Shown here one piece after another: positions 1 to 46,593 of a stretch of DNA of 46,593 nucleotides (the stretch's first letter is position 1; every line of letters begins with the position of its first letter). Source of the DNA: an uncultured Thermoanaerobaculum sp. (GTDB lineage: Bacteria; Acidobacteriota; Thermoanaerobaculia; Thermoanaerobaculales; Thermoanaerobaculaceae). The stretch lies in the NCBI GenBank assembly GCA_937934115.1, contig CALHAH010000031.1, positions 1 to 46,593 on the forward strand. Reading direction: 5' to 3'. A program made the position numbers and the translations under genes. Below the pieces are notes generated by a model. That model did no database searches and was not told the origin of the DNA. It was given only the letters and a program-made list of their open reading frames with translations.

Positions 1-210
1 GCGGGAAAGTGTCCGAAGCATGCGAGCGAGGCCTAGCTTAGCTGGGCCGAGCGGTGGGGGTGCGGGGGGCCAAGCCGGCCACGGGTGGGTGTAGCGCGCA
101 TCCGGCTTTGCCGGTGCGCGCGCTGGGGGTGCGGCGCCCCAGAGCGGGTACGCGGCGGGTGCCCCCCGCGTCGGAAAGCTCGTGGCCGTGCCCCCCGCGT
201 CAGATAACCG
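1..210. other. GC-rich stretch with no recognisable gene
   Basis: Very GC-rich, low-complexity sequence with runs of G and C and short palindromic words. Open frames exist on both strands, but their translations are rich in Arg, Pro and Gly and look like by-products of base composition. No start with a ribosome binding site and no family motif is visible. It leads directly into the tandem repeat at 211. Confidence 0.5.
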
Positions 211-284
211 GCGGCCCCACATTTCTTCACGGCGGCCCCACACGCGGCGCGGCGGCCACACGTTTCTCCGCGACGGCCCCACAG
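211..284 (+). repeat. Degenerate tandem repeat, 20/21-nt period, core GCGGCCCCACA
   Basis: The core GCGGCCCCACA occurs at 211 and 232, a shortened copy GCGGCCACA at 252, and ACGGCCCCACA at 273, giving spacings of 21, 20 and 21 nt. The filler between cores is partly shared (tttcttcac, tttctccgcg). The same core reappears at 9010, and a related inverted form, TGTGGGACCCGC, occurs twice about 20 nt apart at 8931 and 8951. The array ends about 10 nt before the integrase relic. Its function is unknown; it may be a dispersed repeat family of this genome. Confidence 0.6.
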
Positions 285-294
285 AGGCGAGGCC

Positions 295-600
295 CGAAAC
301 GGTTCCGAGTTCGCCAGGGAGTTCGAAAAAGCCCTGCACGCCTTCGATAGCGAACACTTCTGGACCTACTTTCGGCTTCCCCAAGGAAAACCCCTTCGTG
401 GAGCGGACAAGCCGCACCCTGCAGGACATGGGAATCAACTACAACCTCAATCTCCTCTTCACCGCCTTGGACCTTAAAATCGCAAGGTCGCCCAGTTCCT
501 CATCCGCGGAGGCACCCAACTCCCCCACGACGCCAAGAAACGCAAAACGCCGATCCAGGTGTTCTCGGAATCCACCAAAGCGTGGCAAAAGGTATGGATG
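295..600 (+). pseudogene. Decayed DDE integrase/transposase fragment (rve type, IS481/IS3-like)
   Basis: Reading from 295 gives RNGSEFAREFEKAL and then EHFWTYFRLPQGKP, matching the region around the second catalytic Asp of rve integrases (normally DNGSEF). The Asp codon here reads Arg (cga). The match then moves to another frame at about 380 with NPFVERTSRTLQD, the segment around the catalytic Glu (normally NPFVERFNRTLQ). A third frame may hold the remainder up to about 600. The N-terminal half, including the first catalytic Asp, is absent and the repeat array lies where it would be. With one catalytic residue substituted, at least one frameshift and no start, this is a dead remnant. The exact IS family is not certain. 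Confidence 0.7.
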
Positions 601-612
601 AGTACAGAGATC

Positions 613-641
613 TTGACACTGAGCGGAGTTGAGACCACAAT
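613..641 (+). promoter_or_regulatory. Sigma-70-type promoter for the secreted protein/ABC unit
   Basis: A perfect -35 TTGACA at 613-618 is followed by a 17-nt spacer and a -10-like CACAAT at 636-641 (4 of 6 to consensus). Transcription would start near 648-650, giving a leader of about 40 nt before the ATG at 688. That ATG has a strong ribosome binding site, GAGGAGG, about 6 nt upstream. Confidence 0.6.
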
Positions 642-687
642 TGAGCCAGGGGCAGGGCACCAATAAGCTCCGGAAGAGGAGGCAAAA

Positions 688-1299
688 ATGAGCAAACTCC
701 ATTGGAGTGCACGTGGAGGGTGGCTTCTTGCCCTGGCCCTGGCCGGTGTGCCGATCCTCGGGGTGCTACTCCGGTCCGGAGGGTCGGGCTCGCCTTTCGG
801 TCCCCGTGCAGTGCTCGCTGCAGGGGAAACCGTGATCTTCATTCCGGCGGCGGCGCAGCTGGCCGGGGCAGCGGGGACGAACTGGCGGACGGATCTGGAG
901 ATTGTGAACCCGGGGGCGGGACAGGCGAGTTACACGGTAGCGTTGCTCCGGCGCGACACGGACAACACCAGCCCCGCCACGCGCAGTTACACGCTGGAGG
1001 GAGGCCGGGCGGTGCGGTACACAAACGCGCTGTCCTCGCTGTTTGCGCACAGCGGGGCAGCGGCGGTACGGGTAACCGTCACCTCGGGAACCATTCTCGC
1101 CTCGTCGCGGACGTACAACGTGATGGTGGCAGGCAACCCGCTGGGGTTGCCGGCAGGGTCTACCTTTGGCCAGTTCGTGCCAGCGTTTGCCCAAAGCCAA
1201 GCGATCGTGGCGGGAGAAAACGCGTACCTCATTCAACTTGCACATACACCGAACCCGTTTTCAGGGCAGCGTGAGGGCTTCCGAACCAACCTCGGGTAG
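688..1299 (+). CDS. Secreted protein, N-terminal part of an amber-split gene
   Basis: 203 codons starting at ATG 688 behind a strong GAGGAGG site. Residues 1-30 look like a signal peptide: Lys and Arg near the start, then a Leu/Ala-rich core. The mature part contains a beta-rich module with IPAAAQL, GTNWRTDLEIVNPG and, at the end, REGFRTNLG; I associate such modules with large secreted proteins of Acidobacteriota and related phyla, of unknown function. The frame stops at TAG 1297-1299, but homologous modules normally continue as RTNLGLVN, and exactly that continuation (VNATG) follows in the same frame. A single T-to-A change from TTG would explain the stop. It is therefore most likely the first third of a broken gene, or of a gene read through at the amber codon. 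Confidence 0.75.
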   Translation: MSKLHWSARGGWLLALALAGVPILGVLLRSGGSGSPFGPRAVLAAGETVIFIPAAAQLAGAAGTNWRTDLEIVNPGAGQASYTVALLRRDTDNTSPATRSYTLEGGRAVRYTNALSSLFAHSGAAAVRVTVTSGTILASSRTYNVMVAGNPLGLPAGSTFGQFVPAFAQSQAIVAGENAYLIQLAHTPNPFSGQREGFRTNLG

Positions 1300-2601
1300 G
1301 TGAATGCTACCGGAGCGGCGCTGGGGTTGACCGTGGACCTTTACACCGCGGCAGGTGTGAAGTTGGGGAGCTTTTCGGACTCTCTGCCACCGTACGGGTA
1401 CAAGCAAGTGGACAAGGTGTTCGAGCGAGTAACGGCACAGCCAGTAACGGACGGCTACGCCATCGTGCGTACCACCACCGCAGGCGGGGCCTTCGTCGCC
1501 TACGCCTCGGTCGTCGACAACGTCACCGGCGATCCAGTGCTGGTAGTGCCGCAGCGCATAACCGGCAGCGCCCCGCCCACCCCCACGCCCACGCCTGTGA
1601 GCGTGCCCATGAGCCTGCTGGCCACGACGACCATGGCCTTTGACCGCCTGCGTCTTGCCGGCACTGGCGGGAGACCCACGGTAGAACAAACGATCCTGGA
1701 TTTGCAGACGAAGGGACTGGACGGCTTCATCAACTCGCAGGTGCAGCGCTGGCCCACCATCCTCACAAAAATCACCAACGGTGTACAGGCCAGCTACGGC
1801 AGCGGCACTACGCTTTCCGACGGCACAGTGCTGAAGGGGTCGGCGACGGGCACGACGACCGACGCCGTGATCACCTCCACCAAGGTGCAAGGCACGGTGA
1901 ACGTCAGCCTTGGCAACCTGACCGTAAACGATGCCGGCGTGCTGATCCCCGTCAAGACCGTGACCGTGAACCTCACCACCGATTCCCAACACCATGCCAG
2001 CGGCACGATCGCCGTGTCGGGGAGTTCCCAGACGGCGCAAGGTCCGGCCACCATTTCAGGCAGCGTGCAGGTGAACACCGCCCAGTGTGCACGTTACCCG
2101 GTGGGCGGGTCGGTAAGTGTGACCCACGACGGCACAACCAAGACGATCGTCTTCAACAACCGCTGCGATGGTTCGTTTGGCTACCAGGGGGCGCTCGAGT
2201 ACGCGAAGTTCGATACGAACTTCATGAAGTGTGACGGCAGCGGATACGGCTATCACTTCACGGTGGCTTTGGCCCGTGACGGCAACGTCCTGGTCGTCGA
2301 CCCCACCTGTGGCGGCGCCTCGAACCTCGGTTCGCGCGACCACCGAGTGACGGGTAACATCTCGGCCACCGCCGTCACCCTGCACTTCCGTAGCTGGTAC
2401 GGCGATCACTACTACCAGGGCACGTTCACCGGCACCTCAACCAACGGCGTGGTGTATACGGGGGTGGCCACGTACACGGTCACCGCGTACAACGTGTCTC
2501 ACGACCCAACCAGCGGCGTGCGCTGCCAGAGCCAGGTCTTCACGAGCCAACCCAACGATTTTTCCCTGTGGGTACTGCCCTCTTCTTACTGCTCGCCATG
2601 A
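1300..2601 (+). CDS. C-terminal part of the amber-split secreted protein
   Basis: 433 codons in the same frame as the upstream 203, opening with GTG directly after the TAG, so reinitiation is possible but there is no separate ribosome binding site. Residues 1-85 complete the beta module (VDLYTAAG, YGYKQVDKVF, AYASVVDN). A short Pro/Thr linker (PPTPTPTPV) at about 90 leads to a region rich in Thr, Gly and Val with several Cys (CARYP, NNRCDGSFGY, CQSQ) that I do not recognise. There is no signal peptide of its own, so if made separately it would stay in the cytoplasm. Its TGA overlaps the next ATG (2598) by an ATGA, so ribosomes finishing here would be coupled to the membrane-protein genes. The frame shows no other disruption, which suggests the stop is recent or tolerated. 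Confidence 0.7.
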   Translation: MNATGAALGLTVDLYTAAGVKLGSFSDSLPPYGYKQVDKVFERVTAQPVTDGYAIVRTTTAGGAFVAYASVVDNVTGDPVLVVPQRITGSAPPTPTPTPVSVPMSLLATTTMAFDRLRLAGTGGRPTVEQTILDLQTKGLDGFINSQVQRWPTILTKITNGVQASYGSGTTLSDGTVLKGSATGTTTDAVITSTKVQGTVNVSLGNLTVNDAGVLIPVKTVTVNLTTDSQHHASGTIAVSGSSQTAQGPATISGSVQVNTAQCARYPVGGSVSVTHDGTTKTIVFNNRCDGSFGYQGALEYAKFDTNFMKCDGSGYGYHFTVALARDGNVLVVDPTCGGASNLGSRDHRVTGNISATAVTLHFRSWYGDHYYQGTFTGTSTNGVVYTGVATYTVTAYNVSHDPTSGVRCQSQVFTSQPNDFSLWVLPSSYCSP

Positions 2602-3305
2602 CGACCTCTCGCCCGCCGGTCCAAACCTCGCCCCCACCCTCGATGCAGGGCAACGGTGCATCCCCTCAGCCTGGGCCACTTTTCGCGCGCCAGCGGCTGC
2701 TATTCGATGTGTTTGCCTCACTTAACCTGGCGACGTTCCTGATCTTCACGATGCTCCTCTTGTGGCCACGTTTCGTGGCTTTCCGTGGGCGGGCTTGCGT
2801 GCAGGAGTTTTTGGTTTACCTTGCGGTGGCCTTGGTGCTGATGGCGGGGAGCTGGCTGGCCTTTCGCCGCACCCCGCCGGCGCCGCAGTTGCTGGCATCG
2901 TTTCAGCTGGCGATCCTAGGGGCCGTGGCCGGGGCCGGTGTCCCCTATCACGGCGGGCGCTTTTACGAGGCCGCCCTCTGGGGCGTAACCTTTGATAAGC
3001 CAGTCCATTTCCTGTGGTCCTTCGCCGGCGGCCTGCTGGTGGCCGGGCTCTTGCGCCGGTACACCACCGGCCCAGCTGGGTTGCAGAAAGCCGTGGTGGT
3101 GCTCGCAACAATGGGACTGGGGGCAGGCTGGGAGCTGGTGGAATACATCGTGGTTATGCACGCACCGGCGGCCGGCGTGGGGCTCTACGACAACAACATG
3201 CAGGATTTGGCCGCCAACGCCTTGGGGGCCCTCGCCTCGCTCGCGGCCCCCCGCTCCTGGTGTCGTCTCGGCTGGCCAAGAAAAAGCCACGGGCTGGGCC
3301 AATGA
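2598..3305 (+). CDS. Multi-pass membrane protein, YjdF/DUF2238-like
   Basis: 235 codons. I choose ATG 2598 because it overlaps the upstream TGA as ATGA, the pattern used throughout this unit; the frame is open 10 codons further up. After a Pro/Ser-rich N-terminus there are about six hydrophobic segments. The C-terminal half has TFDKPVHFLWSF, GWELVEY and YDNNMQDLAANALGAL. This arrangement of an Asp-x-x-x-His membrane motif, a WE pair and a late Asp/Asn-rich motif resembles the YjdF/DUF2238 family, whose function is unknown. It ends in another ATGA overlap with the permease, so it is probably made together with the transporter. The family call is moderate; the membrane call is firm. Confidence 0.65.
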   Translation: MTTSRPPVQTSPPPSMQGNGASPQPGPLFARQRLLFDVFASLNLATFLIFTMLLLWPRFVAFRGRACVQEFLVYLAVALVLMAGSWLAFRRTPPAPQLLASFQLAILGAVAGAGVPYHGGRFYEAALWGVTFDKPVHFLWSFAGGLLVAGLLRRYTTGPAGLQKAVVVLATMGLGAGWELVEYIVVMHAPAAGVGLYDNNMQDLAANALGALASLAAPRSWCRLGWPRKSHGLGQ

Positions 3306-4414
3306 CCCTCTTCCACCTGGTCGTGCGCGAGCTGGGGCGACAGCCGGCCCGCACTGCGGGCTGTGTGCTTGCGGTGGGCATGGGGGCCGCAGGGTACCTG
3401 CTGCTGGTGGGGACAGCCGCAAGCCTCGCCGACCAATTTGCAGACATGAAGCGGCTCTTGGGCGCGGAGGTGGTGGTGCAACGCGCGCGAGCTACCTCGC
3501 CGTTCAGTTCGAACCTCACGCCTGAGGAGGTGGCGCAACTGGCGGCGCTGCCCGGAGTCCAAAGGGTGAGCCGTCTGGCGTTCGGCAAGACCGAGCTGGT
3601 AGGGGATCGCTTCTTCCTGGTCTTTGGCCTGGAGTCGGACCCGGCTCTGGGCACCACCCTGCGCAGCCTGGAAGGACGCCTACCGCTCGGGGGAGGCGAC
3701 GAGGCGGCGTTGGGCATCCTCGCCGCCGGCCGCCTCGGTTTGGGGATCGGTTCCACATTGGAGGTGCGGGGTCGCCACCTGCGCATCGTGGGGGTGTACC
3801 GCTGCGGACATTCCCTTCTCGACCACGGCGCCGTCCTCCCGCTGGATCTCACGCAGCGGCTGTTTAACCTCGGCGATCGCGTCAATGTGGTGCTCCTGCG
3901 CACAGAGGCGGGGATGCACCCAGAGAAGCTCGCGCTCGAGATTGGGCGACGATACTCGGGAGTGGAGGCCAGCACCACCGAAACCTGGATCTCGATGTAC
4001 GGCGAATACGCGCTGATCGAGAGCTACGTACGGCTGGTGGGCCTCATTGCGTTGCTGGTTGCCATGCTTGCGGTTTCCAGTGTGTCGCAGGTGGCGCTCA
4101 TGGCGAGACTCGGGGAACTGGCCATGCTACGGGCAGTGGGCTGGAGCCGGGCGCAGGTAGGCCGGCTGGTCTTTTTCGAGGCACTGGCAGTGGCGGGGCT
4201 TGGCGGCCTCGCGGCCGCGCCTCTGGGGGAGGGGATTCTGCTGCTGGCTTCGCCGCTGAACCGGGAAACAGCGGGATTCGTGGCCGATCACGTCAACCTG
4301 GGCCTCCTGCCGGAGACTCTCGCCCTCACCCTGATGGCGGGTTGTCTCGGGGCAATGCCGCCTCTGGCACGCGTTCTCCGTACGGCACCGGCTCGCGTCC
4401 TGCGCATGCCATGA
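3302..4414 (+). CDS. FtsX/MacB-type ABC transporter permease
   Basis: 370 codons from ATG 3302, which overlaps the upstream TGA. The topology is that of an FtsX-like permease: one N-terminal membrane helix (about residues 18-40), a large extracytoplasmic domain (about 45-240, with LGAEVVV and GIGSTLEVRGR, typical of the MacB periplasmic core), then three helices at about 245-365. The segment GELAMLRAVGWSRAQV is the cytoplasmic coupling motif that contacts the ATPase. This class works by mechanotransmission, moving lipids, lipoproteins, peptides or small molecules across the envelope, rather than by a central channel. The partner ATPase follows immediately. No membrane-fusion (MacA) gene lies nearby. 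Confidence 0.85.
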   Translation: MTLFHLVVRELGRQPARTAGCVLAVGMGAAGYLLLVGTAASLADQFADMKRLLGAEVVVQRARATSPFSSNLTPEEVAQLAALPGVQRVSRLAFGKTELVGDRFFLVFGLESDPALGTTLRSLEGRLPLGGGDEAALGILAAGRLGLGIGSTLEVRGRHLRIVGVYRCGHSLLDHGAVLPLDLTQRLFNLGDRVNVVLLRTEAGMHPEKLALEIGRRYSGVEASTTETWISMYGEYALIESYVRLVGLIALLVAMLAVSSVSQVALMARLGELAMLRAVGWSRAQVGRLVFFEALAVAGLGGLAAAPLGEGILLLASPLNRETAGFVADHVNLGLLPETLALTLMAGCLGAMPPLARVLRTAPARVLRMP

Positions 4415-5124
4415 GCACCTTGCCCCCCTCCCCGGCCACCCAAGGCGTGGCGTTGGCTGCCTACGGGCTCGCCAAGGCCTATGACGGCGGGTTAGTAGTG
4501 GCCGTCAGGCACGCCGACATCGCGCTTGCTTCCGGCGAGTGGGTGGCGATCACCGGTCCCACCGGCTGCGGCAAGTCCACGCTCTTGTCGCTGCTCACCC
4601 TGCTGGAGCCCCCCGACGCCGGCGAGATCGTGATTGACGGCCTGCAGGCCCGGGCACTCCGTAGCCCCGAAGCGTGGCGGCTTGCCAACGTGGGGATTGT
4701 TTTCCAGTTCCACTTTTTGTTGCCGCACCTCACGGTAGCGGGAAATCTGGCCGTTCCGCTTATGGCCACCCGCATGCCGGCGAGCCAACAGCAGGAGCGG
4801 GTGAGGGAGCTGTTAGCGCGCCTGCACCTCGAGCACCGGGCCAGTACCCTGGCCGCCCACCTCTCGGGGGGAGAACGACAGCTCGTGGCGCTGGGCCGGG
4901 CCCTGGTCAACCGCCCCCGTCTGATCTTCGCCGACGAACCGACCGGGGCGGTGGACTCAGCCACCGGCGAGTTGTTGCTGAATGAGCTTTTCTCAACGAG
5001 CCATAGCCCGCGGCCAACGATTCTTCTGGTAACACACGACCCGGCCGTGGCCCGCCGGGCCCACCGTGTCCTCCCCATGTGCGACGGCATCCTGGGCACC
5101 CCTGCGGGCAGCTCCACTGGCTGA
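4411..5124 (+). CDS. ABC transporter ATPase, LolD/MacB class
   Basis: 237 codons; the ATG at 4411 overlaps the permease TGA. All nucleotide-binding motifs are intact: Walker A GPTGCGKST (49-57), Q-loop Gln99 in FQFHFLLPHLT, signature LSGGERQ (151-157), Walker B LIFADEPTGAVD (171-182) and switch His209 in LVTHD. The FQ..LLPHLTV and DEPTGAVD forms are typical of the LolD/MacB/FtsE group that pairs with FtsX-like permeases. The C-terminus is short, with no extra domain. It is the last gene of the unit that begins at 688. The substrate cannot be told from sequence; the co-transcribed secreted protein and YjdF-like protein are the only context. Confidence 0.9.
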   Translation: MSTLPPSPATQGVALAAYGLAKAYDGGLVVAVRHADIALASGEWVAITGPTGCGKSTLLSLLTLLEPPDAGEIVIDGLQARALRSPEAWRLANVGIVFQFHFLLPHLTVAGNLAVPLMATRMPASQQQERVRELLARLHLEHRASTLAAHLSGGERQLVALGRALVNRPRLIFADEPTGAVDSATGELLLNELFSTSHSPRPTILLVTHDPAVARRAHRVLPMCDGILGTPAGSSTG

Positions 5125-6208
5125 TTCCCAACGTCTGTTGACTCTTTCGCTCGCCAAACTCGTATCACCGTCTTGGCGAACGGCATATCGGTGTGCGTCA
5201 CATTTGCCGTTACGGCACCGCTAAAACGGACCCGAAACCTGCTTCCCCCGGCAGGAAATGGGGGGTCAAGAAACGACAGTTTCTGCGGGGCGCAGCTTTT
5301 GCAGGCGAAAAGCTCGTTTTTTGTAACGAGAAGGCTTTGTTGCCAGCGCACCACAGGTTCACCACGCACCGGTGCTTGCCCCCCTGGGTAGCGCTGCTTC
5401 AGCTCGTCAAGAAGGCTCCACACACCACATCAAACGGTAAGGGAGCAGGTATACCGCAGCTCGCCGTTTTCGAAGCCGCCGCAAGAGCGTGGCTCGCACG
5501 CCGCCGCAAGCACCGGTTGGTCGTTTTGATTTTCTGCTTCCTATACGCTCCAGGACCCATTGGGGATGGACACGCATTGCCAAAAGGCCTCAGTGACGCT
5601 TGGAAAAACGGAACTCCCAACCGCAAGCACCACACCAAATATTAAAGTTCACAAGGCTTTCGTCCTCAACATTGTCGACTCCTCTTTTTCTCCCCCACCC
5701 CCCGGCGCGAGTTTTTCTGCAAGTTCGCTGAAAGCAAAGGCAATGGCAGTTCTTTTTCCCAATTAGTAATCCATTGTCAAAACATGAGTTCCTTGATTCA
5801 ATGAAAAGGCGTCGCAATAATGGTCGCAATCCCACCGCCACGAAGCGGGGGCTCATGGCAAGAAGCTCCAACGCCTTTGTTGGAACCACCCACCGGGCGC
5901 TGAGCTTTCGTCGCGCCGCGGGCCGGCTTCGCGCTTCTCGTGGCAAGCCAAAGGGCGAAAAAGTTCCTCGCTTTCGCGGCAGAGGCGGCAAAAACCAGCC
6001 TCCTTGTGCCGCTTGCCAAAGGCCGTTTTCCTCGCCGTGGAAGAAACAGGAAGCTTCCATGCCCGTGCCCGCCTGCTGCAGCTTCCCCGCTGGAGGCGGC
6101 GCGTGCGGCGTGAAAGGGGAACGGGAAGCAACTACAGAGGTACCCAAGCCAAAGAGCTGCGGCACCAGATAAAGGCTTCGGCTTTGGGTGGAAGCGCGAG
6201 CGTGCGCT
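5125..6208. other. Intergenic region of about 1.1 kb with no convincing gene
   Basis: The region lies between the ends of the ABC ATPase gene (+) and ppa (-). It is less GC-rich than the rest, especially 5640-5820. Open frames of up to 190 codons exist on both strands, but they overlap each other, lack ribosome binding sites and show no motif. No clear terminator hairpin, tRNA or repeat was found. It may be decayed coding sequence or hold a small RNA. Confidence 0.5.
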
Positions 6209-6760
6209 TTAGCCCTTGCGCACCAGCTCCCCCCGGCGCAAGCGGCGGTAAAGCTCCAGGCTTTCGCGAAGGATACTTAAGGCTTCTTCCGGACCCATGA
6301 ATTCCTCGACCACCACTTCCTTGTTTTCCAGCGCTTTGTAGTCCTGGAAAAACCGCTTGATTTCCCGCAAGGTGTGGGCGGGAAGCTGGCCGTGGTGGGT
6401 GTAGTCGGCAAAAGCCGGGTCGTCTACGGCCACAGCCAAGATCTTGTCGTCCAAGCCTTTTTCATCCCGCATGCGCATGGCACCAATGGCCCGCGCTTGC
6501 ACCACGGTGAGGGGATGGACAGGTTCCTGCATGAGCACCAACGCATCCAACGGATCGCCGTCGTCGCAAAAGGTGCGAGGAATAAAGCCGTAATTGGCCG
6601 GGTAATACACCGCGCTATAAAGCACACGATCCAGTCGTAAAAACCCCGATTCTTTGTCCAGCTCGTACTTGTTTTTGCTCCCCATGGGCACTTCAATCAC
6701 CACAGGGAACGCTTTTTCCACCACATGGTCGTCCACGTAGACGTCATGCCAAGGGTGCAT
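6209..6760 (-). CDS. ppa: Inorganic pyrophosphatase (family I)
   Basis: 183 codons. It hydrolyses pyrophosphate to two phosphates in the cytoplasm and so drives biosynthetic reactions. The core signatures are present: PMGSKNKYELDK (26-37, phosphate and metal contacts), a Tyr-rich stretch ending NYGFIPRT, and the metal-binding DDGDPLDALV (66-75). Length fits bacterial family I enzymes. The start is ATG 6760 because GGAGGAG sits just upstream; the frame is open 22 codons further up but inside the upstream gene. The start overlaps the DUF971 gene by 17 nt, so the two are probably co-transcribed. Confidence 0.93.
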   Translation of the reverse strand: MHPWHDVYVDDHVVEKAFPVVIEVPMGSKNKYELDKESGFLRLDRVLYSAVYYPANYGFIPRTFCDDGDPLDALVLMQEPVHPLTVVQARAIGAMRMRDEKGLDDKILAVAVDDPAFADYTHHGQLPAHTLREIKRFFQDYKALENKEVVVEEFMGPEEALSILRESLELYRRLRRGELVRKG

Positions 6761-7106
6761 CAGGCTCCTCCTCTTTGCTCCCGCTGCATTGGGGACATGG
6801 GCAAAGGCGACGCATTTCTTCAACATGGTAAATGCCGTGGTCGTGGCCGTCAGCCCAAACCACTTGCAAGCCGTAGTTGCCCACGAGGCGCACCAGCACG
6901 GGGATAAAGGCCTGGGCTGACATGGGCCTTAAGGTAGGCAAGGTCGCCTTCCCAAAAAGGTGCTTTTCCCCCTTGCAACCGGCACAGGGGCACGCCTTGC
7001 GCAGCATTTCCCCTGGGAAGTAAGACTCGTGGCCGTCCTGCCAAATGACCACCACCTCATTTCCCACCACCAGAGCTTGTTGCACCGTAAACCGCGGTTC
7101 ACCCAT
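6744..7106 (-). CDS. DUF971 (gamma-butyrobetaine hydroxylase N-domain-like) protein
   Basis: 120 codons. The protein shows the DUF971 pattern twice: WQDGHESYFPGEMLRKACPCAGC near residues 22-44 and WADGHDHGIYHVEEMRRLCPC near 83-103. The WxDGH and CPCxxC motifs are the hallmark, and the Cys residues may bind a metal. In bacteria this small domain is found alone, sometimes near Mrp-type iron-sulfur carrier genes; its function is not established. The gene overlaps ppa by 17 nt and diverges from thiN, with about 50 bp between the two starts. Confidence 0.85.
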   Translation of the reverse strand: MGEPRFTVQQALVVGNEVVVIWQDGHESYFPGEMLRKACPCAGCKGEKHLFGKATLPTLRPMSAQAFIPVLVRLVGNYGLQVVWADGHDHGIYHVEEMRRLCPCPQCSGSKEEEPDAPLA

Positions 7107-7157
7107 CCCAATCTCCGGACGCCACCATGGTAATGTTTCTCACGTGGCGAGGGAAGT

Positions 7158-7775
7158 ATGGACGTTGTAATTGTGGCCAACGCCCCCTTTCGGTTTTGGC
7201 CGGAGGCCTTGGCCTTGGCTCGCCGGGCCGGTTTGTTGTTGGCTGCCGATGGCGGGGCCAATCATTTGGCGCAAGTGGGCTTGCGGCCTCATTTCCTGGT
7301 GGGCGATTTGGATTCCGTGCGCCCCGAGGTGCGGGCGTGGGTGGGCGAAGAGCGAGTGGTGCCGCGACCCAGCCAGGACCATACTGATCTGGAGAAAACC
7401 TTAGCCTTTGCTTTGGAAAAGGGGGCCTCCCAAGCCGTGATCCTGGCAGCTACCGGTGGCCGCCTGGACCATGCCCTGGAAAACCTGGGGCTTTTGGGCC
7501 GCTACGGGAGCAAGCTCCCTTGCGAGATCCGTGAGGAAAAGACGCGAATCGTGCCCATCTTTTCGCAGGCCCGTTTTTCGGTGCCATGCGGGGCTACCGT
7601 GTCGGTCATGCCGCTGGGGGAGTGTGCCCGGGTATGGCTTTCGGGCTTTGCGTGGCCTTTGGCGGGAGAGCCTTTGAGCTTGCTTTCACGCACCTCGTTG
7701 TCCAACCGGGCACTGGAGCCTCAAGTGCAGGTTAAGGTGGAGGGAGGCATACTGCTGGCGTTTCTTCCCTGCTAG
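7158..7775 (+). CDS. thiN: Thiamine pyrophosphokinase
   Basis: 205 codons, ATG 7158 behind GAGGG. The enzyme transfers pyrophosphate from ATP to thiamine, giving the cofactor thiamine diphosphate. Conserved blocks are in order: AADGGANHL (29-37), PHFLVGDLDSV (44-54), QDHTDLEKTL (73-82) and GGRLDHALENL (98-108); the Asp-rich motifs bind magnesium and the nucleotide. Length is normal. A thiamine-salvage step fits, but no other thiamine gene and no TPP riboswitch is visible nearby. The acyltransferase follows after 9 nt. Confidence 0.92.
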   Translation: MDVVIVANAPFRFWPEALALARRAGLLLAADGGANHLAQVGLRPHFLVGDLDSVRPEVRAWVGEERVVPRPSQDHTDLEKTLAFALEKGASQAVILAATGGRLDHALENLGLLGRYGSKLPCEIREEKTRIVPIFSQARFSVPCGATVSVMPLGECARVWLSGFAWPLAGEPLSLLSRTSLSNRALEPQVQVKVEGGILLAFLPC

Positions 7776-7784
7776 GATAGCCTC

Positions 7785-8708
7785 GTGCAGTTCAAAATGG
7801 CCGGTTCTCCCCGTTGGCTTCAAGCCTTTTATCGTGGGTACTTTGCCTTTTGGATCCCAGCCCTGGCTTGGGCCGCCACGTGGTGGCCGCTGTCACTCAT
7901 GTACTGGATGGCGCGGTGGCTGGTGATTGCTCCTTTTGTCTTGGTGCGGCCCAAGTACATGCGAGCCGTGCGTGGCAATTTAAGCCGCATCCTCGGCCTC
8001 CCACCCCGGCACCGCCAGGTGCGGCGTACGGCTTGGCACATGATGTGGGAGCACGCCTACCACTGGATTGACTTTTTTCGGTTTGCACAACTACCAGCGG
8101 AAAAGGTAGCACAAAAGATCGCTTCTTTAGAAGGCTGGGACAACTTTCAGCAAGCTCGCCAAAGCGGCCGGGGGACACTGTTGCTTACCGCGCACATGGG
8201 CAATCCGGAGGTGGGGGCTATCGCTTTGGGCAAGCACGTAGAGCCGGTGCACTTGCTTTACTGGCGGGATCGCTTTGCCAAAGCTGAGGAGTTCCGCAGC
8301 CGCATGCGGCTTTTTGGCAACGTCCGTGGCATTCCGGTGGATGCGTCGCCGCTCTCGGTGGTACCTGCTTTAAGGGTTCTGCGCTCCGGCGGGATCTTAG
8401 CGTGCCACGGTGACCGGGACTTTAACGACCAGGGGTGGCCCGTGGTGTTTTTTGGCAAAGAGACCAAGTTCCCACCAGGACCCTTTTTTTTGGCTGCCCG
8501 CGGGCGGGCCTTGGTAATCCCCACGTTTTTCCTCCTCGATCCGGATCGCCGCTTCCGCGTGATTTACGAAGAACCCTTTGAGGTGCCTGAGGACACCTCC
8601 CAAGCGTCGCTGCGCCCTTACCTGGAACGGTGGGTTGCGATTTTAGAGCGTTACGTGCGCACCTACCCCCAACAGTGGTACTGCTTTTACCCGTTTTGGG
8701 GGACCTAG
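7785..8708 (+). CDS. Lysophospholipid/lipid A acyltransferase (LpxL/HtrB-like)
   Basis: 307 codons. The protein has an N-terminal hydrophobic anchor (about 20-55) and the acyltransferase catalytic motif HMGNPE (H-x4-E) near residue 137, with CHGDRDF and a PPGPFFLAARGRA segment further on, as in LpxL/HtrB/WaaM proteins. These inner-membrane enzymes add a secondary acyl chain to lipid A or to related lipids, which points to an outer membrane. I take GTG 7785, supported by AGGATAG upstream; ATG 7797 is an alternative. It follows thiN closely and is probably co-transcribed with it. The acceptor lipid is uncertain. Confidence 0.82.
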   Translation: MQFKMAGSPRWLQAFYRGYFAFWIPALAWAATWWPLSLMYWMARWLVIAPFVLVRPKYMRAVRGNLSRILGLPPRHRQVRRTAWHMMWEHAYHWIDFFRFAQLPAEKVAQKIASLEGWDNFQQARQSGRGTLLLTAHMGNPEVGAIALGKHVEPVHLLYWRDRFAKAEEFRSRMRLFGNVRGIPVDASPLSVVPALRVLRSGGILACHGDRDFNDQGWPVVFFGKETKFPPGPFFLAARGRALVIPTFFLLDPDRRFRVIYEEPFEVPEDTSQASLRPYLERWVAILERYVRTYPQQWYCFYPFWGT

Positions 8709-8713
8709 TAACC

Positions 8714-8734
8714 GCGCAGCAGCACCTGCTGCGC
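8714..8734 (+). terminator. Perfect 9-bp hairpin after the acyltransferase, no U tract
   Basis: GCGCAGCAG, loop CAC, CTGCTGCGC, beginning 6 nt past the stop codon. The stem is perfect and GC-rich, but the downstream sequence is not T-rich, so it is at best a weak or factor-assisted terminator, or an mRNA 3'-end stabiliser. Confidence 0.35.
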
Positions 8735-8930
8735 CAGGCCAAAAAAGAACGAGAAAAACTCCGGCCTGCGCCTTGCCACGGGCTTACCGCCGCAAGTGGG
8801 TAACCTCCGCTTACGAGCGCCTTGCTCCGCGGCCGAGGCCGCAGGGGTCAGGGTTCCAGTTTTCCCAAAGCCATCCTGGCGTGTGCCAGGCGACAAACGC
8901 ACGTGCCCAGCGCGTGCCCCAAACAAAAAA

Positions 8931-9020
8931 TGTGGGACCCGCCAAAAAAGTGTGGGACCCGCGCTCCGCGCGGGTTGTAGACGAAAGTGTGGATAGCCAC
9001 CGCGGAGCGGCGGCCCCACA
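8931..9020. repeat. Second cluster of the GTGGGGCCGC-type repeat
   Basis: TGTGGGACCCGC occurs at 8931-8942 and 8951-8962, each preceded by a run of A (about 20-nt period). A partial copy lies near 8988, and the opposite-orientation core GCGGCCCCACA is at 9010-9020. The inverted arrangement could fold. The core is the one seen in tandem at 211-284, so both places carry the same short repeat family. Confidence 0.55.
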
Positions 9021-9204
9021 GAAGCAAAGGGGGCTTTGTCGGGGCGAGAGCTGGGGGTTCAAGCGGGCAAAGCACACGGCTAAGCGCAGGGGCTACGCGC
9101 AAGCCCCACGCGTCGGAAGCCCCGACGAGACTCGCCACGCCACGGGGGGATTGGGGGGCGGAAAACGAAACTTGGCGCTTTGGCATTAGCGGACAAGGAA
9201 GGCA

Positions 9205-9281
<77 letters not shown>

Positions 9282-9311
9282 GCCCGTGGGGTTTCGCAGG
9301 CCTGCCGCGGG

Positions 9312-9387
9312 TGGTGGGAGGTGAGGGACTCGAACCCGCGACCCCCTGCGTGTAAGGCAGGTGCTCTAACCACTGAGCTAACCTCCC
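9312..9387 (-). tRNA. tRNA-Val (TAC)
   Basis: 76 nt including an encoded CCA. The acceptor stem is GGGAGGT/ACCTCCC, the anticodon loop CTTACAC gives TAC, and the T arm contains GGTTCGAGTCC. It is the first gene of the tRNA-Val/tRNA-Asp pair, 20-25 nt behind the -10 box of a good promoter. Confidence 0.96.
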
Positions 9388-9406
9388 GCGCAGCCTGCCC
9401 ACCATG

Positions 9407-9435
9407 AATGTACCTGCTTGCGCCACAGCTGTCAA
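9407..9435 (-). promoter_or_regulatory. Sigma-70-type promoter for tRNA-Val/tRNA-Asp
   Basis: On the minus strand a perfect -35 TTGACA (9430-9435) is followed by 17 nt and a -10 TACATT (9407-9412). Transcription would start about 12 nt before tRNA-Val(TAC), as expected for a tRNA operon. Confidence 0.8.
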
Positions 9436-9475
9436 CCCGGCTGCGGGGCGGGGCCACCGCTGCCCTTGGTAAGCG

Positions 9476-10657
9476 TTAGGTCTCCGGCTGCCCGTTGTAA
9501 CCCTCAGGGCCCACCACCCGCGTGCGCGCCGGGTACGAGCCCAAAACCTTGAGGAAAGGACAAAAACCCTCTAGCTCAGAAAGAGCAAGGCTGACCCGAT
9601 CCTCCGCCACGGAACCCATGAAGTCCACGTAAAACATGTACTCCCAAGGGCGGCTGGGTAGAGGCCGGGACTCCAGTTTGGTGAGGTTGAGGCCGTGCTT
9701 CGCCAGAACCGCAAGGCAATGGGCGAGAGCCCCTTCCCGGTGCGGGGTGGTAAAGATGAGCGAGGTCTTAGCCGGTAGGGCAGGGTCCGGAAGCAGCTGG
9801 TTGGCCGCCACCACCACGAATCGTGTCCAGTTTTCCTGCTGATCAGCAATAGCCCGCGCCAGCACCTGCAAACCGTAGGCTTCCCCGGCTTCTGCTGAAG
9901 CCACCGCCGCCACGGCCGGGTCTTGGCGGTGGGCCACCTCCCGCGCCGCCTCGGCCGTGTCCACGAAGGCCTGAACTTGAACATCTGGAAGCGAGGCCAA
10001 AAACCCCCGACACTGGGCCAGGGCTTGGGGGTGGGAGAGAACCACCCGTACACCGGTGAGGTTTGTCCCCGGCAGCCCCAGAAGGCAGTGTTCCACCGGC
10101 AGGACTTCCTCACCCACAATGCTCACCGCTGCCTGACGCAACAAATCGTACGTCTCGTTGATGGAGCCGGCGGTGGTGTTTTCAATGGGGAGTACTGCCC
10201 ACCCAGCTTCGCCAGCTTCCACCGCAGAAACACACGCACCAAACGTGGGCATGCCCACAAAATCCATGTGTCGGCTCTTGCTTCCAAAAAAACGCCGGGC
10301 GGCCAAGTGCGAGTAGGCGTATGGACTGCCCTGAAAGCAGCAGCGGTGGACGTTGTGCCCCCAATCGGGATGCACACCTAGAAGCGCTTGTTCTTGGACC
10401 CTCACCGACATGGCGAGGATGACGCGAAAAAGCTCGCGGCAAAGGCCGGGATCCAAACCTTCCTCCCCGGCCACAGCCTCCACCCGCGCAAGGACAACCC
10501 TTTCCCTCTCGGGGTCACGGAGGCTGGCTGCCGACTCGCGCTTTTCGCGGGCAATTTGCGCTACCAGGTCCAGCCTCTCCCGCAGCACATGCAGCAGTTG
10601 CCGATCGAGCGTATCCACCTTTTCGCGTAGCAAAACGAAGCTTCTTGAACCTTCCAC
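9476..10657 (-). CDS. pheA: Bifunctional chorismate mutase/prephenate dehydratase (P-protein)
   Basis: 393 codons. It converts chorismate to prephenate and then phenylpyruvate on the way to phenylalanine. An AroQ-type mutase domain occupies about residues 8-90 (LREKVDTLDRQLL, QIAREKRE). The prephenate dehydratase domain runs from about 105 to 290 (QGSPYAYSHLAARRFF, PIENTTAGSINETYDLL, and NWTRFVVV with the essential Thr-Arg-Phe). A regulatory ACT domain follows (TSLIFTTPHREGALA, LTKLESRP), so feedback by phenylalanine is likely. I place the start at GTG 10657, 5 nt behind GGAGG; the longer open frame would run back through the antisense of tRNA-Gln and is not credible. A promoter is not obvious. 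Confidence 0.92.
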   Translation of the reverse strand: MEGSRSFVLLREKVDTLDRQLLHVLRERLDLVAQIAREKRESAASLRDPERERVVLARVEAVAGEEGLDPGLCRELFRVILAMSVRVQEQALLGVHPDWGHNVHRCCFQGSPYAYSHLAARRFFGSKSRHMDFVGMPTFGACVSAVEAGEAGWAVLPIENTTAGSINETYDLLRQAAVSIVGEEVLPVEHCLLGLPGTNLTGVRVVLSHPQALAQCRGFLASLPDVQVQAFVDTAEAAREVAHRQDPAVAAVASAEAGEAYGLQVLARAIADQQENWTRFVVVAANQLLPDPALPAKTSLIFTTPHREGALAHCLAVLAKHGLNLTKLESRPLPSRPWEYMFYVDFMGSVAEDRVSLALSELEGFCPFLKVLGSYPARTRVVGPEGYNGQPET

Positions 10658-10668
10658 GGTGGCCTCCG

Positions 10669-10696
10669 TTGACTCTCCCTTTCCAATGGCTAGAAT
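10669..10696 (+). promoter_or_regulatory. Sigma-70-type promoter for tRNA-Gln
   Basis: -35 TTGACT (10669-10674), a 16-nt spacer and -10 TAGAAT (10691-10696). The start point would be about 6 nt before the mature tRNA. The promoter lies in the leader of the oppositely oriented pheA gene. Confidence 0.75.
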
Positions 10697-10708
10697 ACCC
10701 TCGCCTGC

Positions 10709-10782
10709 TGGGGAGTCGTCCAACGGCAGGACACGTGGCTCTGGACCACGGTATCGGGGTTCGAATCCCTGCTCCCCAGCCA
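10709..10782 (+). tRNA. tRNA-Gln (CTG)
   Basis: 74 nt including an encoded CCA. The acceptor stem TGGGGAG/CTCCCCA with an unpaired-type U1-A72 end and discriminator G is typical of glutamine tRNAs. The anticodon loop CTCTGGA gives CTG and the T arm contains GGTTCGAATCC. It ends 2 nt from the convergent glmM stop and is antisense to the leader between glmM and pheA. Confidence 0.95.
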
Positions 10783-10784
10783 CG

Positions 10785-12113
10785 CTACCCTAAAACTCGC
10801 TGGGCCAAGGCCGCGAGATGTTGCGCCAAGCTTTGCGCCGTGCTCTCCTCCGAAGCTTCCACCATGATGCGCAAGAGCTTCTCGGTTCCCGAGTAGCGCA
10901 CCACCACCCGCCCTGCCTCTCCCAGTCGCGATTCCGCTTCTTTTAAGGCCCCAAAAAGCTCCGGGACTTGCTCTAAAGGCCGCTTCTCCTTCACCGGCAC
11001 GCCCAAAAGCACCTGTGGGAAAGGAATGAGGTCAGCGCGCTCTTCCAGGGTTTTCCCCTCACGAACCCCCGCTGCCAGGATGTGCGCGGCGGTGAGCAAC
11101 CCGTCGCCGGTTACCGAGTGGTGGGCACAGATCACATGCCCCGATTGTTCTCCTCCTAGCGCCGCGTTTTCTCGGCGCATCGCCTCCCACACTTCCCGGT
11201 CGCCCACCGCACAGCGCACCAACCTCATGCCCTCTCGCCGTAAGGCCGCATCCAAGGCCACGTTGGACATGACCGTGGCCACCACCACCCCCCCCGGCAG
11301 CAAACCCTCCCGGGCCAAGGCGCGAGCCCAAAGGAGCAAAAGATCGTCGCCGTTGAGCACGCGGCCCGTGGAGGTCACTAAAACCACGCGGTCCCCATCC
11401 CCGTCAAAGGCCACCCCAGCATCGGCTCCTCTCTCTCTCACCGCCGCCGCCAGTTCCTGAGGGTGCAAGGCACCGCACTGCAGGTTAATGTTGTTGCCGT
11501 TGGGCCAGGCGTGGATAAGCTCTACGCTGGCGCCTAACGCTTGGAAAAACGGGGCCGCCACGTGACTGGCGGCGCCGTTGGCCGCATCTACCACCATCGT
11601 GAGGTTCGCTAGGGCTCGCGGTGGCAGGGTTTCCACAAGGAAACGGAGATACGCCTGGTGAAAGCTGGGGTCCTCCGCGGGTAGTGCTGGGGACGCCGTG
11701 ACCCCTTGCGTAAAAAGCCGCTTTTCCAGCCACTCCTCGTCGGCTTGGGCAAGCTTTTCTCCAGTAGGAGCCAAAACTTTGATGCCGTTGTCACAGGCGG
11801 GGTTGTGGGAAGCGGAAACCACCACCCCAGCGCCAAACCCGCCTACCAAGCGCAGCAGGTGCGACACCGCCGGCGTCGGCAAAATACCCGCCCAGGCCAC
11901 CTCGCCACCGGCATGCAAAAAGGCCCCGGCAAACCAGGAGGCCAAAAGGGGCGTAGAGGCACGGGTGTCCCCTGCCAACAGGACCCGCAATGGCAAGCCT
12001 CGGCCGGCAAGAAGCTTTAAGAGCGATGTGGCGAGCCCCATCACGGTTTTTTGGTCGAGGGGGTGGTGCCCGGGTGTGCCCCGCACGCCGTCGGTCCCGA
12101 AGAGCCGCTTCAT
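10785..12113 (-). CDS. glmM: Phosphoglucosamine mutase
   Basis: 442 codons. It interconverts glucosamine 6-phosphate and glucosamine 1-phosphate, the branch to UDP-GlcNAc for peptidoglycan and lipid A. It starts MKRLFGTDGVRG. The phosphoserine motif VVVSASHNP has the catalytic Ser at position 102, the position usual in this family. The magnesium loop FDGDGDRV, the sugar-binding GGEQSGH and the phosphate-binding RYSGTEKLLRIM are all intact. The ATG overlaps the cdaR stop as ATGA. The folP-cdaA-cdaR-glmM order is a widely conserved cluster in which c-di-AMP synthesis is tied to cell-wall precursor supply. Confidence 0.96.
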   Translation of the reverse strand: MKRLFGTDGVRGTPGHHPLDQKTVMGLATSLLKLLAGRGLPLRVLLAGDTRASTPLLASWFAGAFLHAGGEVAWAGILPTPAVSHLLRLVGGFGAGVVVSASHNPACDNGIKVLAPTGEKLAQADEEWLEKRLFTQGVTASPALPAEDPSFHQAYLRFLVETLPPRALANLTMVVDAANGAASHVAAPFFQALGASVELIHAWPNGNNINLQCGALHPQELAAAVRERGADAGVAFDGDGDRVVLVTSTGRVLNGDDLLLLWARALAREGLLPGGVVVATVMSNVALDAALRREGMRLVRCAVGDREVWEAMRRENAALGGEQSGHVICAHHSVTGDGLLTAAHILAAGVREGKTLEERADLIPFPQVLLGVPVKEKRPLEQVPELFGALKEAESRLGEAGRVVVRYSGTEKLLRIMVEASEESTAQSLAQHLAALAQRVLG

Positions 12114-12781
12114 GAAATCCCCTTGCTGCTTGCTTCTTCCGCTTTCGCAAACCCCACCCGCACGCGGACCGCCAGAGGTTCCACCACTCTCAAAAGAGGG
12201 CTCGGGGAGCGAACACCCACGGTGACCTCAAACCCCATCCGCGCCCCCTCTACCACCACGGGATCGGTGCTTACAGAGGGCAGTACGCTCACCTGCTGCT
12301 CCGGCCCTTGGACCAGCACCAGCCGAGGCTCGGCGCTCACCGCCGCCACGCGGAACCCTTCCGCTGGGCTTCCGGCTGTCACCACCCGCACCGGCACTTG
12401 CCGGGAGACCAGCTTCTCCAACCGCAGCGCCACTTCCGGCGGGGAAATACCCACCACCCCCACGTCCAAGGGGAGGTTGACCAAGCGGCTGCCCACCGGA
12501 TAGGAAGCCTCGCCCTCGCGAGCTTGGGTTAAGTCCACCACCGCCCCCAGCTTATCCACCGTTTGTAGCCGCTCCAAGGGACCCCGCAGGCGAACCGCTA
12601 CGGTCCTAGGCACGTCCGATGTCACCACCAAGTGCGGGGGGACGTTGACCAAGGTGAGGGAAGCTTCCACTTCCCGCTCCGCCACCGGCATGCGACGCTC
12701 CAGGGCCCGGGCGTACCACAGCCCCACGCTCAAGGCCAAAGCCAAAAGCGCGAGGCCGGGGTGACGGGGCCAAAGCCTCAC
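12110..12781 (-). CDS. cdaR: YbbR-domain protein CdaR, regulator of diadenylate cyclase
   Basis: 223 codons. One N-terminal membrane helix (about 8-24) is followed by an extracytoplasmic region with two YbbR-like repeats, recognisable by segments such as VNVPPHLVVTSDVP, PPEVALRLEKLVSRQVPV and a later VEPLAVRVRVGF. Known CdaR proteins have up to four repeats and modulate CdaA from the outer face of the membrane; this one is short. It overlaps cdaA upstream (4 nt) and glmM downstream (4 nt), so the three should be made in fixed proportion. Sequence conservation in this family is low; context carries much of the call. Confidence 0.85.
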   Translation of the reverse strand: MRLWPRHPGLALLALALSVGLWYARALERRMPVAEREVEASLTLVNVPPHLVVTSDVPRTVAVRLRGPLERLQTVDKLGAVVDLTQAREGEASYPVGSRLVNLPLDVGVVGISPPEVALRLEKLVSRQVPVRVVTAGSPAEGFRVAAVSAEPRLVLVQGPEQQVSVLPSVSTDPVVVEGARMGFEVTVGVRSPSPLLRVVEPLAVRVRVGFAKAEEASSKGIS

Positions 12782-13572
12782 TGTTTCCCCTCCCGCTGCC
12801 CTAGGTAAAGCAGCTTCACCAACAGATCCCGCAGCTCCCTTTCTTCCAGGTCGCGGTGGAGCGTGCCCCCCACCGCCACGCTTACCTCACCCCGCTCTTC
12901 GGAAACCACCACCGCCACCGCATCGGTTTCCTCAGAAATCCCTAAAGCGGCACGGTGGCGTGAGCCCAACTCGGAGGACACGTTGGGTTGGATGGTAAGT
13001 GGCAAAAAACAGCCCGCCGCTTGGATTCTCCCGCCCTGGATGATCACGGCACCATCGTGCAAAGGGGTGCCAGGGGTAAAGAGGTTCACCAAGAGGTCAT
13101 AGGTGCATAGGGCTTCCAAGGGGATGCCGGTTTCCGCGAAGCTACGCAGCCCCTCTGTCCGTTCGATAACAATGAGCGCCCCGTAGCGCCTCGCCCGCAG
13201 CGTACGGCAGGCCAACACCACATCGTTCACCAGCACCTGGCGCGTGGGGGCCGAGGAAAACAGCCGGATGAGCGGAGCTTGGCCCACCGCTGCCAAAATC
13301 CGTCGGATGTCCTGCTGGAACAAAACGATCACCACCAAGGGCAAGTAAAAGAGCACCTGCCCCAAAATTGCCGCCAGCGTAATGAGGTCCGCCGCTTGTG
13401 CCGCCACAAACCCAGCCACCAAAATGAGGATGCCCCACAGCATGGCCAGCGCTCGCCGCCCGCGCAGAGCCCGCAAAAGGAAGTAAAAGAGCATGGCCAC
13501 GAGGATGATGTCGGCCATGTCCTTCACACCCACGTCCACCGGTAAGTGCAAGAACTTGGCCCAGCCCCTCAT
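12778..13572 (-). CDS. cdaA: Diadenylate cyclase CdaA
   Basis: 264 codons. It makes cyclic di-AMP from two ATP at the inner membrane. There are three hydrophobic segments within residues 20-90, then a DAC domain with both catalytic motifs: LHDGAVII (DGA at 173-175) and GSRHRAALG (RHR at 205-207). ATG 13572 is chosen because it overlaps the folP stop as ATGA and has GTGAGG upstream; a TTG 18 nt further up is unlikely. Since c-di-AMP usually controls potassium and osmotic balance, and CdaA interacts with CdaR and GlmM in other bacteria, this cluster probably links turgor to wall synthesis. Confidence 0.95.
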   Translation of the reverse strand: MRGWAKFLHLPVDVGVKDMADIILVAMLFYFLLRALRGRRALAMLWGILILVAGFVAAQAADLITLAAILGQVLFYLPLVVIVLFQQDIRRILAAVGQAPLIRLFSSAPTRQVLVNDVVLACRTLRARRYGALIVIERTEGLRSFAETGIPLEALCTYDLLVNLFTPGTPLHDGAVIIQGGRIQAAGCFLPLTIQPNVSSELGSRHRAALGISEETDAVAVVVSEERGEVSVAVGGTLHRDLEERELRDLLVKLLYLGQREGKQ

Positions 13573-14399
13573 GGCGTCCTCACCGCGCAAGCCACCTGCA
13601 AGAACTGCTTGGTGGCCGCCACATCGTGCACCCGTACCACCACCTCAGGGCAAAGAAGGGTTGGCAAGAGCGCCGCAAGACTACCGGGCAGACGCTCATC
13701 CACCGCGGCACCGGTGAGGTGGCCAATGAAGGATTTACGCGACACCCCCAAAACCAGGGGAAAACCCAAGGCCGCAAGATCAGGGAGGGCTCGCAGCAGG
13801 GCAAGGTTACCGTCTACGTTTTTGCCAAAACCAATCCCGGGGTCCAAAAAAACACGCTCCTGGGGGATCCCCGCCGCCAACGCCGCCTCTGCCCTGGCCG
13901 CCAAAAACGCCGCCACCTCTGCCACCACGTGGGTATAGTGGGTATCCTGCTGCATGGTTTGGGGTGTTCCCCGCATATGCATGAGCACAATTCCTGCCCC
14001 GGCTTCGGCCACCAACTGAAGCATCCTGGGATCCCGACCAGCGGTGACGTCGTTGACCATGTGGGCGCCAGCAGCTAAAGCCTGCGCTGCTACGTCGGCT
14101 TTGGAGGTGTCCACCGACAGCAAGGCATGTGGGGCTTTGCGGGCCAGGGCGGCAATCACCGGCACCACCCGCGCGGCTTCCTCGGCCGCTGGTACCGGGG
14201 CCGACCCAGGGCGTGTACTCTCACCTCCCACATCTACGATCACGGCTCCTTCCGCAAGCATTCCCAAACCGCGCTGCACCGCCGCTTCCGGCGCCAAAAA
14301 CAGACCCCCATCGGAAAAAGAGTCGGGGGTCACGTTAAGGATGCCCATAATTGCGGGACTTCCGCCGGCAAACACCCGTCGAGGGTCGAAGATGCGCAC
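13569..14399 (-). CDS. folP: Dihydropteroate synthase
   Basis: 276 codons. It condenses p-aminobenzoate with dihydropterin pyrophosphate in folate synthesis, and in many bacteria is the sulfonamide target. Signatures in order: MGILNVTPDSFSDGG (18-32), VDVGGESTRPGS (55-66), LSVDTSK, HMVNDVTAG, LMHMRGTPQTM, DPGIGFGKN and GVSRKSFIG (phosphate-binding). Length is normal. It is the first gene of the folP-cdaA-cdaR-glmM operon and starts 42 nt after the VWA gene on the same strand. Confidence 0.95.
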   Translation of the reverse strand: MRIFDPRRVFAGGSPAIMGILNVTPDSFSDGGLFLAPEAAVQRGLGMLAEGAVIVDVGGESTRPGSAPVPAAEEAARVVPVIAALARKAPHALLSVDTSKADVAAQALAAGAHMVNDVTAGRDPRMLQLVAEAGAGIVLMHMRGTPQTMQQDTHYTHVVAEVAAFLAARAEAALAAGIPQERVFLDPGIGFGKNVDGNLALLRALPDLAALGFPLVLGVSRKSFIGHLTGAAVDERLPGSLAALLPTLLCPEVVVRVHDVAATKQFLQVACAVRTP

Positions 14400-14441
14400 G
14401 CTCTAACTTTAACGGAAAAACCCGCAAGCGCGCGAGCTCGC

Positions 14442-16139
14442 CTACCGTGCCCGCCCCACCAGCACCTGCTGCCATGCGGTGCCGTGTTCTTTGGCCACGC
14501 CATCAAGGACAGTGGCAGCAACGGTGTAAGCTCCAGGCGGGATGGTGAAAAGCAAGGTGGGGCGGAAAACCCCCTCCTTGACCGCCGCTTCTTGGCCCGC
14601 GGGAACGGACAGCGGGAAGCTCTTCGGCACCACCGTGAGGTTCTCGCCCTTCTCGTTGTACACCGAGAGGTACACGGTGCACGAGGCAGCAAAACCGCCG
14701 CTGGACTGGGGGAGGAAAACCAGGGCGGCAAGGGGAACCGTGACCTGCGCAGCCATGCGGTACTCCTTGCCCTCAAGCCCCCGCTCTTCCACGCTCAAGG
14801 TTACAGGCAAATCACCCTTGGGCTTGGGGAAGGTGAGGGAAGTGGCCAGTTCCTGAGCCAGTTTTTCTTCCTCTGGTACGTCCATGTAACCCAAACGGTG
14901 CCTCACCTTCACACCTGGGCGTTGCACCTTCACCGTGATGCTGTGGAACTGGCCATCGGGCGGGTGTTTGGGCACGTAGCCCAGGGAGTAATAGGTGGCG
15001 GTGTCCTCCAAGACCTTGGTGAGCGGCTTTTCAATCTGGTTGCTCCGAAGGTATAAGCCTCCGGTACCCTGCACTAAGCTAAGTGGTGCCGTTTCGGGGT
15101 CCGAGGTCTCTGGCGGAGCAGTGAAGCTGCCCACGTTTTTCACCATCCCCAGCTGCCGGTTTTCCACGTCGTGCAGGCGCAAGGGGGACTCCAAGCCGCG
15201 GGCGTTGATGACGTACAGCTGAAAACCCGTGGCGTTGGCAGCCCGCACCAGGGCTTGCAGCACCTCTTCCGTATCCCGCTTCAACGACTCCAGGGCGGGG
15301 TCTGATTGGGCTCGATCGGTAAGGCCGGTATCCGTCCACGTTTTGGGGTCGTTGCTCACCAAGTACTGGGCCTCCGGGTGAAACTCCATGGTCCCAGTCA
15401 AAAGCACCACCGCCTTGCGGCCACCCAAGGTGGCGTACGAGCGCATGAGCCCACCCAAAACCCGGGCAGTGACCGCAAAGGACTGCAGGTTGCGGCGCGC
15501 CCGTTCTTGGGAGGCAAAGCGTTGTGTTTGCCCGAGGTCGTAACGGGTACCGCGGGAAGGCTCCTCAGTTTGCAGATACTGGGAGCGAACTGGGTCGTTT
15601 TCCAGGCGGAAGTCCAAGCGATGACGGCTGGCAAAGCTGGGAAGCTTGGCCACCTCGTCCAAAGCGGCGGCCACACGAAAAGCGTCAGAAGTAAAAGGCA
15701 AGAGGTACTGCAGGTCCTGCCCAATGGCGGCCACGGCCCACTCGCTTTCGCCGGCAACAGTCTGCGTGAGAAACTCCTTGGTCTTTTCCAAGGCCCGGGC
15801 TCGGGTAGTTGGGTCCAAAAAGTTGTTGTCCACAACAAGCACCAGTCGCCGGCGAAACCGCTCATCCTGAGGCACAATGCCGCGGGAGAGATCCTCCGGG
15901 GCTAGCTGCGGCTCGGCGTGCACCACCTTGAAGAAGTTGCTCACCTCCACCGGTTTACCATCTTCGAAAAGCAAAAAATCTTGAGGACCCAGGTCGGTCA
16001 CAGGTAGGCCATCAGCGTCGGTGACGACCACCTCCACGTTGACTACCCGAACCTCGGCGGTGGAGGTAAAGGTCTGGGGTTGCTGGGCGCTGGCGCCGGC
16101 AGCAGAGAAGGCAAGTCCAAAAACCAAAATAGCTCGCAT
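14442..16139 (-). CDS. Secreted von Willebrand factor A-domain protein (acidobacterial type)
   Basis: 565 codons with a signal peptide (residues 1-18, AILVFGLAFSAAGASA). The mature N-terminus VRVVNVEVVVTDADG and PVTDLGPQDFLLFEDGKP is the hallmark start of a large family of VWA-related proteins abundant in Acidobacteriota. A VWA-like domain follows (VLVVDNNFLD at about 114, with a degenerate metal-site motif, and AVVLLTGTMEF at about 240). A C-terminal region carries DTATYYSLGYVP, VKVRHRLGYM and beta-rich sequence. The function is unknown; binding or adhesion in the periplasm is inferred. It diverges from the DsbA-like gene with only 32 bp between starts. Confidence 0.8.
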   Translation of the reverse strand: MRAILVFGLAFSAAGASAQQPQTFTSTAEVRVVNVEVVVTDADGLPVTDLGPQDFLLFEDGKPVEVSNFFKVVHAEPQLAPEDLSRGIVPQDERFRRRLVLVVDNNFLDPTTRARALEKTKEFLTQTVAGESEWAVAAIGQDLQYLLPFTSDAFRVAAALDEVAKLPSFASRHRLDFRLENDPVRSQYLQTEEPSRGTRYDLGQTQRFASQERARRNLQSFAVTARVLGGLMRSYATLGGRKAVVLLTGTMEFHPEAQYLVSNDPKTWTDTGLTDRAQSDPALESLKRDTEEVLQALVRAANATGFQLYVINARGLESPLRLHDVENRQLGMVKNVGSFTAPPETSDPETAPLSLVQGTGGLYLRSNQIEKPLTKVLEDTATYYSLGYVPKHPPDGQFHSITVKVQRPGVKVRHRLGYMDVPEEEKLAQELATSLTFPKPKGDLPVTLSVEERGLEGKEYRMAAQVTVPLAALVFLPQSSGGFAASCTVYLSVYNEKGENLTVVPKSFPLSVPAGQEAAVKEGVFRPTLLFTIPPGAYTVAATVLDGVAKEHGTAWQQVLVGRAR

Positions 16140-16171
16140 GGAAAGCTCCCTTTTGTTATTCTACCTCCGCT

Positions 16172-17260
16172 ATGAGAAAACGACTTGCATTGCTCGGTTT
16201 GTTCCTCTTTGCTCAAAGCGCTTTTCCCCAAAGCGACCTGGAGGCCATCAAGCGGTTTGCCACTGCTTACATGCCTGCAAACCCGCAACCGGTGCAGGTG
16301 ACCTTGGCTGCCAACGGCACCACTCCCGGCGGTCCCTACCAGGTGCTTACGGCCATGCGTGGAGACCCCAAAAACGGTCAAGGGGAGGTTCTCACGTTGG
16401 TGGTGGACCCCCAAGCGGGAACCGTCAACGCTGGCTTTGCATTGGGTCTTGGCCAGGGCATCCCCGGCGATCAGCTGCCCTTTTTTGCGGAGTCCACCCT
16501 GCCGCAGTTGCTGGCCCAAGGGATGGGGGGGTCCTTCCGCGTGCGGTGGCCCAGCTTGGTGAGTAAGCCGGGAGGAGTTGTACAGCTTTCCGTGACCTAC
16601 TCCACAGGCTACGGGTGGGTGCGCATGCCAGTAGCCATCACCGGCGACGGTAAGTTCTTGGTTATTGGCGAGAGCTGGCCGCTTAACAAGGACCCGCGGC
16701 ACGTGCGACGGGAGCGGCTTTCTGAAGCCAAGCTCACCCCCGATTTTGGCGATCCCAAGGCTAAGCTGGTGGTGGTGGAGTTTTCCGATATGCAGTGCCC
16801 CGCCTGCAAGCGAGCCTGGGGCGAGCTCAAACCCATCCTCCACAAGCTGCCGGTGGCCCATGTTTCCGCCCATTTCCCCTTGGTCAACGCCCACCCCTGG
16901 GCCTTTCGCGCAGCCGTAGCTGCCGTTTGCTTCGGGCAAAAGAACCGGGCCTTGGTCCCCGCGTTCAAAGACTTCATGTTTTCCCAGCAAGCGGACATGA
17001 AGCTGGAGGCGGTGGACGATGCGGTTTTTGCCTTTGCTAGCCAAAGTGGGGTGGAGGAAACGAGCTTGCGTGCGTGCTACATGCGCGAAAGCGCGGTCCA
17101 AACCGTTCTCGACCACCTCGCCTTGGGGTACCGCATGGGGGTCATGGGCACACCCAGTTACTTTGCAGGCGGCGAGCACCTCCCCCTGGAACCCAAAGCC
17201 TTCCAGCAACGGCTTACCGCCATCATACAAGCTGGCGGCATCGCCGAGAAAGCGCAGTAA
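16172..17260 (+). CDS. Exported DsbA-family thiol-disulfide protein
   Basis: 362 codons. A signal peptide (1-19) is followed by an N-terminal region of about 175 residues that I do not recognise, possibly a dimerisation or substrate domain. A thioredoxin-fold domain starts at KLVVVEFSDMQCPACKRAW, where C209 and C212 form the CPAC active site. The cis-Pro loop is MGVMGTPSYF near the end, as in DsbA/DsbG-like proteins. It should act in the periplasm as an oxidase, isomerase or reductase; direction cannot be decided. It ends 3 nt from the convergent mrp stop. The divergent VWA protein may be exported to the same compartment, but I see no proof that they work together. Confidence 0.82.
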   Translation: MRKRLALLGLFLFAQSAFPQSDLEAIKRFATAYMPANPQPVQVTLAANGTTPGGPYQVLTAMRGDPKNGQGEVLTLVVDPQAGTVNAGFALGLGQGIPGDQLPFFAESTLPQLLAQGMGGSFRVRWPSLVSKPGGVVQLSVTYSTGYGWVRMPVAITGDGKFLVIGESWPLNKDPRHVRRERLSEAKLTPDFGDPKAKLVVVEFSDMQCPACKRAWGELKPILHKLPVAHVSAHFPLVNAHPWAFRAAVAAVCFGQKNRALVPAFKDFMFSQQADMKLEAVDDAVFAFASQSGVEETSLRACYMRESAVQTVLDHLALGYRMGVMGTPSYFAGGEHLPLEPKAFQQRLTAIIQAGGIAEKAQ

Positions 17261-17263
17261 GGC

Positions 17264-18310
17264 TTACTCGCGAATGCGGCCCCCCAGGGCTTCCACTACC
17301 GCGCGGGCCAGCCGGCCAAAAGCTTGAGCTGCCGGCGATGCAGGTCGGGCGGCCACGATGGGTCTCCCCGCATCGCCGGTGACCACCACCTCAGGGTCAA
17401 TGGGGATTTCCCCAAGGAACGGCACCCCCAGTTGCTCGGCCGTGCGGCGGCCTCCTCCCGACTTGAATATCTCGGTGCGGTAGCCGCAGTGGGGACACAT
17501 AAAGGCCGACATGTTTTCCACCACCCCCAGCACCGGCACGTTGACCTTTTGAAACATGAACAGCCCCTTGCGGGCATCAATTAAAGCCACATCCTGGGGT
17601 GTGGTCACGATAATGGCCCCGTCTAATGGCAGCTGTTGCGTGATGGTCAGCTGGGCATCGCCCGTTCCCGGCGGCAAATCCACCACCAGGATGTCCAGCT
17701 CGCCCCACGCCACGTCCTCCAAGAACTGCTGCAGCGCCTTCATGACCATGGGGCCCCGCCAAATGACCGGGGTGTCGGGTTCCAAAAGAAAACCCAAAGA
17801 CATGACCTTCACACCGTTGCCGTCCACCGGCACGATTTTCTCGTCCTCAGTGACCCGCGGTGGATCCACGCACCCCATCATGAGGTGCTGAGAAGGCCCG
17901 TAAATATCGGCGTCCAGGAGGCCTACATCCAAGTTCAGTTGCCGCAGGGCCAATGCCAAGTTGGCTGCCACCGTGGATTTACCAACGCCACCCTTGCCTG
18001 AGGCCACCGCGATCTTGTACCGCACCCCCGGCAAAACTTGCGGTGCTGCTGGCGCTTGCCCCGGCGTTTCCACCGTGACTTTGAGATCCACGTGGGAAAC
18101 ACCAGAAAGCCGCGAAAGCACCTCCCGCGCTTCTCGCTCCACCTGCGGTCCCGCTTCCCTGTTAGCGGTGGTCAGGCGAATATCCACCGCGAGCCTTTCG
18201 CCGTCTACCCGCACGCCTTTCACAAAGCCGAAGGAAACGATATCCCTCGTCAGACCCGGAAACTTAACGGACCGCAAAGCCTCTAACACCTGCTGTTCAG
18301 TAACCATCAT
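17264..18310 (-). CDS. mrp: Mrp/ApbC-type iron-sulfur cluster carrier ATPase
   Basis: 348 codons. An N-terminal MIP18/DUF59 domain (about 3-85) precedes a MinD/Mrp P-loop ATPase. The deviant Walker A is GKGGVGKST (105-113), followed by LDADIYGPS (132-140) and VVDLPPGTGD (209-218). C272 and C275 in MCPHCG are the conserved pair that bridges a [4Fe-4S] cluster between two subunits. The protein assembles or transfers Fe-S clusters in the cytoplasm. The first ATG (18310) abuts GGGGAG; the next codon is also ATG and may be the real start. It lies 9 nt downstream of a stand-alone MIP18 gene, its likely functional partner. Confidence 0.92.
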   Translation of the reverse strand: MMVTEQQVLEALRSVKFPGLTRDIVSFGFVKGVRVDGERLAVDIRLTTANREAGPQVEREAREVLSRLSGVSHVDLKVTVETPGQAPAAPQVLPGVRYKIAVASGKGGVGKSTVAANLALALRQLNLDVGLLDADIYGPSQHLMMGCVDPPRVTEDEKIVPVDGNGVKVMSLGFLLEPDTPVIWRGPMVMKALQQFLEDVAWGELDILVVDLPPGTGDAQLTITQQLPLDGAIIVTTPQDVALIDARKGLFMFQKVNVPVLGVVENMSAFMCPHCGYRTEIFKSGGGRRTAEQLGVPFLGEIPIDPEVVVTGDAGRPIVAARPASPAAQAFGRLARAVVEALGGRIRE

Positions 18311-18319
18311 CTCCCCTTT

Positions 18320-18622
18320 CTACGCCCAACCCATGCGCTTTTGCACTTCCGGCGAGGCCATGGTTGGGTTCCACGGTGGGTCCCACACCACCTCCACCGC
18401 CACCTGTTTGGCCCCGGTGTGGCGGCTTACCGCCTCGCGAATGTCGTCGGTAATGCGATGGATGAGCGGGCAGCCACGCACCGTCAGCGTCACCTGTACC
18501 TTGACCGCATCAGGTGGGGTAACCCACACCCCGTAAACCAAACCCAGGTCCACTATGGAAAAAGGGATTTCCGGATCCATAACCGTGGCCAGGGCTTCCC
18601 AAACCCTCTCTTCAGTGAGCAT
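18320..18622 (-). CDS. MIP18-family (DUF59) iron-sulfur assembly protein
   Basis: 100 codons, ATG 18622 with GGGAGG 4 nt upstream. A single MIP18-like domain spans the protein: VWEALATVMDPEIPFSIVDL, GLVYGVWV, then VTLTVRGCPL with the conserved Cys of SufT/PaaD-like members, and VEVVWDPPWNP near the end. Relatives help mature Fe-S proteins or phenylacetate oxygenase. With mrp directly downstream (9 nt), the Fe-S role is much more likely here. The large open frame continuing upstream overlaps plsC and is not coding. Confidence 0.9.
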   Translation of the reverse strand: MLTEERVWEALATVMDPEIPFSIVDLGLVYGVWVTPPDAVKVQVTLTVRGCPLIHRITDDIREAVSRHTGAKQVAVEVVWDPPWNPTMASPEVQKRMGWA

Positions 18623-18632
18623 GAACCCTCCC

Positions 18633-19424
18633 TTAATGCACAACCTCCGGCTGCGGTGGTCTCTTCCCGCTCCGCAAAGCTTCCACCGCTTCTCGAACCC
18701 GGGCCATGAGTGCTTCCTTGGCGGTAACCCCCAGTCCCGCGGTAAGCACCGGCTCCCCGAAACGCACGGTGATGGTCCCCGGCCGCAAGAGGTAGTGTTT
18801 TTTTGCCAGAATCCTTCGCGGTCCTTGCAGTCCCACCGGCACGATGGGCAGTTGCGCTTTGAGGGCAATGAGAAAGCCCCCACGCTGAAAGGGCAAAAGC
18901 TCCCCCGTGGCAGTTCGGGTTTCCTCGGGAAATACCAGAACTGACCGCCCAGCGCGTATACGATCAGCGGCTTGCTCGAAAGAGCGTATGGCCTGCCTGC
19001 GGTTTTCCCGGTCAACGGGGATAAACCCCATGGCGCGCATGGCCCACCCTAAAAACGGAATGGAAAACAGCGATTTCTTGGCCAAAAACCGTACCTGTCC
19101 GGGTATGGCCACCAACAGAGCAGGGATGTCCAGCCAGCTCTCATGGTTAGCCATGAACACCACCGGGGTATCGGTGGGAACCCTTTCCGCCCCTTCCACC
19201 CGCAGTCGCACCCCGCAGGCCCAAAGGATGATGCGGGCCCAAAGACGCGCCCCGTTTCTGGTCCAATCCCCTTTGGGTGGCAAAAGCCCCACCAGCGTGC
19301 CGTAGGCACCCATGACGATGGTGTCCACCACCGCCACGGCAAAAGCCAGGATCGTGTGCAAAAGCCGTAACAGCACCACGGCCGCATTGTACCCCTTGCC
19401 AAAAACTTCGGTTTTCTTTCCCAA
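18633..19424 (-). CDS. plsC: 1-acyl-sn-glycerol-3-phosphate acyltransferase
   Basis: About 263 codons. It acylates lysophosphatidic acid to phosphatidic acid at the inner membrane. An N-terminal hydrophobic segment (about 13-50) precedes the catalytic NHESWLD (H94-x4-D99), the glycerol-phosphate site VFPEETRT (165-171; the usual form is FPEGTR, so Gly is replaced by Glu) and LPIVPVGLQGP. The start is uncertain: TTG 19424 lies 5 nt after the ftsH stop, and a GTG about 15 codons in is an alternative; there is no ATG. It sits inside the ftsH-plsC-MIP18-mrp series. Confidence 0.88.
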   Translation of the reverse strand: MGKKTEVFGKGYNAAVVLLRLLHTILAFAVAVVDTIVMGAYGTLVGLLPPKGDWTRNGARLWARIILWACGVRLRVEGAERVPTDTPVVFMANHESWLDIPALLVAIPGQVRFLAKKSLFSIPFLGWAMRAMGFIPVDRENRRQAIRSFEQAADRIRAGRSVLVFPEETRTATGELLPFQRGGFLIALKAQLPIVPVGLQGPRRILAKKHYLLRPGTITVRFGEPVLTAGLGVTAKEALMARVREAVEALRSGKRPPQPEVVH

Positions 19425-19429
19425 GCTTC

Positions 19430-21313
19430 CTACGAGGGAACCACCGCCACCGCCGGTGTTGGGCGCCCCGGCCCCTTCAGCTTTTCCACTGGTACGCCGG
19501 TGAAGTCCGAAACGAGCCGGTACACCTCTTCGCCCTCTAACACCTCGCGTTCCAACAAGGCCTCGGCAATGCGGTCCAAAACGGGCCGATGCTTTTGCAC
19601 CAGCTCTTGCGCCCTTCGGTAGGCTTCCTCCACCAACCGCTTGATCTCGCTGTCAATGGCTACAGCTGTGGATTCGGAGTAGTCTTGGTGGCGGGCGAAC
19701 TCTTTGCCCAAGAAAATTGCTTCCTCCCGCTTGCCAAAGGTGAGGGGTCCCAAGTTGGACATCCCCCACTCGCACACCATTTTGCGAGCAAGCTCCGTAG
19801 CCCGCTCCAGGTCGTTGCCGGCGCCGGTGGTAATCTTGTCGGAGCCAAAAACCACTTCTTCAGCAATGCGCCCTCCCAAAAGCACCGTAAGCTCATCCTC
19901 CAGGTAGCTCTTGGGCAAGAGGTAGCGGTCCTCTTCAGGAAGCTGTTGCGTGAGCCCCAAAGCCATGCCCCTGGGGATGATCGTGACCTTGTGCAGGGGA
20001 TCGGCGTTGGGTAAAAGCGCCGCCACCAAAGCGTGCCCACCTTCGTGGTACGCCACGATGCGCTTTTCCTCCTCCGATAAGGCCAAGGAACGGCGCTCAG
20101 CTCCCATCATCACCTTGTCCTTGGCGTACTCAAAGTCCTCCATTTCCACCGCTTGCTTGTTGAGGCGCGCCGCCCGCAACGCCGCCTCGTTCACCAGGTT
20201 AGCAATATCCGCCCCGGAAAATCCCGGTGTGGAGCGGGCCAAGACTTCCAAGGACACGTCATCCGCCAGCTTGATCTTGGCGGTGTGCACCTTGAGGATC
20301 TCCAGACGACCGTTGAGGTCCGGGCGGTTGACCACGATGCGCCGGTCGAAGCGCCCGGGCCGCAAAAGAGCGGGGTCGAGCACATCCGGGCGGTTGGTGG
20401 CGGCAATGAGAATCACCCCCTCGTTGGACTCAAAGCCGTCCATTTCCACCAAGAGGGCGTTCAGAGTTTGCTCCCTCTCGTCGTGCCCGCCCCCAAGACC
20501 GGCACCTCGATGCCGGCCCACGGCGTCAATCTCATCAATGAAGATGATGCAGGGGGCGTTTTTCTTTCCCTGTTCAAAGAGGTCGCGAACGCGGCTGGCC
20601 CCAACCCCAACGAACATTTCCACGAAATCCGAGCCGGAAATGGAGAAAAACGGCACCTCGGCTTCTCCCGCCACCGCCTTGGCCAGTAGGGTTTTCCCGG
20701 TGCCCGGAGGGCCCATGAGCAACACGCCTTTCGGGATTTTTCCACCCAGCTTGGCGAACTTCTGGGGGTTTTTCAAAAACTCAATGATTTCCTGCAGCTC
20801 TTCCTTGGCTTCATCCACCCCCGCCACGTCCTTAAAGGTCACCCTTTTCTGATCGGGGGTGAGCATGCGCGCCCGGGACTTGCCAAAGGCCAAGGCCTTG
20901 TTGCCGCCCATTTGCATTTGCCGGAAGAAAAACCACCACATACCCAAAAGCAAGAGAAACGGCAACCATGAAATAAGCCCTGTCCAAAAGGAGCCCTGGG
21001 AAGGAGGTTCAGCCTTGATCTTGACGCCCTTTTCCCGCAGGGCTTTGACCAAATCCGGGTAGCCCGGCGAATACGTGATGAACTCGTAGGGGCGCTGACC
21101 AAAGGGGCGGGGTGGGGCTTGCGGGCTGCGTCCTAAGATTTCCTCCCCCCGGATGAGCACCTCGCTCACCTGGCCCTTCTCCACCCTGTCCAAAAACTCC
21201 GAAAAGGGGATTTCCTGGGTGGCAGCGCGGGTGGTGGTCACCCAGTTCCACAGCACCACCACCAACACCAACACCACCAAAAACAGCATCACGTTTTTGA
21301 CGTTTTGATTCAC
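19430..21313 (-). CDS. ftsH: ATP-dependent zinc metalloprotease FtsH
   Basis: 627 codons. It degrades misfolded membrane proteins and some regulatory proteins. Transmembrane helices lie at about 7-25 and 112-130 with a periplasmic loop between them. The AAA domain has Walker A GPPGTGKT (201-208), Walker B IIFIDEID (256-263), the second region of homology with RPGRFDR (318-324), and pore residues FVGVG (234-238). The zinc site HEGGH is at 423-427, with a downstream Asp in the DLERA segment. All catalytic residues are intact and length is typical. The order tilS-hpt-ftsH is the same as in Bacillus and many other phyla. Confidence 0.97.
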
Positions 21314-21341
21314 CGTTTGTCTATCCCTTCAAAAAGCTCGC

Positions 21342-21860
21342 CTAGCTTTCTCCTAGAAGGCATATGCCGGGCAAATTGCCCCACTTGCCTTCATGTTCCA
21401 TCCCGTAACCCACCAGCCGGCCGTCAGGCACGTGGTCTAGAAGCACGTACTTCGGCTCCAACGCTACCCGTCGCAGCTCAGGCTTGTTCACCATGGCCAC
21501 CACTTCCAAGGAAGCGGGCCCCTGCTGGGCCAAATGCGTCAGCAAGTAGTTTTCGGTAACCCCTGAATGACAAATGTCCTTGAGGATCAGCGTATGGGCT
21601 CCCGTAATGTGAATCTGCGTGGCAAAAGCCAACTCTATAACCTCGTAGTGCCCGCCCCCGGTTCTCGTTACGTTCACCAGCTCGTAACGTACCGACATGG
21701 GGATGGCCCGCAGTAGATCCGCCAAGAAAAAAGTAGAACCCTTGAGAATGCCCACCAGCACCAAATCCTTGCCGGCGTAATCCTCGGCGATCTTCCGCCC
21801 CAAGGCCTTAACCCGCTCAGCTATGGCCTCGGAGGGGACAATTTCCCGTGGCGCTCCCAT
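21342..21860 (-). CDS. hpt: HPRT-like phosphoribosyltransferase with altered PRPP loop
   Basis: 172 codons, ATG 21860 behind GGAGGAACC. Position and fold match hypoxanthine phosphoribosyltransferase: VLVGILKGSTFFLADLLRAI (35-53), a flexible-loop region (62-78) and a C-terminal YVLLDHVPDGRLVGYGMEHEG equivalent to the purine-binding end. The PRPP-binding loop, normally (V/I)(V/L)EDIIDTG with two acidic residues and a catalytic Asp, reads LKDICHSG (93-100): the first Glu is Lys94 and the catalytic-base Asp is His98. The enzyme may therefore have another substrate or be inactive. Its start lies within tilS (40-nt overlap) and it precedes ftsH, the conserved gene order. Confidence 0.8.
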   Translation of the reverse strand: MGAPREIVPSEAIAERVKALGRKIAEDYAGKDLVLVGILKGSTFFLADLLRAIPMSVRYELVNVTRTGGGHYEVIELAFATQIHITGAHTLILKDICHSGVTENYLLTHLAQQGPASLEVVAMVNKPELRRVALEPKYVLLDHVPDGRLVGYGMEHEGKWGNLPGICLLGES

Positions 21861-23149
21861 GGTTCCTCCAGTTCCACCAGCACCCCGCTGGCTTGGGCCC
21901 AAGCCGGCAACACGCCCATTCCTGGCACCCAAACAATCGTACCATCCACAAGCAAAACCGGCCATGCGGCACGCCACGCCACAGGTACCCCTAGGCGCGC
22001 CAAAAACGCCCGCACCTCCCGCCCCTCAAACCGAAACCCGGGGGGGAGAGATGCCACCGCAAGCTCCGCCGCGTGCACACGGGGGTTCAAGAAAGCCCTG
22101 AAATCCGCACGATGCACGGGCGTTCCTAGCCCTAAGGTGAACCCTCCGGGCAACCGGTGGACACCGGGAACCGTCACCCTCATGGGCGAAAAAGGCTTTA
22201 GGGGTGGGGGGTGCAAAACCAGTTGTCCGCGCTGCCGCGCCAGCACCCACCTCCCCCCCAAGTCCAAAGCCCGCGGCCAGCCACCCTGCAACAACTTTGA
22301 GAAAAGCGCCAGCTGCTTGCGGGAGGGAGGCTCAGTGAGCGGCAAAAAAGAGGCCACCGCCAAAAGCCAACGCCGGCGCAAAGGGGGGGGCAGGGAAGCC
22401 ACCGTTTCCACGGCTACCGGGGCTCCCAAGCGCAGCAGCGGTGCCCGCTGCAGCATTTCATCTTCCAAAAAAGCGTCGTCCTCCCCCAGCTCGCAGCCAA
22501 AGGCTGCCAAGTGCTGGGCTGCCCGCGGAAAACGCTCCTCCAAAAGGGGCAAGACCTGCCAGCGCAAGAAGGTGCGGGGGCGGTCCGGGATGAGGTTGGT
22601 GCTGTCCTCGCGAAAGGTTTGGCCCAACAGCGCGAGAAAGTCCCGCAGCTGTTGGCGTCGGAAATCCAAAACCGGCCGCACGATGGTGCCCAAACGCCGC
22701 CGCACTCCAGCAACCCCCCGCGCTCCCGAACCACGCAAGAGCTTCAAAAGCACGCTTTCCGCCTGGTCATCCAAGGTGTGACCCGTAGCCACCGCTGCCG
22801 CGTGCACGCGCACGCGTACGTCTTCCAAAACCCGGTAGCGTTCCTGCCGCCACCAGGCTTCCCGGGAAACCCCCACTGGCGGGGGGAGAAGCCTTTCCAA
22901 CACAAACGGCAGGCCTAGCTTGTGCGCCAGCTCTTGGCAAAAGGCGGCGTCAGCGTCGGCTTCCGCCCCACGCCAGCCATGGTGTACATGGGCCAAGACC
23001 AAAGAAATGCCCAGCTCCTCACGAGTCCGATGGCAAAGCAACGCAAGACCCGTGGAATCGGCGCCACCCGAGAGGGCGACTACCACGCATTGTCCCAGCA
23101 AGTCAGGAAAGTGTCGGCGAAAGGCCGCGGCAAATTGCGAATCCAACAT
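21821..23149 (-). CDS. tilS: tRNA(Ile)-lysidine synthetase
   Basis: 442 codons. TilS converts C34 of the CAU anticodon of tRNA-Ile2 to lysidine, so that it reads AUA. The N-terminal ATP-pyrophosphatase domain has the PP-loop SGGADS (27-32), HVHHGWRG, ATGHTLDDQAES (the conserved HTLDD..E) and RPVLDFRR. A central substrate-binding region and a C-terminal domain (VPGVHRLPGGF onward) complete the long form. ATG 23149 begins 6 nt after the 3' end of a tRNA with anticodon CAT on the same strand; the longer open frame would run through that tRNA and is rejected. It overlaps hpt by 40 nt. Confidence 0.94.
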   Translation of the reverse strand: MLDSQFAAAFRRHFPDLLGQCVVVALSGGADSTGLALLCHRTREELGISLVLAHVHHGWRGAEADADAAFCQELAHKLGLPFVLERLLPPPVGVSREAWWRQERYRVLEDVRVRVHAAAVATGHTLDDQAESVLLKLLRGSGARGVAGVRRRLGTIVRPVLDFRRQQLRDFLALLGQTFREDSTNLIPDRPRTFLRWQVLPLLEERFPRAAQHLAAFGCELGEDDAFLEDEMLQRAPLLRLGAPVAVETVASLPPPLRRRWLLAVASFLPLTEPPSRKQLALFSKLLQGGWPRALDLGGRWVLARQRGQLVLHPPPLKPFSPMRVTVPGVHRLPGGFTLGLGTPVHRADFRAFLNPRVHAAELAVASLPPGFRFEGREVRAFLARLGVPVAWRAAWPVLLVDGTIVWVPGMGVLPAWAQASGVLVELEEPWERHGKLSPPRP

Positions 23150-23155
23150 GAACGT

Positions 23156-23230
23156 TGGTGCCGGCGAGTGGACTCGAACCACTGACACGGGGCTTATGAG
23201 ACCCCTGCTCTGCCTCTGAGCTACGCCGGC
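23156..23230 (-). tRNA. tRNA with anticodon CAT (Met elongator or Ile2)
   Basis: 75 nt including an encoded CCA. The acceptor stem is GCCGGCG/CGCCGGC with discriminator A. The short D arm is GCTCAGAGGCAGAGC, the anticodon loop CTCATAA gives CAT, and the T arm contains GGTTCGAGTCC. The 5' end can pair fully and D-arm G53-type initiator features are not obvious, so it is not the initiator. Elongator Met and the TilS substrate Ile2 share the anticodon; identity elements are not decisive by eye. It lies 6 nt before tilS. Confidence 0.92.
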
Positions 23231-23242
23231 CCGGCCAGGGGG

Positions 23243-23271
23243 ATTGTACCATCCCCGGCCTCGGCAGCAGA
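23243..23271 (-). promoter_or_regulatory. Possible promoter for tRNA(CAT)-tilS
   Basis: A good -10 TACAAT (23243-23248 on the minus strand) places a start about 6 nt before the tRNA. The -35 region at 17-nt spacing (TCTGCT) is weak. The position before a tRNA gene supports it. Confidence 0.4.
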
Positions 23272-23287
23272 GCCTATACTGGAGTTG

Positions 23288-23491
23288 ATGGCAGACGATG
23301 TTGTCCTTCAGACCCCATGCCCCAAATGCGGTGAGCTGCGACCCAGCTGGTCGGTGCGGGAGTGCCCCATTTGCGGGAAGTACTCCTGCATGCGTTGCGG
23401 GGTTTGGCAGTACGGGAGGCTTTTTTGCTCCCCTCGCTGCGCCGCCTTCTTCTTTCACGGGGATCCTGAGGAAACCCCTGAGGAGGGTTGA
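23288..23491 (+). CDS. Small zinc-ribbon protein
   Basis: 67 codons. Four Cys pairs stand in order: CPKCG (residues 11-15), CPICG (27-31), CMRCG (35-39) and CSPRC (48-52), enough to bind two zinc ions in a ribbon or treble-clef fold. It ends in an acidic tail (DPEETPEE). I do not recognise a named family. ATG 23288 has GGAG only 3 nt upstream, and a -10-like TATACT at 23275-23280 would start transcription almost at the ATG, so the mRNA may be nearly leaderless. It is divergent from the tRNA(CAT)-tilS unit. Its stop codon overlaps the -35 box of the next gene's promoter. Confidence 0.72.
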   Translation: MADDVVLQTPCPKCGELRPSWSVRECPICGKYSCMRCGVWQYGRLFCSPRCAAFFFHGDPEETPEEG

Positions 23492-23516
23492 AGGGATGGG
23501 TGGGTTTATGTACAAT
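23488..23516 (+). promoter_or_regulatory. Sigma-70-type promoter for the HemL-like gene
   Basis: -35 TTGAAG (23488-23493), exactly 17 nt, -10 TACAAT (23511-23516). Transcription would start near 23523, giving a leader of about 20 nt that contains the ribosome binding site GGAGG before ATG 23542. Confidence 0.72.
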
Positions 23517-23541
23517 TCCACGCTCTTGAAACGGAGGTGAG

Positions 23542-24792
23542 ATGGCACCTCGAACGGATGAGCTTTTGGCCCAGGCCAAGCAGGTGGCCCCTTTAGTTGC
23601 CCACCGTGGGCAACAGGGTTTGCTTTTGGCCAAGGCCCAGGGTTGCCGGGTTTTCGACGCCGACAACGTGGGGTTTGTGGACCTCACCGGCGGCAGTTGC
23701 CTTTTAGGGTACGCCAACCAGTACGTCCTGGATGCTGTGCGCAAGGTCACCACCTTGGGTTTGGCCTCCGGGTTTGCCAGCACCTCGGAAGTGGAGCTGG
23801 CGGAAGCGTGCAGCGAGTTTTTACCGCAGTACGCTCCGTGGATTTTTACCAGCAGCGAAACCGAAGCTTTTGAGCTTGCCATCCGTTTTTGCCGCCGCCA
23901 CACCGGACGGATGCGTTTGGTGGTCTTTGACGGTAACCGAGCCGGCGCGGTGGAAACCCTGCAGGTTATCCCCGGCGGACCCGTAGGACTTTCACTTCCT
24001 AAAATTTCCGGGTTGCTCCCGGAGCTTTGCCGCGCGGTGCGTGTGGTGCCCTGGGGCAACGCTGAGGCATTGGCACGGGTACTGGAAGAGGTCGGGGTGG
24101 ACACGGCAGCGGTGCTTTTGGACCCCATTGCCAGCCAGTTCGGTGTCATCCCTCCGGATCCCGCCTTCCTTCAAAAGGTGCGTGAACTCACCCGCAACGT
24201 CGGGGCACTTTTGGTGCTGGACGAGACCCTTACCGGCTTCCGCTTGGAGCGGGGAGGGGCCAACCAAGCGTTCCAAATTGAGGCTGACATCTTGGTGTTG
24301 GGTGGGGTACTCGGGGGAGGCGTCAGCACCTTGGGTGCGGTGGCCTTTGCCAAGAACCTGGAAGTCACCGTGGGTGAGGAAGTAGCACCGCCGCCCTCAC
24401 CCCTGGCGGTAGCCGCAGCAGCAGCCACGCTTTCCGTGTTACGCAACGACGCCGGTTACGTGCGACTGGAGGAGCGCTCCGCGCAGCTGGAGGCCGGTGT
24501 TCAGGCATTGGCTGAAAAGTTCGAGCGCCCCTTGCGGGTAAGCCGAGTTGGTTCGATCTTCTCGCTAAGTTTCTCGCGCCAGGGGGTGCGGGATGCGGCT
24601 TCCGCTGCTAATTGTGATCAGATCACATACCGGCGATTTTACGAGGCGGTAAGGGACAGTGGCGCCCTGCTCCCCTCCAAGAGCCCGGCTCCTGCGTTTC
24701 TTTCCTTAGCCCACGGGGTTAAGGATGTGGAAGCCATCCTGCAAGCTATGGAGGCAGCGCTTCGCAAAATGCAAAAGGAAGACGAGGCTTAA
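23542..24792 (+). CDS. HemL-like class III aminotransferase homologue lacking the PLP lysine
   Basis: 416 codons, ATG behind GGAGGTGAG. The overall layout follows glutamate-1-semialdehyde aminomutase: LTGGSCLLGYANQYV near 48-62, FTSSETEAFELAIRFCRRHTGR near 101-122, LVLDETLTGFRLERGG near 226-241, then LVLGGVLGGG at 251-260. In active enzymes the last motif is LGK(V/I)IGGG and the Lys carries PLP; here codon 255 is GGG (Gly). The YHG motif after the glycine-rich turn is also changed (GNRAG). The frame is otherwise intact with its own promoter, so it looks like a maintained but non-PLP-lysine protein rather than a decayed gene. Its role is unknown. It should not be taken as the haem-pathway enzyme. 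Confidence 0.8.
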   Translation: MAPRTDELLAQAKQVAPLVAHRGQQGLLLAKAQGCRVFDADNVGFVDLTGGSCLLGYANQYVLDAVRKVTTLGLASGFASTSEVELAEACSEFLPQYAPWIFTSSETEAFELAIRFCRRHTGRMRLVVFDGNRAGAVETLQVIPGGPVGLSLPKISGLLPELCRAVRVVPWGNAEALARVLEEVGVDTAAVLLDPIASQFGVIPPDPAFLQKVRELTRNVGALLVLDETLTGFRLERGGANQAFQIEADILVLGGVLGGGVSTLGAVAFAKNLEVTVGEEVAPPPSPLAVAAAAATLSVLRNDAGYVRLEERSAQLEAGVQALAEKFERPLRVSRVGSIFSLSFSRQGVRDAASAANCDQITYRRFYEAVRDSGALLPSKSPAPAFLSLAHGVKDVEAILQAMEAALRKMQKEDEA

Positions 24793-24795
24793 AAA

Positions 24796-25173
24796 CTAAA
24801 AGCCTTTCTCCGGGAATTGACGGCGAAGGGCAGCCAACAAGGTTTCGGGCTCCAAGGGCTTTTCCAAGTACTCGTCCACCTTGTAAACCGTCCTTGCTTC
24901 TGATTCCCACCGGTAGCTTTTGTAGACCGCGGTGACGAGAAACACCTTAGGGTGGTAGTCGGGAAGCTTTTCCTTAAGCTTTGCCATCACGTCAAAACCG
25001 GAGAGGCGTGGCATAAGGGCATCCAAGATGATGAGCTCAGGGCGAAAGGCTAAGGCAGCATCCAAGGCTTGCTTGCCGTCAGAGGCTTCAAAAACCGTGA
25101 CGCCATTCCCCTCCAAGAGCTCCTTGACCAGGACGCGAAAAATTCGGCTGTCATCGGCTACCAGAGCCTGCAT
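24796..25173 (-). CDS. Stand-alone response regulator receiver domain
   Basis: 125 codons and no output domain. Key residues are intact: acidic pair in VADDSR (7-8), phospho-acceptor D51 in LDALMP, T81 in LVTA and K105 in LEKPL. The second ATG (25173) is preferred because GGAGG lies 5 nt before it; an ATG 4 codons upstream overlaps that site. It lies downstream of, and on the same strand as, the STAS/RsbW pair (about 140 nt away), so a role in feeding a phosphorylation signal to that module is plausible. No histidine kinase is in the window. It ends 3 nt from the convergent HemL-like gene. Confidence 0.88.
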   Translation of the reverse strand: MQALVADDSRIFRVLVKELLEGNGVTVFEASDGKQALDAALAFRPELIILDALMPRLSGFDVMAKLKEKLPDYHPKVFLVTAVYKSYRWESEARTVYKVDEYLEKPLEPETLLAALRRQFPEKGF

Positions 25174-25316
25174 GCGACCCTCCATAAAAACGCGAGCACT
25201 GACCTGCCGTTCCTAACCTTCAATACCAAGCCTAAGCACCTGGGCCCGCACTGTACCCGGCAGCAGCGCCCGCCTCATGCCCTGTGTAAAACCTTCTGCA
25301 ACTGGCAAAGAACTGC

Positions 25317-25658
25317 TCACGCCGTAAAGCTTTGAATAGCTTCCGCCTCGTTAGCGAAGACATCGAACACCGTGATGAGCTGCGTCACCTGCAGGATGTC
25401 GTTGATTTTTGGCGGCAGGTTCAAAAGCTTCATGCTCCCGCCTCGCCGCTTGACAGTGGTATAGCAAGCCACGAGCTCTCCAATACCCGAAGAGTCAATG
25501 TGGGTCACATCTTTGAGGTTTACCAAGATATTGGTCTTGCCGGAGGCCAAAGCCTCTTCCACCAAGCGCCGGAGCTCCACATCACCAACACCGATGGTGA
25601 TCTTGCCAGATAAATCCAGTACCCTCACCCCTTGCACGTCGCGAAAGCTTCCTTTCAT
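25317..25658 (-). CDS. STAS-domain anti-sigma factor antagonist (SpoIIAA/RsbV-like)
   Basis: 113 codons. A single STAS domain with the phosphorylation site in THIDSSGIGEL (53-62); in SpoIIAA-type proteins a Ser of this DSSG motif is phosphorylated by the partner kinase. The unphosphorylated form would bind the RsbW-like protein and free its client. The start overlaps the RsbW-like stop as ATGA, tying their synthesis. No PP2C phosphatase or sigma factor gene is nearby, so the rest of the switch lies elsewhere. Confidence 0.9.
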   Translation of the reverse strand: MKGSFRDVQGVRVLDLSGKITIGVGDVELRRLVEEALASGKTNILVNLKDVTHIDSSGIGELVACYTTVKRRGGSMKLLNLPPKINDILQVTQLITVFDVFANEAEAIQSFTA

Positions 25659-26080
25659 TTGTTCCTCCTTGCCAACTGCTTTTTGAGCTCAACCCTACTG
25701 CCACCGTGCGCGGAACGGCTAAAGCTTACCTCATCCATAAAGTGGCGAATGTAAAAGACCCCGCGGCCACTCTCTTTCAGCAAGTTTTCGGGGCTTCTCG
25801 GGTCGCCGAGCTTCCCGGGGTCGAAGCCCTCACCCTCATCTTCCACCACCATTGTAAGCTCCTGCCCTTCCTCCAGGTGAATGGTAACAAAAACCCGCTT
25901 TTCCGGGTTAAGCTTGTTGCCATGTTTGATGGCGTTGGCCAGGGCTTCCCGCAGGGCCATAGCAGCCCAGTAAAGGTCTTCATCGTTGACATGGGACCGG
26001 GCAACTTCAAGGAGCATTTTTTCCGCCAGCTCGATGTTCTCGTAGGTAGAAAAAATGGAGATTTTGGCTTCCACCGGCAT
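25655..26080 (-). CDS. RsbW-like serine kinase/anti-sigma factor (HATPase fold)
   Basis: 141 codons from ATG 26080. GHKL ATPase motifs: N-box ALREALANAIKHGNK (about 51-65), DEGEGFDPG (G1 box, about 92-100), and GRGVFYIRHFMDEV (about 114-127). It is the size of RsbW/SpoIIAB-type anti-sigma kinases, which phosphorylate a STAS partner, here the gene that directly follows with a 4-nt overlap. The N-terminus overlaps the start of the divergent metallopeptidase gene (both ATGs fall in one CATG), and no clear ribosome binding site precedes it, so a start a few codons downstream is possible. Confidence 0.88.
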   Translation of the reverse strand: MPVEAKISIFSTYENIELAEKMLLEVARSHVNDEDLYWAAMALREALANAIKHGNKLNPEKRVFVTIHLEEGQELTMVVEDEGEGFDPGKLGDPRSPENLLKESGRGVFYIRHFMDEVSFSRSAHGGSRVELKKQLARRNK

Positions 26081-27239
26081 GCGTAACAAGCTTATCACGA
26101 AAGCCGCAACCCTCCTTCTGGCCTCAAGCGCGTGGGCAGCCACACCCTGTCCGCCTGCTCTTCTCACAGCGGTTCCCCGGGTCGCCGCCTTGCGGACCCT
26201 GGGTAACGATTGGCGGCCCCAGTGCGAGCTCTTGCCCTTTTCTTCCCTCAAGAAAAGGCTTGCTACCAAGCTGGCCAACGAGCTGCCACTTCCTCCGCAG
26301 CTTTACCTCGAAGTCCTCCAGCGCTTGGGTTTCGTACCAGCCACACCCCACCTTTACGACAGGCTCTTGGACTTCTACGCGAGCCAGGTCCTGGGCTACT
26401 ACGAGCCATCGCGGGACACCATGGTGGTCGTGGATCGTCCGATACCCAGCGAGGTGGAAGGCTCGGTGGTATGGGTTCATGAACTGGCTCACGCCGCTCA
26501 GGAAGCACGGTTTCGGCTCCCCACCAAGCTCTTGGCTGTGAAGGACAACTCCGACCAGCAGCGCAGCTTTTCGGCGGTGGCCGAGGGAGAAGCCATGCTG
26601 GTCATGTTGCTTTTGGCAAGCCCCTCGCCACCCCCCAGCGAAAGCCTCGAGCAAGCGGCAAACGCGCTGGTGGAGGGCAGCAAGTCTTTAGCTCGCTCCG
26701 CCGAAATCGGCGATTTTTTCGTGGAGGATTTGGCCTTTCCCTACGCCCAGGGTCTGCGCACGGTGCTTTCGGCGTTCCAAAAGGGGGGGTGGCCCGCTGT
26801 GGACCGCCTGCTCGCGCACCCACCCAGGTGCACCGCTTCCTTGCTCTTTGATTCCCCCTGTAACCACCTGTCAAACCAGGTGCTGCCACCCACCCCGCGG
26901 GGCTGGCAGGAGCTTTTAACCGACAGCTTAGGGGCATGGGCCTTAAAGTTTTGGTTTTCCCAGGTTGCCGAAGCCTTAGCAGCAGAAGAGCTGGCCAAAG
27001 CCTGGGACGGGGACAGGCTGCGCATCATCCGTGACGCCAGGTCGCCCCAGCGTTGGGCCTTATGCTGGAGGCTGCGGCTCAAGAACCGGGACAGAGCCGC
27101 TTGGGCACGCACCTTTGTGGCGCAACAGGCGCCAAAGCTTTTCGCTCCTTTCCGTCGGGACGTGCCACCCCAGGTGACCGTAGACCTCGAAGAACGAACC
27201 GTCACTCTTTGGGTGGATTGGCCAGGACTTCAGCCTTAA
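26055..27239 (+). CDS. Exported putative zinc metallopeptidase (HELAH)
   Basis: 394 codons. The signal peptide runs to about residue 29 (LITKAATLLLASSAWAA). The segment YASQVLGYYEPSRDTMVVV leads to VVWVHELAHAAQE, where H142, E143 and H146 form an HExxH zinc site. AVAEGEAMLVML (about 175-186) supplies a Glu suitable as third ligand. This pattern occurs in uncharacterised secreted bacterial proteins; the peptidase role is inferred. The C-terminal 200 residues are unassigned. ATG 26055 has AGG about 8 nt upstream; ATG 26079 gives a shorter signal peptide but no ribosome site. It overlaps the rsbW-like start and, at the 3' end, the convergent cyclophilin gene by 38 nt. Confidence 0.75.
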   Translation: MEILASTGMRNKLITKAATLLLASSAWAATPCPPALLTAVPRVAALRTLGNDWRPQCELLPFSSLKKRLATKLANELPLPPQLYLEVLQRLGFVPATPHLYDRLLDFYASQVLGYYEPSRDTMVVVDRPIPSEVEGSVVWVHELAHAAQEARFRLPTKLLAVKDNSDQQRSFSAVAEGEAMLVMLLLASPSPPPSESLEQAANALVEGSKSLARSAEIGDFFVEDLAFPYAQGLRTVLSAFQKGGWPAVDRLLAHPPRCTASLLFDSPCNHLSNQVLPPTPRGWQELLTDSLGAWALKFWFSQVAEALAAEELAKAWDGDRLRIIRDARSPQRWALCWRLRLKNRDRAAWARTFVAQQAPKLFAPFRRDVPPQVTVDLEERTVTLWVDWPGLQP

Positions 27240-27780
27240 CGATGACCACTGGCTTGTGCGGAACCTCGGCGGGAAAGGGACCACCCGGCCCCGTGGGAAT
27301 AGCGGCAATGGCGTCAACCACATCCATGCCCTCCACCACCCGCCCAAACACGCAGTAGCCGTAGCCTCGCGGGGTGGTATCGCGATGGTCGAGGAAGGTG
27401 TTGTCTTTGAGATTAATGAAAAACTGGCTGGTAGCTGAATGCACTTCCGCTGTGCGCGCCATGGCCACTGTGCCCCGCAGGTTCGAAAGCCCATTGGTGG
27501 CCTCGTTTTCCACTGGGGGCTTGGTCGGCTTCTGCCGGAAGCTGGCATCAAACCCTCCCCCCTGCACCACAAACCCGGGTACCACCCGGTGAAAGATCGT
27601 GCCGTCGTAAAAACCCGACTGCACGTACGCCAAAAAGTTAGCCACGGTTTTGGGGGCTTTTTCCGGATAAAGCTCCAAAACCACCACGCCGTGGTTGGTT
27701 TGAAGCCGCACCCGCGGTGGATTGGCTTGCCCCCAAGCCACAAGTGGTAACAGCAAAAAAGCTACAATGCCAACGTTCAC
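27202..27780 (-). CDS. Exported cyclophilin-type peptidyl-prolyl isomerase
   Basis: 192 codons with a signal peptide (about 1-18). The cyclophilin core is complete: GTIFHRVVPGFVVQGG (catalytic Arg in FHRV), TVAMART, SATSQFFINLKDNTFLD and YCVFGRVVEGMDVVD. It should catalyse proline isomerisation during periplasmic protein folding. It is the last gene of the phosphohexomutase-eno-ftsB-kinase series, 9 nt behind the kinase. Its 3' end overlaps the convergent metallopeptidase gene by 38 nt. Confidence 0.92.
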   Translation of the reverse strand: MNVGIVAFLLLPLVAWGQANPPRVRLQTNHGVVVLELYPEKAPKTVANFLAYVQSGFYDGTIFHRVVPGFVVQGGGFDASFRQKPTKPPVENEATNGLSNLRGTVAMARTAEVHSATSQFFINLKDNTFLDHRDTTPRGYGYCVFGRVVEGMDVVDAIAAIPTGPGGPFPAEVPHKPVVIVKAEVLANPPKE

Positions 27781-27789
27781 GTTTCCTCC

Positions 27790-29688
27790 TTACCTGCGCG
27801 CCGCCAGTGAAAAACGCGGCACTTCCTTTTCCGAAAACATCTCCACCCGCAAGACGTAGCGGGCCCCAGCTGCGAGCTGTACGGTAAACACCTGCTCCCC
27901 CAGTACCTCGCCCCTCTCCCCCTTGAGCCGCACCAAGAGCTTGTGGGCCCCCGCCGCTACCGGAAACGCATCCTCCACAATGCCGGTACCCCTCTTGCGG
28001 ATGCCCAGAAAGCCCTTACTGCCAAAGTCGAAGGCCTTTCGTCCCAAAAGCGCCCCATCGAGCTCCAGCTCAAACTCCCCTTTGCTCAACGGCGAGTTGA
28101 AGTAAAGCTCGATGCGGGCAGAACCACCTACCGGCGCGGTAGGGGTTGCCAGTCCTACCCGTTGCACCTGGGCTTCCCCTGGCCGCGCCCCTCCCCCACC
28201 CCCCCGGGAAAGCTCCAACCCCCTTTGCGCTAGCACGTTTTCCGGGTCGAGTTCGAGGACAGCTTGAAAGGCTTGCCTGGCCTGGGACAGCCGCCCTTGC
28301 CGCAAAAGCCCCATCCCCTCGTCCAAAAGGGCCTGAATTTTGGCTTGCTGCGAGGCCAGCGCTTGGCGCCGGGCCAGGGCTTCCCGCGCTTTTTCGGCTA
28401 CGGCTCTCGCTGCTGGGCTTTGCGGAGCTTGGTCCCAAACTTGTTGCAAAAGTGCCAAGCTCCTTTCGGGATCCTCCTGCACCAACAAAGCCGCTTCCCG
28501 CACCGCTACCGCCAGCGTATGACGACGGGCCGGATCCCCAGGCGGCGGCTCCGAAAAGGGTCCACGGTCAATTTTGCCGTAAAGAACCGCTACCACCACC
28601 AGAGGTGGCAGCAAGACCGCCGTTAACAGGATCACCACCCAGCGGGTGGCAATGGGCAACCGCCAAATCGAGGGTTCCTTGCCCTCTTTCTGTGACTTGC
28701 CATCCTTGTCCTGGGCTTCTGCCAAGACCGTGGCCTTGGTGGCGGTGGCAACCATTTCTGGCTTTACCACCACAGCTTGCGAAGCCCCAGCCGCCGTTGT
28801 CCCAGTTTCCTGGGCCCGAGGCACAGAAACCTCGCCCGTTCCAGCCAGCACCCGACGTAACGCCTCAAGAGCGCGCGCCACCTCCAAGCCCCGCGCATAA
28901 CGGTTTTCGGGATTTTTCTCTAAGAGCTTGAGGATGATTGGGTTGAAGGCCGGCGGCAGGCCAGGGCGAACCTGCGAAGGCACCGGTGGCGGTTCGTGCA
29001 CGATCTTGTACGACACCTCGGTGAGGGTTTCACCGGCAAAGGGCCGCTTGCCGGTAAGGAGCTCAAAAAGCACTACCCCCAACGAGAAGAGGTCGGAACG
29101 TCCATCCACGGGAGAGCCGGTAACTTGCTCGGGGGACATGTAGTTGGGGGTGCCGATGAACTGACCCGTCGTGGTGAGGCTGGATGTGGCCAGCCGCGCC
29201 ACCCCAAAGTCGGTAATTTTTACCGCACCTTGTTCTGTAAGAAGGATGTTTGCCGGCTTAATGTCCCTATGCACCACCCCTTTGGCGTGGGCGTAATCTA
29301 AGGCCACGGCCAAAGCCGCCCCGATGCGGGCCACGTCGGAGTATGAGAAAGGGTAGCCCTGGCGCATGAGGTCCCGCAGGCTCTTGCCCTCCACGAACTC
29401 CATGGCAATGTAAGAAAGGCCGGTGGTCTCGTCCACCCCGGCGTCGTACACGGTGACGATCCCAGGGTGGTTGAGGATGCCCGCGGCCTGCGCCTCCCGC
29501 AAAAAGCGAATGCGGAACTCCTCAGCCTCTTCGGCTCCCTCCGGCAAAACCAGGGTCTTGAGAGCCACCTTGCGGCCAATGACCGGATCCCGGGCCAAGT
29601 ACACCACCCCCATGGCCCCCCGCCCCAAAACCCCTTCGATTTCGAACCGGCCTATAGCTTTTGGCTCCGCACCCATAGGTACGCCCAT
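27790..29688 (-). CDS. PknB-type Ser/Thr protein kinase with transmembrane and extracytoplasmic tail
   Basis: 632 codons. The kinase domain (about 14-280) has the Gly-rich loop LGRGAMGVV (21-29), Lys44 in VALK, HRDIKPAN (140-147), DFG (160-162) and GTPNYMSPEQ (179-188), all intact. A basic and Ala-rich linker leads to one membrane helix (about 349-370). The tail carries a region of helical repeats resembling TPR (ALLQQVWDQAP, GLLRQGRLSQARQAFQAVL) and a beta-rich C-terminus unlike PASTA repeats. The protein should sense something outside and phosphorylate Ser/Thr inside. It lies between ftsB and a cyclophilin gene. ATG 29688 is used; ATG 29676 is possible. Confidence 0.92.
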   Translation of the reverse strand: MGVPMGAEPKAIGRFEIEGVLGRGAMGVVYLARDPVIGRKVALKTLVLPEGAEEAEEFRIRFLREAQAAGILNHPGIVTVYDAGVDETTGLSYIAMEFVEGKSLRDLMRQGYPFSYSDVARIGAALAVALDYAHAKGVVHRDIKPANILLTEQGAVKITDFGVARLATSSLTTTGQFIGTPNYMSPEQVTGSPVDGRSDLFSLGVVLFELLTGKRPFAGETLTEVSYKIVHEPPPVPSQVRPGLPPAFNPIILKLLEKNPENRYARGLEVARALEALRRVLAGTGEVSVPRAQETGTTAAGASQAVVVKPEMVATATKATVLAEAQDKDGKSQKEGKEPSIWRLPIATRWVVILLTAVLLPPLVVVAVLYGKIDRGPFSEPPPGDPARRHTLAVAVREAALLVQEDPERSLALLQQVWDQAPQSPAARAVAEKAREALARRQALASQQAKIQALLDEGMGLLRQGRLSQARQAFQAVLELDPENVLAQRGLELSRGGGGGARPGEAQVQRVGLATPTAPVGGSARIELYFNSPLSKGEFELELDGALLGRKAFDFGSKGFLGIRKRGTGIVEDAFPVAAGAHKLLVRLKGERGEVLGEQVFTVQLAAGARYVLRVEMFSEKEVPRFSLAARR

Positions 29689-29709
29689 TCTACCCTGCCA
29701 GCAACGTTT

Positions 29710-32673
<2,964 letters not shown>

Positions 32674-32709
32674 CGTCGTTCGCCACAAGCCTATCACAGC
32701 CTTTTCGCC

Positions 32710-33594
32710 GTGCTGCTTCTTTCTGCCAACACCGACCCCTGGGCAATTGCTCGCAACCAGGTCTTGAATTTGGTCAACCAAGCGCGAAGTGAGCACGGGC
32801 TTGCACCTCTGGCCTCCGATCCCCTTTTGCAAAAGGTGGGAGATGCTTTCTGCGAAAAGCTCCTCGCAGAAGGTCGCAGCGGCCACTTTGCCAGCGATGG
32901 GGTTGCTCCCTACCTCCGCTATTTGCTGGCGGGGGGCACGGGTTTCCATCGGGAAAACGTCGGCAGCTACCAAACCACCAGCCCGCTTTCCCCAGAGGAG
33001 ATACCTTCTTTGGCGGTGGAGCTGACGAAAACCATGCTTGCGGAAAAACCGCCCGCTGACGGGCACCGCCGCACGCTCCTCGTACCTGAGGCCACCCACA
33101 TGGGCGTGGGTCTGGCTTTTTCACAGGGTCGGCTGGTACTCACCCATGAGGTAGCCACCAAGCTCGCGGATGTTTCGCCGGTAGCGCCCATTTGCCAGCC
33201 GAAAAACCGGTTGTTCTTTTCGGGGCGTCTTACGGCACCGTGGCAGCCAGCGGCGGTAGAGGTGCTTTGGGAAGCGCTGCCGGAGCCCAAACCGGTGTCC
33301 ACGGGGGGCAGCTATAGCTACCCGCCACGACGAGCGTGGTTTGGGCCCCAGGAGTTTTTGCCCGGCACCCGGGTTACCTTCCCAGGTGCGCTTTTAGTGC
33401 AAAACGGGGGGCGCTTTGAGTTCCGTTCCGCCGCCGGCCCTCATCCAGGGGTGGAGCTTTTGGTGCTGTGGGCGCAAAGGCCAGGAGGAAGCGTGCTTTA
33501 TCCCGTGGCCCTGAGCGGATGTGTGGTGCTGACGGAACCCCTTCAGCCAGCCTTAGCCTTTTGGATGAGTTTGCAAAAAAAGGAGCGGCCATGA
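32710..33594 (+). CDS. CAP (SCP/PR-1-like) domain protein, probably exported
   Basis: At least 294 codons. The CAP domain includes LVNQARSEHGLAPLASDPLL (about 18-37), a GHFASDG segment, FHRENVGSY, and GHRRTLLVPEATHMGVGLA, typical of bacterial YkwD-like proteins. The C-terminal half is unassigned. GTG 32710 is the only usual start codon near the domain, but it would leave almost no signal peptide. Reading upstream from an ACG at 32665, the frame gives NHRRSPQAYHSLFAVLLLSA, which looks like one, so the true start may be non-standard or obscured by a base change. The TGA overlaps the cysteine desulfurase ATG. Confidence 0.72.
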   Translation: MLLLSANTDPWAIARNQVLNLVNQARSEHGLAPLASDPLLQKVGDAFCEKLLAEGRSGHFASDGVAPYLRYLLAGGTGFHRENVGSYQTTSPLSPEEIPSLAVELTKTMLAEKPPADGHRRTLLVPEATHMGVGLAFSQGRLVLTHEVATKLADVSPVAPICQPKNRLFFSGRLTAPWQPAAVEVLWEALPEPKPVSTGGSYSYPPRRAWFGPQEFLPGTRVTFPGALLVQNGGRFEFRSAAGPHPGVELLVLWAQRPGGSVLYPVALSGCVVLTEPLQPALAFWMSLQKKERP

Positions 33595-34736
33595 ACAAGG
33601 TGATTTACTTGGACTACAACGCCACCACGCCCGTGGATAGCCAGGTGCTCCAAGCCATGCTTCCCGCTTTTTCCCAGCACTTTGGCAACCCCTCTTCCCG
33701 GACCCACGCCTACGGGTGGGCCGCCGCCCAGCTGGTGGACCAAGCCCGCACCACGCTGGCCGCGCTTTTAGGGGCTAGCCCCGAGGAGCTGGTGTTTACC
33801 TCCGGGGCTACGGAAGCCAACAACCTAGCGATCAAGGGGCTGGCCTGGACCGGCCGGAAACGGCACATCGTCACCACCGCCATCGAACACCCAGCGGTCC
33901 TGGAGACCTGCGACAGCTTGCAAAGGGAAGGTTTTACGGTGACGCGGGTACCGGTGGGGAAAAGCGGGGTGGTGGATCCCCAAGAGGTGGCGCAAGCCCT
34001 CACAGACGACACGCTGTTGGTTTCGGTGATGCTGGTGAACAACGAAATTGGCACGGTGCAACCGGTGGCGGAGATCGCGCGCCTCTGCCACGAGCGGGGG
34101 GTGGTGGTGCACTGCGACGCCACCCAGGCCCCTGGGAAGCTGGAGGTGGACGTTCGGAAATTGGGGGTGGATTTGCTTTCGCTTTCGGCGCACAAGTTTT
34201 ACGGACCCAAAGGGGTGGGGCTTTTGTACGTGCGCCGGCAAAAGCCGCCCCTGCGCCTGGAGCCTTTGCTCCACGGCGGCGGGCAAGAGGCTGGTTTGCG
34301 CTCGGGAACCCTCAACGTTCCGGGAATTGTGGGCATGGCCAAGGCGCTGGAATTGGCCGTACACAACCTCTATGGGGAACGGGCAAGGCAAGGGGCCCTT
34401 CGGGATCGCTTGCGGGAACAGCTTTTTGCTGCGTACCCGCGCCTTTTGGAAAACGGCGACCCAGCACACAGGGTGCCCAACACCTTGAACGTTTCCTTTG
34501 TGGGCGTGGACAGTGGGTCTCTGGTTGCTTGCCTGCCGCGCCTGGCGGTTTCTCCCGCCTCGGCCTGTGCCACGGCCAAACCCAAACCCTCCCATGTGCT
34601 CCTGGCCCTAGGCCGGACCCCGGAAGAGGCTAACAGCGCCCTGCGCTTTTCGCTGGGAAGACCCACCACCCCAGAGGAGGTGGAAGAAGCGGCACGTATG
34701 GTGGCGGAAGCCGTGAGCAAGCTCGTTCGCAAGTAA
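33591..34736 (+). CDS. Cysteine desulfurase (NifS/IscS family)
   Basis: 381 codons; ATG 33591 overlaps the CAP stop and has GGAG upstream. It takes sulfur from cysteine as an enzyme-bound persulfide, for Fe-S clusters or tRNA thiolation. The protein starts VIYLDYNATTPVD. PLP contacts include ATEANNLAI, EHPAV and CDATQAPG, and the PLP lysine is K202 in SLSAHKFYGPKG. The persulfide Cys is C326 in SPASACATAKPKPSH, aligned without gaps to the IscS loop, which often reads SSGSACTS. RSGTLNVPGIVG is also present. No scaffold gene (iscU) is adjacent; the only Fe-S genes in the window are mrp and its MIP18 partner. Confidence 0.92.
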   Translation: MNKVIYLDYNATTPVDSQVLQAMLPAFSQHFGNPSSRTHAYGWAAAQLVDQARTTLAALLGASPEELVFTSGATEANNLAIKGLAWTGRKRHIVTTAIEHPAVLETCDSLQREGFTVTRVPVGKSGVVDPQEVAQALTDDTLLVSVMLVNNEIGTVQPVAEIARLCHERGVVVHCDATQAPGKLEVDVRKLGVDLLSLSAHKFYGPKGVGLLYVRRQKPPLRLEPLLHGGGQEAGLRSGTLNVPGIVGMAKALELAVHNLYGERARQGALRDRLREQLFAAYPRLLENGDPAHRVPNTLNVSFVGVDSGSLVACLPRLAVSPASACATAKPKPSHVLLALGRTPEEANSALRFSLGRPTTPEEVEEAARMVAEAVSKLVRK

Positions 34737-34742
34737 GGCCTT

Positions 34743-37700
34743 ATGAGCAGCTTTTTGCTTCTTCGGCAAGCCGTAGAAGCGCTCGCGGCCACAGCACCCC
34801 AGCGCGTGGTGGGGGTTTGTCCCGGCGCCCGGGTCGTCGGAGTGGAGCTTGCCTTGGGCCAAAGGGAAAGGGCGGTGGTGGTGGTGCCCACGCCCAGCGA
34901 CGCTTTGGAGCTTGCCGCCGCGTACGAGCTTTTCTTTCCGGAACGAAAAGCGGCGGCACTCCCCGCCCACATGCTGCTCCCTTACGCCCCTCACGGCGCC
35001 CCTTTGGGGGCCACCGCCGAGGCTGTGGCTGCGCTTTTGCGGTGGGCCGAGGGTAGCGTAGGCCGCTTGATTGTGCCCTCTCGCCTTTTGCCGCTGCCGC
35101 TCCCCCAGCCGCACAGCGTGCTCGCCCGCTGTCGCCGTTTTGTTCCCGGCCAACTTTTAGACCTTCGAGAGCTCGGCGCGTTCCTTCAGGCGGAAGGCTG
35201 GCACCGGGTGGAGGTGGTGGAGGAAGCCGGCGAATTCGCCCTTCGCGGAGAGGTTTTGGACCTGGGAACCGCCGATGGGTTTTTCCGATTGGTGGTGGAG
35301 GTGGACCGCCTGGAGGGTATTCGCGTCTTCGACCCAGAAAGCCAGCGCTCCCTTGGAGAACAAGACGAACTGGTGCTCAAGCCCATGAGCTTGTTTTCCG
35401 TCACCCGCCCCGTCCTGCAGCACGCGGCTCGCGTACTTCTTCGACAGGGGTTTCCTCTCTTGGCGGACATGCTCCAAGAAGGCACGACCAACCCCCTCGT
35501 GGCACCCTTTGCCGCCCTGGGAGAAAGGCGAAGTGCCCCCTGGGAGCTGGGGGAGGCCTTGGTGGTGGTGGAGCCTGCCAGCGTGGAGGCGGAGCTAGCC
35601 CGCGCGTCCACAGCCCTTGCCAAAGCCTACGAAGCTGCTTGCCGAAAACTCCCCCTGCCCCCACCGGAAGCGTGGTTGACCCCGCCATCGCAATGCTTGG
35701 AGGCCCTGGCCACGGCGTACGTTGTGGAAGAACTGGAAAGCGCAAATCACCCAAATACGCTGCGTGTGCGTACCCAGCCCTCACCGTCGCTCGCTTCACA
35801 CCCGCAACTTTTGATCCAAGAACTGCGCCGGGGCTTGGCCGAGCGCACAAGCCAAGTGTTGGTGGCGGGCAGTGCCGGAGAAGCGCAACGCTTGGCCCAT
35901 CTCCTGCGGGACCAGGAGTTCCCCTTCCGGGAGGGGTTCCCGGAAAAAGGCGGCATCGGCATTGTGCCAGGCAGCTTGGGTCACGGCTTTTTCTGGCCCC
36001 AAGCGCAACTGGCGGTTTTTGGACGCCAAGACCTCACCAACTTGCCCAAAGCTCCACCCCGCGCCCGCACCCTAGCGCAGGTTCTCTTCGACATCCGCGA
36101 CCTCAAGGTTGGCGATTTCGTGGTGCACCGCGACCACGGTATTGGCCGTTTTTTGGGTTTCCGCACCGTTACCCTGGATGACAGCAAGCACGAGTGCGTG
36201 GAGCTGGAGTACGCCGGCGGCGCCAAGCTGTTGGTGCCCATGGAGCGGGCGGACCTTTTGGAAAAGTACACGGCCGGCGAGGCCTCCGCCCCCCGTTTGG
36301 ATCGCCTGGGTGGCAGCACGTGGAAGGCCACCAAGTCCAGGGTTAAAAAAGCCTTGAAGGACTTAGCCGAGGAGCTCCTGCGCCTGGCTGCGGCGCGCCA
36401 GCTCACGCCGGGGTATGCCTTTTCCAAGGATGGGCCTTGGCAAAAGGAGTTCGAAGCCGCTTTTGAATGGGAGCTCACCCCGGACCAAGAGCAGGCGGTG
36501 GCGGAGGTCAAGCGGGACATGGAGTCGCCGCGCCCCATGGATCGCCTTTTGGTGGGGGATGTGGGCTACGGCAAAACCGAGGTGGCCATGCGCGCCGCCT
36601 TCAAAGCGGTAATGGACGGCAAACAAGTGGCTTTCTTAGCCCCCACCACGGTGCTGGCGGAGCAGCACTTCCGTACCTTTTGTCGCCGCTTTGCCGGGTT
36701 CCCCGTGGAAATCCGCATGCTTTCCCGTTTTCTCCCGGCCACCGAGCAAAATTCCGTGCTTTCCGGCTTAGCCGATGGTTCAGTGGACATCGTCATTGGC
36801 ACTCACAGACTTTTGGCCAACGACGTGCACTTCCGGGATTTAGGGCTTTTGATCGTGGACGAGGAACAGCGCTTTGGCGTGGCGCAAAAGGAAAAGCTGA
36901 AAAAGCTCAAGGCCAATGTGGATGTTCTCGCCATGTCCGCCACCCCCATTCCCCGTACCTTGAACTTAGGGCTCTTGGGCTTACGGGACGTGTCCGTCAT
37001 TGAAACCCCACCCCGGGACAGGCTCGCGGTGCAAACCCACGTCGTGCCCTTCAACCCTGAGGTTATTCGCGAAGCCATCCGCTTCGAGCTCTCCCGCGAC
37101 GGGCAGGTGTTTTTCGTGCACAACCGCGTGGCTTCCCTGCCAGCCATGGCTAAGTTTCTTCGGGAGCTTGTCCCGGAGGCGCGGGTGGTGGTGGCCCATG
37201 GACAAATGTCGGAAAAGGAGCTGGAGCGGGCCATGGATGCCTTTTTTGAGCACCGTGCCGACGTTCTTTTGGCCACCGCCATCGTCGAAAACGGCTTGGA
37301 CATCCCTAACGCCAACACCCTGATCGTTAACCGCGCTGACCGCTTCGGCCTATCGCAGCTGTATCAGCTTCGCGGTCGGGTAGGACGCTCCGACCGTCTT
37401 GCCTTTGCCTATTTGCTCGTCCCTGAGGAAGCCACCTTAAGTCAAAACGCTCGCTCGCGCTTGGCAGCGATCTTGGAGTTTGCCGACTTGGGAGCCGGCT
37501 TTCGCCTTGCAGCGCGCGATTTGGAACTCCGCGGCGCGGGCAACATCCTTGGTGCCGAACAGCACGGCCACATGCAAGCTGTTGGTTACGAAACGTACTG
37601 CCGGTTGCTGGAAGAAGTGGTGGCCGAGCTCAAAGGCCAACCCCTGCCTGAAGAGGCACCAGCGGTGGAGTTGCAGCTGGGGTTGGACATTCGCATCCCC

Positions 37701-38066
37701 GAAACGTATGTAGCGGAAGAAGCCTTGCGCTTTTCCCTTTACCGTCGCGTAGCGGCGGCTAAAACCGCAGGGCAACTGGAACAGTTAGCGGAAGAACTCG
37801 CCGACCGTTTCGGGCCTCTGCCCCCGCCGGTGAAAAACCTCCTGGAGCTGCAAAAGCTGCGGCAACTGGCGCAAACCCATCGCATCCGTCGCATTCGCAA
37901 GACCTCCTCGGGCCTGGAGCTTTCCCTAGACCCCACGGCCCCCACCTCCCACGACCTGGCCTTGCGCTTGCTGTCCCGCTTCCCTGGAAGCCGCCTTAGC
38001 CCCAGCGGTTTGCTGGTCTTGGCAACGACGTCTTTCCAGGAACTCTACGCTGCCGCTGCCCTTTGA
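34743..38066 (+). CDS. mfd: Transcription-repair coupling factor Mfd
   Basis: 1107 codons, typical length. It removes RNA polymerase stalled at DNA damage and recruits UvrA. An N-terminal UvrB-like module (about 1-340, with PAHMLLPYAPHG and FRLVVEVDRLEGIRVFD) precedes the polymerase-interacting domain (VGDFVVHRDHGIGRFLGF, about 455-475). The RecG-like SF2 motor has Walker A GDVGYGKT (605-612), DEEQRF (706-711), MSATPIPRTL, FVHNRV and the TRG-type QLRGRVGRS. A C-terminal UvrA-masking domain completes it. It starts 6 nt after the cysteine desulfurase gene, so the two are probably co-transcribed. Confidence 0.96.
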   Translation: MSSFLLLRQAVEALAATAPQRVVGVCPGARVVGVELALGQRERAVVVVPTPSDALELAAAYELFFPERKAAALPAHMLLPYAPHGAPLGATAEAVAALLRWAEGSVGRLIVPSRLLPLPLPQPHSVLARCRRFVPGQLLDLRELGAFLQAEGWHRVEVVEEAGEFALRGEVLDLGTADGFFRLVVEVDRLEGIRVFDPESQRSLGEQDELVLKPMSLFSVTRPVLQHAARVLLRQGFPLLADMLQEGTTNPLVAPFAALGERRSAPWELGEALVVVEPASVEAELARASTALAKAYEAACRKLPLPPPEAWLTPPSQCLEALATAYVVEELESANHPNTLRVRTQPSPSLASHPQLLIQELRRGLAERTSQVLVAGSAGEAQRLAHLLRDQEFPFREGFPEKGGIGIVPGSLGHGFFWPQAQLAVFGRQDLTNLPKAPPRARTLAQVLFDIRDLKVGDFVVHRDHGIGRFLGFRTVTLDDSKHECVELEYAGGAKLLVPMERADLLEKYTAGEASAPRLDRLGGSTWKATKSRVKKALKDLAEELLRLAAARQLTPGYAFSKDGPWQKEFEAAFEWELTPDQEQAVAEVKRDMESPRPMDRLLVGDVGYGKTEVAMRAAFKAVMDGKQVAFLAPTTVLAEQHFRTFCRRFAGFPVEIRMLSRFLPATEQNSVLSGLADGSVDIVIGTHRLLANDVHFRDLGLLIVDEEQRFGVAQKEKLKKLKANVDVLAMSATPIPRTLNLGLLGLRDVSVIETPPRDRLAVQTHVVPFNPEVIREAIRFELSRDGQVFFVHNRVASLPAMAKFLRELVPEARVVVAHGQMSEKELERAMDAFFEHRADVLLATAIVENGLDIPNANTLIVNRADRFGLSQLYQLRGRVGRSDRLAFAYLLVPEEATLSQNARSRLAAILEFADLGAGFRLAARDLELRGAGNILGAEQHGHMQAVGYETYCRLLEEVVAELKGQPLPEEAPAVELQLGLDIRIPETYVAEEALRFSLYRRVAAAKTAGQLEQLAEELADRFGPLPPPVKNLLELQKLRQLAQTHRIRRIRKTSSGLELSLDPTAPTSHDLALRLLSRFPGSRLSPSGLLVLATTSFQELYAAAAL

Positions 38067-38135
38067 TTGCAAGCTTTTCAAGGCATGAGCAGGGAAGGTC
38101 CTGAAAGCGAGGTGGCTTTTTTGGCTGCCGGGGCT

Positions 38136-39287
38136 TTAAAGCGTCAGCGCGCGGCGCACCAGCTCGGCGGTGACCGTGAGGCGAAAACCGCCTTCGGGTT
38201 TGGGCATGACGAGCCCTGAGCCAAAGGGGTCAAACTCCACGGGGTTCATGATCTTGCCCCAAATGCCGCGCAGCGCCCGCGCCCCAGTGCGGGTTTGTCT
38301 TTCCGCGTGTTCGGCTATGATAGCCGCCGCCATGTCTTCCACTTCCAGGTCAATGTCAAAAAGTGCCAGATACTTCCGCGTGCGAATAAGCGGTGAATCG
38401 TTGGCATGGAGCAGGATTTCCTTGAGCACATCCACGGTGAGGTCGTTGAGGATCACCACGTTGTCAAAGCGGGCGACGAACTGCGGCACCATACCGTAGG
38501 TAAAAAGATCTTCCAAGCGGAAGAAGTCCGCAAGGGAAAAGCGGGTTTCAATGCGCACCTGACCGTCGGCGGTGCGAATGGCGGTGCTTTTGAGCTTTTC
38601 GCCAGAACCGGGGCTTGTGACACGATAAAACACCTGGTCGTACAGCCCCTCGAAGGCCCCTCCGCAAATGAACATCATGCCCTTGGTGTTGATGTCCAGG
38701 ACCTGGGGTTCTTCCTTGCCGTTTTTCACCACAAAGGCGCGGTATGGGACCACTTCCCCTTCCATGAGCGTCAAAAGCCCCTGCTGCAAAACCACGCCAA
38801 TGGGGTTGGGCTTGCCCGCCACCACTGAGGACATCTTGTCAATTTCGTCCACGCACACCGTGGCCCTCTCCATAAGCTCGGTGAGCTCGGAAGCCTTAGG
38901 TGGGTGGCCAATAACCGCCCGCGCCCGCTGCTCCACCGCTGACAGGAGCCTTTCAGGCCGAAACTCCATGCGGTCGGAGTCCACCAGCAGGTTGGCGTTG
39001 ATGATGGTCATGGCCCGTAAGGGCCTAAAAGCCGGCACCTCGTGGTAGAGGCGCTGGATTTCGTTCATGATGGTGGTTTTGCCGGTGCCGGAGTTGCCTA
39101 TGAGCAGTAAGTTGCCTGGAAGGCTACCGGTGGCGTGCTTGTACACTGCCACTGCCACGAACTCCAAGGCCTTGTCTTGACCCAGCACACCCTGGGAAAG
39201 AGCTGAAAAAATGTGGCGTGGGGTGATGTCCCGAACGCTTTCGGGCCAATAGAGATCGGCGTCGTGCTTCGCAAGCCCGGGCATCAC
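38136..39287 (-). CDS. ClpX-like AAA+ ATPase without zinc domain, GYVG or IGF loops
   Basis: 383 codons. The AAA module follows ClpX: RHIFSALSQGVLGQDKALEFVAVAVYKH (24-51), Walker A GNSGTGKT (64-71), Walker B CVDEIDKM (145-152), LLTLMEGEVV, FICGGAFEGL (207-215), PQFVARFDNV (Arg finger) and sensor-2 TGARALRGI near the end. Three ClpX hallmarks are missing: the N-terminal Cys4 zinc domain, the GYVG pore loop (the region reads NANLLVDSDRMEFRPER), and an IGF tripeptide for docking ClpP. It is therefore probably not the proteolytic ClpX but a related remodelling ATPase of unknown client. It starts within a 4-nt overlap with the coiled-coil gene and is last in the thrS-pheT series. Confidence 0.85.
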   Translation of the reverse strand: MMPGLAKHDADLYWPESVRDITPRHIFSALSQGVLGQDKALEFVAVAVYKHATGSLPGNLLLIGNSGTGKTTIMNEIQRLYHEVPAFRPLRAMTIINANLLVDSDRMEFRPERLLSAVEQRARAVIGHPPKASELTELMERATVCVDEIDKMSSVVAGKPNPIGVVLQQGLLTLMEGEVVPYRAFVVKNGKEEPQVLDINTKGMMFICGGAFEGLYDQVFYRVTSPGSGEKLKSTAIRTADGQVRIETRFSLADFFRLEDLFTYGMVPQFVARFDNVVILNDLTVDVLKEILLHANDSPLIRTRKYLALFDIDLEVEDMAAAIIAEHAERQTRTGARALRGIWGKIMNPVEFDPFGSGLVMPKPEGGFRLTVTAELVRRALTL

Positions 39288-39511
39288 ACCCCCAACGCTT
39301 CCAGCTGCTGCAAGAGCTTGGAAAGTCGCTGGCGAAGCTTTTCCCGCTCTTCCTTGAGCGTGGCCAGCTCATCTTGCAGTTTTTCCTGCGCGGGGGCGCT
39401 TTCTCGCAGCCGCTGGTTTTCCTCCTCCAGCTCCCGCACCCGCTCCTTAAGCTGGGTGTACGCCGCAATGAGGCGGTCAATGCGCTGCTCGAGGATATCC
39501 AGGCTTTCCAT
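39284..39511 (-). CDS. Small coiled-coil protein (ZapB-like)
   Basis: 75 codons, nearly all one continuous coiled coil with heptads rich in Leu, Glu, Arg and Lys (ILEQRIDRLIAAYTQLKERV through LSKLLQQLEALG). ZapB-type division proteins have this size and composition, and a small coiled-coil gene directly after pheT is seen in other bacteria, but low-complexity coils match many things. Gap to pheT is 9 nt, and overlap with the ClpX-like gene is ATGA, suggesting the coil could be a partner of that ATPase. Confidence 0.7.
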   Translation of the reverse strand: MESLDILEQRIDRLIAAYTQLKERVRELEEENQRLRESAPAQEKLQDELATLKEEREKLRQRLSKLLQQLEALGV

Positions 39512-39520
39512 GACCCCTCC

Positions 39521-41557
39521 TTAGGTAAAGGAAACCCCTAACCGTGCCGCCAACTGCTCCATGAGCGCAAAGTGAACGGCGTTGACCTCCTCTTGGGTGA
39601 GGGAGCGGTCGCGGTGCCGGTAAGTAAGTCTTAACGTAGTCTTAACTTCGTCAGCTGCCACCTGCTCCCCGCGGTAACGCACCACCGGTTCCACGCGCTC
39701 CAGGATTTCCGGGGCCAAGGACCAAAGGGTAGCCACCAGTTCGCCGTAGGGGAGGGACAGGGGATGACGCACGGTAAGATCGGCTACCACCGCCGGGTAG
39801 CGGGAAAGCTCTTGGAACTTTGGCGGCATCGGTGTGGTCACCGTATCCAAAGACAGCTCCACGGCCCAAAGGGGACGCGGAGCATCGAAGAGGGACTGCA
39901 CCTTTGGGCTCAACTTGCCCAAAACCCCCACCGTTGCCCCATCCCGCTGCATCACTGCCCCAAAACCCGGGGCAAAGGGGCCGGCCAGTGGGGTAAAAGT
40001 TAAAGGAGCGATCTCCAGCCCTTCCGCCAAAGCCTCGGCCATCCCTTTGACGTCCAAAAAGTCCACTGGCCGCCGGCTGTCCCATGCCCCCACCTCGCCG
40101 GCGAGCAGCACCGCCAGCCGTTCTTCCTCGTGGACGCGTCCTTCCCTGGAGAAGAACACACGCCCCACCTCAAAAAGCTGCACCCGCTCTGCCCCTCGCC
40201 GCAAGTTGTTGGCAGCCGCTTCCACCAACCCTGACCACAACGTCCGTCGCATCACAGCCATGCGCGCGGAGAGGGGGTTTTGCAGCCGCACCAGCTCCCC
40301 GCGCCCAGCTAAGGGCGAGTCGCCAAAGGAGGCTTCCACCTCCTCGGAAACAAAGGCGTAGGTAATGGCTTCGGCCAGCCCTAAGCTTTGGGCTAAATCT
40401 CGGGCGCGATCGGTTAAAGGGAAACTGCCCCGCCGCTCCCCCGGCCCTCCTGTCAGCGGTGGGAGCACCGAGGGGATGCGGTCGTACCCCCAGTGACGCA
40501 GGATTTCCTCGTAAAGGTCTTCGGGAAGCTCAAGATCCACGCGGTGGGCGGGTACCTCACACTGGAACGTGGGCCCCTGCACCTGGAAGGGGATTTCTAA
40601 AGCGGTAAGAACTTGGGCTACAAACGACTCCGCCATCGGGCAGCCGGCAAAGGCGGAGAGGCCATCCACGGTGAAGGTCACCCTCTTCGCCGGCGGCATT
40701 TCCGGACAGGAGTCCAAGACCCCAAAAGCTACCTCGCCACCCGCCAGCTCAAGGATCAGCTGGGCTGCAGCGTCCACCGCGGTGCGGGCCATGGCCCGAT
40801 CCGCCCCCCGTTCAAACCGCCGGGAAGCTTCTGTATCGAGCCCCAAGCGCTTGCGCGTACGGCGCACCAGGGTGGGGGCAAAATAGGCAGACTCCAAAAG
40901 CACGTCATGGGTGGCGTCGGTAATTTCCGAGAAAGCCCCGCCCATAATCCCAGCCAGAGCCACAGCCTTTGCCTCATCGGCAATCACCAAATCCTCAGGC
41001 GTAAGCGTCCGCTCCAGGCCATCCAAGGTGACCAGCTTTTCACCGGCGCCAGCACGGCGCACGCGAATATGCCTTCCTTGCAGCTTTTCTAAATCGAAGG
41101 CGTGCAATGGGTGTCCTAAGTCCAGGAGCACGTAGTTGGTGGCATCCACCACGTTGTTGATGGGGCGAATGCCACAGGCGAGCAGGCGCTGGGCAAGCCA
41201 GTGGGGGGAAGGACCAACCTTAACCCCGCGGATCACCCGGGCGCAATAGCGAGGACAACCTTCGGGGTCTTCCACGGTGACCTTGGCTTCTGTCTCCACT
41301 TTCGGCCCCCGCTCTTGGCATTGCACCGCCAACGGCGTGAGCCTGCCAGCACCGGCAGCGGCGGCTTCCCGCGCTATTCCCCGATGGCTGAGGCAATCCG
41401 GGCGGTTGGTGGTGACATCCACCTCCCACACCTCATCCTCCCCTTGGGGGGTGCGGAGCTCCACGTTGAGCCCCACAGCGGTGAGACGCTGCGCCATCGC
41501 CAAAGGCGCAGCAGCCTCTTCAAGATGCTCACAAACCCAAGAGTAAAGCACTTTCAC
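39521..41557 (-). CDS. pheT: Phenylalanyl-tRNA synthetase beta subunit, short form
   Basis: 678 codons. With PheS it forms the alpha2-beta2 enzyme that charges tRNA-Phe. The B1 domain begins MKVLYSWV and passes directly from GLNVELRTPQGEDEVWEVDVTTNRPDCLSHRGIARE into the B3/B4 region (PINNVVDATNYVLLDLGHPLHAFD). The OB-fold tRNA-binding insertion (B2, about 110 residues, GxVL..HPNADRL in full-length proteins) is missing, which accounts for the shorter length. B5 (PEDLYEEILRHWGYDRIPS), the catalytic-like core and the C-terminal anticodon-binding domain (FQELSRYPAVVADLTV) are present. It overlaps pheS by 4 nt. Confidence 0.95.
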   Translation of the reverse strand: MKVLYSWVCEHLEEAAAPLAMAQRLTAVGLNVELRTPQGEDEVWEVDVTTNRPDCLSHRGIAREAAAAGAGRLTPLAVQCQERGPKVETEAKVTVEDPEGCPRYCARVIRGVKVGPSPHWLAQRLLACGIRPINNVVDATNYVLLDLGHPLHAFDLEKLQGRHIRVRRAGAGEKLVTLDGLERTLTPEDLVIADEAKAVALAGIMGGAFSEITDATHDVLLESAYFAPTLVRRTRKRLGLDTEASRRFERGADRAMARTAVDAAAQLILELAGGEVAFGVLDSCPEMPPAKRVTFTVDGLSAFAGCPMAESFVAQVLTALEIPFQVQGPTFQCEVPAHRVDLELPEDLYEEILRHWGYDRIPSVLPPLTGGPGERRGSFPLTDRARDLAQSLGLAEAITYAFVSEEVEASFGDSPLAGRGELVRLQNPLSARMAVMRRTLWSGLVEAAANNLRRGAERVQLFEVGRVFFSREGRVHEEERLAVLLAGEVGAWDSRRPVDFLDVKGMAEALAEGLEIAPLTFTPLAGPFAPGFGAVMQRDGATVGVLGKLSPKVQSLFDAPRPLWAVELSLDTVTTPMPPKFQELSRYPAVVADLTVRHPLSLPYGELVATLWSLAPEILERVEPVVRYRGEQVAADEVKTTLRLTYRHRDRSLTQEEVNAVHFALMEQLAARLGVSFT

Positions 41558-42582
41558 CGCCTAAGCCCTCCGGGGAACTGCCGCAACATCCGCTCATCTC
41601 CAGAAAAAAGCAAGCGTAGATCAGGGATTCGGTACTTCAACATGGCGACCCGGTCCAGGCCCAGTCCAAAGGCAAAACCCGTAAACCGGCTGGGATCAAT
41701 ACCCACGGCCCGAAAAACCCGAGGGTCCACCATTCCAGCCCCCAGGATCTCCACCCAACCGGAACCCGAGCACACACCACACCCCTCCCCCCGGCACAGC
41801 ACGCAGGTAATGTCCACCTCCGCCGAGGGCTCGGTGAACGGGAAAAAGCTGGGGCGCAGGCGAACCTTAAGGGAAGGATCAAACAAGCGGTGCACAAAGG
41901 CCTCGAGGGTGGCCTTAAGGTGGGCAAAGGAAATCCCCTCGTCCACCACTAACCCCTCCACCTGGTGAAACATGGGGGAGTGGCGTAAGTCCGAATCCCG
42001 CCGGTACACGCGGCCGGGGATGATGACGCGAATGGGCGGTTTGAACTGCTCCATGGTGCGGATTTGCACCGGCGAGGTGTGGGTGCGCAGCAAAAACCCA
42101 CCGGGGAGGTAAAAGGTGTCCTGGGTGTCGCGGGCGGGGTGATCGGGGGGGATGTTTAGGGCTTCAAAGTTGTGCCAGTCGTCCTCCACCTCGGGCCCAT
42201 CGGCCACCGAATACCCCATGCGCAGGAAAATCTCCTCGATTTCCCGGCGCACCAAAGTCACGGGGTGCAACGCACCCAAGGTCGGCTTACGTCCAGGGAG
42301 AGTAACGTCCACCTCTTCTTTTTTGGTTTTGGTGGTTTGTGCCCTTTGGCTGGCAGCCTTGAGTTGGGCCTCAATATACCCCTTAAGCTCGTTGAGGCCC
42401 TTGCCAAAGGCAGGCTTTTCCTCCCGTGGCAAAGAAGCAAGCCTTTCCTCCAGCTGGCGTAATACCCCGGATTTGCGACCGGCAAATTGCACCCGCACCT
42501 CCTCCAAGCGGCGCGGGTCCCCCCCAGCCGCAGCCAAGGCCCGATCAAACTCAAGCCTTACCTGCTCAAGCTCCGGGAGCAT
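41554..42582 (-). CDS. pheS: Phenylalanyl-tRNA synthetase alpha subunit
   Basis: 342 codons. An N-terminal coiled coil (1-100) precedes the class II catalytic core: HPVTLVRREIEEIFLRMGY, NFEALNIPPDHPARD, LLRTHTSPVQIRTM (motif 2 region), VYRRDSDLRHSPMFHQVEG, SFFPFTEPSAEVD, and motif 3 FGLGLDRVAMLKY. The small CVLCRGEGCGVCSGSGWVEI segment carries Cys residues as in many PheS proteins. It shares one nucleotide with the rplT stop (TAATG) and overlaps pheT by 4 nt, so subunit synthesis is coupled. Confidence 0.96.
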   Translation of the reverse strand: MLPELEQVRLEFDRALAAAGGDPRRLEEVRVQFAGRKSGVLRQLEERLASLPREEKPAFGKGLNELKGYIEAQLKAASQRAQTTKTKKEEVDVTLPGRKPTLGALHPVTLVRREIEEIFLRMGYSVADGPEVEDDWHNFEALNIPPDHPARDTQDTFYLPGGFLLRTHTSPVQIRTMEQFKPPIRVIIPGRVYRRDSDLRHSPMFHQVEGLVVDEGISFAHLKATLEAFVHRLFDPSLKVRLRPSFFPFTEPSAEVDITCVLCRGEGCGVCSGSGWVEILGAGMVDPRVFRAVGIDPSRFTGFAFGLGLDRVAMLKYRIPDLRLLFSGDERMLRQFPGGLRR

Positions 42583-42950
42583 TACCCCGTAACCTTGGAG
42601 GTCAGGCCCTTTTTGGCAACCTTCACCAGTTCCTCGAAGGCTGCCGCATCCCGCACCGCCAGATCTGCCAGCATCTTGCGGTTGACTTCCGCTCCGGCCG
42701 CCTTAAGGCCAGCGATGAACTGGGAGTACGAGAGATCGTGCAGGCGAGCAGCGGCATTGATACGCACGATCCACAAGGCCCGCATTTGCCGCTTGCGCTG
42801 GCGCCGATCCCGGTAGGCGTAGGCCAGCGACCGCTCCACTTGCAACTTGGCAATGCGGTACGCGTTGTGCTTAGTAAGGTAATAGCCCTTGGCCAGCTTA
42901 AGAATTTTCTTTCGCCGCTGAACGCGGTGGTTGCCCCTTTTGATCCTCAT
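42582..42950 (-). CDS. rplT: Ribosomal protein L20
   Basis: 122 codons. It begins with the strongly basic RNA-binding arm ([23 protein letters not shown]) and continues with the globular domain [26 protein letters not shown] and [10 protein letters not shown], as in all L20 proteins. L20 is needed for early 50S assembly and, in other bacteria, represses its own operon. The stop codon overlaps the pheS start by one base, and rpmI lies 12 nt upstream. Confidence 0.97.
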
Positions 42951-42962
42951 GGTGAACCCTCC

Positions 42963-43163
42963 TCAGTGGGCATAGGGGAGCATGCGCTCCACCTTTGCCT
43001 TGTCGGCACCGGAAACCAATGCTACCTGCCGCAAATGACGACGACGCTTGGCGGATTTCTTCGTCAAAATGTGGCTGTGATACGCATGGTGCCGCAAAAA
43101 CTTGCCTGTGCCTGTACGCTTGAACCTTTTGGCTGCCGCTTTCAAGGTTTTGATCTTTGGCAT
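42963..43163 (-). CDS. rpmI: Ribosomal protein L35
   Basis: 66 codons, the usual length: [21 protein letters not shown], then [22 protein letters not shown]. It is a small basic 50S protein. A GGAGG-type site precedes the ATG. It follows thrS by 12 nt; the initiation factor gene infC, normally between thrS and rpmI, is not there. Confidence 0.97.
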
Positions 43164-43175
43164 GTTGCCTCCTTT

Positions 43176-45116
43176 TTAGTTTTCCTCCCACGGTGCAAGC
43201 TTGCGGGAAATCTTGGCCGCGCGCAAACGTTCCTCCACTTCCGCAAGGGGATGGGCCCCCAAATCCCCCCGGTGCCGCAGACGCACCGAAACCGTTCCTT
43301 GGGTAAGCTCCTTGCCCCCCACCACTAAAAGTACGGGTACTTTCGAAAGCTCCCCGTCTCGAATCTTGGCACCCAGCTTCTCGTTGCGGCTGTCCACCGA
43401 AGCCCGCAGACCAGCCCCTTGCAAACGCTCGCCAATGCCGGAAGCCCCTTCCAGGAACTTGTCGGAAACCGGCAAAACCCGCACCTGCTCAGGGGCAAGC
43501 CAAAACGGTAAATCGCCAGCAAAATGCTCCAACATCACGCCAAAAAACCGCTCGATGGAACCCAAGACCGCCCTATGGATCATCACCGGCGTCTTTTCGC
43601 TCCCGTCCTCGGCAGCGTACGTGAGCGCAAAGCGCCGCGGCAAGTTGAAGTCAAGCTGGATCGTTCCCAGCTGCCATTCCCTGCCAATGGCGTCGTGCAC
43701 CACAAAGTCAATCTTCGGGCCGTAAAACGCCCCCTCGCCGGGGTTTACGGTGTAAGCCACCCCACGCTTTTCGAGGCAGGCTTCTAATGTGGCTTCCGCG
43801 TGGCGCCAAAGCTCTGGCTCGCCAATGGCTTTCTCCGGCTTGGTGGAGAGGTAAATGTTGGGCGAAGTGAAACGGAACAAGCGGTACACCTCGAACATGA
43901 GATCGAACAACGTGTCAATTTCCGGGCCGATTTGTTGGGGCATGCAAAAGATGTGGGCGTCGTCTTGGGAAAAAGAACGAACCCGGGTGAGCCCTTGCAC
44001 CACACCGGAACGCTCAAACCGGTGCAAGCGGCCAAAATCCGCCAAGCGCAGGGGAAGCTCACGGTAGGAACGCGCTGCCGATTTGTAAATCAGGCAGTGG
44101 GAGGGGCAGTTCATGGGCTTAAAGGAAAACTCGCGCCCTTCCACCTCGGTGAGGAACATGTTTTCCCGGTAGTTGTCCCAGTGGCCGGAAATTTTCCAAA
44201 GCTCAGCATCAAAAAGCTGTGGCGTTATAACTTCTTGATAGCCGTACTTTTGGTACAGCTCGCGCATGAGGGCAATAAGCTCGTTGTAGACGATGGCGCC
44301 CTTGGGGTGGAAGAACGGCGAAGCCGGCGCCAAGGGGTGAAACGAAAACAAATCCAGCTCTCGGCCCAGCCGCCGGTGATCTCGTCGCCTTGCTTCCTCA
44401 ATGCGAGCAAAGTACGCGTCCAGCTCTTCCTTGGTGGCGAAAGCCGTGCCGTAAATACGCTGCAGCATCTCGTTGCGCTCATCGCCTTTAAAGTAGGCCC
44501 CCGAGGTTTCCAAAAGCTTGAAAGCCCCAATTTGGCCGGTGCGCTGCACGTGCGGCCCCCGGCACAAATCCACAAACTCACCGTGGCGAAAAACCGTGAT
44601 TTCCTCGCCCTCAGGGATGTCCTGCAGGCGGATGAGCTTGAGCTCTTCGCCCCGGGCCTTAAAGAGCTCGAAAGCCTGCTGGCGGGTGAGCACCTCGCGG
44701 GAAAAGGGAAGGTCCTGGGCGATAATGCGCGCCATTTCTTCTTCAATCTTGGCCAAATCTTCCGGGGTAAACGGCCGGGGGTGACGGAAGTCGTACTGGA
44801 ACTTTTCCGAGTGATCCTGCCTGCCGGCATCAATGATGGTTCCCGGAAACAGGCGCTCCACCGCATCAGCCAGCACATGCTCCGCGGAATGGCGAATAAC
44901 CTCACCAGCTTCGGGATCGGTGAGGAAAAGCAAACGGAACGGGCCGGAACGGGGAATCGGGGCGCGCAGATCCACGATACGACCGTCAAGAAGACCCGCC
45001 ACTACCTGCGGCAAACGTTCGGATGCCAGCTCGCGGGCTACGTCCCAGGGCGTGGTTCCCCGCGGGAACTCCCGTACGCTCCCACTTTCCAATTCCAGCA
45101 CGATGCGCTCGCTCAT
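43176..45116 (-). CDS. thrS: Threonyl-tRNA synthetase
   Basis: 646 codons, standard full length. An N-terminal TGS domain (about 3-63) precedes the editing domain (HSAEHVLADAVERLFPG with the HxxxH pair, CRGPHVQRTGQIGAFKL). The class II core includes GAIVYNELIALMRELY, FKPMNCPSHCLIY (zinc-binding Cys), RLADFGRLHRFERSGVVQGLTRVRSFSQDDAHIF (motif 2), GREWQLGTIQLDFNLP and MIHRAVLGSIERF (motif 3). A C-terminal anticodon-binding domain follows. ATG 45116 is chosen because the longer open frame runs through a terminator hairpin and a tRNA gene. It leads the thrS-rpmI-rplT-pheS-pheT series. Confidence 0.97.
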   Translation of the reverse strand: MSERIVLELESGSVREFPRGTTPWDVARELASERLPQVVAGLLDGRIVDLRAPIPRSGPFRLLFLTDPEAGEVIRHSAEHVLADAVERLFPGTIIDAGRQDHSEKFQYDFRHPRPFTPEDLAKIEEEMARIIAQDLPFSREVLTRQQAFELFKARGEELKLIRLQDIPEGEEITVFRHGEFVDLCRGPHVQRTGQIGAFKLLETSGAYFKGDERNEMLQRIYGTAFATKEELDAYFARIEEARRRDHRRLGRELDLFSFHPLAPASPFFHPKGAIVYNELIALMRELYQKYGYQEVITPQLFDAELWKISGHWDNYRENMFLTEVEGREFSFKPMNCPSHCLIYKSAARSYRELPLRLADFGRLHRFERSGVVQGLTRVRSFSQDDAHIFCMPQQIGPEIDTLFDLMFEVYRLFRFTSPNIYLSTKPEKAIGEPELWRHAEATLEACLEKRGVAYTVNPGEGAFYGPKIDFVVHDAIGREWQLGTIQLDFNLPRRFALTYAAEDGSEKTPVMIHRAVLGSIERFFGVMLEHFAGDLPFWLAPEQVRVLPVSDKFLEGASGIGERLQGAGLRASVDSRNEKLGAKIRDGELSKVPVLLVVGGKELTQGTVSVRLRHRGDLGAHPLAEVEERLRAAKISRKLAPWEEN

Positions 45117-45146
45117 GGCCTTATCCTTTGCTGCGCAAACACAAAC

Positions 45147-45173
45147 AAAAAAGCCGTCCAAGCTGGGGACGGC
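45147..45173 (-). terminator. Intrinsic terminator between tRNA-Val genes and thrS
   Basis: Minus strand: GCCGTCC, a 7-nt loop, GGACGGC (perfect 7-bp stem, 45153-45173) followed by TTTTTT (45147-45152). It lies 13 nt after tRNA-Val(CAC) and 30 nt before the thrS ATG. It ends the tRNA transcript and, if thrS depends on read-through, would limit thrS expression. Confidence 0.88.
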
Positions 45174-45185
45174 AGGATCAGCGCA

Positions 45186-45261
45186 TGGTAGGCGCGTGCG
45201 GGCTCGAACCGCAGACCTCATCCGTGTGAGGGATGCGCTCTACCAACTGAGCTACGCGCCT
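45186..45261 (-). tRNA. tRNA-Val (CAC)
   Basis: 76 nt including an encoded CCA. The acceptor stem AGGCGCG/CGCGCCT is identical to that of the neighbouring tRNA-Val(GAC). The anticodon stem-loop CATCCCTCACACGGATG gives CAC and the T arm contains GGTTCGAGCCC. It is second in the pair and is followed by the terminator. Confidence 0.96.
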
Positions 45262-45294
45262 AAATTCTCTCGTGCGCAAGCGGAGCAGATCCAA

Positions 45295-45371
45295 TGGTAG
45301 GCGCGAGCGGACTTGAACCGCTGACCTCTACCGTGTCAAGGTAGCGCTCTAACCAACTGAGCTACGCGCCT
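45295..45371 (-). tRNA. tRNA-Val (GAC)
   Basis: 77 nt including an encoded CCA. The acceptor stem is AGGCGCG/CGCGCCT, the anticodon stem-loop CTACCTTGACACGGTAG gives GAC, and the T arm contains GGTTCAAGTCC. Together with the CAC and TAC genes, the window holds three valine isoacceptors. Confidence 0.96.
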
Positions 45372-45472
45372 GCTCCGCGGGCTGCCGGCAGGTAGGCGCT
45401 TTGCGCCTTTCAAACCTGCCCTCGTCCCCTTGCTTGGCAAAGAACCCCTTCCCGGCCTTGCCGGAGGCTTCG

Positions 45473-45501
45473 AATATACCCCAAGGGGCCGAACGCGTCA
45501 A
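45473..45501 (-). promoter_or_regulatory. Sigma-70-type promoter for the tRNA-Val pair
   Basis: Minus strand: -35 TTGACG (45496-45501), 17-nt spacer, -10 TATATT (45473-45478). The start would be near 45466, giving a leader of about 95 nt before tRNA-Val(GAC). The -35 box overlaps the last codons of the gene fragment that ends at 45498. Confidence 0.82.
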
Positions 45502-46298
45502 GGCGGTGCCAGGGGACGTTCGTACACCTGGCAAACCCCGAGGTCCTCTCCCGGGCGCCATGCGTTGACCAGGTAAGCCTCCAGGCGCTGAGGGCGCAGC
45601 GGCCACGCTCCTCGTTCCCAACAAACCCACGGAATGGCACCGGCTTCCAAGGCGCGGATAACCTGCTCCTCACCCTTACGACCAAAAGCCGTGCTCATGG
45701 GGTAGTCGAACGGGGTGGGGTTTTTCATTGCCGCTACCAGGTACCAAAAACCCGCGAACGGCGAGACCAGGAAACCCGGCGCCTTCGCGGCTTGCGCCCT
45801 AAGAAGGTGACCGTGCAGCCGAACCCTTTCCTCCCAGGGTACCGGCAGCAGTGCTCCGCGAAAATGCGGGCGCAAGGTGAGCACCAGTTCTCCTCGGGAA
45901 AAACGCAGAAATGACTGGGAAAAACTCACAAAAAAGAGCAAGAGCGCGAGCCCCGGCACCAAAAAAGCTCCACCCCGGCCACCAAGGGGGACGCCAATCC
46001 CGTGTTCTTGGGCAGCGTGTGCCAAGAGCACCAACCCCCAGAGGAACACCGGTAGGGTGGCCACCATGTGGTAAACATCAAACCGCGGGTACATCCCCAA
46101 CCACGCAGCCAAAAGGAAAACCCCCAACGCCAGCTCTAACCGACCGTTGGAGCGCCGCTTGCATACGAGCAGAACCACCCATCCAACGGCCACAAGCAAG
46201 GGCAGGGTATAAGCAAACAACTGGCCCAAAGGCACAAGACTCCGCCACTCAAGGAAAAGATCTAACGAACACCGATGCAAAGTTCGTGCCGCAGCCAA
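45498..46298 (-). pseudogene. C-terminal fragment of a glycosyltransferase-like membrane protein
   Basis: The frame opens with TTG at 46298 and the first 10 or so codons match nothing. From about LDLFLEWRSLVPLGQLF the sequence becomes that of a multi-pass membrane protein with about six helices (YTLPLLVAVGWVVLLV, ELALGVFLLAAWLGMYPRFD, YHMVATLPVFLWGLVLLAH, FLVPGLALLLFFVSFSQSF) and a soluble tail. It resembles the C-terminal half of GT39/ArnT-like glycosyltransferases, whose catalytic N-terminal loop is absent. The 5' end overlaps, in another frame, a methyltransferase fragment. Most likely a deletion fused the two genes and removed the front of this one. Whether any protein is made is unclear. 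Confidence 0.62.
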
Positions 46299-46470
46299 TG
46301 TCCGCTACCGGACCGGCCGCAACCGCTCGGGTTTTGTGAAGGAGGCGTTGCACCACAAGCCAGCGTCCCCGGAACCAGAAGTGATGCTCCTCCATGGCTT
46401 GCAAGCGCTGCAGGCGTTGCGGAGAAAAGGCCACGTTCGCCACCCCATTGGCAGGTTCTTTGTTGCACAT
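46249..46470 (-). pseudogene. N-terminal fragment of a SAM-dependent methyltransferase
   Basis: 73 codons from ATG 46470. Residues 20-62 (LQRLQAMEEHHFWFRGRWLV and VADIGCGT) match the start of class I methyltransferases that begin with an HFWF-type motif and the SAM-binding loop D-x-G-C-G-T-G. Right after the loop the sequence changes to an unrelated tail (NFASVFVRSFP) and stops; the rest of the enzyme is missing. In another frame the DNA continues as the membrane protein fragment. The breakpoint lies near 46265-46285. Confidence 0.65.
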
Positions 46471-46593
46471 GGGATTAGAGTATCAGAGGTAAAACTGCAG
46501 CCGTTTTTTGCGTGGCAACCGGGGGGTGGATTGTTGGTGGCTTCGCCCCTACCGGTTTCCCCGCTCCTGCTTCAGCAAGCGGCAACGCGGAGC

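Follow-up and report, generated by a model that had tools for sequence, protein, structure and literature searches.

A short ClpX-like AAA+ ATPase encoded in the same genome as canonical ClpXP, with apparently replaced ClpX-specific loops

ClpX is a textbook protein motor, in which an aromatic pore loop pulls on the substrate and the IGF loop docks ClpP. Passages of the structural literature describe IGF loops that bind ClpP, RKH loops that ring the entrance of the channel, and RKH and pore-1 loops (Tyr153, Val154) that engage the substrate (PMC7112952). The substitutions Y153A, V154F and R228A are described in a section of PMC7652416 as raising the KM for ssrA substrates 50-fold or more, and parts of PMC9035409 place the IGF loops in the H sites of ClpP and make the zinc domain part of recognition. 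The yeast mitochondrial protein Mcx1 has a non-proteolytic role, yeast lacking ClpP, according to a passage of PMC5438985. In Actinomycetota, ClpI was recognized by bioinformatics as a class of Clp unfoldases that coexists with canonical Clps; one of its subtypes is presumed to be peptidase-independent, and the passages of that work concerned with its surroundings report no strongly conserved neighbours (PMC10149685).

We analysed a window of 46,593 nucleotides, which is one contig (C31) of a 2.42-Mb assembly in 52 contigs, and compared an ATPase encoded on it with these systems. The protein is like ClpX (TIGR00382 / NF003745) in the fold of the whole AAA+ module and in its Walker A and B motifs, Arg finger and sensor 2. 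It is unlike ClpX in having no zinc domain and no GYVG, RKH or IGF motif, in its shorter pore-2 segment, in belonging to a separate clade and in not lying beside clpP. The likeness to Mcx1 would be that of a ClpX-type ATPase acting without ClpP, although yeast has no ClpP whereas canonical ClpXP coexists with the short form here. ClpI likewise coexists with canonical Clps and was defined bioinformatically, but it is of the ClpB/ClpC type with two AAA+ modules, whereas the short form has a single ClpX-type module. HslU belongs to the same AAA+ group (Z ~26); however, the ATPase scored only 50.4 bits against the NCBIfam HslU cut-off of 362.45, and a separate HslU-type gene (named by inspection) is present on contig C44.

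An additional ClpX-type gene in a genome with clpP and clpX

The ATPase gene is the last in the run thrS - rpmI - rplT - pheS - pheT - coiled coil - ATPase, named by inspection of the translations, and faces mfd. A sequence-only reading of this DNA had described an ATPase frame and a frame for a 75-residue coiled coil, and both are present (Table 1). The ATGA overlap given for the two genes was in error: the junction reads GTGTGATGCCC, in which the GTG start of the ATPase overlaps the upstream stop codon by 4 nt (GTGA), while an ATG one codon on, equally possible as a start, overlaps it by 1 nt (TGATG; TAATG in genome G001). Within the genus the ATPase gene is under purifying selection, with dN/dS values of 0.10 and 0.12 by the NG86 method, dS being near saturation for the second pair.

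Table 1 Features of the ATPase and coiled-coil genes, with positions in the window.
Feature	Residues	Position	Strand	Basis
ClpX-like AAA+ ATPase (P0001)	383 aa	38136..39287	-	ORF; Pfam AAA_2 above cut-off
Coiled coil, ZapB-like; linked with pheT rather than with the ATPase in particular	75 aa	39284..39511	-	Pfam ZapB
Walker A, GNSGTGKTT	64-72	39072..39098	-	8/9 columns invariant in 36 orthologs
Pore-1 segment NANLLVDSDRMEFRPER, replacing ClpX DATTLTEAGYVGEDVEN	97-113	38949..38999	-	R106 aligned with Tyr153, E108 with Gly155
Walker B, TVCVDEIDKM	143-152	38832..38861	-	ClpX alignment, ortholog columns, motif count
Pore-2 segment, shortened, without SITRDVSG of ClpX	152-166	38790..38834	-	Alignment, motif count
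Predicted beta-hairpin at the RKH-loop place	179-200	38688..38753	-	DSSP on AF2 model
Predicted beta-hairpin region at the IGF-loop place (strands 233-238 and 244-249)	225-250	38538..38615	-	DSSP
Box VII with Arg finger, GMVPQFVAR (R273)	262-276	38460..38504	-	Alignment and motif count
Sensor 2, RTGARALRG	333-341	38265..38291	-	Alignment and motif count

The best NCBIfam models for the ATPase were the two ClpX equivalogs, which it matched with 132.3 bits against a cut-off of 359 and 105.7 bits against 370.75, falling short of ClpX membership by these cut-offs. The canonical ClpX of the same genome, used as a control, reached 655.2 and 641.5 bits. NCBIfam held no dedicated model for the short form, and all 26 members of a mixed short-form alignment matched ClpX models. 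A phmmer search of PDB sequences also led from the ATPase to ClpX (E 6.9e-28).

The search for a canonical clpX elsewhere in the genome, which the sequence-only reading had proposed, was successful. A single canonical clpX with a zinc domain starts at position 117023 of contig C9, directly behind the only clear clpP (C9, 116387-116929), and the one match to the Pfam zinc family PF06689 in the genome lies within it. A second ClpP-family match, on contig C29, proved by inspection to be an NfeD-like membrane protein. Between residues 22 and 352, the short form is 35% identical to the ClpX of its own genome. With clpP and clpX of the canonical kind side by side in the genome, the short form is additional to ClpX and not a substitute for it.

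Phylogeny and distribution of the short form

We distinguished orthologs of the ATPase with 60-91% identity (T1), a sister group with 36-40% identity (T2) and further short forms (T3). In a tree of 65 rows under LG+C20 (16 of 36 T1, 16 of 22 T2, 9 of 9 T3 and 23 of 28 ClpX proteins, with one HslU), the 41 short forms made up one clade with 100/100 support, outside the 23 ClpX rows. The stem joining this clade to ClpX measured 4.84 changes per column. T1 was supported at 100/100 and T2 at 92/58, and the T3 label did not correspond to one group (L203 fell with T2). HslU, L115 and L118 sit on long branches that leave their own placement unsure and the split between short forms and ClpX untouched. 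The ATPase is a member of an old, well-conserved sister subfamily of ClpX.

Among 99 genomes, including the one studied here, 39 carried a T1 ortholog (E < 1e-140), 27 a full-length T2 protein, 8 both and 41 neither. T1 was found in 30 of 36 relatives from the order, in 27 of 28 at ≥85% completeness and in 23 of 24 at ≥90%. Related subfamilies occur patchily in the rest of the phylum and in the class to which a Desulfovibrio MAG (L117) belongs: a match at E ≤ 1e-60 was found in 21 of 247 genomes sampled from the phylum, 8 of these outside the class of the genome studied here, and in 20 of 199 genomes from the class of L117. A scan of named genomes returned at least two further MAGs, one of Proteobacteria (L118) and one of Acidobacteria (L119), followed by matches of ~30% identity, and the named distribution is to be taken as a lower bound. 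L119 has a T1 copy in its genome as well, 62.5% identical, which suggests Acidobacteriota as the phylum of the genome studied. Our literature search, covering openly licensed papers and the openings of abstracts, found no prior description of the short-form ATPase.

A viral or plasmid origin of the ATPase was considered and rejected, as phage, plasmid and viral data gave only distant matches. Identity to the ATPase was only ~28-33% among the best 20 of 65 phage and the best 20 of 70 plasmid records. Scans of IMG/VR with the ATPase sequence (P0001) or the coiled coil found no relative, and a scan with an alignment (A1) gave only 28-33% identity among the matches listed. The best Foldseek match in BFVD was 21% identical, PADLOC returned only weak P-loop or coiled-coil matches, and the best PHROGs family was phrog_4339, of unknown function.

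Motor motifs kept and ClpX-specific loops replaced

Motif counts in 67 short-form proteins, most of them represented from the start of a tblastn match rather than from the true start, found Walker A, Walker B and the Arg finger in all 67 and sensor 2 in 65. The AAA core, Arg finger and sensor 2 are therefore kept, just as had been read from the letters of this one gene.

The zinc C4 pattern, GYVG and SITRD were each found in 0/67 of the same proteins, and a search over the whole sequences for an IGF, LGF, MGF or VGF triplet was negative in all 67. A separate check of the open frames upstream for the C4 pattern again gave 0/67, one stretch having reached the end of its locus. The letters RKH occurred in a single short form (L017), near sensor 2 and outside the RKH loop. 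As a control, the zinc pattern, GYVG, RKH, an IGF-type triplet and SITRD were all present in 22/22 canonical ClpX rows. The zinc domain, GYVG and IGF, which the sequence-only reading had listed as absent, are thus gone and not shifted to other places in the alignment, and so is the RKH loop motif, but replacement describes the change better than "missing" does.

Twelve of the 17 columns of the pore-1 segment were invariant in the 36 T1 orthologs, a degree of conservation matched by 7 of 313 stretches of 17 residues in the core, pore-1 included. The loop of the ATPase reads DRMEF where ClpX has GYVG. Compared by position with 20 ClpX rows (L096 and L104 left out), Tyr153 corresponded to Arg in 36/36 orthologs, Val154 to Met, Leu or Thr (23, 11 and 2) and Gly155 to Glu in 36/36. 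Being as conserved as the Walker motifs, with Arg and Glu in every ortholog, the loop appears to be in use and not decaying. The zinc domain and IGF are indeed lacking, whereas the substrate-pulling loop, read as missing as well, is present with a different and strictly conserved sequence. A QGYG-type pore loop, two residues shorter, was kept in 12 of the 22 T2 proteins (L060-L070, L073), showing that loss of the aromatic residue is not universal in the clade; the loops of T3 and of the remaining T2 proteins were mostly polar. The shortening of the pore-2 segment, with SITRD lacking in 67/67, is an addition to what had been noted before.

The AF2 monomer, predicted from a 40-row alignment with a mean pLDDT of 92.4 and a pTM of 0.89, showed the full ClpX fold, with hairpins at residues 179-200 and 233-249 by DSSP. 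The segment that replaces the RKH loop was poorly conserved (0/22 columns invariant in the 36 orthologs), and the one that replaces the IGF loop had 4/26 invariant columns. A hairpin at the IGF place was also present in the model of a T2 member (pLDDT 93.4). ClpX chains were the top structural matches in both Foldseek and VIA-align; the best in VIA-align was 6vfx_D (Z 31.7, rmsd 2.9, 314 aligned), as expected of a ClpX fold, and all of the 50 PDB rows listed were ClpX or HslU, one of them named CLPQ-CLPY, with other families possible. Judged from the alignments and predicted models, the ClpX loops are replaced rather than decayed. By fold and motor, the ATPase is in the ClpX superfamily; it is not ClpX by membership, considering that it departs from ClpX in six features (score, zinc domain, GYVG, RKH, IGF and place in the tree).

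Possible mode of action and gene neighbourhoods

The reading that best accounts for these results, to which we assign a probability of about 0.6, is that of an AAA+ ATPase derived from ClpX, in an old subfamily of its own, which would remodel its own clients without ClpP. A separate ATPase with a target of its own and no ClpP docking had been suggested before, and the idea gained support from the loss of IGF in 67/67 proteins, the distinct clade and the canonical clpP-clpX pair on C9. The ATPase would probably form a ClpX-like hexameric ring that binds ATP and hydrolyses it by the usual machinery. Motion of the ring would exert a pull on specific clients or remodel them, with grip provided by the altered pore-1 loop in which the invariant R106 and E108 replace Tyr-Val-Gly. 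Handover of clients to ClpP would not be expected, since the zinc domain and IGF loop are absent and a hairpin, predicted to be ordered, stands at the IGF place. This hairpin might serve as a dock for a different partner or might only seal the lower face of the ring. The variability of the predicted hairpin at the RKH place, which fits no single recognition element, counts against this reading.

More tentatively, the short forms could represent a widespread, unnamed ClpX-derived class that works beside ClpXP in protease-free client remodelling, with a charged Arg/Glu pore-loop grip and a hairpin dock for a new partner. A gene that is near-universal in its order, and that keeps the motor while those loops are replaced beside an intact ClpXP, amounts to a natural experiment on grip, recognition and docking. 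Annotation of such genes as ClpX would mislead, as they fall far under the curated ClpX cut-offs and have no NCBIfam model of their own.

Remodelling need not involve threading. The ring could push or rearrange on a docked partner, with the charged pore loop serving as a contact or structural loop; the change of Tyr153-Val154-Gly155 to Arg-Met/Leu/Thr-Glu in 36/36 orthologs, the shortened pore-2, the loss of RKH and the polar loops of T3 and non-QGYG T2 proteins would all suit such a mode, but retention of QGYG in 12/22 T2 proteins and the otherwise intact ClpX fold lead us to regard it as unlikely. The ClpX ancestry and fold would also be those of an alternative unfoldase for a protease, which might dock ClpP through a non-IGF surface or serve another peptidase such as M29. 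Directly upstream of T1 and on the same strand, 12 of the 15 loci from family f2 (L024, L028-L037, L039) carry a gene for an M29 aminopeptidase (Peptidase_M29, Pfam 158.8 bits in the one example scanned), which makes a link to proteolysis possible. However, the IGF/LGF/MGF motif was found in 0/67 proteins, ClpP already adjoins its own ClpX, and in the f1 loci examined the ATPase had no member of the M29-type cluster next to it; to our knowledge, M29 enzymes are not compartmentalised proteases, and we consider an unfoldase of this kind quite improbable.

The sequence-only reading had joined the ATPase and the coiled coil into a functional pair, perhaps for cell division or translation. In keeping with such a pair, the two genes overlap in the genome studied, the coiled coil matched Pfam ZapB with 40.6 bits against a cut-off of 31.5, and zapA is encoded in the genome, separately, on contig C11; the ZapB call is weak, however, as 132 families matched the coiled coil at E ≤ 1. 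The coiled-coil gene stood behind pheT in 10/10 loci, 7 of them outside the genus (including L083-L089), whereas the ATPase adjoined it in only 3 loci of the genus among the 10 examined. The coiled coil was present in all 16 relatives from the family (E ≤ 2e-5), yet three of these (G003, G013 and G016, genomes 74-91% complete) had no detected T1, and in family f2 the ATPase was present in 17/20 genomes with the coiled coil undetected or weak. A dedicated pair is thus highly improbable. With the adjacency confined to the genus, the operon says little about the function of the ATPase, and the role in division or translation drawn from it was not supported, the ATPase lying beside unrelated genes in other families.

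As a general feature, the pairing of ATPase and coiled coil was accordingly rejected. The placing of a ZapB-like gene directly after pheT, away from zapA, is a fixed arrangement in the family, of which our literature search found no description.

Neighbouring genes in relatives were called with a codon-score script rather than taken from annotation. No neighbour common to all subfamilies and pointing to a client was found in the loci examined. Of 11 f1 loci outside the genus, 6 had T1 ahead of a gene judged by eye to be ankyrin-like. In part of f2, genes for an FHA-type regulator (recognized by eye) and for a protein of unknown family lay downstream of T1. T2 was near ftsY, which encodes the SRP receptor (identified by Pfam SRP54 in one example), in 12/12 f6 loci (L060-L070, L073), and directly adjacent to it in 9. 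These lineage-bound neighbours may matter but do not converge, and the varied neighbourhoods fit a stand-alone motor with lineage-specific use.

Several f6 loci had T2 after genes for a response regulator, a VanZ protein and a ~204-aa protein with a C-terminal hydrophobic segment and no Pfam match. T2 of several other families was divergent to a gene for a ~320-aa exported TPR protein of unknown function in L072, L077, L078 and L079, and by inspection in L074. Among the homologues from the class of L117, the Desulfovibrio MAG, a place beside cvpA-mazG was frequent (L117, L297, L299-L302, L304-L308), in many cases with ribD-type genes alongside too, and other copies lay elsewhere (names by inspection).
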